From Limosilactobacillus sp. (lineage in GTDB: Bacteria; Bacillota; Bacilli; Lactobacillales; Lactobacillaceae), in the NCBI RefSeq assembly GCF_022482365.1, contig NZ_JAKVPE010000001.1, forward strand, positions 496,001-560,000: a stretch of 64,000 nt of DNA, read 5' to 3'. The notes beneath the pieces are model-generated. The model ran no database searches. It was not told where the DNA came from and saw only the letters and a program-made list of their open reading frames with translations. A program made the position numbers and the translations under genes. Below, piece by piece: positions 1 to 64,000 of the stretch (position 1 is its first letter; each line of letters begins with the position of its first letter).

Positions 1-407
1 CCGTCGCTGCCGGGAATGACGGGAACCCCCAGCCTTTGCATCTGCTGGCGGGCGTGTTCCTTGTTCCCCATCAGGTCGATCGTCCGTGCGTGCGGCCCAA
101 TAAATGTGATCCCACAGGCCTGACACATTTCGGCAAACTCGCTATTTTCTGATAAAAAACCGAAGCCTGGGTGAATTGCCTGGGCACCGGTGCCAACCGC
201 GGCCGCCAGAATGTTCTGCATGTTCAGGTACGAATCCTGGGCGCGTGCGCCGCCGACACAGACTGCCTCGTCGGCCAGCTGAACGTGCAGGCTCTCGCGG
301 TCAGCGGTCGAATAGATTGCGACCGACTTAATCCCGAGCTCGCGCAGGGACCGAATGATCCGCACCGCAATTTCTCCGCGGTTGGCTACTAATACTTTTG
401 TGAACAT
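1..407 (-). CDS. accC: Acetyl-CoA carboxylase biotin carboxylase subunit, N-terminal part
   Basis: AccC carboxylates the biotin carried by AccB using ATP and bicarbonate, the first half-reaction of malonyl-CoA formation. About 135 residues are present before the window edge cuts the gene. The N-terminus ([17 protein letters not shown]) is the family signature, followed by the [14 protein letters not shown] segment of the biotin carboxylase N-domain. The ATG at 407 follows an AGGTGA ribosome site that overlaps the fabZ stop, 11 bp downstream of fabZ, so it is the next gene of the fab-acc operon. The ATP-grasp domain lies outside the window. Confidence 0.95.
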
Positions 408-418
408 TGCAAAATCAC

Positions 419-853
419 CTACCCAATAAAGAATGTCAATTCGGCGCTGCAGGCACGCTCCCCGTCCACGGTGGCCTCTGCCTTGCCAACGCCAATGTTG
501 CGGTGCATCTTCGTCAAGTGGACCTCAAGTTTCATCACGTCGCCCGGACGGACAACGCGACGAAATTCCGCCGTCTTGATCCCGCCAAAGTAGGCGGTCT
601 TCCCCTTGAATTGCGGGGCGGTCAGCAGGGCCACCGCGCCAGTCTGCGCCAGTGACTCCACAATCAGCGCGCCGGGCAGGACCGGATTGTGGGGGAAGTG
701 CCCGTTGAAGACTTCCTCGTGGATCGTGACGTTGCGGGTCGCGATCGCCATTTCACCGGGGACCAGTTCCTCAACCCGGTCAATCAGTAGCATCGGGTAA
801 CGGTGGGGGATGATCTGTTGAATTGCCTCACTGTCTAAGTTCACTTTTGCCAT
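419..853 (-). CDS. fabZ: 3-hydroxyacyl-ACP dehydratase FabZ (operon-internal copy)
   Basis: Dehydrates 3-hydroxyacyl-ACP to trans-2-enoyl-ACP in the fatty acid elongation cycle. The 144-residue hot-dog protein has the canonical [13 protein letters not shown] start motif and the active-site block [11 protein letters not shown] followed by [10 protein letters not shown]. It lies 1 bp downstream of accB and 11 bp upstream of accC in one minus-strand operon. It is the canonical HRYP-type FabZ, unlike the second copy at the operon head, which has NRYP. Confidence 0.95.
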
Positions 854-854
854 T

Positions 855-1286
855 TTATTGTTGCTCCTTTGTTAAAGTAAATAACGGCTGATCGACTTCG
901 ACGAGTTCCCCGTTTTCCACGTTAACCGCCTTGACGGTACCGCTGACCTTTGCGCGAATCTCGGTCATCATCTTCATGGCCTCGATCACGCAGACAACGT
1001 CGCCTTCCTTAACTTGGCTGCCGACGTGAACATAGGGCGGCTGTTGGGGCTTGGCCTGGAGGTAAACGGTCCCGACCAGGGGGGCCTTGATCTGGGCGTC
1101 CCCTTGAGCGGCGTTCGCTTCTGGGGACGGTTCCTCAACCGCCTGCGTTGGCATCGGCTGGGCTTCACCGGTCCCCGCCTGGTTCTTGCTCAGGTAGAGA
1201 TGAAAGTCCCCGTCGTTGATCCTGAGTTCACGCATCGATGACTGATCAAAGGTCGCCATGATTTTTTCTAGCTCTGCCAGTTCCAC
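855..1286 (-). CDS. accB: Biotin carboxyl carrier protein of acetyl-CoA carboxylase
   Basis: Carries the biotin that moves carboxyl groups between AccC and the carboxyltransferase AccAD. The 143-residue protein has an N-terminal helical segment, an alanine/proline-rich linker around residues 45-65 and a C-terminal biotinyl domain with the biotinylation motif IEAMKMM (Lys in the centre). It abuts fabF with no gap (the stop of fabF ends at 1287) and precedes fabZ by 1 bp, so translation is probably coupled. Confidence 0.95.
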   Translation of the reverse strand: MELAELEKIMATFDQSSMRELRINDGDFHLYLSKNQAGTGEAQPMPTQAVEEPSPEANAAQGDAQIKAPLVGTVYLQAKPQQPPYVHVGSQVKEGDVVCVIEAMKMMTEIRAKVSGTVKAVNVENGELVEVDQPLFTLTKEQQ

Positions 1287-2522
1287 TTAATCACCCCATT
1301 TGCGAAAGGCCAGTACCGCGTTGTGACCGCCGAAGCCAAAGGAATTGCTGATGGCGTAGCGGGCATCCGGGGCCGACTGGTTGTCATGATTGACCAGTTG
1401 CACCGGGCATTCCGGATCCTGGTTAAAACAGCCGACGTTCTCCGGCAGCTCTCCCCGGTCCAGTGCGGCCACGGTAATCACGGCCTCGATCGCCCCGGCA
1501 GCGCCCAGCAGGTGGCCGGTCATCCCCTTGGTCGAGCTGACCCGGACTTTGTTGTCCGCGCCGAAGACCTGGCGAATGGCCTTTGCCTCGCCACTGTCGT
1601 TAGCCTTGGTGGCAGTACCGTGGGCGTTGATGTAGGCAACCTCACTCGGTGCTACACCGGCCTCATCAATTGCGGCCTGCATCGCCCGGGCCGCCCCCGC
1701 ACCGGACGGATCCGGGGCGGTGATGTGGAAGGCATCGCAGGTTGCACCATAGCCGACAACCTCACCGAGAATCCGGGCGCCGCGCTTGCGGGCATGCTCG
1801 AGGCTCTCAAGCACCAGGGCCCCGGCACCCTCGCCGAGGACGAAGCCGTGCCGGTCACGGTCAAAGGGCAGTGAAGCCCTTGCCGGGTCCGTGCTGGTCG
1901 AAAGCGCCTTGAGTGCGGCGAAACCGGCAATTCCAATCTCGTTGACCGACGCCTCGGCACCCCCGGCAATCATCACCTGGGCACGGCCCTCTTTGATCTG
2001 ACGAAAGGCTTCCCCAATCGCGTTGGTCCCGGTTGCGCAGGCCGTCGTGACCGAGGTGCAGATGTTTTGGGCGTTGAAGCGGATGGCGATGTTGCCGGCC
2101 GCCATGTTCGAGATCGCCATCGGCACAAACATCGGCGAAACCCGCCGTGGCCCCTTCTCGTGCATCTTAATCACCTGCTCCTGGATGGTGGTCAGGCCAC
2201 CGATCCCGGAGCCGTAGATGACGCCCATTTCCTCTGGCCGGGTGTTTTCCGCGTCAATCCCCGCCATCTCAATCGCCTCCGCGGCCGTCTGAACGGCGTA
2301 CTGCGAATAGAGGTCCATCCGCCGGGCCGCCTTCGAACCCACGTAAGCTTGGGGATCAAAGTCATCGATCTCCCCGGCAACGGTGATCCCGGTGTCGGTG
2401 GCATCAAACTTCGTGATCGGCTTGATGCCGACCTGGCCCTTCAGCGTATTTTCGACAAAATTATTCAGGCCGTTGCCATTGGGGGCAATCGCGCCCATTC
2501 CAGTAATTACTACGGTAGTCAT
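1287..2522 (-). CDS. fabF: 3-oxoacyl-ACP synthase II (FabF)
   Basis: Condenses malonyl-ACP with acyl-ACP in chain elongation. The 411-residue thiolase-fold protein has the active-site Cys at about residue 162 in the motif TACATGTNAIGEA, the catalytic His of NAHGTATKAND and the second His of GMTGHLLGAAGA. Length matches the family. It lies 15 bp downstream of fabG in the operon. Confidence 0.97.
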   Translation of the reverse strand: MTTVVITGMGAIAPNGNGLNNFVENTLKGQVGIKPITKFDATDTGITVAGEIDDFDPQAYVGSKAARRMDLYSQYAVQTAAEAIEMAGIDAENTRPEEMGVIYGSGIGGLTTIQEQVIKMHEKGPRRVSPMFVPMAISNMAAGNIAIRFNAQNICTSVTTACATGTNAIGEAFRQIKEGRAQVMIAGGAEASVNEIGIAGFAALKALSTSTDPARASLPFDRDRHGFVLGEGAGALVLESLEHARKRGARILGEVVGYGATCDAFHITAPDPSGAGAARAMQAAIDEAGVAPSEVAYINAHGTATKANDSGEAKAIRQVFGADNKVRVSSTKGMTGHLLGAAGAIEAVITVAALDRGELPENVGCFNQDPECPVQLVNHDNQSAPDARYAISNSFGFGGHNAVLAFRKWGD

Positions 2523-2537
2523 TTTTTCACCTCGTGC

Positions 2538-3269
2538 TTAAATCGTCATCCCGCCGTCAACCACGATCGTCTGACCCGTCACGTAATCGTTTTGGGCCAG
2601 GAAAATAGCGGTCTGGGCAACCTCATTGGTCATCCCCAGACGCTTGAGCGGGATCAGGGCAACCAGCTGCTTTTGGATCCGCGGACTGAGCTTGTCCGTC
2701 ATCGCACTCTTGATCATCCCCGGGGCGATGGCGTTGCAGCGAATCCCGCGCAGGGCGCCTTCCCGGGCCGTGGTCTTCGTCAGGCCCACGATCCCGGCCT
2801 TGCTGGCGGCATAATTGGCCTGGCCCGCGTTTCCGTGGAGACCGACCACGCTGGCCAGGTTGATAAAGCAGCCCTGACGCCGTTTATACATCTTCTTCAG
2901 GAGGGCCGCCGTCAGCAGGAATGGCCCGCGAAGGTTGACGTCGATCACCTGATCAAAATCGGCCGGCTTCATCCCGACCAGTAGCTTGTCATCGGTGATC
3001 CCGGCGTTGTTGACTACCACGTCGACCTGGCCGAATTGATCCCAGGCGTCCACAGCGAACTGCTTGACGGTCGCCGGGTCTGCTAGATCGGCCGCCAGGA
3101 AGGCGTAGTCGGCGCCGAGCTCGTCCAGCTGTTCTTTGAGCTCCGCTGGCAAATCCGAGCGGCCGTTTAGGATCAGCCGACTGCCGGCCGCCGCAAATGC
3201 GAGGGCCGTTGCCGCCCCGATTCCCCGGGTGCTTCCCGTTACTAATACAACTTTTTCTTTTAGGTCCAT
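2538..3269 (-). CDS. fabG: 3-oxoacyl-ACP reductase (FabG)
   Basis: NADPH-dependent reduction of 3-oxoacyl-ACP. A classical 243-residue short-chain dehydrogenase: TGSTRGIG cofactor motif near residue 11, NNAG, and the catalytic YAASKAG, with a C-terminal GQTIVVDGG. The start codon lies inside the end of fabD (10 bp overlap), indicating translational coupling. Its place between fabD and fabF identifies it as the fatty-acid FabG rather than another SDR. Confidence 0.96.
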   Translation of the reverse strand: MDLKEKVVLVTGSTRGIGAATALAFAAAGSRLILNGRSDLPAELKEQLDELGADYAFLAADLADPATVKQFAVDAWDQFGQVDVVVNNAGITDDKLLVGMKPADFDQVIDVNLRGPFLLTAALLKKMYKRRQGCFINLASVVGLHGNAGQANYAASKAGIVGLTKTTAREGALRGIRCNAIAPGMIKSAMTDKLSPRIQKQLVALIPLKRLGMTNEVAQTAIFLAQNDYVTGQTIVVDGGMTI

Positions 3270-4192
3270 TGCTGATGCTCCTCGATAAATCTGTCGTAGT
3301 CCGCCCGGCTTGCAATATTGGCGCGCTTCAAAGAACGGTCGACCTGGTGGGCAAAGCTGGTCAAGGTCCGTCCCGGCCCAATCTCCAGCGTGGCGTCAAT
3401 GCCCGCGCATTCAATCAGGTATTGAAGGTCTGCTCCGAAGTGGGTTGGCACCGCCAGCTGACGTTCCATGATCGGGCCAATCGTCGCCGCTTGGAACGGC
3501 TCAACGGTCGTATTGCTGATCACCGGGAGTGCGGGCTGGTTGAACTTCACGTCCTTCAGGCGCTCGTGCATCCGATGCGCAGCCTTATTAAATAGCGGGG
3601 TGTGAAACGCCCCGCTAACCTTCAATATCACGATTTTCTTTGCAGCACCCGCATCCTTCAACGCGTTGGCCGCCGTCCTCAGTTCTTCCGTCGGGCCGCC
3701 GATAACGACCTGGCGCGGCGAATTGTAATTGGCCACCCAGACCGTTGGATAGGCGGATAGAGTCTCCTGGACACGCTCCAGATCAGGGCCAACCAGGGCC
3801 GCCATCGCGCTTGGCTGGGCATCGGCGTCGGCCTGCATGTAGCGGCCCCGGTCGGCCAGGAGTGCAATCCCGGCGTCAAAGTCGATCGCCCCGGACGCAA
3901 TCAGACCCGCGTACTCGCCCAGGGAGAGGCCGACCATCCCGCCGACCGGCAGCTTGGGCAGGTCCCGCTGCAGGAGCCGGTAGATTCCGGCGCTGACGGT
4001 CACCAGGGCGGGTTGGACGTTGGCTGTTTTTGACAGCTCGCCGTGCTCACTCTTCATGATCTTGCGCAGGTCGAGCTGGGCAGCCGCGCTGGCTTCCTCA
4101 ACGGTCTGGGCGAAGAGCGGGTCGGAATAAAAGTCAAGCCCCATCCCCGCCTTCTGGGCCCCCTGACCGCTGAATAAGATCGCGAACTTCAT
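3260..4192 (-). CDS. fabD: Malonyl-CoA:ACP transacylase (FabD)
   Basis: Loads malonyl groups onto ACP. The 310-residue protein starts MKFAILFSGQGAQKAGMG, with the catalytic serine in GLSLGEYAG around residue 94 and the active-site His in GAFHTPLF. Start and stop codons of fabD and acpP overlap by one base (TAATG), and its 3' end overlaps fabG by 10 bp. Confidence 0.96.
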   Translation of the reverse strand: MKFAILFSGQGAQKAGMGLDFYSDPLFAQTVEEASAAAQLDLRKIMKSEHGELSKTANVQPALVTVSAGIYRLLQRDLPKLPVGGMVGLSLGEYAGLIASGAIDFDAGIALLADRGRYMQADADAQPSAMAALVGPDLERVQETLSAYPTVWVANYNSPRQVVIGGPTEELRTAANALKDAGAAKKIVILKVSGAFHTPLFNKAAHRMHERLKDVKFNQPALPVISNTTVEPFQAATIGPIMERQLAVPTHFGADLQYLIECAGIDATLEIGPGRTLTSFAHQVDRSLKRANIASRADYDRFIEEHQQWT

Positions 4193-4440
4193 TATTCTTT
4201 TGCTGCCAGCTGGGAAGCCACGAAGTCAACCACGTCGGCAATGGTGTGGAGCTGGACATCATCGTCGTCCAGTTCGATGTCGAACTTGTCTTCCAGTTCG
4301 TTCATGATTTCAAAGACGTCCAGGCTGTCGGCATTCAGATCGTTTTGGATATTGGTGTCCATCGTGATCTTTTCGGCTGGAATGTCCAGTTCGTCTGCTG
4401 AAATGCTCTTAACGGTGTTGAAAATTTCTTCTTTAGTCAT
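4192..4440 (-). CDS. acpP: Acyl carrier protein
   Basis: Carrier of growing acyl chains. 82 acidic residues with the phosphopantetheine attachment Ser in DLNADSLDVFEIMNELEDKF. A GAGGA ribosome site lies 8 bases before the ATG. It is the fatty-acid ACP, between fabH and fabD; one base of its stop is shared with the fabD start. Confidence 0.96.
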   Translation of the reverse strand: MTKEEIFNTVKSISADELDIPAEKITMDTNIQNDLNADSLDVFEIMNELEDKFDIELDDDDVQLHTIADVVDFVASQLAAKE

Positions 4441-4459
4441 TGTTAAATTCCTCTTTCTT

Positions 4460-5431
4460 TTAATATTTAATAATCATTGTTCCACTTGTCAGGCCACCGC
4501 CAAAGCCGCTCAGGGCAAGCACGTCCCCGCGGCGGACCAGTCCCTTTTCAACGCACTCGTTCAAAAGAACCGGCTCGCTGGCCGCGGCGGTGTTGCCGAA
4601 GTCTGCGATGTTGGTCGGAAACTTCGCCAGCGGCTGCTCCAAGCGGCGGGCAACCTGTTGAATTATTCGAATATTGGCCTGGTGCAGGATGAAGTGATCG
4701 ACGGCCTCAAGTGAAAGGCCAGCCGTGGTCAGGGCACCCTCAATTGAGCGCGGCACCTCGTGGGTTGCGAAGCGGTAAACCGCCCGGCCATTCATCCGAA
4801 ACGGCTGCAGCTTGGCAACCGGGCCGGGAAAGACCGGGCTGGGCGCGGTGCCCCCGGCCGATAGGCTTGCAGCCTGGTCGCCAAAGGTCGCTAGCGACTC
4901 ACCCAGTAGGTGCGGGGCCGACGTGGATTCAACCAGGACACCCCCGGCCGCATCGCCAAACAGGACGGCGGTGGAGCGGTCGTGCCAGTCGATCAGCTTC
5001 GAGAGAACCTCGCTGCCGATGACCATCGCCCGCGAAAAGCGCTTGCCATCCAGAAAACGGGCAACCGTGCTCAGGGCGTAGACGAATCCTGAGCAGGCCG
5101 CCGAAAGGTCAAAGGCCACTGCCCGACCGGCACCAAGCCGCCCCTGAACAATTGCCGCGGTCGAGGGCGTGCAGGCGTTGGACGACATCGTGGCAATCAC
5201 AATCAGATCCAACGACTGGGCAGGCCAGCCAGCGCGCTTCAGGAGGCGATCGGCAACTTGTGTGGCCAGGTCAGCGGTATTTTCGCCAGCACTGATGTGG
5301 CGCCGCCTGATGCCGGTCCGCTCCCGAATCCACTGGTCGGACGTGTCCATGATCGCGGCCAGGTCGTCGTTGGTGACGATTCTGGCCGGTGCATAGCTGG
5401 CGGTCGTTACGATTCTCCACTTGTTGCTCAT
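4460..5431 (-). CDS. fabH: 3-oxoacyl-ACP synthase III (FabH)
   Basis: Initiates fatty acid synthesis by condensing acetyl-CoA with malonyl-ACP. 323 residues with the full FabH triad: Cys in SAACSGFVYAL, His in HQANIRIIQQ and Asn in IADFGNTAAAS, ending with the family GFGGGLTSG. The ATG at 5431 has only a weak ribosome site, so it may depend on translation from fabT, whose stop lies 22 bp upstream. Confidence 0.96.
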   Translation of the reverse strand: MSNKWRIVTTASYAPARIVTNDDLAAIMDTSDQWIRERTGIRRRHISAGENTADLATQVADRLLKRAGWPAQSLDLIVIATMSSNACTPSTAAIVQGRLGAGRAVAFDLSAACSGFVYALSTVARFLDGKRFSRAMVIGSEVLSKLIDWHDRSTAVLFGDAAGGVLVESTSAPHLLGESLATFGDQAASLSAGGTAPSPVFPGPVAKLQPFRMNGRAVYRFATHEVPRSIEGALTTAGLSLEAVDHFILHQANIRIIQQVARRLEQPLAKFPTNIADFGNTAAASEPVLLNECVEKGLVRRGDVLALSGFGGGLTSGTMIIKY

Positions 5432-5453
5432 CTTGCTTCACAGTCCTCGCTTT

Positions 5454-5894
5454 TTAAGAATGCTCCTCCAGAAAGTCCTCCAGGTTGTGCAGGGCCTTGT
5501 GAACGGTCTTTAATTCCGTCTCGTCCATATCCTTCAGGAAGCTCTTCACCATCATGTTATGAAAGGCACGGTGGGCCCGGTACAGGACCCGGCCCTTGTG
5601 CGTCAAGCCCAAGCGAATCATCCGCCGGTCTTCCTGGTCCCGGAAGCGCTCGGCGTAGCCCTTGGCAATCAGGCGATCCACCATTGCCGTCATCGTGCCG
5701 GGCGTCAGGTGGAGCTTCTTAGCCACCTCGGAGACCGTCTGGTGATCGTACATGGTAATCGCGTCAATGGCGTGCATTTCCTTGATCGTCAGGTCCCTGA
5801 AGGTACTCTCGCGCAATTCCTTTTCCTCGATCCAGACGATCCCGTTGTAAACCCGGATCAGGGCCCGGTTAATTTCTTGGTAATCATCAGCCAT
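5454..5894 (-). CDS. fabT: MarR-family fatty acid synthesis repressor FabT
   Basis: 146-residue winged-helix MarR protein. In streptococci and lactobacilli FabT, aided by acyl-ACP, represses the fab genes by binding TTTGAnnnTCAAA-type palindromes. The wHTH region (KKLHLTPGTMTAMVDRLIAKGYAERF) and position at the head of the fab operon identify it. Its own promoter carries such a palindrome just after the -10 box (5932-5944), so autorepression is likely. A GGAGCG ribosome site precedes the ATG. Confidence 0.92.
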   Translation of the reverse strand: MADDYQEINRALIRVYNGIVWIEEKELRESTFRDLTIKEMHAIDAITMYDHQTVSEVAKKLHLTPGTMTAMVDRLIAKGYAERFRDQEDRRMIRLGLTHKGRVLYRAHRAFHNMMVKSFLKDMDETELKTVHKALHNLEDFLEEHS

Positions 5895-5931
5895 AATAAT
5901 CGCTCCTTATTTAGTTTGTAGTATCAAATAA

Positions 5932-5954
5932 TTTAACTATCAAAGTATATTATA
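5932..5954 (-). promoter_or_regulatory. fabT promoter with FabT box
   Basis: Reading the minus strand, a -10 box TATAAT (5954-5949) with a weak TTTAAT -35 16 bp upstream is followed at once by TTTGATAGTTAAA (5944-5932), one base from a perfect TTTGATnnTCAAA FabT palindrome. An operator just downstream of the -10 suits autorepression of fabT and the downstream fab genes. Confidence 0.65.
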
Positions 5955-5971
5955 GCTGAAATCACCGGCAA

Positions 5972-6427
5972 TTAAATTTTGGCATCACGGTCCGCAACGA
6001 TAAAGACGAGCTGGGCACTGCAGGCCCGCTTTCCGTCAACGGTTGCCAGGGCGTCGACAATCCCCATCCGGGAACGCTTCTTCACCATCTTGATCTTCAG
6101 CTTCAAGACGTCCCCCGGGCGCACCACTTGGCGAAACTTGGCCTGGTGGATGGCACCGAGGTAGGCAGTCTTTTTATAAAATTCTGGCGACTTCAGGATC
6201 AAAACAGAAGCGGCCTGGGCGAGAGTCTCAATGATCAGTACCCCCGGCATTACCGGATTCCCAGGAAAATGCCCACGGAAGAATGATTCGTTGATGGTCA
6301 CGTTCTTCGTTGCCACGATCTCCGAACCGGGGAGCAGCGAATCGACGTAATCGATGTAGCAGATCGGATAGCGGTTCGGGATCAGGTCCATGATTTCCTG
6401 AGCTGTCATTACAGGCAATTTGGTCAC
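5972..6427 (-). CDS. fabZ: 3-hydroxyacyl-ACP dehydratase, FabZ1/FabN-like (operon head)
   Basis: Second FabZ-type dehydratase, 151 residues, first gene of the operon and separated from the rest by the fabT promoter. The active-site block GHFPGNPVMPG is intact, but the entry motif is IPNRYPICYIDYV instead of IPHRYP, a form seen in FabN/FabZ1-type enzymes of lactic acid bacteria, some of which also isomerise the double bond for unsaturated fatty acids. Bifunctionality here is inference. The frame opens at GTG 6427, 3 bases after GGAGG; an in-frame ATG at 6409 (MTAQEIMDLIP, 145 residues) with AGGTGA upstream is an alternative start. Confidence 0.9.
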   Translation of the reverse strand: MTKLPVMTAQEIMDLIPNRYPICYIDYVDSLLPGSEIVATKNVTINESFFRGHFPGNPVMPGVLIIETLAQAASVLILKSPEFYKKTAYLGAIHQAKFRQVVRPGDVLKLKIKMVKKRSRMGIVDALATVDGKRACSAQLVFIVADRDAKI

Positions 6428-6443
6428 CTGCCTCCAAAAGTAT

Positions 6444-6501
6444 TTCGAATATCAAATCATTCGATGGTCAAATTATATTCAGAACTATTTTGATTGTCAA
6501 A
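6444..6501 (-). promoter_or_regulatory. fabZ promoter with three FabT-type palindromes
   Basis: On the minus strand a consensus promoter is visible: -35 TTGACA (6500-6495), 17-bp spacer, -10 TATAAT (6477-6472). The -35 is embedded in the perfect palindrome at 6489-6501 (TTTGATTGTCAAA read on +), and two further near-palindromes follow at 6460-6472 and 6444-6456. Overlap of the boxes with both core elements suggests repression by FabT. Confidence 0.7.
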
Positions 6502-6642
6502 CTACTTTTTCGATTAACGGCATTGAGCCGATGATTTGAAATTATTTTGACTGTTCAAAGGACCGTTCTTCAATATTGTTGTTTTGCCAAGCAGTTAATA
6601 AATTCATTTGTGCTTAATTTTTAAAAGAATTTTCGAAAATTG

Positions 6643-6700
6643 TTTGATTGTCAAAATAGATTGCCACAATTTCAGCTAGTCGTCACTATTCTGGTATACT
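6643..6700 (+). promoter_or_regulatory. Promoter of the divergent unknown gene with FabT box
   Basis: An extended -10 (TGGTATACT, hexamer 6695-6700) lies 19 bp after a weak TTTCAG -35 (6670-6675). Upstream, at 6643-6655, stands TTTGATTGTCAAA, identical in all 13 bases to the palindrome in the fabZ promoter 154 bp away. The 6502-6642 stretch between the divergent promoters is AT-rich and contains no gene I can support. Confidence 0.5.
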
Positions 6701-6728
6701 GAAATTGTTACTAGAGGAGGAGATTTTG

Positions 6729-7307
6729 ATGGACACTCGGGATTGGTCATTTGCACGGCGGGCACTAGCAGAAAAGAAGCAAGAGAAAACCAGGCAGCAC
6801 CACAAACATAGATCAAGGGAGGTCTACTGGGTCCAGGTCCGCTTCACCGACGGCCGGATCGCCAACTATCAGTTGCCCCGCGACCTGCAGCAGGCACTGC
6901 ACCAGCATATTCAAGAACATCCCCACCACTGGCAGGAGATCCTCCTGGGTGCTCTGATCAACGTCCCGGTGAGCGCATATCATAATGGCAAGGCTAAGAT
7001 TAAGCCGGCCGTGATCCTGCGCATCCTGATCCTGCCAGTTGCGGCCCACAATCCCCGCTGGACCGCCCGCAGCCAGTTCGTCCTTCCCGACTGTTCCTGG
7101 TGGCGCTGGCTCTTTTACCCGCCCCGTTTGGAGCACGAGAAGAATTTTCTGACTCATGACTTTTCAACGACCAACCAGCAGCGCATCAAGGCCACCATCG
7201 ACGACTACCGGCGCCAGCAAATCCGCTGGCACTGGCGGCGGGCAGGCAAATACATTAGCCTGGCGGTGTTCTGCCTGCTCATCGCTGGAATTTTAGTGGC
7301 AATTTAA
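6729..7307 (+). CDS. Unknown tail-anchored membrane protein
   Basis: 192 residues, no family recognised. The start is set at ATG 6729 because a strong GAGGAGGAG ribosome site lies 5-6 bases upstream; the frame extends to a TTG at 6705. The protein is basic and rich in His, Trp and Gln, with a basic N-terminal 40 residues, a globular middle and a single C-terminal hydrophobic segment (YISLAVFCLLIAGILVAI) preceded by Arg/Trp/His-rich sequence, so it is probably anchored in the membrane with the bulk in the cytoplasm. It diverges from the fab operon and shares a FabT-type box, hinting at a link to membrane lipid status (inference). Confidence 0.75.
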   Translation: MDTRDWSFARRALAEKKQEKTRQHHKHRSREVYWVQVRFTDGRIANYQLPRDLQQALHQHIQEHPHHWQEILLGALINVPVSAYHNGKAKIKPAVILRILILPVAAHNPRWTARSQFVLPDCSWWRWLFYPPRLEHEKNFLTHDFSTTNQQRIKATIDDYRRQQIRWHWRRAGKYISLAVFCLLIAGILVAI

Positions 7308-7308
7308 A

Positions 7309-7363
7309 AACTCGGTGAATCATCCCGCCTGAAGGTCGGAAGATTCACCGAGTTCTATTTTTT
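7309..7363. terminator. Bidirectional terminator
   Basis: A 13-bp perfect stem (AACTCGGTGAATC / GATTCACCGAGTT) at 7309-7321 and 7342-7354 with T-rich sequence after it and A-rich sequence before it. It separates the converging unknown gene (+) and the GNAT gene (-). Confidence 0.85.
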
Positions 7364-7855
7364 AAGAGATTTTTCATACTGAAGCAACCGGACGGGGCGA
7401 CCAAAGATCACCTGGTTAATCATTTCACCGGTTGCTCTCCAACCGTGACGCTGATAAAAGGAACAGGCCGCACTATTTCCCTCGAGAACCAGCAAACCGG
7501 CCCGCGAAAACTGCATCGCTAGCGCGGCCTCCGCCTGGGCGAGCAGCCGGGCACCGATCCCCCTCCCCTCATATTCGGGGAGGACGTAGAGCGCCATCAG
7601 TTCCCCAGTATCGGGCCAAAACCGTTGCGGGTTGCGCGGCGATCCGTAACTGACAACGCCCACCAGCTGGCCGTCGACCTGGGCAACCAGATTATGACGC
7701 CCCGGTTGCACCAGTCCCGCTTCCCAATCGCCCGGTTGCAGCGCCTGCAGGCCCGCCGCGGGCAGCAGTTCTCGATAGGCCGCCTGCCATGTTCGTTGGA
7801 AGATGGCACTGGTCTGGCCGAGTTCTTGCTGATTTATAATTGGTCGAATTTGCAT
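7355..7855 (-). CDS. GNAT-family N-acetyltransferase
   Basis: 166 residues when started at ATG 7855, which sits 8 bases after AGGGG; an in-frame GTG lies at 7861. The fold signature is clear: MALYVLPEYEGRGIGARLLAQAEAAL corresponds to motif A (acetyl-CoA pyrophosphate loop R/Q-x-x-G-x-G/A), followed by LVLEGNSAACSFYQRHGWRATGE (motif B). Substrate unknown. Monocistronic, flanked by hairpins on both sides. Confidence 0.85.
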   Translation of the reverse strand: MQIRPIINQQELGQTSAIFQRTWQAAYRELLPAAGLQALQPGDWEAGLVQPGRHNLVAQVDGQLVGVVSYGSPRNPQRFWPDTGELMALYVLPEYEGRGIGARLLAQAEAALAMQFSRAGLLVLEGNSAACSFYQRHGWRATGEMINQVIFGRPVRLLQYEKSLKK

Positions 7856-7896
7856 AAGCACTACCCCTAGCTGTTTTTCATCATTATACAGCTAAA

Positions 7897-7928
7897 AGGC
7901 GCCCCGGATTGGTTTCCGAAGCGCCTTA
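7897..7928. terminator. Hairpin between tail-to-head minus-strand genes
   Basis: AAGGCGC (7897-7903) pairs with GCGCCTT (7922-7928), with CCGGA/TCCG-like pairing inside. It directly follows the stop of the wall-binding repeat protein (minus strand). The T-tract is poor, so this is a moderate call. Confidence 0.5.
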
Positions 7929-7939
7929 ACTATTAATGA

Positions 7940-9391
7940 TTAGGAGTTTGCAATTGATGTAAAGGCATTGTTGAAGTCCGTGATGGCAGTCGCACGTTTT
8001 GCCATATAACTGGTCAGATGCTGCTGATCGGATGGAACCGGCCAGCCATTGGTCGTGCAATCAAAAAGAACGACCGGTTGTCCGTTGTGGTAAGCAAAGT
8101 AGTAAGTGTTGTGGAATTCGCCAATGGTCGCGTTATGGCTGCCACGTTCGTTTTGGTTATAGATTGCAACAATGTTGTAGGCATGGCTGCCTTGACCATC
8201 GGAGCTAAGGCCAACGGATTGGGTACCGCCTGACGGCATCCCCTCATCGTTATAGTGTTCGGCATCGCCATTGACTACTAAGCTGCCGGCTGAATTCGAA
8301 TTTACCTTAGTAAAGGCCGTACCGTGCGATGAGTTGTAGGATTGGATGTACTGATCCAATTTTGCCTGCTTAGTAGAGTTCCAGTAAGCCGAGCTTGGAT
8401 CGCTCCAGGCACCCGAATTATTGAAGTAGTAGCTCTTGCCATTGATGTTTTGCCAGCCGGTCTTCATCCAAGCGTTCACGGGGTCAAAGTAATACCAAAC
8501 GTTATTAATCTTTTGCCAACCGGTTAGGGCATTGGCATTCTGGTTGTCAAAGTAGTACCAGCTGCCGTTGATCTTCTGCCAGCCAGTCTCAGCCCAGGCA
8601 TTGGTTGAGTCAAAGTAATACCAGTTGCCGGCGCCCGACTTGAACCAGCCAGTTTGGGCCCAGGCATTTGCCGGATCGAAATAATACCAGTGGTTATTAA
8701 GCCGTTGCCAACCGGTCAGGGCGTTGGCGTTTTGGTTGTCAAAGTAGTACCAGCTGCCGTTGATCTTTTGCCAGCCTGTGTCTGCCCAGGCATTAGTCGG
8801 GTCAAAGTAATACCAGTTGCCGGCACCCGACTTGAACCAGCCGGTCTGGGCATTAGCGTTGACCGGATCAAAGTAGTACCAATGGTTGTTGATCCGTTGC
8901 CAGCTGGTAAGCGCATTGGCATTCTGGTTGTCAAAATAGTACCAGTTGCCAGCACCCGACTTGAACCAACCGGTTTGAGCGTAGCCTGCATCGTTGAAGT
9001 AGTACCAGTTGTTGTTAATTCGCTGCCACTGATTGTAGACCCAGTTACCCTGACCATCGGTGTATGACCAGCCTTGATCATAGTGGGCCCACTGGTTAGC
9101 CGCGTTGGCCTTTGCCTGGGAAACAGTCACGGCAGTGGTGGAGTCGTCGGTCGCTGCTGATTGAGTCGTCGCAGTCGTCTGATCCGCACTGCTCAACGCC
9201 TGACTCTGCTGTTCTGCCGTGGTCCCCGTGGCCGTTTGCTGAACCGTTGTTGTCTGCGCCGTTGCAGGCGTCGAATCGGCAGATACTTTCTGGGTTGCAA
9301 TTCCGCCCAGCAGTGCAACCGCAGCAATTGTCAGCGTTGCCGTCAGCCAATTTTTGCCAGCTTTGTATAATTTTTTATGTTCCTTCATCAT
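7940..9391 (-). CDS. Secreted cell-wall-binding repeat protein with C-terminal DUF4767-like domain
   Basis: 483 residues. The N-terminus carries the KxYKxGKxW signal-peptide motif (residues 7-15) before a hydrophobic stretch and an ADS cleavage region. A Ser/Thr/Gln-rich linker follows to about residue 110, then about eleven 20-residue aromatic repeats of the choline/glucan-binding type (NNxWYYFDxxNAxAxTGW), and a 140-residue C-terminal domain (from about 335) resembling DUF4767 of lactobacilli. Expected outside the cell, bound to wall polymer or glucan; the C-terminal activity is unknown. GGGGG ribosome site 6-10 bases before the tandem ATG codons. Neighbour of, but divergent from, the BceRS operon. 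Confidence 0.85.
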   Translation of the reverse strand: MMKEHKKLYKAGKNWLTATLTIAAVALLGGIATQKVSADSTPATAQTTTVQQTATGTTAEQQSQALSSADQTTATTQSAATDDSTTAVTVSQAKANAANQWAHYDQGWSYTDGQGNWVYNQWQRINNNWYYFNDAGYAQTGWFKSGAGNWYYFDNQNANALTSWQRINNHWYYFDPVNANAQTGWFKSGAGNWYYFDPTNAWADTGWQKINGSWYYFDNQNANALTGWQRLNNHWYYFDPANAWAQTGWFKSGAGNWYYFDSTNAWAETGWQKINGSWYYFDNQNANALTGWQKINNVWYYFDPVNAWMKTGWQNINGKSYYFNNSGAWSDPSSAYWNSTKQAKLDQYIQSYNSSHGTAFTKVNSNSAGSLVVNGDAEHYNDEGMPSGGTQSVGLSSDGQGSHAYNIVAIYNQNERGSHNATIGEFHNTYYFAYHNGQPVVLFDCTTNGWPVPSDQQHLTSYMAKRATAITDFNNAFTSIANS

Positions 9392-9531
9392 TACGTTCCC
9401 CCTCGAATAGTATTACAAATTCATCGTATCACTATTTTTTTAGAAAATGGCGAGGCGCTTCAGTCAAGTGATTTCGGGTTCAGTCGGCGTTAAAATAATT
9501 TTGCTGGCAACTAATCTCACTAAAACCAGCA

Positions 9532-9561
9532 TTGGGCATTTGGCCTGCGATCGGTTATCAT
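9532..9561 (+). promoter_or_regulatory. Promoter of the bceRS operon
   Basis: TTGGGC (9532-9537), 18-bp spacer, TATCAT (9556-9561), 23 bp before the response-regulator start and its AAGGGGG ribosome site. Read by eye. Confidence 0.5.
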
Positions 9562-9584
9562 AGTACGAAAAGGGGGAACACAGG

Positions 9585-10265
9585 ATGGCAAGCATTTTCA
9601 TCGTCGAGGACAACCAGGCGATCATCAGCGAGATTAAGACCGAACTGAGCAAGTGGCAGTACCAGGTCAAGACGGTCACCGACTGGCAAAACGTCGCGGG
9701 TGAGATTCAGGAAAGCGGGGCCGACCTGGTACTCTTCGACATCACCCTGCCGAGCTTTGACGGCTTCTACTGGATCCAGGAGGTCCGCAAGCAATCCCAG
9801 GTGCCGATCATTGTCATTTCGGCGGCCGACATCGATTCTAACGTCATGCACGCGGTGGCCGCCGGGGCCGACGACTACCTGATGAAGCCCTTCTCGATGA
9901 CCGTCCTGGTCGCTAAGGTCCAGGCCCTGCTGCGGCGCAACCAGCAGACCGGCGACAGCGACCAGCTGGAATGGGCCGGCAACCGGTTAAACGTCCTGAC
10001 CAATGAGCTGACTAACGACCGCGGAACCGCCCAGCTGACCCCGACCGAGGGTGCAATGCTGGCGGTCCTGATCCACAATTGCGACCGCACCGTCTCCAAG
10101 GAAAAGCTGCTGGAGTGGCTCTGGCAGGGCGGCAAGTATCTGAACGAAAACACCTTAAACGTCAACATCAGCCGGCTACGGGCCAAGCTGGACACGATTG
10201 GCCTAAAAGCGGCACTGCGGACGGAGCGCGGCGTCGGCTACCGCCTGGTGACCGACTATGACTAG
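9585..10265 (+). CDS. bceR: BceR-like OmpR-family response regulator
   Basis: 226 residues. Receiver domain with acidic pocket (IVEDN) and phospho-acceptor Asp at about residue 52 (LVLFDITLPSFDG), followed by an OmpR/PhoB winged helix (about 130-226; TPTEGAMLAVLIHN, RLRAKLD, RTERGVGYRL). Followed by an overlapping kinase gene and a BceAB transporter, the standard layout of Bce modules that sense cell-wall-active peptides such as bacitracin. The inducing peptide cannot be told from sequence. ATG follows AAGGGGG. Confidence 0.92.
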   Translation: MASIFIVEDNQAIISEIKTELSKWQYQVKTVTDWQNVAGEIQESGADLVLFDITLPSFDGFYWIQEVRKQSQVPIIVISAADIDSNVMHAVAAGADDYLMKPFSMTVLVAKVQALLRRNQQTGDSDQLEWAGNRLNVLTNELTNDRGTAQLTPTEGAMLAVLIHNCDRTVSKEKLLEWLWQGGKYLNENTLNVNISRLRAKLDTIGLKAALRTERGVGYRLVTDYD

Positions 10266-11235
10266 CAAGTTTTGGACCACCTACCTGAAGTCGATCCGCG
10301 CCGGCCTTCTGATTTACCTCGGGATGCTGGCGCTGGTTTGGCTATTGACGATCCTCTACCGAGTCCCAAAGGCTTTTCTCCTCGACACCGTCCGCTTCAG
10401 CCTGCCGCTAATCATCGTCTGGCTAGTCTACCGCCTGGTCCGCGCCGCCCAGCGGGTCAAGAAAATCGGTCGCCAGTCCCCCGCCCCCAAGATTAGTCCG
10501 GCGACGCCAACCGAGGACGCGCTCCTGACGAGCCTGGAAAAGCAACGAACGGCCAGCACGCAAACGATCAGCGACCTCCGTCAACGTCAGCGCAAACAGC
10601 TCGACCACCTCGATCTTTACGCCCACGAGATCAAAAACGACCTGCTGACGCTGAAGGCGGCAGCCGAAAATCGTGCGGCCGTGTCAAGCGCGGCGGTCCA
10701 GGCGGCAACGCGGCAGGCCAACTACTACCTCGACCTCCTGCTGAACGACGAGCGGCTAAACATGGACAAGCACGACTTCGACTTCCACTGGGTCAGTCTG
10801 GAGAAACTGGTTAACGAATTGCTGCAGCAAAATTCGGTCCTCTTCATCCACCACCAGCTGGTTCCCAATCTCGGCGACCTAAATGTCAAAGTGCTGACCG
10901 ACCAGAAGTGGCTGCGTTTCTGCATCAACCAGCTGCTTTCCAACGCCATCAAGTATTCCCCTGCCGGCGCCAGCATTGACATCGCCTGGCAAGACGACCG
11001 GTTGGTGATTGCCGACCACGGGACGGGGATTTCTAGCAGCGACCTGCCGCGAATCTACGAGGACGGCTTTACGGGGCAGAATGGCCACCGGACCAGCAAG
11101 TCGACCGGGATGGGACTTTACCTGGTTAAAAAGATCAGCGACCAGCTGAACTTCCGGGTTGAGATTGTCTCCAAGGAAGGTCAGGGCACCACTGCCGCCC
11201 TGGCCTTTGATCCGCAAAACGTCCGCCAACATTAA
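10258..11235 (+). CDS. bceS: BceS-like intramembrane-sensing histidine kinase
   Basis: 325 residues. Two transmembrane helices in the first 62 residues with almost no extracellular loop, as in intramembrane-sensing kinases that read flux through the paired ABC transporter. The phospho-acceptor His is about residue 123 in LYAHEIKNDLL. The ATPase domain has N (INQLLSNAIKYS), G1 (ADHGTGI) and G2 (GMGLYLVKKI) boxes. The start overlaps bceR by 8 bp (ATGACTAG). Confidence 0.92.
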   Translation: MTSKFWTTYLKSIRAGLLIYLGMLALVWLLTILYRVPKAFLLDTVRFSLPLIIVWLVYRLVRAAQRVKKIGRQSPAPKISPATPTEDALLTSLEKQRTASTQTISDLRQRQRKQLDHLDLYAHEIKNDLLTLKAAAENRAAVSSAAVQAATRQANYYLDLLLNDERLNMDKHDFDFHWVSLEKLVNELLQQNSVLFIHHQLVPNLGDLNVKVLTDQKWLRFCINQLLSNAIKYSPAGASIDIAWQDDRLVIADHGTGISSSDLPRIYEDGFTGQNGHRTSKSTGMGLYLVKKISDQLNFRVEIVSKEGQGTTAALAFDPQNVRQH

Positions 11236-11246
11236 CATTACAAAAT

Positions 11247-11301
11247 CGTAAGGTTCTGTACGCTTCCGTAAGTAGGAATGCGGGCGGAACCTTTTTATAA
11301 T
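11247..11301 (+). promoter_or_regulatory. Putative BceR-controlled promoter of bceAB
   Basis: Two direct copies of CGTAAG start at 11247 and 11267, exactly 20 bp apart (two helical turns), ending next to a non-consensus -35 position; a perfect TATAAT stands at 11296-11301. Direct repeats abutting a weak -35 suit activation by an OmpR-type regulator. That BceR binds here is inference. Confidence 0.55.
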
Positions 11302-11332
11302 TAAGACAAGAAATCAGGAAAGGATGTTTCAC

Positions 11333-12088
11333 ATGCCATTATTAAAACTCGACCACGTCCAACGGGTCTTCAACGAAAACACCGCCAACCCGGTGACCGC
11401 CTTGAAGGACATCAACTTCACCGTCAACGCCGGTGAGTACGTCGCCATCATGGGGGAATCGGGGGCCGGGAAGAGTACCCTGCTCAACATCATCGCCACC
11501 CTCGACCGCGCCACCGCCGGCCAGGCCATCCTGAACGGCCAGGACCTTGGCGCAATCACCAAGGACGAGGCCGCCCGCTACCGGCGTGAGCACCTCGGCT
11601 TCGTCTTCCAGCACTTCAACCTCCTGGACAGCCTGTCGAACCGCGACAACATCTACCTGCCGCTGGTCCTGGCCAAGGTCCCGGTGGCCGAAATGGAAAA
11701 GCGGATCAAGCCATTGATCAAGCACCTGCACATCGAAAAGATCATCGACCGCTACCCGAGCGAAATCTCCGGTGGGCAGCAGCAGCGGATCGCGATCGCC
11801 CGGGCACTGATCACCCAGCCCGACCTCCTGCTGGCCGACGAACCGACCGGGGCCTTGGACTCCAACACCAGCCAGGAGATCCTCGACCTGTTCGAAACGG
11901 TCAACGCCAACGGGCAGACGATCATCATGGTGACCCACAGTGCCGCCGCGGCCAGCCACGCCAAGCGGACCCTCTTCATCAAGGACGGGCGGATCTATCA
12001 CGAGATCTACCGCGGCGACCTGGTGATGAAGGACTACCAAGAGCAGATCGGTGCGACGATGATGACCCTCACGAATGGTGGTGAATAA
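11333..12088 (+). CDS. bceA: BceA-like ABC transporter ATPase
   Basis: 251 residues. Walker A GESGAGKST, signature SGGQQQRIAIARAL, Walker B LLLADEPTGALDS and the H-loop VTHS are all present: a MacB/LolD-type ATPase. ATG 11333 lies 9 bases after AGGAAAGG; an ATG at 11324 is too close to the ribosome site. It powers the BceB permease in removing peptide antibiotics from lipid cell-wall targets and signalling to BceS. Confidence 0.93.
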   Translation: MPLLKLDHVQRVFNENTANPVTALKDINFTVNAGEYVAIMGESGAGKSTLLNIIATLDRATAGQAILNGQDLGAITKDEAARYRREHLGFVFQHFNLLDSLSNRDNIYLPLVLAKVPVAEMEKRIKPLIKHLHIEKIIDRYPSEISGGQQQRIAIARALITQPDLLLADEPTGALDSNTSQEILDLFETVNANGQTIIMVTHSAAAASHAKRTLFIKDGRIYHEIYRGDLVMKDYQEQIGATMMTLTNGGE

Positions 12089-12091
12089 GGA

Positions 12092-14014
12092 ATGCTCTTC
12101 TTCAAACTCGTCAACTCCAGCTTCCGGCGCAACGGCCGCGTCTACGGACCATATCTACTGGCGACCGGAATGCTGGTGGCAATCAACTACATCTTCCAGG
12201 CGATCGACGCCAACCAGAGCCTGAAGCAGCTCGACGCCGGTGCCGCAATTCGGGCGCTGAGCTCACTCGGGGCCAACTTCATCCTGCTGGTTACCTTCGC
12301 CTTCTTGCTCTACGTCAACCACTTTCTCTGGCAGCAACGCAGCAGTGAGCTCGGCCTCTACAGCATTCTCGGGATGACCAGTCGCAACCTGGCCGCCCTG
12401 ACGATCATCGAAAAGTGCTACCTGCTGGCCATCAGCCTGGTCAGCGGCCTGGTCTTCGGGGTGATCTTCGAAAAGCTGGCCTTCCTCGGCTTTGGTCGCC
12501 TCCTGCAAATCCGGCACCTGCACCAGCCGTGGATCTCGCCGACTGCCTTGGGTAAGACGGCGCTTTACACCACAGGCTTCTTCCTCGTCTTAATGCTCGT
12601 CGACCTGGTCAAGCTCCACCGGCTGAACCCGAACCAGCTCTGGCACGCGACTGCCAAGCCGATCGCCCGCCACGGTTGGCTCTTCAAGCTTGCCGGGGTG
12701 CTGGGAATCGCCCTCTTGGCCTGGGCCTACTACATCGCCCTGACCACCAAGCCGCGGGTTTCAGCCTTCACCAACTTCATGGCGGCGGTAATCCTGGTCG
12801 TCGCCGGCACCTACCTGCTCTTCATTGCCGGGAGCGTGCTGATCCTGCGTTTCCTGCAACGGCGGCGGAATTTCTACTACCGGCCGCGCCACTTCATCGC
12901 GGTCTCGGGGATGTTGCAGCGGATGGAGCAGAACGGCGCCAGCCTGGCAACAATCTGCTTGCTGTGCAGCGCGGTCCTGGTCGCCCTCTTCAGTTCGATC
13001 ACCCTTTACGCCGGGATCAACGACGCGGTTCATTCCTACACGCCGAAAAACGTCACCCTGGTGGCCGCCCAGCCGTACAGCCGGGCCCAGGAAAAGACGA
13101 TCGAGAAAGTGGCGGATCAGCACCACGCGACGATTAAGGACCGGGCCAGCTACCGGCCGACCACGGTTCAGAACGGCTATTGGCAGGGATCCCGCTTCGT
13201 CAACCAGGGCTCGGTTAACAACATGACCAAGAAGACGACCAGCTCGGTGATCTTCGTGACCGCCAAGGACTACAACCGTCTGACCGGCAAGCACGTGCGG
13301 CTGGGACAAAACCAGGCCCTGGTTTACTCGCCGGCCAAGGAGCACAGTGGGCAGCTGACAATCGCGGGACAGCGGTACGCGGCCAAGAAGCTGGACAAGC
13401 TCGACTTCGCCTTTAACCCGGAGCGGTCGATCTTCAGCCGGTCTTTCGTGATCGTGCGCGACCTGCCGAAGGGGATGCCAACTATGAACGTCGTCAGTTT
13501 CAACTACGGGCTGAATGGTTCGGAGAAGGCCCACGTCAACTTTGAAAACGACCTGACGCAGGCACTAGGCCCCAACGTTTCGGTGATGGGCCAGCACTAC
13601 TTCCGCTACATGTTCACCGGCCTGTACGGTGGCCTGGTCTTCGTCGGGATCATGGTCAGCCTGGCGCTGGGCATCACCACGACGATCGTGATCTACTTCA
13701 AGCAGATTTCGGAGGGGTACGCCGACCGTGAGCGGTTCCGCACCATGCAGCAAGTCGGGCTGAGCGAACGCGAAACGACCAAGAGCATCCACAGCCAGGT
13801 GCTGATGGTCTTCATGCTGCCGGTCGCCGGGGCGGTGATCAACCTCTGCTTCGCGGCGCCGCTGATCAAGCAGATCATGACCCAGCTGAGTTTCTACAAT
13901 GACCGGCTGATGATTACCGTCGCCGTTGCAATCACGGTGGCCCTGCTGGTGGTCTACCTACTGATCTACGGGCTGACGACCCATACCTACCGGCGAATTG
14001 TGGATGAGAAATAG
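12092..14014 (+). CDS. bceB: BceB-like ABC transporter permease
   Basis: 640 residues, about ten transmembrane helices in the 1-4-(large loop)-2-4 type arrangement of BceB, with two FtsX-like halves and a large extracellular domain around residues 310-510 that is lysine/glutamine-rich. Such loops determine which peptide antibiotic is recognised. It starts 3 bp after bceA with a tight AAGGA ribosome site, so it is probably coupled. Length matches BceB/VraE proteins. Confidence 0.9.
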   Translation: MLFFKLVNSSFRRNGRVYGPYLLATGMLVAINYIFQAIDANQSLKQLDAGAAIRALSSLGANFILLVTFAFLLYVNHFLWQQRSSELGLYSILGMTSRNLAALTIIEKCYLLAISLVSGLVFGVIFEKLAFLGFGRLLQIRHLHQPWISPTALGKTALYTTGFFLVLMLVDLVKLHRLNPNQLWHATAKPIARHGWLFKLAGVLGIALLAWAYYIALTTKPRVSAFTNFMAAVILVVAGTYLLFIAGSVLILRFLQRRRNFYYRPRHFIAVSGMLQRMEQNGASLATICLLCSAVLVALFSSITLYAGINDAVHSYTPKNVTLVAAQPYSRAQEKTIEKVADQHHATIKDRASYRPTTVQNGYWQGSRFVNQGSVNNMTKKTTSSVIFVTAKDYNRLTGKHVRLGQNQALVYSPAKEHSGQLTIAGQRYAAKKLDKLDFAFNPERSIFSRSFVIVRDLPKGMPTMNVVSFNYGLNGSEKAHVNFENDLTQALGPNVSVMGQHYFRYMFTGLYGGLVFVGIMVSLALGITTTIVIYFKQISEGYADRERFRTMQQVGLSERETTKSIHSQVLMVFMLPVAGAVINLCFAAPLIKQIMTQLSFYNDRLMITVAVAITVALLVVYLLIYGLTTHTYRRIVDEK

Positions 14015-14016
14015 GA

Positions 14017-14058
14017 AAAGCCGTCGATCCTGGCCTGAATGGCTGGATCGGCGGCTTT
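14017..14058 (+). terminator. Terminator of the bceAB transcript
   Basis: AAAAGCCGTCGATCC (14017-14030 region) pairs with GGATCGGCGGCTTT (14045-14058), one mismatch, followed by TGTTGTGTTG. It lies 2 bp after the bceB stop and 20 bp before the terminal CRISPR repeat. Confidence 0.75.
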
Positions 14059-14078
14059 GTTGTGTTGCCCAAAAATAA

Positions 14079-17000
14079 TTTATAAACCTCGTTGATCTGA
14101 AGTACATCTAAAACAAAATACGTAAAGCGTCGACAAATTTACTTGTTCTAGACATCATTGATCTGAAGTACACCTAAAACTGAAAAAGCGCAGTGGATCA
14201 CGAATGACTCGTTCTAAACATCATTGATCTGAAGTACACCTAAAACTGACAGGTCAACAAATGTATTTGGAGCCTGGTTCTAAACATCATTGATCTGAAG
14301 TACATCTAAAACCGAAGGCACGCTCAACTACATGAAGCACGAGTTCTAAACATCATTGATCTGAAGTACATCTAAAACTAACGGGATAGTGGATGCCGTG
14401 TTGCATCCGTTCTAAACATCATTGATCTGAAGTACATCTAAAACGGGCGCGTCGGGCTTGGTCTAGTACCTGTTGTTCTAAACATCATTGATCTGAAGTA
14501 CATCTAAAACTAGTGCTGTCCACCAAGTACGATTCCGAATGTTCTAAACATCATTGATCTGAAGTACATCTAAAACCGACCCGCGCGGTCGCGAACTCAA
14601 GCACGAGTTCTAAACATCATTGATCTGAAGTACATCTAAAACTTCGATAATGGTAGTGTCGAAAAATGACGTGTTCTAAACATCATTGATCTGAAGTACA
14701 TCTAAAACAGGAAAGAAGCTGCTAATCAGTTTCGACCTGTTCTAAACATCATTGATCTGAAGTACATCTAAAACCAACAGCGAACCCGGTGTAGGTGTCG
14801 ACTAGTTCTAAACATCATTGATCTGAAGTACATCTAAAACTAGCCTTCATCTGTGCTACGTTATCTGGCAGTTCTAAACATCATTGATCTGAAGTACATC
14901 TAAAACTAAAAAACATCTTCAGGATAGTACTTCTTGGTTCTAAACATCATTGATCTGAAGTACATCTAAAACGAAGCCTAGATTAGAAGCGCTAGAACAG
15001 CGGTTCTAAACATCATTGATCTGAAGTACATCTAAAACCAAAATCGTCATAAATACACCAATATATTTGTTCTAAACATCATTGATCTGAAGTACATCTA
15101 AAACCTAAATGCAATTCATCTAACGGCGTTTGTTGTTCTAAACATCATTGATCTGAAGTACATCTAAAACTTATGAAACAGCAAAAATACATTAATGTTA
15201 GTTCTAAACATCATTGATCTGAAGTACATCTAAAACAGAGTAAAGACAACTAAAGAAGGTGACTAGGTTCTAAACATCATTGATCTGAAGTACATCTAAA
15301 ACTGCCAATAACCCGTTTGAAAATTAAATCAAGTTCTCAACATCATTGATCTGAAGTACATCTAAAACGAATGAAAATGCATTTTTAACTGTATAAAGGT
15401 TCTAAACATCATTGATCTGAAGTACATCTAAAACGGTAGAATTAACGGGCTTTACCCTCAAGGGGTTCTAAACATCATTGATCTGAAGTACATCTAAAAC
15501 AAGCACCAAAGCCAGACGTCGACATGTTGAGTTCTAAACATCATTGATCTGAAGTACATCTAAAACTAAATTTAGGTTTCATCAGGAGAACAGTCTGTTC
15601 TAAACATCATTGATCTGAAGTACATCTAAAACTACCGTGTGATCGGCGGTGTATTCCCAAACGTTCTAAACATCATTGATCTGAAGTACATCTAAAACTC
15701 AATGAGCAATTTGATCGTCAGAGTAAGAGTTCTAAACATCATTGATCTGAAGTACATCTAAAACTTAACTTGAGGAGTTCCAATTCCTCGATTTGTTCTA
15801 AACATCATTGATCTGAAGTACATCTAAAACTGCTATCATCAACGTCATCAAGTGGATTGTGTTCTAAACATCATTGATCTGAAGTACATCTAAAACGGGT
15901 TGAGATCATCATCGTCAAATACCTTGGTTCTAAACATCATTGATCTGAAGTACATCTAAAACCAATCAGAACATGATAAGTACAATAATACTGTTCTAAA
16001 CATCATTGATCTGAAGTACATCTAAAACAAGTGTGTTCACGTGCATTTCGTTGCTTGTGTTCTAAACATCATTGATCTGAAGTACATCTAAAACCAACAT
16101 TGAATCCTTTACCGGCTGGGCCTTGTTCTAAACATCATTGATCTGAAGTACATCTAAAACGTATTCTTGAACTCGTTCCCACCGAGCATAGTTCTAAACA
16201 TCATTGATCTGAAGTACATCTAAAACAAATTACTTTGAGTTCGTGGAGCTTCTTGTGTTCTAAACATCATTGATCTGAAGTACATCTAAAACTAAAATTA
16301 GTTCTCGTTGGAGGAACCTAAGGTTCTAAACATCATTGATCTGAAGTACATCTAAAACATCTGGCTGAACTACTAGATCATTAACAGCGTTCTAAACATC
16401 ATTGATCTGAAGTACATCTAAAACGTGTTACCCCATCCTTACCGGCTGCCCCTTGTTCTAAACATCATTGATCTGAAGTACATCTAAAACTTTCAAAACC
16501 GATTGTCACTATCTGACACAGTTCTAAACATCATTGATCTGAAGTACATCTAAAACCAAGTTACGTTCGACCATGACATGCATCATGTTCTAAACATCAT
16601 TGATCTGAAGTACATCTAAAACTAGGCATTGCTATTACAGGAGCCGTTGGTTGTTCTAAACATCATTGATCTGAAGTACATCTAAAACCGAGCCAACGCG
16701 ATGTTTTGCTGGATGGTCGTTCTAAACATCATTGATCTGAAGTACATCTAAAACGATTGGCTAGGATACGATTATGTAAGCCCAGTTCTAAACATCATTG
16801 ATCTGAAGTACATCTAAAACGAATTACTTGAGGATTATATAGAAAAATATGTTCTAAACATCATTGATCTGAAGTACATCTAAAACTATGGGATGGGCTC
16901 ATTTCCCAGAAAAGTCGTTCTAAACATCATTGATCTGAAGTACATCTAAAACACATTGTCATCAAAGGTGAAAAGCTCTTCTGTTCTAAACATCATTGAT

Positions 17001-17150
17001 CTGAAGTACATCTAAAACAGCATTTAATTGGTGTTGATATTTATCTTAGTTCTAAACATCATTGATCTGAAGTACATCTAAAACCACCAACCATAGTAAA
17101 ATTAATTTAAAACCGTTCTAAACATCATTGATCTGAAGTACATCTAAAAC
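14079..17150 (-). CRISPR. Type II-A CRISPR array, 47 repeats and 46 spacers
   Basis: A 36-bp repeat, begins GTTTTAGATGTACTTCAGAT and ends GATGTTTAGAAC on the transcribed (minus) strand. Repeat starts run 14079, 14145, 14211 ... 17115 at a strict 66-bp period, so every spacer is exactly 30 bp. The repeat at 14079 has four changes and marks the distal end; repeats at 14145 and 14211 share a T-to-C change, and 15333 has one internal change. The other repeats look identical. The young end abuts csn2 at 17150. I saw no duplicated spacers; spacers starting 16095 and 16425 share a GGTAAAGGA/GGTAAGGAT-type core. Confidence 0.98.
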
Positions 17151-17181
17151 ACCATTAATTTCTCATAATCCAAAAATGGCC
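17151..17181 (-). promoter_or_regulatory. CRISPR leader end
   Basis: Only 31 bp separate the csn2 stop from the first repeat, so the leader and any array promoter probably extend into csn2. The last leader bases before the first repeat (minus strand) are ATTAATGGT, not the ATTTGAG or TACGAG ends known from several II-A systems. Position and orientation are certain; the extent of the functional leader is not. Confidence 0.6.
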
Positions 17182-17853
17182 TTATAGTTTCCAATCAACA
17201 AAGTCCTGATCTATAAACAATCCTTCGGCATTTTGATAAAAATCGCACTGCTTTAATTCTGTGAATTCTACTAATAAAAGTGGGAGATTCATAGCCTGAA
17301 CTTCTACTAGCAAATCCCCAAATTCAGCCTTGCTTAAATAATTAGCGACGTTATTTAAGCAAACAACGCTTTTTAGATCACATTCTAAATGTATCTTTAG
17401 GTCATTAATAATTATATCATATGGTTTCATTGAGTTGTTAAATGCTAGCTTCATATGACAATAGCTCAAGAGCCTTTTTAATTCTCCATCGTACTGGATT
17501 TCGAGCGGAAGATCAGTCATAAACAGGGCTTCTTGCAGAACGGAGTATAGTTGCCTGATCTCATCATTTACTCGGTTCTGACTTTCCTCAGTCATACTCT
17601 TTACTACCGCATTAATCACATCTTTACTATATTTTTCCAGTAATTTGTGAGTTAACAGCGCTACTGAATCAAAGTCAATAAACTTTTTAATCTCCAGGCT
17701 TTGATACACATCATCCGTCAGTGTTAGCTCATCGTTAAAATCCTGCAAACCGTTTATCAGTTCCGTATAGATTTCTGGACTATTGGTCCCGATCACACTT
17801 ATTTTTCCCGATTTAATTTCTATTGGTTGATGACTTTTATAGGAAAGAATCAT
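17182..17853 (-). CDS. csn2: CRISPR-associated protein Csn2
   Basis: 223-residue Csn2, the type II-A marker. The family forms a tetrameric ring on free DNA ends and works with Cas1-Cas2-Cas9 during spacer acquisition. The N-terminus (MILSYKSHQPIEIKSGKISVI) and length fit the shorter Csn2 group. Its ATG overlaps the cas2 stop by 4 bp. The base composition is AT-rich compared with flanking housekeeping genes, as for the whole cas block. Confidence 0.92.
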   Translation of the reverse strand: MILSYKSHQPIEIKSGKISVIGTNSPEIYTELINGLQDFNDELTLTDDVYQSLEIKKFIDFDSVALLTHKLLEKYSKDVINAVVKSMTEESQNRVNDEIRQLYSVLQEALFMTDLPLEIQYDGELKRLLSYCHMKLAFNNSMKPYDIIINDLKIHLECDLKSVVCLNNVANYLSKAEFGDLLVEVQAMNLPLLLVEFTELKQCDFYQNAEGLFIDQDFVDWKL

Positions 17854-18155
17854 AAGATCACCGTTCTTCCAGAATAGTTTCTGACATCTTCTTTTTCCTT
17901 TCCAAGGAGAAAATGCATATCGTTATACTGTTTTTCAGTAAGCATTAATGATTGAATGACTCCTGCTTCGGGCAAAAAATTGCTTACTTTTTTCTCAATA
18001 AACTCCGCCGATTTACGATTTACGCATACCCTCACGTACACAGAATATTGAATCATTGTAAAGCCCTGGTTGATTAAGTCCTTGCGGAAATGACGATAGG
18101 CTTTTCGCTGCTTACTTGTTTCTACTGGTAAATCAAACATGATTAATAAGCGCAT
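17850..18155 (-). CDS. cas2: CRISPR-associated endonuclease Cas2
   Basis: 101 residues when started at ATG 18155 (MRLLIMFDLPVET), which has GAGGT 8 bases upstream; an in-frame ATG at 18170 gives five more residues but no ribosome site. Beta-alpha-beta ferredoxin fold with the conserved Asp of MFDLPVET. It forms the Cas1-Cas2 integrase. It overlaps the end of cas1 by 23 bp and csn2 by 4 bp. Confidence 0.94.
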   Translation of the reverse strand: MRLLIMFDLPVETSKQRKAYRHFRKDLINQGFTMIQYSVYVRVCVNRKSAEFIEKKVSNFLPEAGVIQSLMLTEKQYNDMHFLLGKEKEDVRNYSGRTVIL

Positions 18156-19041
18156 TATTTGGTACCTCATGATTTAGCTCCATTTTTAGTTCAAGTTCCT
18201 TGCTCTGACCGCTTAAGTATTTTAAGCAGTCTCCGACATACTTGCTTATCGCATTTCTTAACAGCATATGATGCTCGCAATATGTGATTTCAATATTCAA
18301 AGCATCGATCAATCCGTACTTAACATCAGGGGTCAGCTCGGTAAAGTCCTGGTTTGCCACCCAATAATCAACTACCGGACGAAATGGTTCCATCAAGTCC
18401 GATCCCAGATTAAACTGGTTCTCATTGTTTCGGTGATGAATCCCTAAGTATGTAAGATAACCACGCTCAACAATTTCACGATCAAACATCGAAAGAAGAA
18501 TTGAATAGCCATAGTTAAGTGCCGCATTGACCGCTGACCCACTTCGCCGCGAAAATTTTTCCTGTTCAAACAGTAATGGGAAATATTTTCGTGCGACCAC
18601 GGCTTCTCGGTTGGTAAGATCATTAACCTCCAGCTTTTCCAGTTCGCCACTTAATTCTTCCGTTTCATGTTTGTAGATTTGCAAAACCTGAATCTGGTTC
18701 TTAATTTTCTCATGAACAATCTTTGTCCATAAAAGTTCCTTCCGCTTTTGCGACCAGTTGAACTGGTCAATAAGTAGGTCCACCGATCGATTATTAGGAT
18801 AATTATTGACCAACTCACAGTTTGGTTGCATATTCCGGTCGACAAAAACCACCTTTGCATTTTGCTTTGCTAGCTCACTCAGCAGTGCCGTGGTGATCAC
18901 GGCCTGAGTTGTTGAGACAAGTAGCAATTGAACATCCTCTATCGGCACCTGGTTAATGCCATCCCTTGTTTGGACAACCATTAAGTGTGATGCATACGAT
19001 AGCTTGGCATGTTGACTGATAATGACTGAGCGCCACCCCAT
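18133..19041 (-). CDS. cas1: CRISPR-associated integrase Cas1 (type II)
   Basis: 302 residues, the metal-dependent integrase that inserts spacers. The family metal ligands are visible: Glu in NREAVVARKYF, His in LGIHHRN and Asp/Glu in SDLMEPFRPVVD. The starting segment MGWRSVIISQHAKLSY is typical of type II Cas1. A GGGGGATGACAAT ribosome site precedes the ATG. The -35 box of the opposing tracrRNA promoter begins 2 bp past this start codon. Confidence 0.95.
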   Translation of the reverse strand: MGWRSVIISQHAKLSYASHLMVVQTRDGINQVPIEDVQLLLVSTTQAVITTALLSELAKQNAKVVFVDRNMQPNCELVNNYPNNRSVDLLIDQFNWSQKRKELLWTKIVHEKIKNQIQVLQIYKHETEELSGELEKLEVNDLTNREAVVARKYFPLLFEQEKFSRRSGSAVNAALNYGYSILLSMFDREIVERGYLTYLGIHHRNNENQFNLGSDLMEPFRPVVDYWVANQDFTELTPDVKYGLIDALNIEITYCEHHMLLRNAISKYVGDCLKYLSGQSKELELKMELNHEVPNNALINHV

Positions 19042-19042
19042 A

Positions 19043-19071
19043 TTGTCATCCCCCTTTATTTTTGTTATAAT
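19043..19071 (+). promoter_or_regulatory. tracrRNA promoter
   Basis: TTGTCA (19043-19048), a 17-bp spacer and perfect TATAAT (19066-19071) on the plus strand, opposite to the cas operon. The predicted start is about 19078. The core promoter overlaps the ribosome site and translation start region of cas1. Confidence 0.8.
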
Positions 19072-19077
19072 TTAGTC

Positions 19078-19233
19078 GTTGGTTAGCTACCAACGCTTTA
19101 AACATCATTGATCTGAAGTACAGAGTTAAAATCAAACAGTACTTTTTAGTACATAAGTTTCTACTTTTGAGTCAGTTATCTGACCAAATACATAACAAAG
19201 GGAATCGTTCATTTGAGCGGTTCCCTTTCTCTT
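19078..19233 (+). ncRNA. tracrRNA
   Basis: Lies between cas1 and cas9 and is read opposite to them. The anti-repeat at 19099-19122 is 24 bases identical to the plus-strand repeat, so the RNA pairs perfectly with crRNA; a short bulge and GUUAAAAU complete the lower stem with the crRNA 5' GUUUUA. Next come a nexus-like hairpin (GTACT/AGTAC inside AAAC/GTTT, about 19133-19160), a second hairpin (GTCAG TTAT CTGAC, 19171-19184) and a terminator stem (19197-19228). Upstream of the anti-repeat is a hairpin GTTGG...CCAAC at the predicted 5' end. The 3' end is estimated. Confidence 0.88.
19197..19233 (+). terminator. tracrRNA terminator hairpin
   Basis: AAAGGGAA (19197-19204) pairs with TTCCCTTT (19221-19228), with CG/CG pairs further in, followed by CTCTTT. 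It lies 12 bp from the cas9 stop on the other strand. The T-tract is interrupted. Confidence 0.7.
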
Positions 19234-19240
19234 TAGCTTG

Positions 19241-22200
19241 TTATTTCATTAGCTTGCTTAAGCGAATTCTCCGTTCGAACAAACCGGTTGGTGATTGATA
19301 GATTATATCAGCTGTTTTCCCTATCAAAACACCTAAACCACCTGATTTCGTTTGCATCATACCGAAACGTGTTTTTATACCTATTGACTTCAAATCTCCC
19401 ATTGAGGGGTCACAGTGAAGACCAAGAAGCATATTGTTAATAATGTCAACCTTTCCATCAGGCTTTTTAGAACTTCCATTATAAATAGGCAGTATCGGGA
19501 GTTCCTTAAATTTATCTCTTCCTTCGTTCAGCCCCTTTCTAAATTTGTTTTTATCATACAGCGGCAGATACCTATTCACCTTATCGAGAATATCGTCATA
19601 GACGAACATCAATTGCTCATTCTGTACATCCACGGAAGATGAATCTTTTGAAAAATCAGTGCTTAGAATTTTCATCGACTTTTCTGAAAGCACCAGCTGA
19701 CGAGCATTGTACTGGTATGTTGAACTGCCTAATGTGTATTTGAGATCACCATCAATAATTAATTGTCGGTACATTACCTTTGGCACGACAATGTCGAAAT
19801 CAATATATACCTTAGTCTTTTCTCCAGTCTTTCTGTTTGTTTTTTCTCTTGCTGTGCGTTCGGCAATCACCCGATGCAGTTCGCTGAGGTAAGCCGCATT
19901 GTCAGTTTTCTTTAGCCGCTCAAGCTTTGAAAGGCTACGGACCGGTATGCCAACAACCCTCAATTTGTCTTCTTTCCTGCTCGGAATACGAATGATCGCC
20001 ATGTATGCATCCTTGTTTCCGCTGTAACCTCCATAAATGTTGGTAGGACGTCCCTGCTTAGTTTGAATCAGTTTCTTATCTGATTTAGCCGGATAGATAG
20101 TTTGGTTAAACATCGCACCAGAATTTGTATAGGTCTCTTGTGAAATCAGCATGTACTTAAAACCATAGACACGTTTAATCTGGCGGATTAAATCAGACTT
20201 CTTCCCAACAATTTCACCGGAGCTTTTGTCAACAATTCGCTCTTCATCGTTAGAAGTTAAATCATACAAGAAATTGAATCGGTTGAACTTAAACCGCTGT
20301 TTTGTGTCCTTTTTAAAGAACCGTTGATATTTCCCATAAATAAAGTAAGACTGCAAACCTGAGTAACGGTGATACAGATATTGACCGACAAATGCACTCA
20401 AGTATCCATCTACCGCATGGTGATAATCATTTACATCACGGTTCTTATATAACTTAAGTGCCTCACGCAACTGGTGGTTAAGTTCAGCCTTAACTTCAAT
20501 AATCTGCGTATCGTCCTGCTCATAGCGACTCGCAAGAATATTGGCCGCTAATTTAATTACCTGACGTGTCTCAACCAGCTGCCGATTAATGAATCCATTA
20601 GCTTTATACTTATCGATTGAATCGGGATCAGTCATCAAATTGTTATACTTTTTCTTACTGATCAGCCGATGGTCGGCAAGTTTCTTCCAAAGAGGCTTCA
20701 TTTTTGAGCCGAACATCCTTAATGGAACGTTATTCGATTTACCATTATTAACTGCCCGACTAACCAAGACTTTGTTATCTAAGGAGTCGTCTTTGAGGAA
20801 CGCCTGCGGAAGAATATGATCCATATCGTATTTAGTTGAGATTTCGTCAATGTTGATTGGTTCTCCGGTGTACATATCACGACCTAACTGCGTAAAGTAC
20901 AGGAAGAGACGATCATTCAGATCTTTAACATCCCCCAATTCTTGGCGAACCTTTTCATTAGCAACTAACTCTTTAGCGGTTGTTTCGTAAATGTCTTTTA
21001 GCTTTGCTAACCGCGATTGAGTACGGTGAGAACGCTGATCCTCCCGGGCAAACTCCAACGAGATGAACTTTGGTGCTTTGCCCGCAGCCCTGACAATGTC
21101 ATCGACAACCTTAACCACTTGTCGAATTGCTTTCTTATTCTGCGGCGAAGTGTATGCATCAGCCAAAATCGACTCATAGTCTTCATCATTGATCTGATCC
21201 TGGTTGGCATTCTTAATTTGTTCAGCAAAGACGGGCTCGTTAACAATCTCCATAAAGGTGCGCTGCGTATTCCACATCAAATCCAGAATGGACTCGCCCT
21301 TCTCATTTTTCAGCCCACAAAGAAGCTTCTCGGAGAGTCGTCCCCATCCCTGATATCTTTTTGCAATTAAATCAGTGATCTGTTCTTTAGTTAGCCAATT
21401 TATCCCCTGGAGTTTGGTTTTTAAGATGTTTCTATCCTCAAAAACGGTAATCCATTCAATAATTTGTTCGAAATCATTCTGCAAATTTGGATCATCGATC
21501 TTTGCACCAAAAATCTTTTTAAAATCAATATAGGTACCAAAGGAGTTATTGAACTTCACCGGGTCAGATAACCCCGTTATTATTGGTCGATTTGCCATCC
21601 CTTTTGAAAGCAGGTTGGCCAATTGCGAAGCCTTCACGGTCTTTTTAGCCTTAAAGAGCTTTTCAAATGTCTCCTGTTTTTCGCCTACTTCTAGCTTACT
21701 GCCATTTACACGCACCATATTCAGCTCATTTAGCACTTTAAAACGCTCGTATAGAAGACTGTGGTCAGGTAAAACGTCCTCCCCAGTTAGGTAAGTATCC
21801 TTGGTCGTCATCCGCTTTATGAACTGGTTAGCCGATTCAGTGCGATCAACTTTTTCGTCAAAGTTCCATGGCGTAATCTTACCCGGCGCTTTTCTAATCA
21901 TCCAGGCGAAGCTTTTGCCTGAAGACTTCTCCTGATCTTCTTTGGTAATTAATGGACCAACATAGTATGGAATGCGGAAGGCAACCAGTTCACTTAACTT
22001 GTACTTAGCCCTTGTACGACGCTTTTCATTTGGATTCGGTTCAGTAAGCCAAGGATAATATTTGCTTTGATTTTCAATGATTCTCTCTAACTCTTTTAAA
22101 TGCAGCTGGTAAGGGATGACACCATTCTGATTGGTCCGTTGCTTGGGCATAAACTGATTTTGATCAATCAGTATCTTAATCTCCTCAGCCAGTTGAGTAT

Positions 22201-23359
22201 TATTTAAGGAGCGCTTTACAACTTTATAGAAGTCCTCTTGACTGGCTGTCCCTGATTTCTTCGTTGAATTGCCAATGTACTCTGCATATGCTTCCATCAC
22301 TTCAGAATACGTTTTCCTATCTAAGGACTTGGCATACTTTTTGAGCATCTCCAAGTGCTTCTTGTGAGCATCATATTTTTTAATCATTGACTCACTGAGG
22401 ATTTGCCCACTTGGCACGATATCGTTAAGAGTAATTTGAGAATATAATTTCGATAAGATCTTTAGTATGGTCAATTGTGGTTCGTTCAACTCACCAGTCA
22501 ATTCTGCTAAAGTGTCGTCAATATTTTCATCGCTGAGCTGAATTTTCCACTTATTTTTATCTTCAGTAGTTATTTTTAAGACTTCAGCTAAGTCAAATTT
22601 GTAGCCTAAAATGGCCTTGCTTATTTGCTTGGCGATGCTTGAATTTAACTTGTCCAGTGCTTTATCACCCGAAACGATATAGAGAATCTTGGCAACCTCC
22701 TTTTGCTTATCTAAGGTAGCCACACTATTATCTAGCAACTTCTGGGCAATCACATCCGTCTTCTCAATATTAATTTGGAAGCGAGTTTCCGGGTCAATCT
22801 CATCAAAAGAATCGTTAATTGCCTTAAAATCTTCCTCAAAATTAATCTTATCAGTACTAAAATTAGAAACTGGCAAATTGTTTAAGAAGTTACCCCGATA
22901 TTTCACAATATGGTGAATTGCCAGAAAAATCTCTCGAAGGTCAAACTGCCGATCGTCATTCATTAAATGATACCGCAAGTGGTAAATAGTTGGGTATTTA
23001 TCATAAAATGCGCTGTCGGTTTCATCTGGGAATAACAGAGAACTTGAAAAGCGTTTTTTGCTATCCTGAGGTGATAAATTAGATTCTTTCAAGCGTGCAA
23101 AGAAGGTTGGGTCAACCTTGGCCATATACGGATCAAAGATTTCTTCAAGCAAAGAAAGACGCCACTTCCGTCGCTTGAGTCGCCGCCGGGTGGTTCTAAA
23201 GCCACGCCGTTCTGCAGCTGTTGTCCCTTCTTTAAATAAACGTGCCCCGATCACCGTTTTCCCTTTTAAGCGGATCGGCCGATATTTTTCATCAATTGCT
23301 GAAAAGCCGACTGAAGTTGCCCCGATATCGAGACCAATGGAATAATCGCCCTTGTACAT
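19241..23359 (-). CDS. cas9: Type II-A CRISPR effector nuclease Cas9
   Basis: 1372 residues, the large II-A class. All catalytic positions are present: RuvC-I Asp11 (GLDIGATSVG), RuvC-II Glu769 (ISLEFARED), RuvC-III His981/Asp984 (HHAVDGYL) and HNH His848 (YDMDHILPQAF). An arginine-rich bridge helix (RRGFRTTRRRLKRRKWR) follows RuvC-I. The frame is intact, so the nuclease should be active with the tracrRNA-crRNA duplex; the PAM cannot be read from sequence. Ribosome site AAGGAGG is 8 bases before ATG. The 107-bp region upstream, before the IS, is AT-rich with no clear consensus promoter. Confidence 0.97.
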   Translation of the reverse strand: MYKGDYSIGLDIGATSVGFSAIDEKYRPIRLKGKTVIGARLFKEGTTAAERRGFRTTRRRLKRRKWRLSLLEEIFDPYMAKVDPTFFARLKESNLSPQDSKKRFSSSLLFPDETDSAFYDKYPTIYHLRYHLMNDDRQFDLREIFLAIHHIVKYRGNFLNNLPVSNFSTDKINFEEDFKAINDSFDEIDPETRFQINIEKTDVIAQKLLDNSVATLDKQKEVAKILYIVSGDKALDKLNSSIAKQISKAILGYKFDLAEVLKITTEDKNKWKIQLSDENIDDTLAELTGELNEPQLTILKILSKLYSQITLNDIVPSGQILSESMIKKYDAHKKHLEMLKKYAKSLDRKTYSEVMEAYAEYIGNSTKKSGTASQEDFYKVVKRSLNNTQLAEEIKILIDQNQFMPKQRTNQNGVIPYQLHLKELERIIENQSKYYPWLTEPNPNEKRRTRAKYKLSELVAFRIPYYVGPLITKEDQEKSSGKSFAWMIRKAPGKITPWNFDEKVDRTESANQFIKRMTTKDTYLTGEDVLPDHSLLYERFKVLNELNMVRVNGSKLEVGEKQETFEKLFKAKKTVKASQLANLLSKGMANRPIITGLSDPVKFNNSFGTYIDFKKIFGAKIDDPNLQNDFEQIIEWITVFEDRNILKTKLQGINWLTKEQITDLIAKRYQGWGRLSEKLLCGLKNEKGESILDLMWNTQRTFMEIVNEPVFAEQIKNANQDQINDEDYESILADAYTSPQNKKAIRQVVKVVDDIVRAAGKAPKFISLEFAREDQRSHRTQSRLAKLKDIYETTAKELVANEKVRQELGDVKDLNDRLFLYFTQLGRDMYTGEPINIDEISTKYDMDHILPQAFLKDDSLDNKVLVSRAVNNGKSNNVPLRMFGSKMKPLWKKLADHRLISKKKYNNLMTDPDSIDKYKANGFINRQLVETRQVIKLAANILASRYEQDDTQIIEVKAELNHQLREALKLYKNRDVNDYHHAVDGYLSAFVGQYLYHRYSGLQSYFIYGKYQRFFKKDTKQRFKFNRFNFLYDLTSNDEERIVDKSSGEIVGKKSDLIRQIKRVYGFKYMLISQETYTNSGAMFNQTIYPAKSDKKLIQTKQGRPTNIYGGYSGNKDAYMAIIRIPSRKEDKLRVVGIPVRSLSKLERLKKTDNAAYLSELHRVIAERTAREKTNRKTGEKTKVYIDFDIVVPKVMYRQLIIDGDLKYTLGSSTYQYNARQLVLSEKSMKILSTDFSKDSSSVDVQNEQLMFVYDDILDKVNRYLPLYDKNKFRKGLNEGRDKFKELPILPIYNGSSKKPDGKVDIINNMLLGLHCDPSMGDLKSIGIKTRFGMMQTKSGGLGVLIGKTADIIYQSPTGLFERRIRLSKLMK

Positions 23360-23480
23360 GCAAAAAGCCTCCTTATATTTTATAAATATTTTCTTATTAC
23401 TTTTATCATATCAAAAAGAAAGCGGATACACCATCCATTATCTTATTAAAATACTAGATTTTTCAGCATTCAAAAAACAA

Positions 23481-24759
23481 CCTAAATTTCAAGAATAAGT
23501 TAGCCACTGGACTCAAATAAATAATACTGACCAATTGATTATTGGTTGATGGAGCTGTGATATCTCTTGGTAGAAGGCCTTACGATAGATATCCATTGAC
23601 GAATGTCCATTAAACATAGCTCGTGGATAGTGATTCATCCAATCATTAGTCGCTATGATCTGAGCACTACTATAGTTATTTATAGCTTCACCTTTGGTAA
23701 TCTCCTTGCGGAGAAACCGGTTATTGATCTCATTGGATCCACGTTCCCAAGGGGAATACGGATCAGCATAGAAAACATGATCGTGAACTTGTGTTAACTC
23801 ACTAAATTCTGAACCGTTGTCAGAGGTTATTGTCTTAAAAATGCGATAGTAAGCATCTGTGCCCATTTTCTGGCGCAAATTTATAAAGAACTGATTTACT
23901 GCATGCGCAGTTTTACCAGCAATTTTACTCGTGATATTAACTCGTGAAAGGCGATCAGTCATTACTAGTACAACACTGTCATTACCGTTTTTCTGTCCCT
24001 GAACTGTATCCAGTTCCCAATGGCCAATTTCGGACCGTTGGTCCGCAGTTTGAGGTCGTTGAGCAATATTAGGCCCTAAGCACCTTTTAGCTTGCGGATG
24101 AGTTTGATGATGCTTACGTTTAGGTTTTTCAAAGAGGTCTAAATTGGACGTACGAAGCACACCCTCATTAATCCATTGATATAAAGTTACAACCGACTTT
24201 GGGATCAGGGTGCCATCATTCATTAAATCTCGAGCCTTATAAATAACCGCTTGTGGGGAGTAATGGTGGTCGTCAAACTCACCAAGCATTAGCTGATCAG
24301 CTAATCGTAAAAATTGCTTTGAAGAATAATATAAGCGACGACGACCAGAATGGCGGTGATGTTCAAGATATGTGGCCTGACCAGCTTCATAACTATAGAT
24401 GTAGTAAGAATATTCGTAAATCTTACCATTAGATTTTTGACGACGAAGTTGGCGGACCGTACCACGGTTGAGCTCGTTATTAATTGTTTGATGATTAACT
24501 CCTAATTGGCGACCAATTGCGCGATTGGAAAGTCCTTGCGACTTTAAAGTCGCAATCATCACACGTTCTTCTTTAGTAAGATGAGCATTCTTTTTATGAG
24601 TAGTCAATAAAATAGTAGACATGGTATCATTTAAGTGCGTCATTTGACGGACATCCTTTCATATAGGTTTGGTTCACTTAATATGATACCTGATGTCACG
24701 CCGAATGGCGTTTTTTATTTACCACCAACTGGGTGGCTAACTTCATTCTATAATCTACC
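23481..24759 (-). mobile_element. IS30-family insertion sequence, copy 1
   Basis: 1279 bp bounded by a 14-bp direct repeat, CATTCAAAAAACAA, at 23467-23480 and 24760-24773, which I read as the target duplication. The ends carry an imperfect inverted repeat whose best-conserved core is AAGTTAGCCAC. It encodes one transposase. The same 1279-bp element recurs at 59032-60310 in the other orientation with different flanks. It lies 121 bp upstream of cas9. Confidence 0.9.
23513..24643 (-). CDS. IS30-family transposase, copy 1
   Basis: 376 residues. N-terminal helix-turn-helix (LTKEERVMIATLKSQGLSNRAIGRQLGV) typical of IS30, and a C-terminal DDE integrase core: GHWELDTVQG (first Asp), TSDNGSEF (second Asp) and YSPWERGSNEINNRFLRKE (Glu). 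All three acidic residues are present, so the enzyme is probably active. ATG is preceded by GAAAGG. The protein is identical to the copy at 59148-60278. Confidence 0.95.
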   Translation of the reverse strand: MTHLNDTMSTILLTTHKKNAHLTKEERVMIATLKSQGLSNRAIGRQLGVNHQTINNELNRGTVRQLRRQKSNGKIYEYSYYIYSYEAGQATYLEHHRHSGRRRLYYSSKQFLRLADQLMLGEFDDHHYSPQAVIYKARDLMNDGTLIPKSVVTLYQWINEGVLRTSNLDLFEKPKRKHHQTHPQAKRCLGPNIAQRPQTADQRSEIGHWELDTVQGQKNGNDSVVLVMTDRLSRVNITSKIAGKTAHAVNQFFINLRQKMGTDAYYRIFKTITSDNGSEFSELTQVHDHVFYADPYSPWERGSNEINNRFLRKEITKGEAINNYSSAQIIATNDWMNHYPRAMFNGHSSMDIYRKAFYQEISQLHQPIINWSVLFI

Positions 24760-24857
24760 CATTCAAAAAACAATGGAATTTATTTACTCTTTTTTACTCT
24801 CTCAACAATTAATTTTCGAGGAATGATTAAAAAGCAAAATTTCTCCGATACCAAACA

Positions 24858-24899
24858 TGCCCCACCCTCGTTCGATGACAGCCAAACGAAGGTGGGGCA
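24858..24899 (-). terminator. Hairpin after the M50-type protease gene
   Basis: TGCCCCACCCTCGTT (24858-24872) pairs with AACGAAGGTGGGGCA (24885-24899), one mismatch. It lies 19 bp beyond the stop of the minus-strand protease gene. T-rich sequence is better on the plus side, so direction is uncertain. Confidence 0.6.
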
Positions 24900-24918
24900 C
24901 TTATTTTCTATATTAATT

Positions 24919-25746
24919 TCAAAGCCGCACAATCAGATTAACCAGCAGCGACCAACAGATTGCCACCGCCATCACCATCCCAAAAGCCGCCAGCAAGACA
25001 ATCAAAACGTGTTGAATCAATGCCGCCTTGCCCAGCAGGATCAGGACGAAGAGAATCACTCCCACCAGAATATACAGGGTGACCGCGGCCGGGAGTGCGT
25101 TTTTAAGGTCGGCATTGCTCAGGTCGAAGCCGCCGATCGTAATATTGATTGACAACAATGCCCAAATAATCACGGCTCCCCAGTGCAGCGGTGCGCTCGC
25201 GGGCGCGGTTGCAGCCAAGGGATAATCTAACACGCTTCCCAACGTTTGCAGGCCCCACCAGTAAATCGCCGGCACCAGCCACCTGGTCAGCAAAATCAGG
25301 ACCGCAGCACAGCCGTAGACCGGCGCCGTCCCGATCAGTGCGTTGCCAATGAACTGGTAGTAATTGCCCTTGTCCCAAGAATGGTTCACGTAGCCTAACG
25401 CCCCACCGTCATCCGGAACGTTCGTGATCAGTAAACGGAAGTCATTGATCCGGTGACCAAAGAGCAGGGCCGTGATCAGGTGACTGAGCTCATGGATAAT
25501 CACGCCGAGCCCGCCCAACCACACTACGGCCTGCGCTCCATACCGACTCGCCAAGCGCTCTTTAGAGTTGCGGTTGATAAAGGTTAGCCCGAGGACAACA
25601 ATCAACGGGACTAAGACGAGCATCAGCAGGTAGCCTGCCGTAGTTTTTAAATCTGCTGCTAAATTCAAATCCTCACCGCCCCTTCTTGTTCCGGGTTTCT
25701 TCTCTAAGTCTGCACTCGTCATCTTTTGATTCTCCACATCTTGCAA
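24919..25746 (-). CDS. M50-family site-2-protease-like membrane protein
   Basis: 275 residues. A HELSH zinc-binding motif at about residue 88 lies inside a hydrophobic helix (VIIHELSHLITALLFGH), as in M50/DUF3267-like intramembrane metalloproteases, with about six other transmembrane segments. A charged N-terminal tail of about 35 residues (DVENQKMTSADLEKKPGTRR) precedes the first helix. The substrate is unknown; family members cleave membrane-bound regulators or act in secretion. Single gene, GC-rich like the core genome. Confidence 0.75.
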   Translation of the reverse strand: MQDVENQKMTSADLEKKPGTRRGGEDLNLAADLKTTAGYLLMLVLVPLIVVLGLTFINRNSKERLASRYGAQAVVWLGGLGVIIHELSHLITALLFGHRINDFRLLITNVPDDGGALGYVNHSWDKGNYYQFIGNALIGTAPVYGCAAVLILLTRWLVPAIYWWGLQTLGSVLDYPLAATAPASAPLHWGAVIIWALLSINITIGGFDLSNADLKNALPAAVTLYILVGVILFVLILLGKAALIQHVLIVLLAAFGMVMAVAICWSLLVNLIVRL

Positions 25747-25877
25747 ACTTTTGGTCTATTTTACTATTCCCCAAAGCATCATCCATAATTAATAACGGTC
25801 AAGCTTTCACTGCCGGCCCAGACCCCATTTCCTGCTATAATAGGCACTAATAATTTTTCTAAGAAAGAAGCACCAAG

Positions 25878-26132
25878 ATGGCTCTTACCCGTTACATTTA
25901 TACCGTCCAGGAGATCGACCTGACCTTTGAGCAGCTGCCGAGCGTCAAGACCTTCGAGTATCAAAATGACGCCAGCGATTATTTTGACTCCCGGATCACC
26001 GCACTCCAAAAGCAGTTTCCCGAAGCCGACGAAACGGCCCTCAATGATTTTGATGCGGCCGGGGTTTATTGCGACAATCAGGGCGAAAGCAAGTACATGA
26101 TCATCCTGCAGCGCCAGCAATTGCTCTCCTAA
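25878..26132 (+). CDS. Small hypothetical protein
   Basis: 84 residues, acidic and soluble, no family recognised. It starts with ATG 25878 after AAGAAAG; a TATAAT-like box (ctataatagg, about 25834) stands upstream. The sequence mixes beta-like (RYIYTVQEIDLTF, SKYMIILQRQ) and helical segments (DYFDSRITALQKQF), suggesting a small folded protein. Not obviously part of an operon. Confidence 0.65.
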   Translation: MALTRYIYTVQEIDLTFEQLPSVKTFEYQNDASDYFDSRITALQKQFPEADETALNDFDAAGVYCDNQGESKYMIILQRQQLLS

Positions 26133-26207
26133 AATGCCGACTGGGACTCCCCAGCCCGTTAAAATCTGCTAAGATTAAAGAAGCATTAAATTTAGGAGGG
26201 AACTTTC

Positions 26208-26900
26208 ATGATCGGAACCTACGCCAACACCTGCGCGATCCTGCTCGGCACCAGCATCGGCTGCCTGCTCAAGCGCGGCATCAGTAAGAAATACGAGGAG
26301 GCCCTCTTCACCGTGATGGGCCTGGCCGCCCTGGGCATCGGGCTAGAAAACGTCATCAACAACATGCCCAAGAGCCACTACCCCGTCCTCTTCATCGTCA
26401 GCCTCGCCATCGGGGCCCTGGTCGGCACCTGGTTGAACCTTGACGAACGCTTTGCCCGCCTGATTAAGCACTTCGGTGGCAAGTCCCAGCTGGTCAAGGG
26501 ATTAGCAACCGGGATCCTGCTCTGCTGCATCGGCGCCCTTTCGATCGTCGGCCCCGTCATGGCGGCGGTCCGTCACGATTCCACAATGCTTTTCACCAAC
26601 GCGACCCTCGACTTTGTTACCACGATGGTCTTCGGGGCCAGTTTCGGCTGGGGAATGCTCCTGGTCGCCCCGGTCCTCTTCTGCTGGCAGGGTGGGATCT
26701 ATCTGGTCGCCAAGTACCTCTCGGCCGATTTCTTCACCGGTCCGCTGGTCACCGAGATCGCAATCGTCGGTGGCTTTTTGATCGCTACCACCGGGCTCTC
26801 CCTGCTGAAAATCAAGGAGATCAAGACGCTCAACATCCTGCCGTCCCTGCTTGTCCCGGTGATCTTCTTCATCATCAAGGATTTCACCGGCCTGTTTTAA
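26208..26900 (+). CDS. DUF554-family membrane protein (YdfK/YqgA type)
   Basis: 230 residues, about six to seven transmembrane helices, with the family start MIGTYANTCAILLGTSIGCLLKR and the GxxLGxxxxNLDERF-like region at about residue 65. A strong AGGAGG ribosome site precedes the ATG. The family is annotated as a putative inner-membrane transport protein of unknown substrate. Confidence 0.85.
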   Translation: MIGTYANTCAILLGTSIGCLLKRGISKKYEEALFTVMGLAALGIGLENVINNMPKSHYPVLFIVSLAIGALVGTWLNLDERFARLIKHFGGKSQLVKGLATGILLCCIGALSIVGPVMAAVRHDSTMLFTNATLDFVTTMVFGASFGWGMLLVAPVLFCWQGGIYLVAKYLSADFFTGPLVTEIAIVGGFLIATTGLSLLKIKEIKTLNILPSLLVPVIFFIIKDFTGLF

Positions 26901-26928
26901 TCTGCCAATTCTGTGCTGCAAAATCCAG

Positions 26929-26956
26929 TTGACATTTCAGACAGATCTCCTAAAAT
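26929..26956 (+). promoter_or_regulatory. Promoter of the malate/lactate dehydrogenase-family gene
   Basis: Consensus TTGACA (26929-26934), 16-bp spacer, TAAAAT (26951-26956), about 45 bp before the start codon at 27004. Confidence 0.7.
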
Positions 26957-27003
26957 AATGATAATTAAATTAAAATTAAATGAGATTGAGGAGACGGTAT
27001 ATT

Positions 27004-28089
27004 ATGCGAATTCAAGCCGAAGATGAGCGTCAATTTTTACAAAATGTTTTTGAAAAACTGCATTTTTCGTCCGCGGACGGGGCACTGCTGGCCGATACCC
27101 TGGTCGACGCCGACCTACGGGGAATCTCTTCCCACGGGATCCAGCGTCTGGCCTGGTACCGCCGGATGATTAAGGACGGCACCATCGACCCGACCAAGCA
27201 CGCCGAGGTCGTCCGTGAGCTGCCCGGCAGCGTTCTAATCGATGCCAACCAGAACATGGGCCAGCTGGCAGCCGTTTTGGGAATGAAGAAAATCATTGAA
27301 AAGGCCAAGAAGACCGGGGTCGCCGTGGCCGTGGTTCGCAACTCCAACCACTTCGGGATTGCCGGCTACTACAGCCGGATGGCCCTGGATGCCGGTCTGG
27401 TCGGGATTGCTCTGACCAACACCCGGCCGCTGGTGGTTCCGACTAACGCCACCCAGGCCTTTCTCGGCTCTAACGCCTTTGCCTTTGGCTTCCCGGCACA
27501 ACCGCATCCGTTCATGTTCGATGGTGCCACCTGCGTCGTCTCCGGCGGAAAGATCCAAGTCCATTCCAAGAAGGGTGACGCCCTGCCCGGCGAATGGGTT
27601 GTCGACGGCAAGCGCGAGCTGGTAACCGACTCCGATGAAGCTGAGGACATCCTCGCCACTGCTGCCTTCACCGAGGGCGAGCAAAAGGGCGGCGGGGTCC
27701 TGACCCTTGGCGGCAAGGACGAGGTCAACGGCAACTACAAGGGGATGGGCAATTCGATCGTAATCGAACTGCTGACCGGGATCCTCGCCCAGGGTTCCAT
27801 CTCCGCCGATACCGTCAGCGGCAAGCACGACTTCAGCCAGTTTCTCTTCGTCCTTGACCCATCCTTCTTTGGTGATCCGAAGGTACTGGAAAAGGACGCT
27901 ACCAGCATGCTCGACCGCATTCGTCACCTTGACCACATCCCCGGCAAGAAGATCTGGATCCCTGGTGACCGTGAATACCGGCTCCTGGACGAAAATAAGC
28001 AGCGCGGTGTCAGCGTCGATGATAAGACCTACGATGAGATGAAGACGATCGGCGAAGAGCTGGACGTGACCGTTCCGGCCGAAGCCTGA
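27004..28089 (+). CDS. Malate/L-lactate dehydrogenase family oxidoreductase (Ldh_2 type)
   Basis: 361 residues. NAD(P)-dependent 2-hydroxyacid oxidoreductase of the family containing type-2 malate, sulfolactate and ureidoglycolate dehydrogenases, unrelated to classical LDH. Motifs: RGISSHGIQRL near residue 40 and VVRNSNHFGIAGYYS with the catalytic His near 117. The start at ATG 27004 follows GAGGAG. Substrate not determinable from sequence. Flanked by its own promoter and terminator, so monocistronic. Confidence 0.88.
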   Translation: MRIQAEDERQFLQNVFEKLHFSSADGALLADTLVDADLRGISSHGIQRLAWYRRMIKDGTIDPTKHAEVVRELPGSVLIDANQNMGQLAAVLGMKKIIEKAKKTGVAVAVVRNSNHFGIAGYYSRMALDAGLVGIALTNTRPLVVPTNATQAFLGSNAFAFGFPAQPHPFMFDGATCVVSGGKIQVHSKKGDALPGEWVVDGKRELVTDSDEAEDILATAAFTEGEQKGGGVLTLGGKDEVNGNYKGMGNSIVIELLTGILAQGSISADTVSGKHDFSQFLFVLDPSFFGDPKVLEKDATSMLDRIRHLDHIPGKKIWIPGDREYRLLDENKQRGVSVDDKTYDEMKTIGEELDVTVPAEA

Positions 28090-28113
28090 ATATTTTGTAT
28101 TAATCATGACCCA

Positions 28114-28142
28114 AAAATGGTGCATTTATGCACCATTTTTTT
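28114..28142 (+). terminator. Terminator of the Ldh_2-type gene
   Basis: AAAATGGTGCA and TGCACCATTTT form an 11-bp stem with a TTTA loop at 28114-28137, followed by TTTTTTG. Confidence 0.9.
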
Positions 28143-28160
28143 GTTTATGTCCAAATTTAA

Positions 28161-28214
28161 TTGACGTGAAATGAATATCTGTTAAACTAATGATAAGGAT
28201 GTAAACGCTTTACA
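28161..28214 (+). promoter_or_regulatory. Promoter with cre-like palindrome for the 55-residue gene
   Basis: TTGACG (28161-28166), 16-bp spacer, TAAACT (28183-28188). The palindrome TGTAAACGCTTTACA (28200-28214) lies just after the expected start of transcription. It resembles a CcpA cre site with one extra base, a position where CcpA would block transcription. Confidence 0.55.
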
Positions 28215-28237
28215 CTGAAAAGGAGGTCGTGATTATT

Positions 28238-28405
28238 ATGGCTGAAAACAGTTGGCTCGTCGATCTCTGGTTATCCGGTGATCGCCAAGGGGCACTGGCG
28301 GAGGGCCTGAACCTGGAGATGTTCCAGGAGGCCCTAGCGGACATGAATCTGACGCCGACACTTCAAGAGGAGCTGTTGGCGGAATTTGAAAGTGAAGTAC
28401 TCTAA
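28238..28405 (+). CDS. Small acidic protein, 55 residues
   Basis: MAENSWLVDLWLSGDRQGAL begins a 55-residue acidic protein with no family I recognise. Support is strong for so short a gene: AAGGAGG ribosome site 11 bases before the ATG, its own promoter with a cre-like palindrome, and its own terminator. It is predicted mostly helical, with leucine/glutamate repeats (LAEGLNLEMFQEALADMNL), and has no signal or membrane segment. Likely cytoplasmic; function unknown. Confidence 0.75.
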   Translation: MAENSWLVDLWLSGDRQGALAEGLNLEMFQEALADMNLTPTLQEELLAEFESEVL

Positions 28406-28411
28406 TTTAAG

Positions 28412-28442
28412 TAGCTGTCAGCCTAGCTGACGGCTATTTTTT
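28412..28442 (+). terminator. Terminator of the 55-residue gene
   Basis: TAGCTGTCAGC (28412-28422) pairs with GCTGACGGCTA (28426-28436, one mismatch), followed by TTTTTTA. Confidence 0.85.
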
Positions 28443-28451
28443 ATTTTGGGC

Positions 28452-28776
28452 TTGACATCGACGACCAAGCTTTGTATGATAATGACAATTTAATTAGAGA
28501 ACGCTGAGAAAAGATGAGTAGTAAGCGCGAAGCATTCCAGAGAGCCGGGATGGTGAGAACCGGTATGACGAACGCTTACGAAGATGGTCTTGGAGCAACT
28601 ACGAATTGCGAGTCACTTTGACGAGCGGTTCCCGATCGGCACCCGTTACCGTGCCCGGGTTTACCCTTTTCGGGTGTACCTAGTAAGGGCTGGGCTGTGA
28701 GGCCTGGTCGAATCCGGGTGGTAACACGCTGCTAGCGTCCCGTGGAAGAACAATTTTGTTTTTCCACGGGATTTTT
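28452..28776 (+). promoter_or_regulatory. T-box leader with promoter and terminator, probably methionine-specific
   Basis: Promoter TTGACA (28452-28457), 17-bp spacer, TATGAT (28475-28480). A leader of about 290 nt follows with stem-I elements (AGTA near 28528, AACGCTTACGAAGATGG). The T-box sequence GGGTGGTAACACG at 28716-28728 can form the antiterminator with downstream bases. The terminator stem CCCGTGGAA (28739-28747) / TTCCACGGG (28762-28770) ends in ATTTTTG. The likely specifier triplet is ATG at 28584-28586, followed by G; this fits the methionine-related gene downstream. The specifier assignment is inference. Confidence 0.85.
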
Positions 28777-28827
28777 GTTTTCCAGGCCCACTGCTCAGCG
28801 CTCAAGCAAAGAAAGGATCTGCATACT

Positions 28828-29967
28828 ATGACTGAATTTACTAAACGAACTACTTCCCCATTCCGCTACGATGTTGTCGGTAGTTTCCTCCGTCCGCAGC
28901 AATTAAAGGACGCCCGCGCCCAGTTTGCCCAGGGTCAAATTAGCCGGGACGACCTGACGCAAGTCGAAGACCAGTGCATCATCGACCTGATCAAAAAAGA
29001 AGAGGCGGTTGGCCTGCACGCCGTCACGGACGGTGAATTCCGCCGCAGCTGGTGGCACCTCGACTTCCTCTGGGGTCTGCAGGGAGTTGAAAAGGCCCAG
29101 GCAGAAGAAGGCTACGTTTTCCATGACGAGATTTCCCGGGCCGAGACCGCCAAGGTGGTTGTCAAGGTCAGCGGGGAAAATCATCCCTTCGTCCAGCACT
29201 TTAAGTTCACTCAGGCCCACGTCTCTGCCGGCACCCAGGTCAAGCAAACGATCCCGTCACCGGCACAGGCCCTAGCGGAGTTTGAACGTCCCGAAAACCT
29301 GGCTGGGATTAAGCAGTTCTATGTATCGCTAGACGACTTTTGCGCCGACTTGGTCAAGGCCTACAACCAGGTGATTGGTGATCTCTACCGAGCCGGCTGT
29401 CGAACCCTGCAGCTCGATGATTGTACCTGGGGTGCCCTTGCCGACTGGCATGAACACCCGGAACACATCCCGGCTTACGGAATCGATGCCGCCGCCCTTG
29501 ACCGTAACAAGGAGGCCTTCGTTGAAATCAACAACGCCGTACTCCAAGGACTGCCAGCGGACCTGACCGTCAACACCCACGTCTGCCGCGGTAATTACCA
29601 CTCCACCTGGTCCAACGCTGGTGGCTACGATTACGTCGCCGATCCCCTCTTCACTCGCGAACGGGTCAACGCCTTCTACCTCGAATACGACAGCGAGCGC
29701 GCCGGGGGCTTTGAACCGCTGGCCCAGGTTCCGGATGACAAGTACGTGGTCGTCGGCCTGGTCACTTCGAAGTCCGGCCGGCTGGAGGATAAGGCAGCGA
29801 TCATCCGCCGGCTGGAAGAGGCGGCGAAGTTCCACCCGCTCGACAAGCTCTGCCTTAGTCCCCAGTGTGGCTTCTCTTCCACTGAAGAGGGCAACATCTT
29901 AACCGAGGAACAGCAGTGGAATAAGGTTCGCTTCATCAAGGAGATTGCCGAAGAAGTGTGGGGCTAA
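28828..29967 (+). CDS. MetE C-terminal-like methyltransferase (YxjG/YxjH family)
   Basis: 379 residues, a stand-alone cobalamin-independent methionine synthase-like barrel. Visible elements: GSFLRP near residue 15, TDGEFRRSWWHLDF, the metal-site Cys region LQLDDCTWG, NTHVCRGNY and SPQCGFSS, giving the His/Cys/Cys zinc ligands. The role is methyl transfer to homocysteine or a related thiol to make methionine. Start at ATG 28828 after AAAGGA. Control by a T-box means expression rises when the cognate tRNA is uncharged. Confidence 0.88.
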   Translation: MTEFTKRTTSPFRYDVVGSFLRPQQLKDARAQFAQGQISRDDLTQVEDQCIIDLIKKEEAVGLHAVTDGEFRRSWWHLDFLWGLQGVEKAQAEEGYVFHDEISRAETAKVVVKVSGENHPFVQHFKFTQAHVSAGTQVKQTIPSPAQALAEFERPENLAGIKQFYVSLDDFCADLVKAYNQVIGDLYRAGCRTLQLDDCTWGALADWHEHPEHIPAYGIDAAALDRNKEAFVEINNAVLQGLPADLTVNTHVCRGNYHSTWSNAGGYDYVADPLFTRERVNAFYLEYDSERAGGFEPLAQVPDDKYVVVGLVTSKSGRLEDKAAIIRRLEEAAKFHPLDKLCLSPQCGFSSTEEGNILTEEQQWNKVRFIKEIAEEVWG

Positions 29968-30102
29968 GTGTGATGACTCGCAAGTAAAAGCCGACCATGT
30001 TCACTAAAACTGAACAGCGGGTTCCAAAATGCTAAATTTCTTCCAGCCAGTTTTCGTGATACATTGAACATGTTGAAAGAATTCGAATTGGAGGTCTTTA
30101 GC

Positions 30103-31320
30103 ATGAAACAATTAACCGATCAAGTTACTTTCCGTCATGGCGCAACCCTTAATAGTCGGCTTGTCCAAGCACCAATGTTAACTAATAGCGGCGACCACGA
30201 AGCCGTTTCTCAAGACACCTTGGATTATTATGGTGCTCGTTCACAGTCCGCCGCCATGGTAATTGTTGAATACACATCGGTTCGGAAAAACGGTGGTCCT
30301 TCCCGTTCCTGGGCTGATGATCGTGAGCAATTGGCAATCTATGATGATTCCTTCAAACCTGGTTTCACGAAACTTGCTAAAGCCCTTAAGAAGGACGGCA
30401 ACAAGGCCATTCTGCAGCTTGTCCACTCCGGTCGTGAGGCCAACTATGCCCCGCAACTCGGCCGGACCGTTGAAGTACCTACCAAGATGGACTTCCCGTG
30501 GATTAGCTACCCAGTCCATGAACTGACCGACCAAGAAGTCCGTGACGTCATTCACGATTTCGGCACCGCCGCTAAGCGTGCCATTGACTGTGGCTTCGAC
30601 GGGATCGAAATTCATGGTGCTAACCACTACCTAATTCAACAATTTTTCTCCGCCTACTCTAACCGGCGCACGGATCATTGGGGTGGCTCGCTTGAGAAGC
30701 GGATGAACTTCCCCTTAGCCGTGACCGAAGAAGTAATGCGCGTTGTCAAGGAGTATGCCCCAAAGGACTTCATCGTCGGCTACCGGATCAGTCCCGAAGA
30801 AGTCCACGAGACGGTTGGCTACACCTGGCACGAGTCGACCCAATTGATCAAAGCATTAATCGACCGCTTTGACCTTGACTACATTCACCTTTCCCTGCCC
30901 GCCTACAATGCCAAACCACAGGATTCGGATAAGACCTTTGCCGAACTGTTCCAACCAGCAATCGGCTCACAGGCTAAGGAGATCATTGTCGGAAACGTAA
31001 TGTCGGAGGCGGACGCTAAGGATGCCCTCAAGCTAACCGACCTCGTCGCCATGGCGCGGGCAACGTTAATTGACCCACAAATCGGCTTAAAGATCAGCGA
31101 AGGGCGCGGGGACGAAATCGTTCACCAAATCTCACCGGAACAGGTCAAACGCTCCCACCTGACCCCAGGACTGATTAACCTCTTCTCCGATCCGAAAATG
31201 GAACCGCATCTGCCGGGTCGTGAATCGATCTACTATCTTCACGAAAAAGGCAGCTTAAACAAAGACGTCATGAAGAACGGCACTAGCTCATCATTCAACC
31301 TTAAGCATTTTAAGAAGTAA
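30103..31320 (+). CDS. NADH:flavin oxidoreductase, Old Yellow Enzyme family (paralogue 1)
   Basis: 405 residues. FMN-dependent ene-reductase barrel with the substrate-binding HGANHYLIQQFFSAYSNRRTD segment and WGGSLEKRMNFPL, conserved in OYE/2,4-dienoyl-CoA reductase-like proteins. The start at ATG 30103 follows TTGGAGG; the open frame extends back to 30064. About 70% similar by eye to the paralogue at 33274. The 135 bp upstream contain a GTTCA...TGAAC dyad (30000-30017) and no gene. Physiological substrate unknown. Confidence 0.88.
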   Translation: MKQLTDQVTFRHGATLNSRLVQAPMLTNSGDHEAVSQDTLDYYGARSQSAAMVIVEYTSVRKNGGPSRSWADDREQLAIYDDSFKPGFTKLAKALKKDGNKAILQLVHSGREANYAPQLGRTVEVPTKMDFPWISYPVHELTDQEVRDVIHDFGTAAKRAIDCGFDGIEIHGANHYLIQQFFSAYSNRRTDHWGGSLEKRMNFPLAVTEEVMRVVKEYAPKDFIVGYRISPEEVHETVGYTWHESTQLIKALIDRFDLDYIHLSLPAYNAKPQDSDKTFAELFQPAIGSQAKEIIVGNVMSEADAKDALKLTDLVAMARATLIDPQIGLKISEGRGDEIVHQISPEQVKRSHLTPGLINLFSDPKMEPHLPGRESIYYLHEKGSLNKDVMKNGTSSSFNLKHFKK

Positions 31321-31331
31321 GCAACAGTGAA

Positions 31332-31377
31332 ACAGCAGATCTGACAAGAGTCTTCCTGCCAGATCTGCTGTTTTTTT
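31332..31377 (+). terminator. Terminator after OYE paralogue 1
   Basis: ACAGCAGATCTG (31332-31343) and CAGATCTGCTGT (31360-31371) form a perfect 12-bp stem followed by TTTTTT. It lies at the convergence with the LysR gene and may serve both. Confidence 0.92.
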
Positions 31378-32269
31378 ACTGCAGTTTTTGATTGATTTGT
31401 TTGATCAGCTGGAGGATAAATGTTGGCAGCGGATAGCGCGGATTGGTCACCCAACCCAGCTTGAACCGATCATTGATTAAATGGCTCAGATTAATTTTCG
31501 GCAGCGTCGCGAAATCCCTATCGGGCGAGTGGCGTGCCTGCCAATCGCGAGCGAGGCAAACCGCTCCGCACTCTTTAATCACCGTCCCCATCGCCCAGGA
31601 ATCATCCAAGCGCACGATCTTTTTCAAGGGGCCGCACAGGTATTGCAGGTGTTCAAAGAGCTGGTCGTTGTACGGATCATTGAAGAGGGCAAATACCTGG
31701 CTTTGAAGATCAGTTAAATCGATCTGCTTTTTCCTTAGCAGTGGGCTGTCCGGACTAACGATCAGGCTAATGTGACCGTTATGAATATTTTGGAAATCGA
31801 GGCCCTGCAACTGGTTCTCATGTTCCGCATCGATTGCGATAAATCCCGCATCAAGGGTGTGCTGCCGGACCCGCTCAATTATCTGCCTGCTTGACTGTTG
31901 GCCAATGCTCAGGTAATGCTTTTCGTCGGCCAGTGCCAGATACTCGGTTAACATTGGCTTGAGCAGCGTGTTCGCGTAGGCAAGGCGAATGGTTTGCGTC
32001 CGGTGGCGTCCCGTTAAAGTCGTCGCAAAATTTTGCATTCGAAGATTCGCGTCCAGCATGTCCTTAAGATAAGGAAGCATTTCTTGACCTTGCGCCGTCA
32101 GCTGGGTTCCACGGTGAGAACGGGTAAAAAGGCAAACTCCCAATTCATTCTCTAACTGAGAAATTGCCTGGCTCAGACCGGATTTGGAAATGTGCAGGCT
32201 GCTCGCCGTTTCCTGAATGGTGCGGTGGTTTGCCAGCTCGATAGCATATAATAGTTGTTCAGACGTCAC
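31376..32269 (-). CDS. LysR-family transcriptional regulator (paralogue 1)
   Basis: 297 residues with start at GTG 32269, chosen because the second LysR protein of this window begins MTSEQLRYAIELAN at the same point; AAGGTGAT lies 7 bases upstream. An ATG at 32287 would add six residues. N-terminal winged HTH (ETASSLHISKSGLSQAISQLENELG), then the linker helix and a periplasmic-binding-like effector domain. It diverges from the NAD(P)-binding protein gene and converges with OYE 1, so it may control one or both. Confidence 0.88.
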   Translation of the reverse strand: MTSEQLLYAIELANHRTIQETASSLHISKSGLSQAISQLENELGVCLFTRSHRGTQLTAQGQEMLPYLKDMLDANLRMQNFATTLTGRHRTQTIRLAYANTLLKPMLTEYLALADEKHYLSIGQQSSRQIIERVRQHTLDAGFIAIDAEHENQLQGLDFQNIHNGHISLIVSPDSPLLRKKQIDLTDLQSQVFALFNDPYNDQLFEHLQYLCGPLKKIVRLDDSWAMGTVIKECGAVCLARDWQARHSPDRDFATLPKINLSHLINDRFKLGWVTNPRYPLPTFILQLIKQINQKLQ

Positions 32270-32440
32270 TGATATCATCACCTTCATTTTTTCCTATCTC
32301 TTATAGTAAACGAAAACCTGATGTCTGCCTACTTGAACGTTGCTAATTCCGCAACCCCGCGTCAACTTTTCCGCGCTAGTCAAATATCCCTTTGAGATTT
32401 ACTATTATTTTGTAAGTAAAACAGAAGGGAGCCTTTTATC

Positions 32441-33136
32441 ATGAAAAACGTTCTTATCATTGGTGCTAGCAGTCAGATTGCTAGCCACGCCGAACAAATG
32501 CTGGTTGGGGATCCAGAGATTAAGCTGACCCTCTTCCTTCGCCATCCCGCTCGACTCGCTGACAATCTGAAGGATGAGCGGATCATCACCGGCGACGCTA
32601 CTAAGTTGGCCGATGTCCAGGAGGCAGTCAAGGGCCAGGACATCGTCTACGCCAGCCTCGCCGGTGAAGTCAAGGCAGCTGCCGAGACCATCGTCCAGGC
32701 AATGGATGCCGCCGGAGTCAAGCGCCTGATCTGGACCTCGTCGCTGGGAATTTACAACGAAATCCCCGGTGAGTTTGGCCGCTGGAATCAACAGGTCCTG
32801 GGCAGCTACTACCACCGCTACCGTCTCGCCGCCGATGTCATCGAGGCCAGTGACCTGGACTACACGATCATCCGACCGGCCTGGCTGACCAAACTGGACG
32901 AGGTCAATTACGAGACAACCCACCGCGACGATCCGTTCAAGGGGACCGAGGTTTCACGCAAAAGTGTCGCCGCCTACGTGGTCAGCGTGATCAAGGACCC
33001 GACCAAGGACGTTCGGGACTCAATCGGTGTCGACAAGCCCGGTACCGAGGCCGACCGTCCGCGCCCAGATGTCATGGCGGCCAACGGTGGTTACGAGCCC
33101 GCCGTCAAGGAAGACATTAAGGTGCGTTTCCCCTAA
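32441..33136 (+). CDS. NAD(P)-binding atypical SDR (NmrA/YwnB-like)
   Basis: 231 residues. Rossmann start MKNVLIIGASSQIASHAEQ, then LIWTSSLGIYNE and a Y-x3-R/K-type region (YYHRYRLAADVIEAS), and IIRPAWL, as in the NAD(P)H-binding atypical SDRs of lactobacilli. Probably a redox sensor or reductase; substrate unknown. It lies between a divergent LysR gene and a co-directional OYE gene 137 bp downstream and shares a 12-base upstream motif with it. Confidence 0.85.
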   Translation: MKNVLIIGASSQIASHAEQMLVGDPEIKLTLFLRHPARLADNLKDERIITGDATKLADVQEAVKGQDIVYASLAGEVKAAAETIVQAMDAAGVKRLIWTSSLGIYNEIPGEFGRWNQQVLGSYYHRYRLAADVIEASDLDYTIIRPAWLTKLDEVNYETTHRDDPFKGTEVSRKSVAAYVVSVIKDPTKDVRDSIGVDKPGTEADRPRPDVMAANGGYEPAVKEDIKVRFP

Positions 33137-33273
33137 TTAATCCATTAAATTCTTTCCAATCCAACAATCAATCATGTTGACAATTTCACAACAACTCGTC
33201 AACTTTTCGCCGATTTTTAATCCATTCTTTCCATGCTAAGATCAAGGCAAAAGCAATCAAGGAGGACAAAATT

Positions 33274-34515
33274 ATGTCAAAGCTCAACCAACCCCTGACC
33301 TTCCGCCACGGCGCTACCGTTACGAACCGCTTCGTGCAGCCACCAATGCTGACCAACAGCGCTGAGGACGGTTTTGCCACTCAAGACACCATCAACTATT
33401 ACCAAGCCCACGCCAAGTCCGGTGGCATGATCATCACCGAGTATATGTACGTCAGCGAAAACGGTGGCCCCGCCCTAACCTGGAAGCGCGGCCGCGAACA
33501 GCTGGCTGCCTACGACGATAAGTTCATCCCCCAGCTGACCAAGGTGGCAGCGGCAATGAAGAGCGCCGGTAACAAGGCCATCATGCAGATTGCCCACACT
33601 GGTCGGGAAGCCAACTTCCGCGCCATGGAGGGCAAGCCGGTCTACGCCCCAACTGCACTGGACTTCCCATTCCTGCCGTACAAGGTTCATGAGTTCACCG
33701 ATGAACAGGTTCAACAGGTCGTTGCTGACTTCGGGGCAGCCGCCAAGCGGGCCATCGACGCCGGTTTTGACGGGGTCGAGATCCACGGGGCCAACCACTA
33801 CCTGATCCAGCAGTTCTTCTCCGCCTACTCCAACCGTCGGACCGATCAGTGGGGCGGCTCCCTTGAGAAGCGGATGAACTTCCCACTGGCCGTCGTTAAA
33901 TCCGTCATGGACACGGTCAAGAAGTACGCCCCGAAAGACTTCATCGTTGGCTACCGGATCTCACCGGAGGAAATCCACGGTAAGAACATCGGCTACACCT
34001 GGCATGAAGCCACTCAGCTCGTCGATCGGCTCACCACGGAATTCGACCTTGACTACATTCACCTGTCAATACCGCAGTTCGATGCCAAGGCGGGTGACGC
34101 AATGCTGCTCGACACCAGCAAGGCCGACCAGGAATTCAAGGATTCGGCTAAGCCACTGGCCACCCTCTTCCAGCCATACCTGAACGGGGCCAAGGAAATT
34201 ATCGTTGGTGGTATCCGCAACCGGGCCCAGGCTGAAGCGGCTAGCGAATTGGCCGACCTGGTTGCCGTCGGCCGGGCAACGATTGTTGATCCACTCTTCG
34301 CCGAGAAGATCCTGAACGGTGAGGACGATCAGATCGTCAGTGAGGTCACCCCCGAACAGGTCAAGGTCAACCACATGACCCAGGGCCTGATTGACGTTTA
34401 CTCAGGTCCCAAGGCCGCTATTCCACTGCCCGGCGCCGAAAACATCCAGTCCCTCCACCAGGGCTTTGGTGGCTGGGCCGAAATGAAGTACCCCAAGAAC
34501 TCCGAAGTGAAGTAA
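33274..34515 (+). CDS. NADH:flavin oxidoreductase, Old Yellow Enzyme family (paralogue 2)
   Basis: 413 residues, strongly similar to the product of 30103-31320 over the whole length, with the same HGANHYLIQQFFSAYSNRRTD and WGGSLEKRMNFPL blocks. It has a small insertion around residue 275 (LDTSKADQEFKDSAKP) absent from paralogue 1. Ribosome site AAGGAGG before ATG. Likely FMN-dependent ene reductase. The pair probably arose by duplication in this lineage, with the SDR and LysR genes between. Confidence 0.88.
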   Translation: MSKLNQPLTFRHGATVTNRFVQPPMLTNSAEDGFATQDTINYYQAHAKSGGMIITEYMYVSENGGPALTWKRGREQLAAYDDKFIPQLTKVAAAMKSAGNKAIMQIAHTGREANFRAMEGKPVYAPTALDFPFLPYKVHEFTDEQVQQVVADFGAAAKRAIDAGFDGVEIHGANHYLIQQFFSAYSNRRTDQWGGSLEKRMNFPLAVVKSVMDTVKKYAPKDFIVGYRISPEEIHGKNIGYTWHEATQLVDRLTTEFDLDYIHLSIPQFDAKAGDAMLLDTSKADQEFKDSAKPLATLFQPYLNGAKEIIVGGIRNRAQAEAASELADLVAVGRATIVDPLFAEKILNGEDDQIVSEVTPEQVKVNHMTQGLIDVYSGPKAAIPLPGAENIQSLHQGFGGWAEMKYPKNSEVK

Positions 34516-34527
34516 ATTCAAGTCAGT

Positions 34528-34573
34528 AAAGAAGCCGGTCAAGCCATCCCAGGTTTGACCGGCTTCTTTTACT
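34528..34573. terminator. Terminator between converging genes
   Basis: AAAGAAGCCGGTCAA (34528-34542) pairs with TTGACCGGCTTCTTT (34555-34569), a 15-bp perfect stem with T/A tracts on both sides. Serves OYE 2 (+) and the DMT transporter (-). Confidence 0.92.
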
Positions 34574-35468
34574 ATTTTTTGCGGAAGAACGGCAAGCTCT
34601 GCAAGTCAACCTGCATCATCGCACTGGCCAAGAGCAGAATAGCCCCGCCAAAGACCAGCTGCGGGGTTAACCTGTCGTAGCCGAGCACAACCGAGAAGAC
34701 GCTGGCGAAAAATGATTCGAGGATCAGGATTAGCCCGGCCGAGGTCGCATCGGTGTGGGCCTGACCAATAATCTGCATCCCCTGCCCGAGAAAGGTGATG
34801 CCGACAGCTAGAATCACGATTGGCACCAATGCCTGCATCCAATGAATCTGACCAAAGGTGGCGCGTTCCGTTCCGAAAAAGGTCAGCCAGCCAAAAACGC
34901 CTTGCCAGAAGCCGACCATGAAGAGAACGACCCAGGAGCTGGAGGACTGGGGCGCAATTTTATTAAAGAAGATAATCTGCAACGCCCAGAAAACCGTCGA
35001 CAGCAGGGTTAAGAAATCGCCGTACTGCAGGTGCAACCCATTCTGACCGACGTTGGTCAGGACCGCCATCCCAATCACGGCTAGGGTAATCGCAAAGTAG
35101 GTCTTGCGCCGCGGTCGTTCGTGCCAAAAGAGCCACAGAATTAGTGGCGCAATCGCGACGTAAAGGGCGGTGATAAAGGAGCTCTTCGCGGGCGTGGTGT
35201 AGCGGAGCCCCGCAGTCTGCAGGTAATAGCCGAGGTAATTGATGACGCCGATCTCCAGGCCCAGCTTGAGATCCTTCCTGGTAAGGCGGTTGATCTGCTT
35301 GAAGAATAGCAGATAACCGATCAGTGCGCAGATGGTTCCCCGGCAGGCATTGATGAGCCCAGAATGCATGCCGGCGTTCGTCGCGAGTTTCAGGAAAATG
35401 TAGCTGCTGCCCCAAAGGATCGTCGAGAAAAAGAGCAGCGCCGTTGCTTGTCTTTTGTTGATTTCCAT
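34572..35468 (-). CDS. EamA-family (DMT) transporter
   Basis: 298 residues, ten predicted transmembrane helices in two EamA repeats, starting at KRQATALLFFSTILWGSSYIF with the typical W-G-S/T-x-Y/F of the first helix. The second repeat ends in GLILILESFFASVFSVVLGYDRLTPQ. Family members export amino acids or metabolites; substrate unknown. It starts 15 bp after the pyridoxal kinase gene, with a GGGGGAG ribosome site, and is the last gene of a LysR-kinase-transporter operon. Confidence 0.88.
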   Translation of the reverse strand: MEINKRQATALLFFSTILWGSSYIFLKLATNAGMHSGLINACRGTICALIGYLLFFKQINRLTRKDLKLGLEIGVINYLGYYLQTAGLRYTTPAKSSFITALYVAIAPLILWLFWHERPRRKTYFAITLAVIGMAVLTNVGQNGLHLQYGDFLTLLSTVFWALQIIFFNKIAPQSSSSWVVLFMVGFWQGVFGWLTFFGTERATFGQIHWMQALVPIVILAVGITFLGQGMQIIGQAHTDATSAGLILILESFFASVFSVVLGYDRLTPQLVFGGAILLLASAMMQVDLQSLPFFRKK

Positions 35469-35483
35469 GATCTCCCCCGCTTC

Positions 35484-36302
35484 CTAGCTCTCGGTCAAAA
35501 TGTGCCGCAGCAGCGCCGCCGTTTGGAGGCCGAACTTGCGCTCCGACTGCGGCAAGGCAGCGGTTTGTTCAACCGCAACCTGGAGATCCGCCGTCGCTCT
35601 TTGAACAGCACTGGTAAGCGGCAGGCCCTTTAAATACCAGCCGGTCAGCAAAGCGCTGAAGGCATCCCCCGTTCCGAAGAAGTGGCCGGGATAGCAAGGA
35701 CTGCTGGCAACCGTCAGCTTCTTTTCCCCTGTCGCAAGCAAATAGGTGTTGACGAGCTGCCCTTCCCTGACCCCGGTCAGGACAATTTCTGCCTCAAACA
35801 TTTCCCCGGCCGCTGCCAGCAGGTCGTGGACACTCAGCTCATTTTCCCCGGTTAGAAGACGCAGCTCGGTTAGGTTAGGGGTAATAATATCGGCCTGCCG
35901 ACACAGGTCTCGCATTGCCGGGATGATGGCCGATTTGATTCCGGGATAGAGCGATCCGGAATCGCCCATCACCGGATCAATCACGACCGGGCCGCGCTGC
36001 CCATTTCGTACCCATTCGGTAAGTTGTTTGATTCGATCGGCCGTGCCGAGGTAGCCAACCAGCACCCCGTTAAAGGCGAGCTGGTTTTCTTGCCAATGGC
36101 GAAACGAGCGGTCCAGCCAGGCGGTCGTGTCCAGTTCCACCGGTGTCCCGAAGCCTTCCGTCTGGGTCGACAAGAGAGTGCTGGGGGCCGTCGCGATCGG
36201 CAGGTCGAGCGCCTGAAAAATAGCAGTCGCCACCGTCAGCGAGATTTGACCGACCGCCGAGAGATCTTGAATGATTAGCGTTGGTTTTATCAAGAAATCC
36301 AC
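35484..36302 (-). CDS. Pyridoxal/pyridoxamine kinase (PdxK/PdxY-like)
   Basis: About 272 residues, ribokinase fold. The start motif LIIQDLSAVGQISLTVA, VVIDPVMGDSGSLYP and the anion-hole GTGDAFSALLTGW with catalytic Asp identify the vitamin B6 kinase group. The start is uncertain: GTG 36302 with AGAGGA 8 bases upstream, or TTG 36293 with AAGGTGG; the frame is open further upstream through the end of the LysR gene. It sits 4 bp after the LysR stop, so co-transcribed. Confidence 0.85.
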   Translation of the reverse strand: MDFLIKPTLIIQDLSAVGQISLTVATAIFQALDLPIATAPSTLLSTQTEGFGTPVELDTTAWLDRSFRHWQENQLAFNGVLVGYLGTADRIKQLTEWVRNGQRGPVVIDPVMGDSGSLYPGIKSAIIPAMRDLCRQADIITPNLTELRLLTGENELSVHDLLAAAGEMFEAEIVLTGVREGQLVNTYLLATGEKKLTVASSPCYPGHFFGTGDAFSALLTGWYLKGLPLTSAVQRATADLQVAVEQTAALPQSERKFGLQTAALLRHILTES

Positions 36303-36306
36303 CACC

Positions 36307-37227
36307 TTAATTTCCTCTTGCCCCATCTTCGATCCGCCGGCAGACCCGGTCAATGAAGTCCGCGGTCGGCTTGTCCAGGGGATGCTGGGGATTGCTGATC
36401 CAGCCATAGGTAAAGCGATCGTCGACCAGACTCGTCAGCGGGTGCTCCACCAGCTGATAGTCACGGTAGTTTTCGACCGCCCCATACAGCAGGAGCCCAC
36501 AGGCAGGCAAAACCGCATCCAATTGACAGATCGCCTCGCAAGCAATCGCGTAGTCCTGAGTCTGCAATACGACCTCCAACGGCCCGCAGAGGCTCTGCAG
36601 GTGGTCAAAGACCGTCTGGTTGATCGGATCCTTGAGCATCACGTACTGCTGGGCCCGCAGTTTTTCAATCGTCAACGACTGCCCCACCAACGCATTTTGG
36701 GCACCAGTGAAAAGGCTCAAGCCACCCGTATGAATCGGGTGGAAATCCAGGTGGCTCAATCGTTGCTGGAGTTCCCGGTCCGCATCGATGAAGCCGGCGT
36801 CCAGCTCGCCACTTTCCACCTGGCGGACGATCTCGGCCGTCGGGTGCTGGCTGAGGTCCAGGTAGGAAAAGTGCGGATCCCGTTTCCTGGTCGCCAGGTA
36901 TTCCCGGACCAGCGGACGCAGCAGCGTGTTGGCATAGCCGAAGCGGACAATCCGACCGGTCGCTGACTGTCGCAGGTTCGTGGCGCTCTGGTGAAGGCGG
37001 AAGTTGACCCGCAGTTCCTGCTGCATCAAGGGCAGCAGTTGTTTGCCCTGCTCGGTCAGTTGGGTTCCCGCACTCGTGCGCGAAAAGAGTTGCACGCCGA
37101 GCTCCTCTTCCAGCTGCTGGATGGCCCGGCTGAGTCCCGACTTGGTGATGTGGAGCACGTCGGCCGCCCTTTGCATGGTGTGGTAGTTGGCCAGTTCAAT
37201 GGCGTAGCGTAGCTGTTCCGATGTCAT
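36307..37227 (-). CDS. LysR-family transcriptional regulator (paralogue 2)
   Basis: 306 residues starting MTSEQLRYAIELANYHTMQRAADVLHI, ATG preceded by AAGGGG at 9 bases. The N-terminal HTH aligns nearly residue for residue with the LysR at 31376-32269 and the effector domains also match in places (GYANTLLRPLVREYLA versus AYANTLLKPMLTEYLA). First gene of the operon with pyridoxal kinase and the DMT transporter, and divergent from a cysteine hydrolase gene. Effector unknown. Confidence 0.9.
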   Translation of the reverse strand: MTSEQLRYAIELANYHTMQRAADVLHITKSGLSRAIQQLEEELGVQLFSRTSAGTQLTEQGKQLLPLMQQELRVNFRLHQSATNLRQSATGRIVRFGYANTLLRPLVREYLATRKRDPHFSYLDLSQHPTAEIVRQVESGELDAGFIDADRELQQRLSHLDFHPIHTGGLSLFTGAQNALVGQSLTIEKLRAQQYVMLKDPINQTVFDHLQSLCGPLEVVLQTQDYAIACEAICQLDAVLPACGLLLYGAVENYRDYQLVEHPLTSLVDDRFTYGWISNPQHPLDKPTADFIDRVCRRIEDGARGN

Positions 37228-37355
37228 GTCAATAATCCCCTTCCAATATTTTCATTATAAGGGGCGGACCGAGTGATTGCTATCTTTTTCACTTTGCCTT
37301 CCTCGCTGCGAGATAAAAGTGCTATGCTGGTAGCAAAAGTTTAGGAGACTTGATT

Positions 37356-37907
37356 ATGCCCAAAGCATTACTGATTATCGACTACACCAATGATTTCGTT
37401 GCCGATGACGGCGCCCTGACCGTTGGCAAACCCGCGCAACAGCTTGATTCCTACCTTACGGAACTGGCAGAACGCTTCTACCAAAACGGCGACTATGTCA
37501 TCTTCCCCACCGATGCTCATCACCTGCACGACCCCTTCCACTCGGAGTCGAAACTCTTCCCGCCACATAACATCATCGGAACGTCCGGACGCGACCTCTA
37601 TGGCAAGGTTGGCAACTGGTTCCAGGCCCACCAGGACAGCGAACGGGTCTACCAGTTCGCCAAGAATCGCTACTCGTCCTTCCAAAACACCAACCTGGAC
37701 AACTACCTGCGCGAACGGCACATCACCGACCTGTGGATTAGCGGGGTCTGCACCGATATCTGTGTCCTCCATACGGCCATTGGCGCCTACAACCTTGACT
37801 ACCAGCTGACGATCCCGAAGCGCGGGGTCGCCACCTTTACGCCCCACGGCGACGAATGGGCCTTCAACCATTTCCAAGGCAGCCTTGGCGCCACCATTAT
37901 TGAGTAA
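37356..37907 (+). CDS. Isochorismatase-like cysteine hydrolase (nicotinamidase-related)
   Basis: 183 residues. The catalytic Asp-Lys-Cys arrangement is visible: Asp in LLIIDYTNDF, Lys in FAKNRYSSF and Cys in GVCTDICVLHTAI. Nicotinamidases of lactobacilli have this size and the DAHxxxDPFH-like metal site (FPTDAHHLHDPFHSES), so NAD salvage is likely but not certain. The ATG at 37356 follows TTAGGAG. Divergent from LysR 2. Confidence 0.85.
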   Translation: MPKALLIIDYTNDFVADDGALTVGKPAQQLDSYLTELAERFYQNGDYVIFPTDAHHLHDPFHSESKLFPPHNIIGTSGRDLYGKVGNWFQAHQDSERVYQFAKNRYSSFQNTNLDNYLRERHITDLWISGVCTDICVLHTAIGAYNLDYQLTIPKRGVATFTPHGDEWAFNHFQGSLGATIIE

Positions 37908-37914
37908 AAGCTAA

Positions 37915-37955
37915 AAGCCACGCGATTGTCATTTTTGACGGTTGCGTGGCTTAAT
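37915..37955. terminator. Terminator between converging genes
   Basis: AAGCCACGC (37915-37923) pairs with GCGTGGCTT (37944-37952), followed by AATTATTT. It lies between the cysteine hydrolase gene and the small minus-strand gene. Confidence 0.75.
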
Positions 37956-37994
37956 TATTTAATTCTTACTTAATTCTGATTCCAAATTACGCTC

Positions 37995-38240
37995 CTAAAG
38001 CGGAACCCGCACCCGTGTCGACTGACCATTGAAGTGAACGATCACCGCCTGTTTGGGCTGCAGGTCAACCATCAGCGTCACTCCGTCTACCCGCAGGCTA
38101 CGGGGGCCGGCATAGTAGACATCCAGCGGGCGCCGCCGTAAGCGTTCAATTGCTTTGAGCAGATCCGTGACGAACTGCTCTGCCGGTACGGTTAATTCGG
38201 TTTGTTCGAGCAACTCTTCAATCGTTGTTGCCTTGGTCAT
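37995..38240 (-). CDS. Small hypothetical protein
   Basis: 81 residues from ATG 38240 (AAGG 9 bases upstream; another ATG at 38249 is too close to it). A helical first half (IEELLEQTELTVPAEQFVTDLLKAIERLRRR) is followed by a beta-rich second half. No family recognised. It lies 26 bp downstream of the GlpT-like gene and is probably co-transcribed with it. Confidence 0.65.
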   Translation of the reverse strand: MTKATTIEELLEQTELTVPAEQFVTDLLKAIERLRRRPLDVYYAGPRSLRVDGVTLMVDLQPKQAVIVHFNGQSTRVRVPL

Positions 38241-38266
38241 TTTCATCATCCTTTCGATGCGTTTGT

Positions 38267-39577
38267 TTACTTAACCTTTTCCTGCCCCCGAACATTCCAG
38301 GTAGCCAGAAAAATCAGACAGGCCAGGATGCTGGCGGCCAAGATCAGAATGAAGCCCATGTGCCAGCCGGCCATATCGACGACCCAGCCGATGACGGCGT
38401 TGGCGGAGAAGGAACCAAAGAAATAGCCGAAGAGGCCGGTCAAACCGGCAGCGGTTCCGGCGGCCTTTTTCGGAACGAGATCCAGGGCCTGAAGCCCAAT
38501 CAGCATCACCGGTCCGTAGATTAGAAAGCCAATTGCCACCAGGGCGACATTGATCATTGCCAGCGAATTGGCCGACATGTAGATGACCAGGAAGACTGAA
38601 ACCAGGACCATGTAGCAGAAGCTGGCTGGCCCCCGCCGACCGTGGAAGACGTGGTCCGAAATCCAGCCGGCCAGGAGCGTCCCAGGGATTCCAGCCAGTT
38701 CATACCAGAGATAGGAGGCCGAGGCCGTGCCCAGGGTGATCCCCTTAACCTCGGTCAGGTAGGTTGGTACCCAGTTCTCGACCCCGTAGCGGACTAAGTA
38801 GACGAAGATGTTGGCGACCGCAATCACCCAGATCCACTTGTTGTTGAGGACGTGCTTGAATAGCAGCTCCCTGGTCGAGTAATTCTGCTCACTCAGCTGA
38901 TGGCTCTTGTTCGGATAGTCGTTGCGGTACTCTTCAATCGGCGGCAGGCCAACGCTCTCAGGGCTGTTACGCACCAAGATAAAGGCGAGCAAGGCGATAA
39001 CGATCCCGACAATTGCCGGAACCACAAAGGCCCCGTTAAAGCTCTTAATGGCCAGGGGACTAGCGGCGACCAGCACGATCCCCCAGTTGGCCAGCGGTGC
39101 CATCAGCCCACCGCCGACATTGTGGGCGGTGTTCCACAGCGCCGTCTTGCCGCCCCGTTCATTCAGCGAGAACCAGTGCACCAGCACACGACCGCACGGC
39201 GGCCAGCCCATCCCCTGGAACCAGCCAATGACGAAGAGGACGATGAACATGATCGTGATGTTGCTGGTCAGGGCCGGGATCAGTCCAAATGCCAGGTTGA
39301 CCAGTGAAACCAACAGGAGTCCCAGCGGCAGGAAGATCCGGGCGTCACTCTTGTCCGAGACGATTCCCATGACGAATTTGCTGATCCCGTAGGCGAGTGA
39401 GACCGCCGACAGCGCCAATCCCAGTTCTCCCTTGGAAAAGCCTTCCTTGATCAGGCCGGGGATGGCAATCGAGAAATTGTTGCGTAGCAGGTAGTAGCCC
39501 GCATAGCCGATGAAAATGCCGAGAAACACTTGCAGGCGCAAGCGATGATATTGTTGATCAACCTTTTGCTGATCCAT
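38267..39577 (-). CDS. glpT: GlpT/UhpT-type organophosphate:phosphate antiporter (MFS)
   Basis: 436 residues, twelve transmembrane helices. The signatures IGYAGYYLLRNNFSIAIPGL in helix 1, FVIGWFQGMGWPPCGR and the RYGVENWVPTYL region are characteristic of the sn-glycerol-3-phosphate/hexose-phosphate family. Imports an organophosphate in exchange for phosphate; glycerol-3-phosphate is the likelier substrate. A perfect cre site covers its promoter, consistent with catabolite repression. Confidence 0.85.
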   Translation of the reverse strand: MDQQKVDQQYHRLRLQVFLGIFIGYAGYYLLRNNFSIAIPGLIKEGFSKGELGLALSAVSLAYGISKFVMGIVSDKSDARIFLPLGLLLVSLVNLAFGLIPALTSNITIMFIVLFVIGWFQGMGWPPCGRVLVHWFSLNERGGKTALWNTAHNVGGGLMAPLANWGIVLVAASPLAIKSFNGAFVVPAIVGIVIALLAFILVRNSPESVGLPPIEEYRNDYPNKSHQLSEQNYSTRELLFKHVLNNKWIWVIAVANIFVYLVRYGVENWVPTYLTEVKGITLGTASASYLWYELAGIPGTLLAGWISDHVFHGRRGPASFCYMVLVSVFLVIYMSANSLAMINVALVAIGFLIYGPVMLIGLQALDLVPKKAAGTAAGLTGLFGYFFGSFSANAVIGWVVDMAGWHMGFILILAASILACLIFLATWNVRGQEKVK

Positions 39578-39612
39578 AAATGATCCCTCACTTCTTAAAA
39601 TCTACGGGATCT

Positions 39613-39648
39613 ATTATAAGCCAAATTTTTTGATTGGAAGCGTTCACT
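39613..39648 (-). promoter_or_regulatory. glpT-like promoter with perfect cre site
   Basis: Minus-strand -10 TATAAT (39618-39613). TTGGAAGCGTTCACT at 39634-39648 matches the CcpA cre consensus WTGNAANCGNWNNCW at every position and overlaps the -35 region. Confidence 0.7.
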
Positions 39649-39666
39649 TATCAAATCAAGTGTTGG

Positions 39667-42600
39667 CTAGGCCTGGAGTTCGTGCTGGTAGCTAACCTTG
39701 CTGCGCCCGTTGACCGAGCTGACCCGGAGCTGATCCGGAATCTGCTCCTCAAGTTCGGTGACGTGGCTGATGATTCCGATCATCCGGTGCCCCTCCAGCT
39801 CCTGAAGGGCACGCAGAGCGTCCGTTAGCGCCTGCTGGTCGAGCGAGCCGAAGCCCTCGTCGACGAAGAGCGCGTCAATGCTGATTCCACCGCTCTGCTC
39901 CTGAATGATTTGGCAAAGGGCCAAGGCCAAAGCCAGCGAGGCCATGAAGCTTTCCCCGCCGGAGAGGGTCCGGGCACTCCGCGTCTTGCCGGCATTGTCA
40001 TCGTAGACGTTGACCTCCAGGCCCGTCCACTTGGCGCCCGGGCCATGGCTGGTCGTTGCCAGCTCGAATTGGTAGCGGCCATTGGTCAGGCGGGCCAGCT
40101 GAATGTTGGCAGCCGCCAGGACCTCCCGGAAGTAGGACTGGAGGACGTAGCGCTCGAGGCTGAGGTGGTTCTCAGTGTTCCCGGTCACCACGTCGGTTAG
40201 GGTTTGGAAAGAATTAAGTGCCTGCTGGGCATTGTCATTGGCGTGCACCAGGTCGTCAACCCGCTGAACGGCGGTCATCAACTGGGTGCGTTGCGCCTCG
40301 AGCTGACCAAGTTGGTGCTGATTTTGACCAAGCGCCTCCTGGGCGGTGGCCAGTCCCTGGCGAGCAGCCGCCAAATCCGGTGCCGGTCGATCCGCCACCT
40401 GCTTTCGCAGACGCGCCAATTGCGCCTGGTTATCGTGGACGGCCGTCCGGTACTCATCCACCTCGGCACGAAGCTGTGGCAACTGCATGCTGAGCGCCGA
40501 GGCCCATTTCCAGAAGGCCCAGGTTAAGTCGTCCCGGTATTCCGCCAGAGCCACGCTCAGTGCCTGCTTAGCATCCTTTTGCTCTGCTTGCCCCTTCTGA
40601 ATATTAGCGGCATTTTCCTCCTGTTGATTCTGGGCAACCGCCAGTTGTTCCTGCAGCTCCTGGCGACGCTGGGTGATCGCAGTCAGGCGCTGGTCAAACT
40701 CCTGGGTCTCCTTCTCCCAAACGGCCAACTGCTGTTTGGCGGCCTGGGCATCCCCAATCTCCGTCGGCAGGTCCGCTTGCTTCTCCTTCAGCACCGCCGT
40801 CTGCTGAGCCAGGTGCTGCTCCAGCTGGTGCACATCTTCCACCGCTGCCTGGCTGGCCTGCTGGGCCGCGGTTAGCTGTTCCTGAATTGCTTGTTCCTGA
40901 TCCCGCATTTGCTTCGCTGCCTGGTTTTGCTCGTCAAGCCGCTTTTCGCCACGGTGAAGCTGGGCGGCGCGGTTCGTTACCTGCGTGTCCCAATCCTCCG
41001 GCAGCTCCGTGGTCGCTAATTTTTCGGCAAGGGCCTGCTCGGCAGCCGTCACTTGCTCCGCCAGGGTCGTCAGCCGATTCTTCACGAGCTTGACCTGCTC
41101 CTGGGCCCGGCTCTGGGCATCCCACTGCTTTTTTGCTGCCTCTGACGCTGCATCTAATTCTGCATCGGTCACCAGTTTCGTGGCGTCCGTCAGCGTGGCC
41201 GGATGCGGATGGTCAACCGCTCCGCAAACCGGACAGGGGGTCCCCAGCTTTAATTCCCGGGCCAAGCGGGCAATCTGGTGGCGGGCATAGGCATCTTTCA
41301 GGTCGGTCAGCCGTGCCTGCCCCCGAGCGGCCCGCTCACTGGCACTGGCGAGCTCGGTCTGGCGCCGTTGCAGGTCTGCTTGCTCCTGGGATTGTTGTTC
41401 CAGCAGCTTTTGCAAGTCCGCAGCCGCCCGGGCCAGTTGATCGTACTGACGTTGCCGCTGGCCCAGCTGCTTTTCCTGAGCGGCCAGATCCCCCATTGCT
41501 TTTAGTTTGGTCGTCAACTCAGTGAGCTGCTTTTTTAGGCGATCAATCTTTTGCTGACGGGCCTGCTGATCAGCCCTTGCCGCATTGACTTGGGCCTGAT
41601 CCCTCTTGACCTCTGCGGCCAGCTGTTCACATTCTGTAAAAAGCGGCAGCACTCGCCGTAGCTCCTTCAAGCGGTCGCGCAGTTTTTCAACTTGTGGTTG
41701 CTGGTCAAGGCACTCCTGGTACTGGGCCGTCGTCTTTTCCTGGTCCGCCCTTAGCTTCTTCACCTGGGCAGCCAGCTGCTCGGCCTGCGTCTGCCAAACT
41801 GACAACTGCTGTTCGCCGTCCCGCCAGCGCTGATAGGCAGCTTGGTGCTCCTGAAACCACTGCAGGTCCGCAATCTGGGCCTGGGCAGTGGCGATTTTCT
41901 GCCGGTGCTGTTCCAGTACAGTCGCCTGCTCGCGAGCCGCTGCCAAGGCGGTAATCGCCTCCTGCAGCTCTTCTTGAGCATGCAAGCTCTTCGTCAATTG
42001 ATTAACTTTTTCCTGGGACCGGGAAGCTTTGTCTCGCAAGCCTTCCAGTTGCTTTTTGAGGTCCGCCTGCAAATCCGCGGCGGCGGCCCGCCAGTCCGTT
42101 AGCGGTAAGCCGGCATCCAGGTCTGGTACTGTCTCCTTGACCGACTGCAGCTTAGTTCCCGCGGCGGCCAAATCCTTCTTGCGGCTGCTCAGCTCGTCTT
42201 TAAGTTCTTGTGCCCAGCGAGCATACCGAGTCGTGTTAAAGAGGTCCCGAAGCAGGGCCTCCTTGGTACTGCTGTCCGAATCCAGGAACTGGCGAAACTT
42301 CCCCTGGGGCAGGAGAACAATCTGGCGGAACTGGTCCCGGGTTAGGTTGAGTAAGTCGGTGATGAAAGCGTCGGCCGTCTTAATCTTCGTGATTGACTGT
42401 GGTGTCTGGCTCTCGAGCGGGTAAACCAGCTCCACGGCCTGGTTGTGCTCGATCAGGCGCCCCTTCTTGTTTTCCAGGGTCTGCTTGGGCTTGCGCATGA
42501 TCCGGTAGGTCTGGCCCTGGTGGGTAAAGGTAAAGGTGACGCTGGTTTCCGCGCTGGCGGGGGCAAAGTCGGAGCGCAGCGCGGCCGCCGACCGGTCCCG

Positions 42601-42768
42601 GTCGTTGGTCGTCTGACCGAAGAGGGCGTAGCTCATCGCGTCAAAGATCGTGGTCTTGCCGGCCCCCGTGTTCCCTGCCACCAGGAAGAGCTGGTTGAAC
42701 TGGGTGAAGTCGACGGTCGCCTGGTCATAGGGACCGAAGTAGTGCATCTCAATTTTGACTGGTCGCAT
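39667..42768 (-). CDS. sbcC: Exonuclease SbcC (Rad50-like ATPase)
   Basis: 1033 residues. Walker A GNTGAGKTTIFDA near residue 33, two long Gln/Ala-rich coiled-coil arms, the zinc hook CPVCG at about residue 510, and C-terminal LSGGESFMASLALAL signature and FVDEGFGSLD Walker B. With SbcD it forms the Mre11-Rad50-like nuclease that cleaves hairpins and palindromes and processes double-strand ends. It starts 2 bp after the sbcD stop. Confidence 0.95.
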   Translation of the reverse strand: MRPVKIEMHYFGPYDQATVDFTQFNQLFLVAGNTGAGKTTIFDAMSYALFGQTTNDRDRSAAALRSDFAPASAETSVTFTFTHQGQTYRIMRKPKQTLENKKGRLIEHNQAVELVYPLESQTPQSITKIKTADAFITDLLNLTRDQFRQIVLLPQGKFRQFLDSDSSTKEALLRDLFNTTRYARWAQELKDELSSRKKDLAAAGTKLQSVKETVPDLDAGLPLTDWRAAAADLQADLKKQLEGLRDKASRSQEKVNQLTKSLHAQEELQEAITALAAAREQATVLEQHRQKIATAQAQIADLQWFQEHQAAYQRWRDGEQQLSVWQTQAEQLAAQVKKLRADQEKTTAQYQECLDQQPQVEKLRDRLKELRRVLPLFTECEQLAAEVKRDQAQVNAARADQQARQQKIDRLKKQLTELTTKLKAMGDLAAQEKQLGQRQRQYDQLARAAADLQKLLEQQSQEQADLQRRQTELASASERAARGQARLTDLKDAYARHQIARLARELKLGTPCPVCGAVDHPHPATLTDATKLVTDAELDAASEAAKKQWDAQSRAQEQVKLVKNRLTTLAEQVTAAEQALAEKLATTELPEDWDTQVTNRAAQLHRGEKRLDEQNQAAKQMRDQEQAIQEQLTAAQQASQAAVEDVHQLEQHLAQQTAVLKEKQADLPTEIGDAQAAKQQLAVWEKETQEFDQRLTAITQRRQELQEQLAVAQNQQEENAANIQKGQAEQKDAKQALSVALAEYRDDLTWAFWKWASALSMQLPQLRAEVDEYRTAVHDNQAQLARLRKQVADRPAPDLAAARQGLATAQEALGQNQHQLGQLEAQRTQLMTAVQRVDDLVHANDNAQQALNSFQTLTDVVTGNTENHLSLERYVLQSYFREVLAAANIQLARLTNGRYQFELATTSHGPGAKWTGLEVNVYDDNAGKTRSARTLSGGESFMASLALALALCQIIQEQSGGISIDALFVDEGFGSLDQQALTDALRALQELEGHRMIGIISHVTELEEQIPDQLRVSSVNGRSKVSYQHELQA

Positions 42769-42770
42769 TA

Positions 42771-43886
42771 CTAATCCTCCTCACTGATTTTCTCCAGGGA
42801 CTGTTGGGCCCACTGCCGCTGCTGGGCGGAAAGGTCATCCCCCATCGTTTGTTGGTAAAAATCCGCCAGCAGGTCCATGGGGTCGGCCCGGCGCCGCTTT
42901 TGGTCGACAAGGGTCTCTACCTGCCGGGCCTGGTGAGTCCGGTGCAAGCTGACAATCTTAGGATAGTGTTCCCGCAGCTTACTGAGCACATCGGGGATCC
43001 GCTCGTGATCGGTCAGCTCGATGTCATAAAAATCAGCCGGGTCGTGCTTCCCTGCCGCCGCAACGAGATCAGCAAAGCTGCCCTTTAGCAGGTGGATGTC
43101 GTGAACCGGTGGCAACGGTACCCACTCCACCTTAAACGGATCCGTGTCGACGATCCAGACGCCCTTCTTCTGCTTGGCCTCGGAAACGGAAAATTTCATT
43201 GGCGAGCCACTGTAGCGGGCCCGCTCGTCGTGCAGGGCGTCCCGATTATGGAGGTGGCCGAGGGCAACGTAGTCAAAGGGGGCAAGAAGGCGGGTTGAGA
43301 CGGCACTCAGCCCGCCGACCTCGACCAACGTTTCCGAATCAGCGGTGCGCTGGGCACCAGCCGCAAAGAAGTGGGCGACCAGGACGTGAGCCTTGTCCGG
43401 GGCAAACTTCTCCTTCATGGCTTTTACGATTCGCTCCATCGCCTGGTTGACGTTCCGAATGGCGTCGTCATGAAAATAGTTGCGGACCTCCTGAATGCCG
43501 AAGAACGGTAAGAGGAAGAATTGGGTGTTCTTAATTATGACCGGTTCAAAGGCATTCACCAGGGTTGTATTGAGGTAGAGCGACTTGAGGGCAAACCAAT
43601 CCGCCCCCGTGCCCAGGCGGGTTGCCGAGTCGTGATTGCCGCTGATCGCCAGCACTGGGAAGTGGTCCTGGAGGTTGAGCCGGCCCAGCATGCTGTTGAG
43701 GGTACGGACCGCGGCCTCGCTGGGGATGCTGCGGTCGTACAGGTCGCCGGCGATCACCACCGCATCGACCTGTTTTTCCTGGGCAATCCGCTCGATCCGG
43801 TGAAAGGTTGCCACCTGATCGTCCAGGAGGTCATAACCGTTCAGGTTCTTACCAATGTGCCAGTCGGCCGTATGGAGAAATCGCAT
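42771..43886 (-). CDS. sbcD: Exonuclease subunit SbcD (Mre11-like)
   Basis: 371 residues. Phosphodiesterase metal motifs are intact: DWHIGKNL, AGDLYDR, SGNHDSATR, VAHFFAAG and GHLHNRD. First gene of the sbcDC operon, stop 2 bp before the sbcC start, with ribosome site AAAGGA before the ATG. Confidence 0.95.
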   Translation of the reverse strand: MRFLHTADWHIGKNLNGYDLLDDQVATFHRIERIAQEKQVDAVVIAGDLYDRSIPSEAAVRTLNSMLGRLNLQDHFPVLAISGNHDSATRLGTGADWFALKSLYLNTTLVNAFEPVIIKNTQFFLLPFFGIQEVRNYFHDDAIRNVNQAMERIVKAMKEKFAPDKAHVLVAHFFAAGAQRTADSETLVEVGGLSAVSTRLLAPFDYVALGHLHNRDALHDERARYSGSPMKFSVSEAKQKKGVWIVDTDPFKVEWVPLPPVHDIHLLKGSFADLVAAAGKHDPADFYDIELTDHERIPDVLSKLREHYPKIVSLHRTHQARQVETLVDQKRRRADPMDLLADFYQQTMGDDLSAQQRQWAQQSLEKISEED

Positions 43887-44231
43887 TGTTAATCGTCCTT
43901 TCTATCTGTCGACTATTTCCTTCTACTTAATATATACGTAAAAAAAGCGTTTGGAAACTTTTTTGCTAAAAATAAATTTTCCTTTGTAAAACGTTTTAAA
44001 TTGTGTTACTATACTTATGTGCTCATTATGTAAGCGCTTAATGAGTACGCTAACTCAATTAGTGACCTGCTATATTAGGATCGGGACCGCCATTCAAAAA
44101 CCTTTCGTTCTAGAAATTTCCCTCTCAATCCAATTTCTTCGAATAATGCATTGATCCCGATCGAAAATGCTCGTTGCAGAAAACACTAATATATCATTAT
44201 ATCTCCGCTTATCTAAGCAAATTTTAACGTA
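43887..44231. other. 345-bp gene-free interval with nested inverted repeats
   Basis: No gene supported. Contents: a TATACT box (44010-44015); the palindrome TAAGCGCTTA (44031-44040) inside a cre-like TGTAAGCGCTTAAT; and nested inverted repeats ATTAGTG (44059-44065)/CACTAAT (44184-44190), CTGC (44068-44071)/GCAG (44176-44179) and GATCGGGA (44079-44086)/TCCCGATC (44155-44162). These could fold a 132-nt RNA on either strand or serve as DNA operators. Upstream of sbcD on the minus strand and beyond the L-HicDH terminator. Confidence 0.45.
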
Positions 44232-44268
44232 AAAATCCCCATCGCCAAAAAAGACGATGGGGATTTTG
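44232..44268. terminator. Terminator after the L-HicDH-like gene
   Basis: AAAATCCCCATCG (44232-44244) pairs with CGATGGGGATTTT (44255-44267), perfect 13 bp, A/T tracts on both sides. It ends the minus-strand dehydrogenase transcript. Confidence 0.92.
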
Positions 44269-44277
44269 CGTTTCTCA

Positions 44278-45222
44278 TTATTTTACGGAGGCAAAATTAT
44301 GCTTAATTGCCTGGGCAGACTTTTCGAAGAGTTCCTTCTCTTCTGCCGTCAGATCTAGGCCCGGTTGATCGACAACTCCGGCCGCTCCAACGGTGGTTGG
44401 CTGGCCGATGTAGGTGTCCAACTGCTGGTTAAGTGAGCTGGCCGGGAAGGTGCGCTGCTCGTCGTTCAAGACGGACTTGAGAATCGTCAGTGCCGTCATT
44501 CCGATCCCGTAGCAGGTGTAACCCTTGCCCAGGCCGACGACATGACCACCCAGCCGAGCTTGCTTCTGCAGATCATCGAGGTCAAGCCCCTGCTCCTTAG
44601 CAATCTTGGTCATTGCGCGGCCGTTGACGGTCACGGAACTCCAAGCCGTGAACTGGGTTTCACCGTGTTCACCGATCACGTAACCGGCAACGTCGGTCAT
44701 CGACTTGCCCAGCGTCTGGGCCACAGCCCGGTGCAACCGCGCAGTGTCCAGCGAGGTGCCCGTCCCCAGCACTTGCTGAGCCGGCAGGCCGCTCTCCTGT
44801 TGCATTAGCTGCGCAATCACGTCGCAGGAGTTGGAGATGCAAATCATGACGCCGTGAAAGCCGCTCTGCTTAATGCGGGGTCCAACCTCCTTGACGATGC
44901 GGGCGGAGTTAGAAAGTTCCCCAACCCGGTTATTTGAATGATCGTTGGGGTTCCCAAGGACAATCTTGATGTTGCCGGCTGAAAAGACAATCGCGTCCGC
45001 GTCAGCAAGGGTTGACCAGTCATCTTCATAGGGCACAAAGGAAACCTTGGTCGTGGTAGCCAGGTAGGCTTGTTGGTCCGTTAAATCGTAAGCTTCTGCA
45101 CGCGCAACTTTGTCTTTTTCATCAATCAGTACCAGTTCACTGGCAATCCCGGCCGTCACAATATTGGTTGCAACGGTGGAGCCGACGTGACCGACACCGA
45201 TCACAGCAACTTTATTTCCCAT
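44278..45222 (-). CDS. L-2-hydroxyisocaproate/L-lactate dehydrogenase family enzyme
   Basis: 314 residues. NAD-binding start KVAVIGVGHVGSTVATNI; the segments FSAGNIK and KQSGFHGVMICISN resemble L-2-hydroxyisocaproate dehydrogenase rather than glycolytic LDH. The catalytic His is in GEHGETQFTAWS. Reduces branched or long 2-oxoacids to 2-hydroxyacids with NADH, recycling NAD. Within ISNSCDVIA a Cys replaces the usual Val of the ISNPVDV motif and Ser the Pro. AAGGGGG precedes the ATG. Confidence 0.88.
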   Translation of the reverse strand: MGNKVAVIGVGHVGSTVATNIVTAGIASELVLIDEKDKVARAEAYDLTDQQAYLATTTKVSFVPYEDDWSTLADADAIVFSAGNIKIVLGNPNDHSNNRVGELSNSARIVKEVGPRIKQSGFHGVMICISNSCDVIAQLMQQESGLPAQQVLGTGTSLDTARLHRAVAQTLGKSMTDVAGYVIGEHGETQFTAWSSVTVNGRAMTKIAKEQGLDLDDLQKQARLGGHVVGLGKGYTCYGIGMTALTILKSVLNDEQRTFPASSLNQQLDTYIGQPTTVGAAGVVDQPGLDLTAEEKELFEKSAQAIKHNFASVK

Positions 45223-45255
45223 AGTAAAATCCCCCTTGATTAATAAATTGTTCTC

Positions 45256-45283
45256 ATTATAGTCTCATTATTTTTTAATTCAA
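45256..45283 (-). promoter_or_regulatory. Promoter of the L-HicDH-like gene
   Basis: Minus strand: TTGAAT (45283-45278), 16-bp spacer, TATAAT (45261-45256), about 33 bp before the ATG. Confidence 0.7.
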
Positions 45284-45342
45284 GAGGGATAATTAATAAT
45301 TAATAACGGAAAAAGCACTGTGACAGCTTGGAGTCCGTCGTA

Positions 45343-45858
45343 CTAAATTGCCTGGATGTATTTTTTGTACAGGACCACCGCGATCCAGGCCGAAATAAAG
45401 GAGGGCAGGACGATTACGACGAATAGGTTCGGATCGAGGAACTTCCCAACCTTAATAAAGTGACCAATCTCCTGAACCTTCTTAGCGTTTGCAAAGATCG
45501 CCTGGTAAACCGTCACGTAGATCAGGCTCCACTGAATATAATATTCGACCATGGTGAGGACGGTGCTGGTAAAGCGGATAATTCCCCGCAGCATCCGCAT
45601 CCCCGCGTAAAGCAGCATCCCTGACAGGACAACGAAGATCGCTAGCAAAAGGAAGAGGTTGCCGAGCTCAACCACCCGCACCCGACGCAGAAGCCCGGAA
45701 GCCAGCTCAAAGAACAACATAAAATTCAGGGTGCTAAAGACCAGTTCGCTTAAAAATAGCACGGCCGCCGCGATAAAGGGCCGTCGATCCCCCTCTCGCA
45801 GCAGTAAAACAACAATTGCTAGAATGATAATAGGGATAAAAATGTCAGTAACTTTCAT
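45343..45858 (-). CDS. Hypothetical multi-pass membrane protein
   Basis: 171 residues from ATG 45858, which has GGAGG 8 bases upstream; the open frame runs further back into the tRNA-His gene and that part is not coding. Four to five hydrophobic helices (IFIPIIILAIVVLLL, FLLLAIFVVLSGMLL, VVIVLPSFISAWIAVVLY) with basic ends. No family recognised. It follows the tRNA cluster on the same strand, 63 bp beyond tRNA-His. Confidence 0.75.
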   Translation of the reverse strand: MKVTDIFIPIIILAIVVLLLREGDRRPFIAAAVLFLSELVFSTLNFMLFFELASGLLRRVRVVELGNLFLLLAIFVVLSGMLLYAGMRMLRGIIRFTSTVLTMVEYYIQWSLIYVTVYQAIFANAKKVQEIGHFIKVGKFLDPNLFVVIVLPSFISAWIAVVLYKKYIQAI

Positions 45859-45921
45859 GCGCGTGGCCTCCAAATTTGGATACAAAAAAAGCGACCAGAA
45901 TCGCAATTCTCGTCGCACAAG

Positions 45922-45997
45922 GGCGGTAAGTGGGATTTGAACCCACGCGTGCCGGACCCACAAACCGGTGTGTTAACCAAACTTCACCATTACCGCC
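45922..45997 (-). tRNA. tRNA-His (GTG)
   Basis: Minus strand: acceptor GCGGTAA/TTACCGC with an extra 5' G (G-1) and discriminator C, as expected for tRNA-His. Anticodon loop TTGTGGG gives GTG. T arm GTGGG-TTCAAAT-CCCAC. The anticodon stem has one T-T mismatch next to the loop. Last gene of the four-tRNA cluster. Confidence 0.93.
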
Positions 45998-46026
45998 AAC
46001 ATATTCAATTAGGCAAATACTGCCAA

Positions 46027-46099
46027 TGGAGAATAACGGAATCGAACCGATGACCTCCTGCTTGCAAAGCAGGTGCTCTCCCAGCTGAGCTAATTCCCC
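46027..46099 (-). tRNA. tRNA-Ala (TGC)
   Basis: Minus strand: GGGGAAT acceptor, D arm GCTCAGCTGGGAGAGC, anticodon arm CTGCTTTGCAAGCAG with TGC, T arm ATCGGTTCGATTCCG-like, ending in A. 73 nt without encoded CCA. Confidence 0.95.
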
Positions 46100-46104
46100 A
46101 TAAA

Positions 46105-46176
46105 TGACCCGTGCGGGATTTGAACCCACGATACCAGCGTGAAAGGCTGGTGTCTTAACCACTTGACTAACGGGTC
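46105..46176 (-). tRNA. tRNA-Glu (TTC)
   Basis: Minus strand: acceptor GACCCGT/ACGGGTC, anticodon loop CTTTCAC with TTC, T loop TTCAAAT. 72 nt, discriminator A, no encoded CCA. Confidence 0.95.
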
Positions 46177-46185
46177 ATGATGTGA

Positions 46186-46257
46186 AGCGGAAGACGGGAT
46201 TCGAACCCGCGACCCCCACCATGGCAAGGTGATGTTCTACCACTGAACTACTTCCGC
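46186..46257 (-). tRNA. tRNA-Gly (GCC)
   Basis: Minus strand: acceptor GCGGAAG/CTTCCGC, D arm GTTCAGTGGTAGAAC, anticodon loop TTGCCAT with GCC, T loop TTCGAAT, discriminator T. First tRNA of the cluster after the promoter. Confidence 0.95.
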
Positions 46258-46281
46258 ATGTCGCACATGACAACGTCAATT

Positions 46282-46310
46282 ATAATATCAAGAACCGGCA
46301 CTAAAGGCAA
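46282..46310 (-). promoter_or_regulatory. Promoter of the tRNA cluster
   Basis: Minus strand: TTGCCT (46310-46305), 17-bp spacer, TATTAT (46287-46282), about 25 bp before tRNA-Gly. Confidence 0.7.
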
Positions 46311-46430
46311 GTCTTTTTTGCAAAAAAGTTTAGATTTTTAAGTGGCTTGGGGAAATCCGTTCCAGTACCTTGCATCGGCGAGCTAATTCTGCGAGGATAG
46401 TCTACGTGACTATTTTTATTGGAGAAAATT

Positions 46431-48005
46431 ATGAACAAAAAAATCTTATCCGGTGCCTTCTGGCTTTCCGCCGGCAGCATCGTCTCCCGAATCCTGGGAG
46501 TAATCTACCTCATTCCCTGGCTGATGATGATGGGTTCCAGCCAGCACATCGCCACCGCCCAGGCGCTCTTCAACAGTGCCTACACTCCCTACGCTCTCTT
46601 CATCTCACTGGGGACGGCTGGCTTTCCGTCTGCCATCGCACGCCGGGTCGCTTACTACAACGGTCGCGAGGAATATGGAAAAAGTCGGGAGCTCTTTCGT
46701 TCCGGCGCCATCCTGATGGGGATCTCGGGGCTGGTCTGCGGGGCCCTGCTCTTCCTCTTGGCACCGCTGATCGCCCGTAACAGCCCAGTGGTTTCTATTC
46801 CAGCTGCCACCCGCGCAATCCGCATGGTGTCTCCAGCGCTCGTCCTGATTCCATTAATGAGCGTCATGCGGGGCTGGTTCCAGGGTAACCAGGATCTGAA
46901 GCCCTTTGGCGTCTCCCAGGTGATTGAGCAGTTCGTCCGGGTCATCTTCATCCTGGTAGCCAGCTACATTGTCATCTTCACCCTCCACCGGCCCTTTCAG
47001 CTGGCGGTCCAGCTGAGTGTCTTCGCCGCCTTCATCGGTGCAATCGCCGGTTTTGCTTACTTGGGCGGCTATTACCGGCGCCATCCCTACTGTACCGACG
47101 CACCGGCCGCACCACTGGATCTCGGACGAACCACCCACCTGATGGCCCTGACCTTCTACGAATCGGTTCCCTTTCTCTTCGTCGGTTCCGGGATCACCCT
47201 CGTTCAACTGGTCGACCAGATTTTCTACAAGCAGATCATGCGTCAGGCCCACTATTCTGCCAGCGCGATCCAGTACATCTACACGCTCTTCTCGGCTAAC
47301 CCGGCCAAGATTACAGCGATCGTGATTGCCCTGGCAACTGCTGTTTCCGAAACCAGTCTGCCACTGCTGGCGGCCGAAAAGGATCACCTGGCCAAGGTTC
47401 AAAAGCTGATCAGCCAAAACCTGGCCTACCTGCTGCTGGTCCTCTTACCAATCGTCATCATCCTCGCCGCCCTGGCCTACGAGGTCAACCTGGTCTTCTA
47501 TACCCAGAGCATCCTCGGTGGAAACTACCTGCGTCTCAACCTGACCCAGAGTCTGCTGATGGCTCTAGGCGTCAACGGGCTGACGATTCTGCAGGCCCTG
47601 CGCTATAGCAAAAAGGCAATGCTGTACATGGGTCTTGGCCTGGTCACCAAGATTGCCCTCCAGTACCCGCTGGTTATGCTAGCCAACGGGCGGGGCGCCA
47701 TCATGGCCACCAACATCGCCTACATCGTCATCTGTCTGCTGGCGTACGGTAAAATCGTCCGCCAGTTCAAGGTCGGCTTGACTAAGTACTGGCGGATCAT
47801 CGCTGTCAACCTGGTCTTCTTGGCGATCGTCGCCCCGCTCTCGCTGCTCGTCAGCCACTTCTACCTGCCGATGGGCAAGGTCAGTGCCTTCATCTTTGCT
47901 GCCGTAGCCGGCCTCATCATGCTCGGCATCTACCTGGTCCTGATTGACCTGACCAGTCTGAGCTACCGACACTTTGGCCGTTACTTCATCTTGAAACGTC
48001 ACTAA
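46431..48005 (+). CDS. Polysaccharide/lipid II flippase-like protein (MOP superfamily, YtgP/SpoVB type)
   Basis: 525 codons, about fourteen transmembrane helices. The start MNKKILSGAFWLSAGSIVSRILGVIYLIPWL is typical of the SpoVB/YtgP/MurJ-like group that flips lipid-linked wall precursors. ATG 46431 follows TTGGAGAAAATT; the frame opens at a TTG 12 bases earlier. Whether it is the essential lipid II flippase or moves another polymer precursor cannot be told here. Confidence 0.88.
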   Translation: MNKKILSGAFWLSAGSIVSRILGVIYLIPWLMMMGSSQHIATAQALFNSAYTPYALFISLGTAGFPSAIARRVAYYNGREEYGKSRELFRSGAILMGISGLVCGALLFLLAPLIARNSPVVSIPAATRAIRMVSPALVLIPLMSVMRGWFQGNQDLKPFGVSQVIEQFVRVIFILVASYIVIFTLHRPFQLAVQLSVFAAFIGAIAGFAYLGGYYRRHPYCTDAPAAPLDLGRTTHLMALTFYESVPFLFVGSGITLVQLVDQIFYKQIMRQAHYSASAIQYIYTLFSANPAKITAIVIALATAVSETSLPLLAAEKDHLAKVQKLISQNLAYLLLVLLPIVIILAALAYEVNLVFYTQSILGGNYLRLNLTQSLLMALGVNGLTILQALRYSKKAMLYMGLGLVTKIALQYPLVMLANGRGAIMATNIAYIVICLLAYGKIVRQFKVGLTKYWRIIAVNLVFLAIVAPLSLLVSHFYLPMGKVSAFIFAAVAGLIMLGIYLVLIDLTSLSYRHFGRYFILKRH

Positions 48006-48010
48006 GACTA

Positions 48011-48060
48011 AACGGTGATCACCGAGAAATTCCCGATGATCACCGTTTTCTTATTTTTTG
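48011..48060. terminator. Terminator after the flippase gene
   Basis: AACGGTGATCA (48011-48021) and TGATCACCGTT (48037-48047) form a perfect stem followed by TTCTTATTTTTTG. The A-rich side (48006-48012) is less suited to the minus strand, where a small gene ends at 48051. Confidence 0.88.
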
Positions 48061-48149
48061 CGGCTCTTAATGTAGAGGCCCAGCGGCCAGGCAAGTGCGC
48101 CTATGATTAGTGTTGCCAAGGTTGTCTTCTGATTACGTGCGAGCTTCAT
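48051..48149 (-). CDS. 32-residue basic membrane peptide
   Basis: MKLARNQKTTLATLIIGALA continues with WPLGLYIKSRKK: one hydrophobic helix between basic ends. A very strong GGGGGAGGG ribosome site precedes the ATG, which argues that so short a frame is translated. It starts 26 bp after the stop of the HTH gene, so the two are likely one transcript. Size and charge pattern resemble small membrane toxins and stress peptides, but no family is recognised. Confidence 0.6.
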   Translation of the reverse strand: MKLARNQKTTLATLIIGALAWPLGLYIKSRKK

Positions 48150-48175
48150 TTTGAACCCTCCCCCTTGTGGATTAT

Positions 48176-48559
48176 TTACATCTCGTCCTTTTCACTGTCG
48201 GCAATGAATTCTTTCATCATTTGTTTGTCCTTCATCAAGATCTTTAAAAGGCGATTGTTGGCTTTCGTTGGAACAGCCCCCGCTTCATACAGGGCAACAG
48301 TCGACGGACTCCAGCCAAGAACATGTGCTAGCTTACGCTGACTGAGGTGCCAACTAGCCCGGAAGTTTTTAATTTCTGCCGGCGAAACGACCTTATAACG
48401 CTTTCGAAACTTTTCCAAAGCCATTTGAGCAGCTTGGTCATCGAGCCGTTTATCCGCAATGATTTCATGTGACTGGTCATCAAAACGCGCCGGAGCGGTA
48501 ATGGTAATTTCGTGGCCACGAATATCGTAAATATTTGTATAGTCCGCAATGTATGACAT
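48176..48559 (-). CDS. MqsA/YgiT-like HTH protein lacking the zinc-ribbon cysteines
   Basis: 127 residues. The C-terminal HTH (SPAEIKNFRASWHLSQRKLA then GWSPSTVALYEAGAVP) resembles the DNA-binding half of MqsA-type antitoxins and Panacea-associated regulators. The N-terminal 60 residues keep the general pattern (IRGHEITITAPARF, then DDQAAQMALEKFRKRY) but contain no Cys, so the usual zinc site is absent. No toxin of the MqsR type is adjacent. Ribosome site is weak; a perfect GAGGAGGT lies 95 bp further upstream and leads only into very short frames. Confidence 0.75.
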   Translation of the reverse strand: MSYIADYTNIYDIRGHEITITAPARFDDQSHEIIADKRLDDQAAQMALEKFRKRYKVVSPAEIKNFRASWHLSQRKLAHVLGWSPSTVALYEAGAVPTKANNRLLKILMKDKQMMKEFIADSEKDEM

Positions 48560-48679
48560 TTTTAATCATCTTTTCTTTAATAGGTGCCAACGCTGAATTC
48601 ATCTTCTTTGCTTCCATTTTACCCCATCTTGTTATGAATTCATATCATTGTTACCTCCTCATATATTTAATACGTAAAA

Positions 48680-48717
48680 AAGCCATCTTTCACTCAACAA
48701 GAATGAAAGATGGCCTT
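48680..48717 (-). terminator. Terminator of the aldehyde dehydrogenase gene
   Basis: AAGCCATCTTTCA (48680-48692) pairs with TGAAAGATGGCCTT (48704-48717), one bulge; on the minus strand a TTTTTT run follows. Confidence 0.85.
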
Positions 48718-48737
48718 CAAAACAAGGATATTTTCAA

Positions 48738-50111
48738 TTAGTCTTCTGGTTCGTAAACCAGGTGTTCGTTAACGAATTCGGTGAAGCCGATCTCGCTCAG
48801 CTCACGACCGTATCCGGAGTGCTTAACCCCACCAAATGGCAGTTCCGGCAGCGAGCCCCAGCCGGAGTTGATCCAGGTCATCCCCGATTCAATCTGGCTG
48901 GCAACCTGCCGGGCTTGGTGAATGTTTTCGCCGAAGATGGTGTTGCCCAGGCCAAAACTCGAATCGTTGGCCAGGTCGATGGCTTCCTGGACATCATGGT
49001 ACTTGTAGACGGACATTACTGGCCCAAACATTTCCTGATCAAAAATCGGGTTGTCCTTAGTGATATCGGTCAGGATTGTTGGCATGAAGAACTGTCCTGG
49101 CAGGTCAACCGGCTTGTTGCCGTAGTAAACCTTGGCACCGTTCTCGACGGCGGTATCAACCTGCTTTTGAAGCTTCTCCTTGGCCTTCTTGGAATTCATT
49201 GGTGCCAGTGTGGTCGTCCGGTCAAGGGGATCACCCATCTTGACGGAACTAAAGACTTCCTTAGCACGCTTCAGGAATTCGTCATAAAGGTTGTCCGGCA
49301 CGATGAAACGCTTGGATGAGGTGCAGACCTGCCCCGCGTTGTACAGCCGGGCAAAGAAGATCACCTTGGCCAGCTTGTCAATGTCGGCATCAGGCAGGAC
49401 GATGAAGGCATCATTGCCGCCCAGTTCCATGGTGTTCTTCTTCAGATTCTTGGCTGCCTCCGTGGCGACGGCCTGGCCACCCCGCTCGGAACCGGTCAGG
49501 CAGACGCCCTGAACCCGGGGATCGGCGATAATTTGGCCAACCTGGTCATAGCTGATGAAGAGGTTGGTCAGGCTGCCGGTCGGTGCCCCGGCCTCCTTGA
49601 CCAGGTCGGCGAAGGCCTGGGCCGAGGTTGGACAATTGGAGGCATCCTTTAAGATCATCGGGTTGCCGACCAGAAAGTTCGGGATGAAGACCCGGGCGAT
49701 CTGGTAGAACGGGAAGTTCCATGGCTCCACCGCCATCAAGATCCCGGTTGCCTGACGCAGAACATAGGCGTTGCCGGATTCCGTGTAAATCGGCTTCGGC
49801 GCCAGGAACTGGTCAGCACGCTGAACGTAGTAATCGCAGAAGGAAGCACAGAGCTCGACTTCCCCCTCAGCCTCGCCAATCAGCTTGCCCATATCACGAG
49901 TCATGATCTCGGCCAGGGCCGTCTTACGTTCCCGAAGCAGCTGACCGAGCTTTTCGATCACCTGCTTGCGTTCAGCGAGGCCCGAACCGTCCCGCCACTG
50001 CTTGTAGAGCTCATGTCCAGCCTGCAGAGCTGCCTCCACCTGCGCGTCCGTGGCGTTCTCGTATTCATGCTCGACTTCGTTTGTATATGGATTAACTGTC
50101 TTGTAAGCCAT
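48738..50111 (-). CDS. NAD(P)-dependent aldehyde dehydrogenase (succinate-semialdehyde type)
   Basis: 457 residues. Catalytic Cys in NAGQVCTSSKRFIV, Glu in MELGGNDAFIVL, and the cofactor Asn of VEPWNFPFYQ. Resembles the short SSADH/GabD-type ALDH of lactic acid bacteria. Oxidises an aldehyde to the acid; substrate unproven. A perfect cre site lies in its promoter, so catabolite repression is likely. ATG preceded by AAAGGTGG. Confidence 0.9.
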   Translation of the reverse strand: MAYKTVNPYTNEVEHEYENATDAQVEAALQAGHELYKQWRDGSGLAERKQVIEKLGQLLRERKTALAEIMTRDMGKLIGEAEGEVELCASFCDYYVQRADQFLAPKPIYTESGNAYVLRQATGILMAVEPWNFPFYQIARVFIPNFLVGNPMILKDASNCPTSAQAFADLVKEAGAPTGSLTNLFISYDQVGQIIADPRVQGVCLTGSERGGQAVATEAAKNLKKNTMELGGNDAFIVLPDADIDKLAKVIFFARLYNAGQVCTSSKRFIVPDNLYDEFLKRAKEVFSSVKMGDPLDRTTTLAPMNSKKAKEKLQKQVDTAVENGAKVYYGNKPVDLPGQFFMPTILTDITKDNPIFDQEMFGPVMSVYKYHDVQEAIDLANDSSFGLGNTIFGENIHQARQVASQIESGMTWINSGWGSLPELPFGGVKHSGYGRELSEIGFTEFVNEHLVYEPED

Positions 50112-50260
50112 TAATAAAAACCACCTTTCGCTTATACGTCAATTGTAACCGTTCTCATAAATTTCACAAGCAATTTTGCTTGGCGTGCAAAAACGCACAA
50201 GTGACATAGGTTAGCATTGCACGGTTGTTTTGTGAAATTTCCTGAACTTGTTCAGAATTC
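50112..50260 (-). promoter_or_regulatory. Aldehyde dehydrogenase promoter region with cre and inverted repeats
   Basis: A minus-strand promoter TTGTGA-16-TACAAT overlaps TTGTAACCGTTCTCA (50143-50157), a full match to the cre consensus. AAATTTCACAA (50159-50169) and TTGTGAAATTT (50230-50240) are a perfect 11-bp inverted pair 60 bp apart, each like half a Rex site. A dyad CTGAAC-TT-GTTCAG lies at 50242-50255. Confidence 0.55.
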
Positions 50261-50292
50261 GACAAGCCGCTTTCCTCGTTTAAAAGAAAAAA

Positions 50293-50314
50293 TGGTCCGC
50301 CCAAAAGCGAACCA
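50293..50314 (-). terminator. Terminator of the diacetyl reductase gene
   Basis: TGGTCCGC (50293-50300) pairs with GCGAACCA (50307-50314), one mismatch; minus-strand sequence continues TTTTTTCTTTT. Confidence 0.7.
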
Positions 50315-50325
50315 CCTAATTGATT

Positions 50326-51087
50326 CTATTCAAACTGCATCCCGCCGTCACAAAGAATCGTCTGCCCGGTGATGTAATCCGATTTGTCACTGGCTAGGAA
50401 CTCCACGACCTTGGCAACGTCATCTGGATCGGACAGCTTGTCTAAGGCAATCAGGGATTCATAGTCGCGCATCTTCAGGCCTTGATCCTCCGCAATCTTG
50501 CGCATCATCGGCGTGTCAACGATTCCGGGTGCGTAGGCATTAACCGTGATTCCCTGCTTGGCGAGGTCCCGGGCAGCCACCTGGGTTAATCCCCGAACGG
50601 CAAACTTGCTGCTGGAATAGAGGAGCTCATTCTTGTTGCCCCGCACACCGGCCTGGGAAGTAGCGTTGATGATCTTGCCGACGACTTCCTTACCCTGCCG
50701 CGGCTTCTTTTCAAACTGCTCCAGTGCCGCCTGGATCCCCCACATGTCACCGGCAACGTTGACGTGCATTACGGAATCGAACATCTCTGGGGTCACGTCC
50801 TTGATCGGTGTAACCGGGCCCAAGCCGGCATTGTTGACCAGGACGTCAAAACCGCCAAAGTGTTCCGCCGTCTGTTCAACCGCCGAGAACATCTGGTCAC
50901 GGAAGGCCACGTTGACTTCAATGGCGAGCGACTGCCCACCGGCGTCCCGGATCTCCTTGGCAACCCGCTGGGCATTGTCGCAGCTAAGGTCAGCCACCGA
51001 AACCGCAAAGCCAGCCTTTGCCAGCCGCTTAGCGATCGCTTCACCGATTCCTTGACCGGCACCCGTTACCATTGCAACCTTTGTCAT
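50326..51087 (-). CDS. budC: Diacetyl/acetoin reductase (SDR, BudC/ButA type)
   Basis: 253 residues. TGAGQGIG cofactor site, [23 protein letters not shown] and the catalytic [22 protein letters not shown], closely matching (S)-acetoin-forming diacetyl reductases/2,3-butanediol dehydrogenases. Uses NADH to dispose of electrons from pyruvate-derived diacetyl. Its promoter -35 lies within a cre-like site. Confidence 0.88.
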
Positions 51088-51135
51088 ATTGATTACTTCC
51101 CTTCAGAGAAATAGATAGAATTCTTCAACATGTCC

Positions 51136-51172
51136 ATTATATAGTTGCTCCGGTAAAATGTAAACGCTTTCG
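51136..51172 (-). promoter_or_regulatory. budC promoter with cre-like site
   Basis: Minus strand: TTTACA (51164-51159), 17-bp spacer, TATAAT (51141-51136). ATGTAAACGCTTTCG (51158-51172) matches cre except the last base and covers the -35. Confidence 0.7.
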
Positions 51173-51206
51173 GCGATTGGCAAGACAATTTTACTAAATC
51201 GCCCCG

Positions 51207-52053
51207 TCATTTCAAATCCATAATTCGCAAGCAAGCCTGCCACTGAGCGGCAAAATTCGGTCGCTCCCACTCGTCGATCCGTTTGTTGCGCACACCGACC
51301 GCCTGGTTGAAATTAGGTAACTCCACCCCGCCTCAACGCCGGGTGCTGACCATGGAGATGACCATAGAAAACGTAACGGACCGCTGAATCCTGTTCGAGC
51401 AGCTCGCCGAGTCGATCACTGCCCATCATCGCGTTAATCATCTGGTAAAACCGCTCCCGGCGCGGGGTCGTCACCGCCGCCGGCTTGGGGGCGAGCAACT
51501 CGTGCCGCGGTGCAAAGTGGGTCAGGAAAAGGACCCGCTTGTGATCCCGCCGCGCGCGTAAAAGCTGGTCGTGAACCTGGTGGAGCACCATTGCCATTTG
51601 CTCCTGGTCATCCCCGGGCAGCTCAATGGCCGAATCCAGCCAGTAAACCTTCTTCCACTGGGCCACCTCCTTGGGCCGGTCGCGGTAGGTCGAAAAGCTA
51701 TAGTCGTACCAACCGTTGTTCCCGATCATCCGCCAGTCGGTTCTGGCCAGGTCAACAAAACGGTTGTGGAGGTAGGAATGATCCGCCAGCGTTTCGACCA
51801 GCCTGTAGGGAGCGTGTTGCAAGAGGTCGTGATTGCCGGCAATGTAATAGACGCTGACCCGGCCCGCCAGCCGGTCGCGCATTTTTTCCATGTAGTGGCG
51901 TGTGCGGGCAAAGTCGTTAAAGAGGTCACCGCCATAAAAGTAGTACTGGACCCCCTGCTTTTCTAAGTAACGGGCCTGCATCTCCAGCGCCCAGATTGGA
52001 TCGATCCGGTTAACGTCCAGGTGGTTGTCGCTGCTCACCGCAATGCGTACCAT
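51207..52053 (-). pseudogene. Metallophosphoesterase, frameshifted near the C-terminus
   Basis: Frame 1 encodes 246 residues with metal motifs SSDNHLD, YGGDLFND, AGNHDLLQH, LTHFAPRH and GHLHGQHP, then stops at 51313. In the next frame the reading continues as NFNQAVGVRNKRIDEWERPN and on to ...CLRIMDLK with stop TGA at 51207-51209, a plausible conserved C-terminus. Removing one G from the GGGG run at about 51321-51325 joins both into 281 residues. All visible metal ligands lie before the shift, so a truncated but active enzyme, a sequencing error or a true frameshift mutation are all possible. Confidence 0.8.
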
Positions 52054-52117
52054 GATTATTTTCCTCCCTTTTTTATCTAAAAAGCGCCACCTCTAACGGC
52101 GACGCTTTTGCTTATAT

Positions 52118-54628
52118 TTAGTAATGCTTGGTTAAAAACTGCATCCGGGCACCGATGATCTTGTTGAAGGCCGGCACCCCGTTGGCGACGTGCAGCGCCT
52201 TGAACGGGAAGGTCGCCCGGTAGGTTACCACTCCCGGATCGACGGCCTGCTTAAGGGAATCCATGACCGCCCCAGCCGCCATGTTGCCGGTCAGCAGCTG
52301 CGTATAAACTCCCGGCAGGCTGATTTGCAGGACCTTCGACAGGAAGGCAACCTCCGGCAGGGGCAGGGGTTGGATCCCCAGCTGGTGATATTCGTCATCC
52401 GTTGCAACAAAGATCACCTGGTAAAGGCCAGGGTGATCCTGCTTCATCACCGTGTCGCTGGCCTCATCGCTGACCTTCTGGAAGAGGTAGTTGGGAACCT
52501 CGGCCGGGTAACGCAGTGCCGTTGACTGGTAATTAAGCTGCTCAGGTGACAAAAGATTGGTCATCGTCCCCAGCGGGTAGGCGTAATCGCCGTCGTAGAC
52601 GTAGTTAAAGGCCACCATCTTCGTCGCCCGGCCGTCCATCCGCGGCAGGCGATCGTCAGGAAGCACAATCAACCGACAGCCCAGGTCGATCTTTGCCAGG
52701 TCCGCTAGCAGCTGATCATAGGACGCCGGGACAAACAGCAGCTGGGGCTGTTCGACCTTTAAGAGCTGGACGATGTTTTCCAGGGTCGGCGGCTCAATGT
52801 AGCGCTTGTCGCTTAAGTCGTGACAAAGACTGATCGAACTTGGATTGGTGTTAACGATGACGGTGTGATAGCCCTCGCGCCGCAGTTCCTGCATCATCTG
52901 GGCCACGAAATAGTCACCGGCGTTGCTCAAGCCCAGGCGCAGGCCACCAGTCCCGACGATCAGGGCACTTGGCTGAGCCGTCTTGGTCCCCTCGTTTTCG
53001 TCCTCGAAGGCCGAATAGAAGATGTTGGTGTGTTGGTCGAACTCTCCGGCCGAGGGTTCCACCTCCTTGTACTTGGTGGTCAGGCCATGGTCGACCAGCA
53101 TTTGATAAATGCGGTGCGGCGTCGTCTTCCACAGGCGGGCAATCAGGAGGTTGCTCAGCCCGTAGCCCTTGGCCTTGAGCAGGACCGGTTCCTTGTTCGG
53201 ATTTTCGGCGATCTCCCTAATCAGCAAACGCATCTGGTTGATCTGAACAAAGTAATACGGGTCGATCTTGGTCATCTCGGACAGTTCCTCAACGGAATAG
53301 CCGCGGTCCATCGCCTCAATCAGGACAAACAGGCGCCCGGCCTCGGGGTGGACTAGCTTAACGATCAACTCATCATCGGTCAGCTTCTTTTGGGCGGCCA
53401 GGTGAAAGTCGGTTGGCTCCTGGTAGCGGGATTCGATGGCCTTAAAGAGGGCCTCAATCGTGCTCCGACCAATCCCGAAGACGGTCCCAATCGACTTTTT
53501 TTCCGTCCCCAGGACCCGGCTGGCACTTGGAATTGCGCTGAAGCCCCAGACCGGCACCCGGGCGGCAATGTGGTCCATCGCCGGTTCAATCAGGGCCGCG
53601 TGGGGGGCGTAGTTTGGCCCCAGGTCGATGTCACGCAGCAGTTTGCCGGCGTACAGCTGGGCCGAAACGTCCGCAATCGGGTAACCGGTCGACTGGGCAA
53701 CGAAGGAAACGATCCGGTCAAAGTAGGGGCTGTTCTTGATCACGTAAAACTTGCCACTCTCGGGATCGAGGGCAAATTGGACGTGGTTGATCCCCACAAT
53801 CCGCAGCTTGCGGGTGATCGCAAAGGCCGTGTCCCGCATATCCTGAATTTGCCGATCAAGCAGGGTCTGCGGCGGGTTAAAGGCGATCGAATCACCGGCG
53901 TGAATCCCGATCGGGTCCATGTCCTCGACCATCGACAGCATCATCATCGTCCCGGACGAATCCCGCTGGACAACCGCCTCGATTTCCTTAAACCCGGCCA
54001 GGCTCTGCTGAACCAGGACTTGCTCCGCGCGGGACTGGCTCAGACAGCTCTGGACGGCCGGGGCCAGTTCACGCTCATCGTGGACAATCCGCCGGGTACT
54101 GCTGCTTTTTGGCAGGACCGACCGGATAATCACCGGGTAACCCAGCTTGCGGGCTTCAGTCAGGGCGTCCGGGTAATTGCTGACGGTCACCACGGACTTC
54201 ATCGGCGCATCCATCTTGTGGAGGGTCCGACTAAGCAGGACCGGGTTGTTGATCTGGCGAATGGTGGCTTCCGGAATACCGAGGAGCTTCAGATCGCATT
54301 CCTGGAGAATCCCCTTTTCCAATAGTTCCTGGGTCAGTTCAAAGGCCCGGCGATTTCCCAGAGTCGGTAAGATGGCGTGCGGGTGGTAGTGCTTGATCAG
54401 GTCGACGAGGGTCTCGACATTGAGGGGGCCGATGCAGGCGTGGTCAATCACCGACCGATTGTCAAGACTAAAGGAAAACGGATTGTCATCGGCCAGAATC
54501 GTCCGAATGCCAAGGCGCTTAAAGGTTAGTGCCATCTGGTAGGTGGCCGCGTCGAGTTCGTCACCATGCTGGACGTCGTTGGCCCCGGGACCAATGATTA
54601 AAACTGACTTGATTGCTGAATTAGCCAT
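52118..54628 (-). CDS. Divergent CarB-like protein (carbamoyl-phosphate synthase large-chain paralogue, degenerate)
   Basis: 836 residues against about 1060 for CarB. The domain order is still recognisable: pre-ATP-grasp (1-120), ATP-grasp 1 (120-400, GIHAGDSIAFNPPQTL near 240), helical oligomerisation region (410-540), second pre-ATP-grasp (VGTGGLRLGLSNAGDYF, then NTNPSSIS) and a contracted second ATP-grasp; the C-terminal regulatory domain is missing. The glycine-rich loop after YPVIIR (usually GGTGGG) is KSSSTR at 174-179, and the EVNPR metal motif is KNSPY at 298-302. ATP use is therefore doubtful. ATG overlaps the CarA-like stop (TGATG). Confidence 0.85.
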   Translation of the reverse strand: MANSAIKSVLIIGPGANDVQHGDELDAATYQMALTFKRLGIRTILADDNPFSFSLDNRSVIDHACIGPLNVETLVDLIKHYHPHAILPTLGNRRAFELTQELLEKGILQECDLKLLGIPEATIRQINNPVLLSRTLHKMDAPMKSVVTVSNYPDALTEARKLGYPVIIRSVLPKSSSTRRIVHDERELAPAVQSCLSQSRAEQVLVQQSLAGFKEIEAVVQRDSSGTMMMLSMVEDMDPIGIHAGDSIAFNPPQTLLDRQIQDMRDTAFAITRKLRIVGINHVQFALDPESGKFYVIKNSPYFDRIVSFVAQSTGYPIADVSAQLYAGKLLRDIDLGPNYAPHAALIEPAMDHIAARVPVWGFSAIPSASRVLGTEKKSIGTVFGIGRSTIEALFKAIESRYQEPTDFHLAAQKKLTDDELIVKLVHPEAGRLFVLIEAMDRGYSVEELSEMTKIDPYYFVQINQMRLLIREIAENPNKEPVLLKAKGYGLSNLLIARLWKTTPHRIYQMLVDHGLTTKYKEVEPSAGEFDQHTNIFYSAFEDENEGTKTAQPSALIVGTGGLRLGLSNAGDYFVAQMMQELRREGYHTVIVNTNPSSISLCHDLSDKRYIEPPTLENIVQLLKVEQPQLLFVPASYDQLLADLAKIDLGCRLIVLPDDRLPRMDGRATKMVAFNYVYDGDYAYPLGTMTNLLSPEQLNYQSTALRYPAEVPNYLFQKVSDEASDTVMKQDHPGLYQVIFVATDDEYHQLGIQPLPLPEVAFLSKVLQISLPGVYTQLLTGNMAAGAVMDSLKQAVDPGVVTYRATFPFKALHVANGVPAFNKIIGARMQFLTKHY

Positions 54629-55710
54629 CAGTGCCGGGCCTCCTTTCGTCTAATCATATCCAAGAATTCATCAAAGAGGCCATCCGTCTCGTCCGGACCC
54701 GGCGCCCCGTCCGGGAAGAACTGAACGGAGAAGGCCGGGTACTGGCGGTGACGCAGACCCTGAATGGTGTTATCGATCATGTCGATGTAGGTGATGAAGA
54801 GCTTGCTGCGGTCGACCGTCTGCGGATCGATCGCGTAGCCCCCACCCTGGTTGGCGTAAACAATGTGGTCGGTGATGACCTCCTTGAGCGGGTGGTTCAT
54901 CCCGTGATGCTCGACAGCATACCGTGTCACCTTAGCACCGTTGGCGATCCCAAAAAGCTCGTGACCCAGGCCAATCGCAAACAACGGCACCTTGGTCTGG
55001 ACGGTCCGGATCATCTCCAGAACCGATTTCTTAATGCTGTTGGGATTGCCGGGGCCGCTCGACAGGACCACCCCGTCCGGGTCCAGGCGAAGAATCTCGT
55101 CGGCCGTCGCGTTGTACGGCAAGACCGTGACGTTGCACTTCCGCCGACTCAGTTCCCGCAGGATTCCATTTTTGAGGCCGAAATCGACCACGACGATGCT
55201 GAGGCCGATCCCCGGGTTCGGGTAGGGCTTGGGCGTGGCCACCTGGGCAACCTGCTGATTGGTCAGAACGGTGGCGTGCAGCTGGTCAAAGGCGTGGTCG
55301 TCCGGAACCGGAACGATGCTGCCTTTGAGTGGCTTGTCGGCGTTGCGAAGCTTATGGATGACCGCCCGGGTGTCGATGTTGGTGATCCCCGGAATGTTCA
55401 TCTGCTTGAGGTACTGGTCGAGGGTCAGCCGCCGCACGTTGTTAGTCGCCACATTGGAAAGCGAACGCACCACCACGCCCTTAATCGTCGGCACAATTGT
55501 CTCATAGTTGTTGCGCTGAATGCCGTAGCTGCCGATGTTGGGTTGGGCAAACACCAGGATCTGATTGTCATAGATCTGGTTGGTGATGATTTCCTGATAG
55601 CCGGTCATGCTGGTGTTGAAGACCACCTCACCAAAGGTCACCGCGGGCGCACCAAAGCCCTCCCCGGCAAAGACCGTGCCATCTTCAAATATTAGGTATC
55701 GTGCTGTCAA
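54628..55710 (-). CDS. Divergent CarA-like protein (carbamoyl-phosphate synthase small-chain paralogue, no glutaminase triad)
   Basis: 360 residues, full CarA length. The N-terminal domain is well kept (LIFEDGTVFAGEGFGA, VVFNTSMTGYQE) and the class-I amidotransferase fold is present, but the catalytic Cys of GxCLGHQ is Gly247 (AIGLGHE), and His-x-Glu of QYHPEA is Phe332 and Asp334 (QFFPDG). It cannot hydrolyse glutamine by the known mechanism. Start is TTG 55710 after AGGGGTGAG. Translationally coupled to the CarB-like gene. It follows lspA-rluD, the place of the pyr operon in relatives, without pyrR, pyrB or pyrC. Confidence 0.88.
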   Translation of the reverse strand: MTARYLIFEDGTVFAGEGFGAPAVTFGEVVFNTSMTGYQEIITNQIYDNQILVFAQPNIGSYGIQRNNYETIVPTIKGVVVRSLSNVATNNVRRLTLDQYLKQMNIPGITNIDTRAVIHKLRNADKPLKGSIVPVPDDHAFDQLHATVLTNQQVAQVATPKPYPNPGIGLSIVVVDFGLKNGILRELSRRKCNVTVLPYNATADEILRLDPDGVVLSSGPGNPNSIKKSVLEMIRTVQTKVPLFAIGLGHELFGIANGAKVTRYAVEHHGMNHPLKEVITDHIVYANQGGGYAIDPQTVDRSKLFITYIDMIDNTIQGLRHRQYPAFSVQFFPDGAPGPDETDGLFDEFLDMIRRKEARH

Positions 55711-55742
55711 TTTTCACTCACCCCTACGTAATACTCACTTCT

Positions 55743-55770
55743 ATTATCCAATTAATTGGGCGAAACTCAA
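55743..55770 (-). promoter_or_regulatory. Promoter of the CarA-like/CarB-like pair
   Basis: Minus strand: TTGAGT (55770-55765), 16-bp spacer, GATAAT (55748-55743), 32 bp before the TTG start. No room for a PyrR attenuator in the 65-bp interval. Confidence 0.55.
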
Positions 55771-55775
55771 GCAAC

Positions 55776-56687
55776 TTACTGATCGATTTTGTCTAATTTG
55801 TCGAGCATTTGCTGAAAATAAGCCGGCAAGGGCGCCGTAAAGGTCAGCTGCTTGCCCGTTCGCGGGTGCTTGAAGCCCAGCAGGCGGGCATGGAGATACT
55901 GCCCCTTGCCCGGGAGAGTCTTGCGGGGCCCGTAGAGCGGATCGCCGGCCAATGGATGACCGATGTACTTCATGTGCACCCGGATCTGGTGGGTCCGCCC
56001 GGTCTCCAGGCGACAGGACACTAGGGTATAGTGACGGTAACGCTTGAGTACCTTGAAGTGGGTCACCGCATGGCGGCCGTCAGCGACCACCGCCTGCTTC
56101 TTCCGATCCTTGGGTGAACGACCCAGCGGCGCATCAATTGTGCCGGCGTCCTCCTTGATCACCCCGTGAACCAGGGCCACGTATTCCCGCTCGTTGGTCT
56201 TGGCCTTGAGCTGGGCCGCCAGTGACCGGTGAGCCATGTCGTTTTTGGCCACCATCAATAGGCCCGAGGTGTCCTTGTCGATCCGGTGAACGATGCCCGG
56301 CCGAAACTCCCCGTTGATCGTTGAGAGCGGTGAGTGATAAAGGAGCGCGTTGACCAGGGTGTGGTCGGGATGTCCCGGCGCCGGGTGAACCACCATCCCC
56401 TGGGGCTTGTTGACCACGATCACGTCGTCGTCCTCATAAACGATGTCCAGGGGAATGTTTTCGGGTTCCAAGTCAATCTTTTGTGGCTGTTCCGGTTCAA
56501 TCGTCACCCGGTCACCGACAACCAGCTTGTACTTGGGCTTGACCTGCTCGCCATTGACCTTCACGTGCCCGTCCTCAATCCAGCGCTGCAGCTGGGAGCG
56601 TGAGAATTGGCTGAGGTGGTGGGCAAGCTGCTTGTCGATCCGCCCCGTCATCGTTGCGTCAACCGTTAATTCTAATGGTTCTTCCAA
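55776..56687 (-). CDS. rluD: RluD-type pseudouridine synthase
   Basis: 303 residues. N-terminal S4 domain (RSQLQRWIEDGHVKVNGEQV), then the RluA-family catalytic motif HRIDKDTSGLLMVAKN with the nucleophilic Asp near residue 138, and GRTHQIRVHM. Modifies 23S rRNA uridines. It starts 1 bp after the lspA stop; lspA-rluD pairing is conserved in Firmicutes. Confidence 0.94.
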   Translation of the reverse strand: MEEPLELTVDATMTGRIDKQLAHHLSQFSRSQLQRWIEDGHVKVNGEQVKPKYKLVVGDRVTIEPEQPQKIDLEPENIPLDIVYEDDDVIVVNKPQGMVVHPAPGHPDHTLVNALLYHSPLSTINGEFRPGIVHRIDKDTSGLLMVAKNDMAHRSLAAQLKAKTNEREYVALVHGVIKEDAGTIDAPLGRSPKDRKKQAVVADGRHAVTHFKVLKRYRHYTLVSCRLETGRTHQIRVHMKYIGHPLAGDPLYGPRKTLPGKGQYLHARLLGFKHPRTGKQLTFTAPLPAYFQQMLDKLDKIDQ

Positions 56688-56688
56688 A

Positions 56689-57135
56689 CTAATCGTCCTC
56701 TCGCAAAATTGCTATAATCAAGATGATTACCCCGATCGTCAGGCAGCTGTCCGCGACATTGAAGACCGGGAAGCTGACAAAGAGAGTCTCAAACATGTCA
56801 ACCACGTAGCCGTGAGCGAGGCGGTCGATGAAGTTTCCCAGGGTCCCAGCGAGAATCAGGGCCAGGCCGATCATCAATGCCCGTTGGTGCCGCCAGCGAA
56901 CCATCAAGTAGCCGATGATTGCCAGGGCTACAACAGTGATCAGCACGAAGAAGCCCTGCTGGCCGGACAGCATGCTCCAGGCGGCTCCGGTATTGTGAAG
57001 GTTGGTCAGGGTCAAAACGCCGGGAAGCACGGTCTTGCTGGCCCCGAGGCTAATCGTTGTAACCACCCAGTGCTTAACCAGCTGGTCAACGACCACTAAA
57101 GCGACTGCCAGTAGAAGGCTAATTACAATACTCAC
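56689..57135 (-). CDS. lspA: Lipoprotein signal peptidase
   Basis: 148 residues, four transmembrane helices. The aspartyl protease pair lies in GTLGNFIDRLAHG and FNVADSCLTIG; DQLVKHWV and NTGAAWSML are also family motifs. Cleaves signal peptides of prolipoproteins after diacylglyceryl transfer. The start touches the end of the EbsA-like gene. Confidence 0.95.
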   Translation of the reverse strand: MSIVISLLLAVALVVVDQLVKHWVVTTISLGASKTVLPGVLTLTNLHNTGAAWSMLSGQQGFFVLITVVALAIIGYLMVRWRHQRALMIGLALILAGTLGNFIDRLAHGYVVDMFETLFVSFPVFNVADSCLTIGVIILIIAILREDD

Positions 57136-57527
57136 TATTCGATCCCCGCTTGCTTCAGATCCAGCTGCAGGCGGCGAATGCCCTTATTTGTGAAGGTAAA
57201 GTTGAGGACTTCGCCGTTCACGGTCATCGAGACAGTGTGCTTGGTAAAGCGGGGCTGACGAATGTCCTTGAGGGGGATGGTCAGGTAGTCCTTTTGCAGC
57301 AGCCGGCTAAAGACCAGTCGCGTCGGCGTGATCAATACCGTCCGGCGCTTGATCCCGAAAAATGTTAGAATGGCAAAAGCGGCAAAGAAGCTCGCGGAGA
57401 TCCACTGAAAATGGGTGATCTCCAGCCAAATGATCAGGCCGGCGAGGAACAGCATAAAGGTCCAGCACCAGTCGATGATCGTGCCCGTCAGATCGGGCTG
57501 ATAGAAATAGCGGGTTTCTTCTTCCAT
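57135..57527 (-). CDS. EbsA-like membrane protein
   Basis: 130 residues from ATG 57527 (AAAGGAAGAG upstream; the open frame extends to 57548). Two adjacent hydrophobic helices (IDWCWTFMLFLAGLIIWL, ISASFFAAFAILTFFGI) are followed by a soluble beta-rich domain of PH-like appearance (RRTVLITPTRLVFSRLL). Size, topology and position next to rnhA and lspA match EbsA-family proteins of lactic acid bacteria, whose function is poorly defined. Assignment moderate. Confidence 0.7.
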   Translation of the reverse strand: MEEETRYFYQPDLTGTIIDWCWTFMLFLAGLIIWLEITHFQWISASFFAAFAILTFFGIKRRTVLITPTRLVFSRLLQKDYLTIPLKDIRQPRFTKHTVSMTVNGEVLNFTFTNKGIRRLQLDLKQAGIE

Positions 57528-57564
57528 AGAATTGACTCTTCCTTTCAAAGTGAGGTAATTTTTA

Positions 57565-57954
57565 ATGATAAAGCTCTACACGGACGCGGCCAGCAAGGGC
57601 AATCCCGGTCCTACCGGTCTAGGCGTCCTGGTAATCGCCAACCACCATCAGTACCAGGTCACCGATACCCTCCAGCTGGCCGACAATCACCACGGGGAAT
57701 TTGCGGCCGCCCGGCTCGGCTTTTCCTACCTGCTGGAGCACTTTGGCCCCCAGCAAACAGTGCTATTCTACACCGATAGCCGGGTCCTCAGCGATGCGAT
57801 CGGCAAAAATTATACAAAACATTACCAGGAGGAACTGGCGGCGCTCAACCAGCTCATCGGCCAGTTCACGACGGTCGTGACCCAGTGGATCCCGGACCGG
57901 GAAAATCATGGTGCCCACCACCTGGCTAACCAGGCGCTGAAGACGCTCGAATAG
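57565..57954 (+). CDS. rnhA: Ribonuclease HI-family protein
   Basis: 129 residues. RNase H active-site residues are visible: Asp7 in LYTDAASKGNPGP, Glu in HHGEFAAARLG, Asp in FYTDSRVLSDAI and the C-terminal NHGAHHLANQAL region. Lacks a basic protrusion, like short Gram-positive RNase HI-type proteins. Degrades RNA in RNA-DNA hybrids. Divergent from the EbsA-like gene, 37 bp between the starts. Confidence 0.88.
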   Translation: MIKLYTDAASKGNPGPTGLGVLVIANHHQYQVTDTLQLADNHHGEFAAARLGFSYLLEHFGPQQTVLFYTDSRVLSDAIGKNYTKHYQEELAALNQLIGQFTTVVTQWIPDRENHGAHHLANQALKTLE

Positions 57955-58154
57955 CTCCCCTATATAATTAATACGTAATAATTTGATTTTACTATGTTTT
58001 AATTTGTGATTCCACGATTGCGGGCGGTTTTTATCGCTTAGTGGGGATAAAAGCTTGGATAGTTTGGTTGATTGCTTTTCATAAAATTTCCGGTCAATGA
58101 ATCTGTTTTACAGCTTACTAAGCAAATAAATATAAATCATCTAGGAGTAATAAA

Positions 58155-58763
58155 ATGAAAAAACAAATTCTTTCTACACTTGCCATTTCATGTCTATTAT
58201 CATTAAGTCCAATTGCTTCAATAAGCAGAAGACACAATCTGCTTAAGCCACAAGTGGTTTATGCTAAAATTAATAACACTGAATCCCATCAAAGCATGGT
58301 CAATATAGCTAATTCACTAGCTGATAAAAATGATCTTCAATCACGTGAAAATAACCTTATTCAAGCAGCTCAAACTGATGTAAATGATACAGCCACAGCC
58401 CGAAATACCGATAATAGTAAGACAACACAAAAAGATCTTAAAAATTATCAGAAACAATCTGGGCAATTAACCAAGATTGCTGTTCAAGCCGATAAAAAGG
58501 TAAAAAAAGAAAAGTCCTTACTTAATCCTTCAGATTATAAAAAGCTAAGAAATTACAACAAAGCTCTTGATAGGTACATTAATGATCTTGAAGATTATGC
58601 CTCTACACTCGAATCTGAAGGCGCTGTTTCGAGTGATCCAGATGCTTCAAAAGATGATAAAAAAGATGCACAAAATGATATCACCAAGACACAAAACAAA
58701 TTTAATAGGTCAAAAACTAACTGGCTTAATCAATATTCAGTGATAAATGATACACAGAACTAA
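58155..58763 (+). CDS. Secreted lysine/asparagine-rich coiled-coil protein
   Basis: 202 residues. Signal peptide (KKQILSTLAISCLLSLSPIA), then a hydrophilic, Asn/Asp/Lys/Ser-rich helical protein with no cysteine except in the signal. DDKKDAQNDITKTQNKF and NYNKALDRYINDLEDYASTL suggest coiled coil. No wall anchor seen. The gene is markedly AT-rich compared with rnhA next door. Not recognised; could be a released or lipoprotein-like accessory factor. The 200 bp upstream hold only AT-rich sequence and a TTTTATC/GATAAAA dyad. Confidence 0.7.
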   Translation: MKKQILSTLAISCLLSLSPIASISRRHNLLKPQVVYAKINNTESHQSMVNIANSLADKNDLQSRENNLIQAAQTDVNDTATARNTDNSKTTQKDLKNYQKQSGQLTKIAVQADKKVKKEKSLLNPSDYKKLRNYNKALDRYINDLEDYASTLESEGAVSSDPDASKDDKKDAQNDITKTQNKFNRSKTNWLNQYSVINDTQN

Positions 58764-58791
58764 TTTAGTACGCCCTTTCAAGTATCAGTTG

Positions 58792-58818
58792 TTAAGGAGT
58801 ATCTCCTTAAAAGTTTTT
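58792..58818 (+). terminator. Terminator of the coiled-coil protein gene
   Basis: TTAAGGAG (58792-58799) and CTCCTTAA (58803-58810) form a perfect 8-bp stem with a 3-base loop, then AAGTTTTT. Confidence 0.75.
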
Positions 58819-59031
58819 CCTAAAGAAAGGACGTTAAATTATGGTAGGAAAAATTAGCTTAAAATAAAGATGGTGATTTAAATGCGAATATCCGACTACT
58901 GTCAAATTATTACTGCTCTTGTTGCTAGCTTATCCTTTTTAATCGATGCGTATCTTAGACACAAAGACAATAAATATAAATATGCTAAAGACGTTGCAGT
59001 ATGGCCCAATAACTCTGAATTATATATAAGT

Positions 59032-60310
59032 GGTAGATTATAGAATGAAGTTAGCCACCCAGTTGGTGGTAAATAAAAAACGCCATTCGGCGTGACATCA
59101 GGTATCATATTAAGTGAACCAAACCTATATGAAAGGATGTCCGTCAAATGACGCACTTAAATGATACCATGTCTACTATTTTATTGACTACTCATAAAAA
59201 GAATGCTCATCTTACTAAAGAAGAACGTGTGATGATTGCGACTTTAAAGTCGCAAGGACTTTCCAATCGCGCAATTGGTCGCCAATTAGGAGTTAATCAT
59301 CAAACAATTAATAACGAGCTCAACCGTGGTACGGTCCGCCAACTTCGTCGTCAAAAATCTAATGGTAAGATTTACGAATATTCTTACTACATCTATAGTT
59401 ATGAAGCTGGTCAGGCCACATATCTTGAACATCACCGCCATTCTGGTCGTCGTCGCTTATATTATTCTTCAAAGCAATTTTTACGATTAGCTGATCAGCT
59501 AATGCTTGGTGAGTTTGACGACCACCATTACTCCCCACAAGCGGTTATTTATAAGGCTCGAGATTTAATGAATGATGGCACCCTGATCCCAAAGTCGGTT
59601 GTAACTTTATATCAATGGATTAATGAGGGTGTGCTTCGTACGTCCAATTTAGACCTCTTTGAAAAACCTAAACGTAAGCATCATCAAACTCATCCGCAAG
59701 CTAAAAGGTGCTTAGGGCCTAATATTGCTCAACGACCTCAAACTGCGGACCAACGGTCCGAAATTGGCCATTGGGAACTGGATACAGTTCAGGGACAGAA
59801 AAACGGTAATGACAGTGTTGTACTAGTAATGACTGATCGCCTTTCACGAGTTAATATCACGAGTAAAATTGCTGGTAAAACTGCGCATGCAGTAAATCAG
59901 TTCTTTATAAATTTGCGCCAGAAAATGGGCACAGATGCTTACTATCGCATTTTTAAGACAATAACCTCTGACAACGGTTCAGAATTTAGTGAGTTAACAC
60001 AAGTTCACGATCATGTTTTCTATGCTGATCCGTATTCCCCTTGGGAACGTGGATCCAATGAGATCAATAACCGGTTTCTCCGCAAGGAGATTACCAAAGG
60101 TGAAGCTATAAATAACTATAGTAGTGCTCAGATCATAGCGACTAATGATTGGATGAATCACTATCCACGAGCTATGTTTAATGGACATTCGTCAATGGAT
60201 ATCTATCGTAAGGCCTTCTACCAAGAGATATCACAGCTCCATCAACCAATAATCAATTGGTCAGTATTATTTATTTGAGTCCAGTGGCTAACTTATTCTT
60301 GAAATTTAGG
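59032..60310 (+). mobile_element. IS30-family insertion sequence, copy 2
   Basis: 1279 bp, the same length and transposase as copy 1 at 23481-24759 but in the other orientation. Flanked by the 13-bp direct repeat ATTATATATAAGT at 59019-59031 and 60311-60323. Begins GGTAGATTATAG and ends GAAATTTAGG. Interrupts an AT-rich gene. Confidence 0.92.
59148..60278 (+). CDS. IS30-family transposase, copy 2
   Basis: 376 residues, identical to the product of 23513-24643, with the same HTH and intact DDE residues (LDTVQG, TSDNGSEF, NNRFLRKE). GAAAGGATG precedes the ATG. Identity of the copies indicates recent transposition. Confidence 0.95.
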   Translation: MTHLNDTMSTILLTTHKKNAHLTKEERVMIATLKSQGLSNRAIGRQLGVNHQTINNELNRGTVRQLRRQKSNGKIYEYSYYIYSYEAGQATYLEHHRHSGRRRLYYSSKQFLRLADQLMLGEFDDHHYSPQAVIYKARDLMNDGTLIPKSVVTLYQWINEGVLRTSNLDLFEKPKRKHHQTHPQAKRCLGPNIAQRPQTADQRSEIGHWELDTVQGQKNGNDSVVLVMTDRLSRVNITSKIAGKTAHAVNQFFINLRQKMGTDAYYRIFKTITSDNGSEFSELTQVHDHVFYADPYSPWERGSNEINNRFLRKEITKGEAINNYSSAQIIATNDWMNHYPRAMFNGHSSMDIYRKAFYQEISQLHQPIINWSVLFI

Positions 60311-60659
60311 ATTATATATAAGTAATCAAACAGATACTGTTTTATATAACGTTTTTGTTTTTGTAGATTTAAATACCGCAAACTATTCTTTGATTGATCA
60401 CTTAAACAACATTGATACCTCATTGGCAACTACTTTTTACTTTGAAATTTTTCCAGCCAAAAAAATTAAACATGTTAAATATGATTCAAATGCTTCTTCT
60501 GGTGGACATCATTTGATTCCAGCAATCTTATTTACAGATACCAATGGCAACTATTGGTATAGAGACCCTTCTGGAAAATTACATAATCTATGCTATTCTT
60601 ATACTGATGAACTAGTTAAAAGAGGTTATGTTTTAGGTCACGTAGAAATATAGAAGAAA

Positions 60660-60745
60660 ATAAAAATGGCCGCCATAGACTGGCAACCACGCGAGAAGTA
60701 TATCTACACGTCACATAACAAGCTCGAAAAAAGTACGATAACTTG
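60660..60745 (+). pseudogene. Possible remnant of a tyrosine-integrase C-terminus
   Basis: One frame reads GRHRLATTREVYLHVT before a stop, and the neighbouring frame continues HNKLEKSTITC. Together these resemble the last 25 residues of phage/ICE tyrosine recombinases (ATTxxxYLHVTxxxxEKS), with the catalytic Tyr in EVYLHV, and a frameshift inside. No other part of an integrase is visible, so this is a weak call. Confidence 0.35.
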
Positions 60746-60774
60746 CTAAATAAATTGTAATTTTCCCCTTTTGT

Positions 60775-60805
60775 GCCCCTTTTAGGTTTCACAAGGGGCT
60801 TTTTA
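60775..60805 (+). terminator. Hairpin terminator at the islet edge
   Basis: GCCCCTT (60775-60781) pairs with AAGGGGC (60793-60799), followed by TTTTTATT. Typical of the short stem at the 3' end of an integrated element. It lies 39 bp from the stop of the RlmL-like gene. Confidence 0.8.
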
Positions 60806-60843
60806 TTACCTGCTATGCCTATGTTTACACCACCTTTTAACAA

Positions 60844-61977
60844 TCAGCGGGACTTTTTGCCCCAGAATTGGAAGAGGTCCGTCCGCAAGGCACCATTGTA
60901 AAGCTTGCGCCGCTTAGTTGCCTGAGCGCCGTAGTACTTCTCAAACTCCATGTCGGCGGTCAAAATGTACTTGCTCCAGGTCGTCAGTGGCCGGTAGAGC
61001 TCGCCCATCTGCCGGTAAAGCTCATGGACGGCGGCGTGGTCGCTCAGCCGCTCCCCGTACGGTGGATTGGCGACAATGACTCCATTGATCTTGTCGGTAT
61101 GCCAGTCCTTGACCGCTAACTGTTTAAAGGTGATGTCGTGGGTCAGGCCCGCCGCCCGGCAGTTCTCCTCGGCAATGTCGATCATGTTCTGGTCGATATC
61201 ATAGCCGTGGATATCCAGCTCGACGTCGTAGTCGGCCTGGGCATCGGCCTCGTCGCGAACCTCATCGGAAAGGCCATCCGGCGTCAAATTGACCCACTGC
61301 TCACAGATAAAGGAGCGGTTGATTCCCGGCGCAATGTTGTGGCCGTACAGGGCCGCCTCAATCGGGATCGTTCCAGAACCACAGACCGGGTCCATGAAGG
61401 GATTGTCCGGGAACCAGTGCGCCAGCATGACCAAGGCCGCGGCCATGTTTTCCTTCAGTGGTGCGCCACCCTTGTTTTTACGGTAGCCCCGCTTGAAGAG
61501 CCCCTCACCGGTCGTATCCAGCGTCAGCAGGACGTGATCCTTGTTGATGGCCACCTCCAGCGGGTAGAGCGCCCCCGTTTCCGGCAGGCGCGTCCGCCGG
61601 TGGTAGACCCGGCTGAGCCGCTGAACGATTGCCTTCTTGACGATTGCCTGCACGCTCGGCGTATTATGCAGCTGGGAGTGGTGGCTCTTCCCCTCCACCG
61701 GGAAGCAGGCGTCCACCGGCAGATAGTCCTCCCAGGGCAGCTCATTGGTCTGATCGAAGAGATCTTCAAAGGTTCGGGCATCGAACTCACCGACGATGAT
61801 CTTGACCCGGTCGGCCGTCCGCAGCCAGAGGTTCGTCTTCAGGATGTCCTTCATGTCCCCCTGATAACGCACCCGGCCGTTTTCTACTTGGGTTTCGTAG
61901 CCCAGGCGCCGTAGCTCCTTGCCGACCAGGGCCTCGATCCCCGCCGCCGCGGTCGCCATCAAATGATACTTTTGCAA
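60844..61977 (-). CDS. rlmL: RlmL-type 23S rRNA guanine methyltransferase (YpsC-like)
   Basis: 377 residues. N-terminal ferredoxin-like and THUMP domain (to about 160), then a SAM-binding UPF0020 methyltransferase domain with DPVCGSGTIPIEAA, DIDQNMIDIAEENC and the catalytic NPPYGERL. Methylates N2 of a 23S rRNA guanine in homologues. GC-rich core gene; marks the right border of the AT-rich islet. Confidence 0.92.
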   Translation of the reverse strand: MQKYHLMATAAAGIEALVGKELRRLGYETQVENGRVRYQGDMKDILKTNLWLRTADRVKIIVGEFDARTFEDLFDQTNELPWEDYLPVDACFPVEGKSHHSQLHNTPSVQAIVKKAIVQRLSRVYHRRTRLPETGALYPLEVAINKDHVLLTLDTTGEGLFKRGYRKNKGGAPLKENMAAALVMLAHWFPDNPFMDPVCGSGTIPIEAALYGHNIAPGINRSFICEQWVNLTPDGLSDEVRDEADAQADYDVELDIHGYDIDQNMIDIAEENCRAAGLTHDITFKQLAVKDWHTDKINGVIVANPPYGERLSDHAAVHELYRQMGELYRPLTTWSKYILTADMEFEKYYGAQATKRRKLYNGALRTDLFQFWGKKSR

Positions 61978-62036
61978 AACGTTGCACTCCTTCGCTTGAT
62001 TAAAATTGCTACCTGTATTCTACCATAAGAAAGAAC

Positions 62037-62073
62037 GCCCACCAGCCATTTTCAGAGCTGATGGGCATTTTCG
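62037..62073 (-). terminator. Hairpin after the nitroreductase gene
   Basis: GCCCACCAGC (62037-62046) pairs with GCTGATGGGC (62057-62066), one mismatch, 13 bp beyond the nitroreductase stop on the minus strand. Confidence 0.55.
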
Positions 62074-62079
62074 TTGGGT

Positions 62080-62565
62080 TTACTTGATCTGAACACGGTA
62101 GCGATCCGTTCGTGGCTCCGGGGCCGGCTGCTCGGCCACCTTGCCAACGGGAACGATCGTCGTAACCTCAAAGCCGGCGGGAACTCCCAACGACTGAAGA
62201 ACCCCTGGATAGTTGTTGAGCTTGATTGCGCCGCCCATGACGTAAACAGAACCCAGGCCGAGTTCCGTTGCCTGGATCATGACGTTTTCGGCACCAACGG
62301 AGGCGTCCCGCTCACCAAACGGGCTGCCCTTCTTCGTCAAAATCACAAACAACAACGGTGCCCCGTAGCAGGCATCCCTGGTAGCATCCTCGACCTGTTG
62401 GCAAAGCTGGGCATCGGTGACCACGACGGCCTGCATAACATCCGCCTGGTGCATCCCACATGGGGCGCTCTGGAAGGCGTCGACCAGCTTTTGAACCGTC
62501 TCAGTGCTCAGCCCCGCCGTGAGAAACTTGCGAACCGATTGTCGTTTTGTAATTGCATTAACCAT
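62080..62565 (-). CDS. Nitroreductase-family protein
   Basis: 161 residues, short nitroreductase. FMN-binding start KRQSVRKFL, SAPCGMHQADV and the ASVGAENVMIQATELGLGSVYV helix are family features. Likely FMN/NAD(P)H-dependent reductase; substrate unknown. A minus-strand TATAAT (62618-62613) overlaps a cre-like element ATGAAAACGCTTATA (62629-62615), one mismatch, so catabolite control is possible. Confidence 0.85.
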   Translation of the reverse strand: MVNAITKRQSVRKFLTAGLSTETVQKLVDAFQSAPCGMHQADVMQAVVVTDAQLCQQVEDATRDACYGAPLLFVILTKKGSPFGERDASVGAENVMIQATELGLGSVYVMGGAIKLNNYPGVLQSLGVPAGFEVTTIVPVGKVAEQPAPEPRTDRYRVQIK

Positions 62566-62690
62566 AAATGTGGACTTCCCTTCTAAGTATCCGTCAACGG
62601 CATTACACTTTCATTATAAGCGTTTTCATAGCAAATTGGTGACAAATTATTTTGTAATATCGTCGGCCACAATGGCTAAAACCCCAAAAA

Positions 62691-62713
62691 GCGGTTGCCG
62701 ATCAAGCAACCGC
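62691..62713 (-). terminator. Terminator of the repeat-protein gene
   Basis: GCGGTTGC (62691-62698) and GCAACCGC (62706-62713) form an 8-bp stem; on the minus strand TTTTTGGGGTTTT follows. Confidence 0.8.
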
Positions 62714-62734
62714 CTCTACAAATAATATTAAATT

Positions 62735-63919
62735 TTATAGGCAGTGACCATTGGCATCAAAATAGTATTCCCGGTCGTTACCATTCCACGGTGCATAGTA
62801 CCAACCGTTCGAAACCATGTCTCCGCTGCCATCAAAGTAATACCAGGAGCCATTAATCCACAGCCATTCGTCTTTTGCCCGGGTACCATCTGCCTTAGAA
62901 TAGGACCAAGTATAAGGAATTGACGCTGCTTGACCATTCCATACTGAGTGCCAGCAGTTCGTTTCGTAGTGGCCGTTGGCGTCAAAATAGTATTCATTGT
63001 CCTGACCATACCACGGTGCACTCCACCAACCGTTCGAAACCATGTCCCCACTGCCATCAAAGTAGTACCACGAGCCATTGATCCACAGCCATTCGTCTTT
63101 TGCCCGGGTACCATCTGCCTTGGAATAGGACCAAGTATACGGAATTGATGCTGCCTGACCATTCCACACCGAGTGCCAGCAGTTCGTTTCGTAGTGGCCG
63201 TTGGCATCAAAATAATATTCATTGTCCTGACCATACCACGGTGCACTCCACCAGCCGTTCGAAACCATATCGCCACTGCCATCAAAGTAATACCACGAGC
63301 CATTGATCCACAGCCATTCGTCTTTTGCCCGGGTGCCGTCCGCCTTGGAATAGGACCAAGTATACGGGATTGACGCTGACTGACCGTTCCACACCGAGTG
63401 CCAGCAGTTCGTTTCGTAGTGGCCGTTGGCGTCAAAATAGTATTCATCGTCCTGACCATGCCACGGTGCACTCCACCAACCATTCGAAACCATGTCGCCA
63501 CTGCCATCAAAGTAGTACCACGAACCATTGTCTTGCAGCCATTCACTGTTGGCCTTGGTGCCATCACTCTTTACATAGGTCCAGGTATATGGGATCTCCG
63601 CATCCTGTCCATTCCAGGTTGAGTGCCAACCATACGAATAATCGCTTGCCTTTGCCTGGCTTGTCGTTACGGCAATCTGCTGATCACTGCTGGTTTGTTG
63701 CTCCTCGTTTACCGCATTAACTTGCTGTCCAGCATTATCAGTTGTTGAAGCAACTGTTTCCTGACTCGTTTCCCCCTGGCTTGAATCATTGTTTGCAACT
63801 AGATTAGTTGCGGTAGTCGTACTTGAATTGGTCGTGCTGTCGGCATTTGCGCCGCCAATCCCCAAGGTCAACCCCAGTAGAGCAGCAGTTGAAAATAGCA
63901 AAAGCTTTTTTGTCTTCAA
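62735..63919 (-). CDS. Secreted protein with 75-residue tandem repeats of wall-binding type
   Basis: 394 residues. Start is TTG 63919, nine bases after GGAGGAGG; no in-frame ATG is available. Sec signal peptide (KKLLLFSTAALLGLTLGIGG, then ANADS), a Ser/Thr/Gln-rich linker to about 105, then about four repeats of 75 residues containing WHSVWNGQxASIPYTWSY, NGSWYYFDGSGDMVSNGWW and EYYFDANGHYETNC. The WYYFDGSGDMVSNGW part is a choline/glucan-binding-type repeat. No catalytic domain is left after the repeats, so it looks like a pure binding or adhesive protein. Confidence 0.82.
   Translation of the reverse strand: MKTKKLLLFSTAALLGLTLGIGGANADSTTNSSTTTATNLVANNDSSQGETSQETVASTTDNAGQQVNAVNEEQQTSSDQQIAVTTSQAKASDYSYGWHSTWNGQDAEIPYTWTYVKSDGTKANSEWLQDNGSWYYFDGSGDMVSNGWWSAPWHGQDDEYYFDANGHYETNCWHSVWNGQSASIPYTWSYSKADGTRAKDEWLWINGSWYYFDGSGDMVSNGWWSAPWYGQDNEYYFDANGHYETNCWHSVWNGQAASIPYTWSYSKADGTRAKDEWLWINGSWYYFDGSGDMVSNGWWSAPWYGQDNEYYFDANGHYETNCWHSVWNGQAASIPYTWSYSKADGTRAKDEWLWINGSWYYFDGSGDMVSNGWYYAPWNGNDREYYFDANGHCL
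62830..63600 (-). repeat. 225-bp tandem repeats within the secreted protein gene
   Basis: Near-identical 225-bp units recur at exact 225-bp steps (for example the block starting near 62948, 63173 and 63398), encoding 75 residues each. Differences are mostly third-position changes. Unit number is open to slippage or recombination. Outer limits are approximate. Confidence 0.85.
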
Positions 63920-63941
63920 TTTGAATTTCCTCCTCCATGAA

Positions 63942-64000
63942 TTAATGATTTGCTACGTCCGAAATTGGCTTTAACTCATTGACATAGCCGTTAACCTCAT
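63942..64000 (-). CDS. Possible C-terminal end of an upstream gene
   Basis: An open minus-strand frame enters from the window edge and ends EVNGYVNELKPISDVANH-stop at 63942, 22 bp before the TTG start of the repeat protein. Too short to identify; an upstream operon partner is plausible but unproven. Confidence 0.35.
   Translation of the reverse strand, partial: EVNGYVNELKPISDVANH

What the first reader, a model, noticed from the sequence alone, without database searches (positions are those of the whole stretch)
52118..55710. CarA-like/CarB-like pair with both active sites destroyed but open, coupled reading frames
Seen: CarA-like has Gly247 for the catalytic Cys and Phe332/Asp334 for the catalytic His/Glu; CarB-like has KSSSTR in place of the glycine-rich ATP loop, KNSPY in place of EVNPR, a shortened second ATP-grasp and no regulatory domain. 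Both frames are open over 3.6 kb, overlap by TGATG and have a promoter. Known: carbamoyl-phosphate synthase needs these residues. In relatives the pyr operon follows lspA-rluD; here pyrR, pyrB and pyrC are missing. Inference: a repurposed pair (scaffold, sensor of UMP/arginine/ornithine, or partner of another enzyme) rather than simple decay, because no stop or frameshift has accumulated.
Basis: partly seen in the sequence, partly recalled or inferred. Interest (0 to 1): 0.78.

Follow-up and report, generated by a model that had tools for sequence, protein, structure and literature searches.

The report
Conserved dead carbamoyl-phosphate synthase pair

Summary
CarA' (360 aa) and CarB' (836 aa) are open, overlapping frames that lack the catalytic Cys/His/Glu, the first ATP loop, its metal ligands and the allosteric domain. 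The genome has a separate full-length carAB.

It is not decay. CarB' is matched in 50 of 50 Limosilactobacillus genomes (48 intact in length), although 19 of those 50 lack a full-length CarB. A CarA with Gly for the catalytic Cys occurs in 33 of 40 sampled Lactobacillaceae genera. dN/dS is 0.012-0.117 in unsaturated pairs.

The pair is what remains of the ancestral operon lspA-rluD-pyrR-pyrP-pyrB-pyrC-carA-carB-pyrD-F-E. In 23 other genera pyrR directly precedes it; in L. plantarum that pyrR is, by elimination, PyrR2, which is linked to inorganic carbon. A second dead pair arose independently in another family.

Best reading: a non-catalytic CPS-like regulatory or scaffold complex of pyrimidine/carbamoyl-phosphate control. 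Ligand and partner are not shown, and Limosilactobacillus keeps the pair without a linked PyrR.

The parts
54628..55710 (-). CarA' : glutaminase-subunit-like protein, 360 aa, TTG start; Cys269->Gly247, His353->Phe332, Glu355->Asp334, Gln273->Glu251
   Evidence: PF00988 and PF00117 matches; AF2 model pLDDT 77.1, pTM 0.58, Foldseek TMq 0.87 to E. coli CarA
52118..54628 (-). CarB' : synthetase-subunit-like protein, 836 aa; Gly-rich loop, EVNPR motif and allosteric domain absent, second synthetase domain shortened
54639..54646 (-). Shine-Dalgarno-like AAAGGAGG for carB', inside carA', 10 bases before the ATG
   Evidence: read; carA'/carB' junctions of relatives
55721..55725 (-). Shine-Dalgarno-like AGGGG before the TTG of carA'
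   Evidence: read
52085..52101 (-). terminator-like stem-loop just after the carB' stop
   Evidence: 6 terminator-like sites found in the region, mean 4.5 in shuffles, so weak
55776..56687 (-). rluD-like gene, upstream neighbour
   Evidence: cluster 1 present in 71 of 72 loci
56689..57135 (-). lspA-like gene, upstream neighbour
   Evidence: cluster 3 present in 63 of 72 loci

Best explanation
The pair is the remnant of the ancestral pyrimidine operon's carbamoyl-phosphate synthase (CPS). The other biosynthetic genes were stripped out, both subunits lost the known catalytic residues, and the pair was kept as a non-catalytic CPS-like heterodimer. Shown by sequence: loss of active sites, strong purifying selection, fixed gene place, overlapping genes, CPS-like predicted folds; a single origin in Lactobacillaceae fits the trees but is not firmly supported. 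Inferred: CarA' and CarB' still bind each other (CarB' keeps both domains that contact CarA in E. coli). Inferred: the complex now works as a regulatory or scaffold part of pyrimidine/carbamoyl-phosphate control, in many genera together with the PyrR encoded directly upstream, by binding a small ligand (bicarbonate is the best lead) without turning it over.
For: Active sites lost; in 82 of 82 short CarB rows next to a CarA with Gly, neither the Gly-rich loop nor E-x-N-P-R is present. Of the 120 best homologues of the L. plantarum CarA', 117 could be read by my pattern and all have Gly. Kept intact in length in 48 of 50 genus genomes, while 19 of 50 lack a full-length CarB (13 of the 41 near-complete ones). 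dN/dS 0.012-0.117; rluD and fbpA in the same loci give 0.017-0.060 (5 comparisons with dS < 2). CarA' keeps 44 CPS-invariant residues and has 5 fixed switches, among them Cys->Gly and Gln->Glu; CarB' lost 212. Positional orthology with live operons. pyrR lies within 55 bp upstream of carA' in 32 loci of 23 genera, and with a permease-like gene between in 5 more Lactobacillaceae loci. CarA touches the carboxyphosphate and oligomerisation domains of CarB (PMC6245113 section 8), whose Pfam domains CarB' keeps. A second, independent dead pair in another family also lies in the pyr operon.
Against: No expression, binding or mutant data on the pair were found. In Limosilactobacillus, the genus of the window, no pyrR was seen beside the pair; 15 of 15 genomes examined carry an unlinked PyrR1-like gene, and the second PyrR of G003 and G028 lies by live pyr genes. 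The g3 loci L094 and L095, and L161, L163 and L166, also lack a pyrR beside the pair. No PyrR-binding RNA site was found in the window or in the 15 dead-pair loci scanned. Six of 40 sampled genera showed only CarA with Cys and His, so the function is dispensable in some. CarB' is less conserved than CarA' and its C-terminal 200 residues are poorly conserved (mean identity 0.24), which allows that only CarA' matters. L170 (g21), with Gly in CarA, keeps a full-length CarB with both motifs of the first ATP site, so in that genus the pair may still be an ammonia-using CPS.
Confidence: 0.6

Rival explanations
1. Regulatory decoy of the true CPS: CarA' or CarB' forms mixed complexes with the live CarA or CarB and tunes or blocks carbamoyl-phosphate synthesis.
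For: The window's genome and 30 of 50 genus genomes in all carry a full-length CarB as well; subunit-contact domains are kept.
Against: 19 of 50 genus genomes (13 of 41 near-complete) lack a full-length CarB and still have the pair (in G015 only a fragment at a contig end was seen). In the four f2/g49 genomes only one CarA match was found at the threshold used (1e-80), and it is the dead one.
Confidence: 0.12
2. New enzyme: the pair kept the architecture but gained another chemistry, for example with the fixed Gly-Leu-Gly-His-Glu pocket of CarA'.
For: GLGHE is fixed across most of the family (76 of the 90 CarA rows without Cys; 113 of 117 readable homologues), and CarA' is about as conserved within the dead set as live CarA within its own (sets of different breadth).
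Against: The known nucleophile of CarA is gone; the Gly-rich loop and metal ligands of the first ATP site are lost in 82 of 82 short CarB' rows; no other family profile matches better than CPS.
Confidence: 0.13
3. Slow decay: the genes are pseudogenes-to-be that merely have not yet gained stops.
For: CarB' has lost 212 otherwise near-invariant residues; one genus genome (G009) has stops in CarB'.
Against: dN/dS far below 1, 48 of 50 intact in length in the genus, CarA with Gly in 33 of 40 genera, close gene junctions kept.
Confidence: 0.03
4. Only CarA' is functional (for example as a ligand-binding regulator) and CarB' is a tolerated or chaperone-like partner.
For: CarA' identity among dead pairs is 0.61-0.62 against 0.42-0.43 and 0.24 for CarB' regions, and its dN/dS is lower than that of CarB' in 7 of the 8 pairs where both have dS < 2 (in L044/L045 0.066 against 0.065).
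Against: CarB' is itself under purifying selection (0.023-0.117) and no locus examined was seen to hold carA' without carB'.
Confidence: 0.12

Closest known systems
Glutamine-dependent carbamoyl-phosphate synthase (CarA-CarB; E. coli 1JDB/1A9X; pyrimidine-type PyrAA-PyrAB)
   Different: Catalytic Cys, His and Glu, Gly-rich ATP loop, metal ligands, part of the second synthetase domain and the allosteric domain are gone
Ammonia-dependent CPS (CPS1 type, glutaminase-dead small domain)
   Same: A CarA-like domain without the catalytic Cys (the Ser in CPS1 is recalled)
   Different: CPS1 keeps live synthetase domains (recalled); here the first ATP site is destroyed too
PyrR2 operon of Lactiplantibacillus plantarum (PyrR2 = lp_1782, PMC7911632, passage)
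   Same: In L102, L. plantarum by its CarA' (P0243, 100% identical), the pair follows a second pyrR by 25 bp. [quoted passage not shown]
   Different: In Limosilactobacillus the linked pyrR is gone; the passages on PyrR2 that I saw do not mention the two downstream genes. That the linked pyrR is PyrR2 is by elimination
Lactobacillales f2/g49 dead CarA-CarB (loci L202, L246, L247, L248)
   Same: Cys->Gly, His lost, first ATP site lost, in the pyr operon
   Different: Independent origin (AU p 0.0098); CarB keeps 1004-1067 codons; rest of the pyr operon largely present (pyrB not found in 2 of 4)

Membership tests
Glutamine-dependent CPS (CarA-CarB) | Catalytic Cys269 and His353 in the small subunit | tested here: not met
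   Gly247 and Phe332; relatives
Glutamine-dependent CPS (CarA-CarB) | First ATP site: Gly-rich loop and E-x-N-P-R metal ligands in the large subunit | tested here: not met
   KSSSTR and KNSPY; absent in 82 of 82 short CarB rows beside a CarA with Gly; the full-length CarB of L170 keeps both
Glutamine-dependent CPS (CarA-CarB) | Complete second synthetase domain and C-terminal allosteric domain | tested here: not met
   836 aa; aligns to E. coli CarB 2-926 only, net about 90 residues fewer; no MGS-like Pfam match
Glutamine-dependent CPS (CarA-CarB) | Overall subunit folds | tested here: met
   AF2 models match E. coli CarA and CarB; predictions, not structures
Glutamine-dependent CPS (CarA-CarB) | Curated NCBIfam cut-offs | tested here: inconclusive
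   CarA' passes TIGR01368 and NF009475; CarB' fails TIGR01369 and NF003671
Glutamine-dependent CPS (CarA-CarB) | CarA-CarB heterodimer and carbamoyl-phosphate synthesis | not testable with these tools
   Needs purified proteins
Ammonia-dependent CPS (CPS1 type) | Live synthetase sites with a dead glutaminase | tested here: not met
   First ATP site lost in the window's CarB'; L170 of genus g21 could still qualify
Pseudoenzyme (catalytically dead homologue kept by selection) | Loss of catalytic residues with purifying selection and wide conservation | tested here: met
Pseudoenzyme (catalytically dead homologue kept by selection) | A demonstrated non-catalytic function | not testable with these tools
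   No mutant or binding data found
PyrR2-type pyr regulatory operon | pyrR directly upstream in the same operon | tested here: not met
   Absent in the window; present within 55 bp in 32 loci of 23 other genera
PyrR-attenuated operon | PyrR-binding RNA site (RF00515) upstream | tested here: inconclusive
   None found in the window or in 15 dead-pair loci scanned (4 of them again with lax threshold), but the family cut-off is high and only one site was found at all (L164, a live pyr operon)

The most novel reading that the evidence does not exclude
The dead CPS is the cell's inorganic-carbon sensor. It keeps the bicarbonate-handling fold of CPS without turnover and passes its state to PyrR (PyrR2 where the two are in one operon, another partner in Limosilactobacillus), so that pyrimidine and arginine synthesis follow CO2 supply. 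Lactobacillales would have made such a sensor twice from the same enzyme.
Probability: 0.13. Interest if true: 0.9.

Novelty: new variant of a known kind. Interest (0 to 1): 0.72.

Why it matters
An old two-subunit pseudoenzyme of a central metabolic enzyme lies in most Lactobacillaceae genera sampled, including L. reuteri and L. plantarum, and in the source names shown it is called carbamoyl phosphate synthase small or large subunit or ATP-grasp/ATP-binding protein. That can make pathway reconstructions call genomes CPS-positive when they are not: in 19 of 50 genus genomes no full-length CarB was found besides the dead one. It also offers a concrete, testable candidate for how PyrR2 could sense inorganic carbon, and a repeated natural experiment (two origins) on what CPS does besides catalysis.

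Tried and rejected
Simple decay was rejected. Strain- or species-specific oddity was rejected. A PyrR-binding leader at the pair's loci was sought and not found. Literature: searches listed no paper that I recognised as being on this pair (I read listings, and passages or one section of five papers); (carbamoyl phosphate synth + pseudoenzyme) gave 0 papers; the library holds only open-licence papers, so this does not show absence from print. The key PyrR2 papers (J Bacteriol 2006; Microbiology 2008) are not held; I recall from the 2006 abstract that loss of pyrR2 makes L. plantarum need arginine and pyrimidines at low CO2, and that the gene names pyrAa1/pyrAb1 used there imply a second pair; neither was read here. 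CPS decoy was judged unlikely because of genomes without live CarB. The CarA trees are quick trees with long branches: the dead Lactobacillaceae rows come out on one side, with 34% support, and are not placed next to their positional orthologues, which I put down to fast evolution and did not test. Conservation figures compare sets of different breadth (dead: Lactobacillaceae only; live: also other families).
Full report
What is there. On the minus strand of the window lie carA' (54628-55710, 360 aa) and carB' (52118-54628, 836 aa), overlapping by one base in TGATG, with a strong ribosome-binding-like AAAGGAGG for carB' inside carA'. Upstream are rluD and lspA; a terminator-like stem follows carB'.

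A second, live-looking CPS exists. The genome (one contig, 2.335 Mb) carries a full-length CarB and CarA at C1:453,265-457,498 with CLGHQ and EVNPR intact, and a pyrB-type gene at 1,633,010.

Conservation. In the genus, 50 of 50 genomes match CarB'; 48 are intact in length, G015 is a fragment at a contig end and G009 is broken by stops. Full-length live CarB was found in 30 of 50; G009 has it in pieces; 19 of 50 (13 of the 41 that are at least 90% complete and at most 5% contaminated) have none. In the family, 350 genomes were searched with CarB' and 332 matched, but that count mixes dead and live CarB. I therefore read the active sites of fetched representatives, with genus labels, and recounted by script: a CarA with Gly in place of Cys is present in 33 of 40 genera (one or more loci each); g33 keeps Cys but has Leu for His (L183); g11, g12, g25, g29, g30 and g31 showed only CarA with Cys and His. 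Of the 120 best homologues of the L. plantarum CarA', 117 could be read by my pattern and all have Gly. In 82 of 82 short CarB rows next to a CarA with Gly the first ATP site motifs are gone; among full-length partners of dead CarA, L170 (g21) keeps both and L168 and L160 keep the Gly-rich loop, so in such genera the pair may be at an earlier stage, or still an ammonia-using CPS.

Selection. Of 21 locus pairs tried, CarA' had dS under 2 in 11 (dN/dS 0.012-0.086) and CarB' in 8 (0.023-0.117); rluD gave 0.017-0.060 (3 pairs) and fbpA 0.030-0.035 (2 pairs) under the same limit; the rest were saturated, undefined or not at hand. Across 55 dead and 43 live CarA rows, 44 residues are near-invariant in both, 5 switched and fixed, 12 lost. 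CarB' lost 212 near-invariant CPS residues (55 dead and 39 live rows). A start codon for carB' lies within 60 bases of the carA' stop in the 80 short-CarB loci listed (one of them, L154, live), mostly within 20.

Origin. At the same place a live operon, lspA-rluD-pyrR-pyrP-pyrB-pyrC-carA-carB-(pyrD)-pyrF-pyrE, stands in Lactobacillaceae g11, g25, g30 and g31, and rluD is followed by pyrR and a live operon in 9 of 15 live loci fetched from other Lactobacillales families; the other 6 showed other neighbours or were cut short. At the dead loci the order is lspA-rluD-(pyrR)-(pyrP)-carA'-carB'; rluD is present in 71 of 72 loci and fbpA in 49 of 72 (some genomes count twice). The dead pair is thus the stripped remnant of the ancestral operon, and live CPS genes of two-copy genomes lie elsewhere. 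Intermediates exist: full-length CarB with a dead CarA and pyrP still present (L160, L161, L162, L168, L170), and L183 with Cys kept. In the CarA tree the dead Lactobacillaceae rows lie on one side (quick tree; the same split has 34% support), so one origin is likely but not firm.

A second origin. In family f2, genus g49, the four loci fetched (those g49 genomes with a CarA match) have GLGHQ, a lost His and a lost first ATP site, with CarB of 1004-1067 codons, inside the pyr operon (pyrR, pyrC, pyrD, pyrF, pyrE present; pyrB not found in L246 and L247). One clade with the Lactobacillaceae dead rows is rejected (AU p 0.0098). dN/dS there is 0.057-0.073 for carA' and 0.085-0.227 for carB', against 0.051-0.157 for pyrC, pyrD, pyrF and pyrE.

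Link to PyrR. In 32 loci of 23 genera pyrR lies within 55 bp upstream of carA', and in five more Lactobacillaceae loci (L157, L160, L162, L168, L170) a permease-like gene lies between. L102 is L. plantarum by its CarA' (P0243, 100% identical, named L. plantarum). Its genome (G296) has two PyrR genes over the cut-off, one in the pyr operon and one 25 bp before carA'; by elimination the latter should be PyrR2 (lp_1782 in PMC7911632, passage). [quoted passage not shown] Against a general PyrR link: 15 of 15 Limosilactobacillus genomes examined have an unlinked PyrR1-like gene and none has a PyrR by the pair (G003 and G028 have a second PyrR, by live pyr genes); the g3 loci and L161, L163 and L166 lack a linked pyrR too; and no PyrR-binding RNA site was found in the window or in 15 dead loci scanned.

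Mechanism. Shown by sequence: known catalytic residues gone, selected, overlapping, widespread. Inferred: heterodimer kept, catalysis lost, regulatory or scaffold role in pyrimidine/carbamoyl-phosphate control. The ligand is open; bicarbonate is a lead because CPS uses bicarbonate and the operon partner PyrR2 is tied to inorganic carbon. This last step is speculation at about 0.13. Rivals (decoy of live CPS, new enzyme, CarA'-only function, decay) are listed with odds.

Novelty. Pseudoenzymes as a kind are known (recalled); a CPS pseudoenzyme pair conserved over a bacterial family was not found in ten searches of the open-licence library, which does not cover the main journals of the PyrR2 work. 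The genes themselves are in databases, many under CPS names.

Noticed in passing
window 51313-52053 (-): A metallophosphoesterase-like gene (name recalled, no family search) follows carB' on the same strand; in L005, L007 and L008 a gene of one cluster (41) also follows carB'; whether it is the same gene was not tested.
   Followed up: no
window 59148-60278 (+): An open IS30-type transposase-like frame (name recalled from its sequence, no family search run) lies near lspA/rnhA.
   Followed up: no
P0002 and P0243-P0362: Dead CarA' (P0002) passes the curated NCBIfam cut-off for CPS small subunit (347 vs 307 bits), and its relatives are named CPS small subunit by most sources that show a name: a systematic misannotation.
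   Followed up: partly
L071 (G009): In one genus genome both CarB' and the live CarB are broken by stops; decay or assembly error not decided.
   Followed up: no
L054, L055, L056: A divergent PyrR lies 17-21 bp before a live carA in these Limosilactobacillus genomes, with the dead pair about 4 kb further on.
   Followed up: no
L170 (G069, genus g21): CarA with Gly for Cys beside a full-length CarB that keeps both motifs of the first ATP site: possibly an ammonia-using CPS.
   Followed up: no
L246, L247: pyrB is not found in an otherwise present pyr operon beside the independent dead CPS pair; how carbamoyl phosphate is used there is open.
   Followed up: partly
L096, L098, L103, L106: Tetrahydrofolate riboswitches lie a few kb from the dead pair in several genera.
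   Followed up: no
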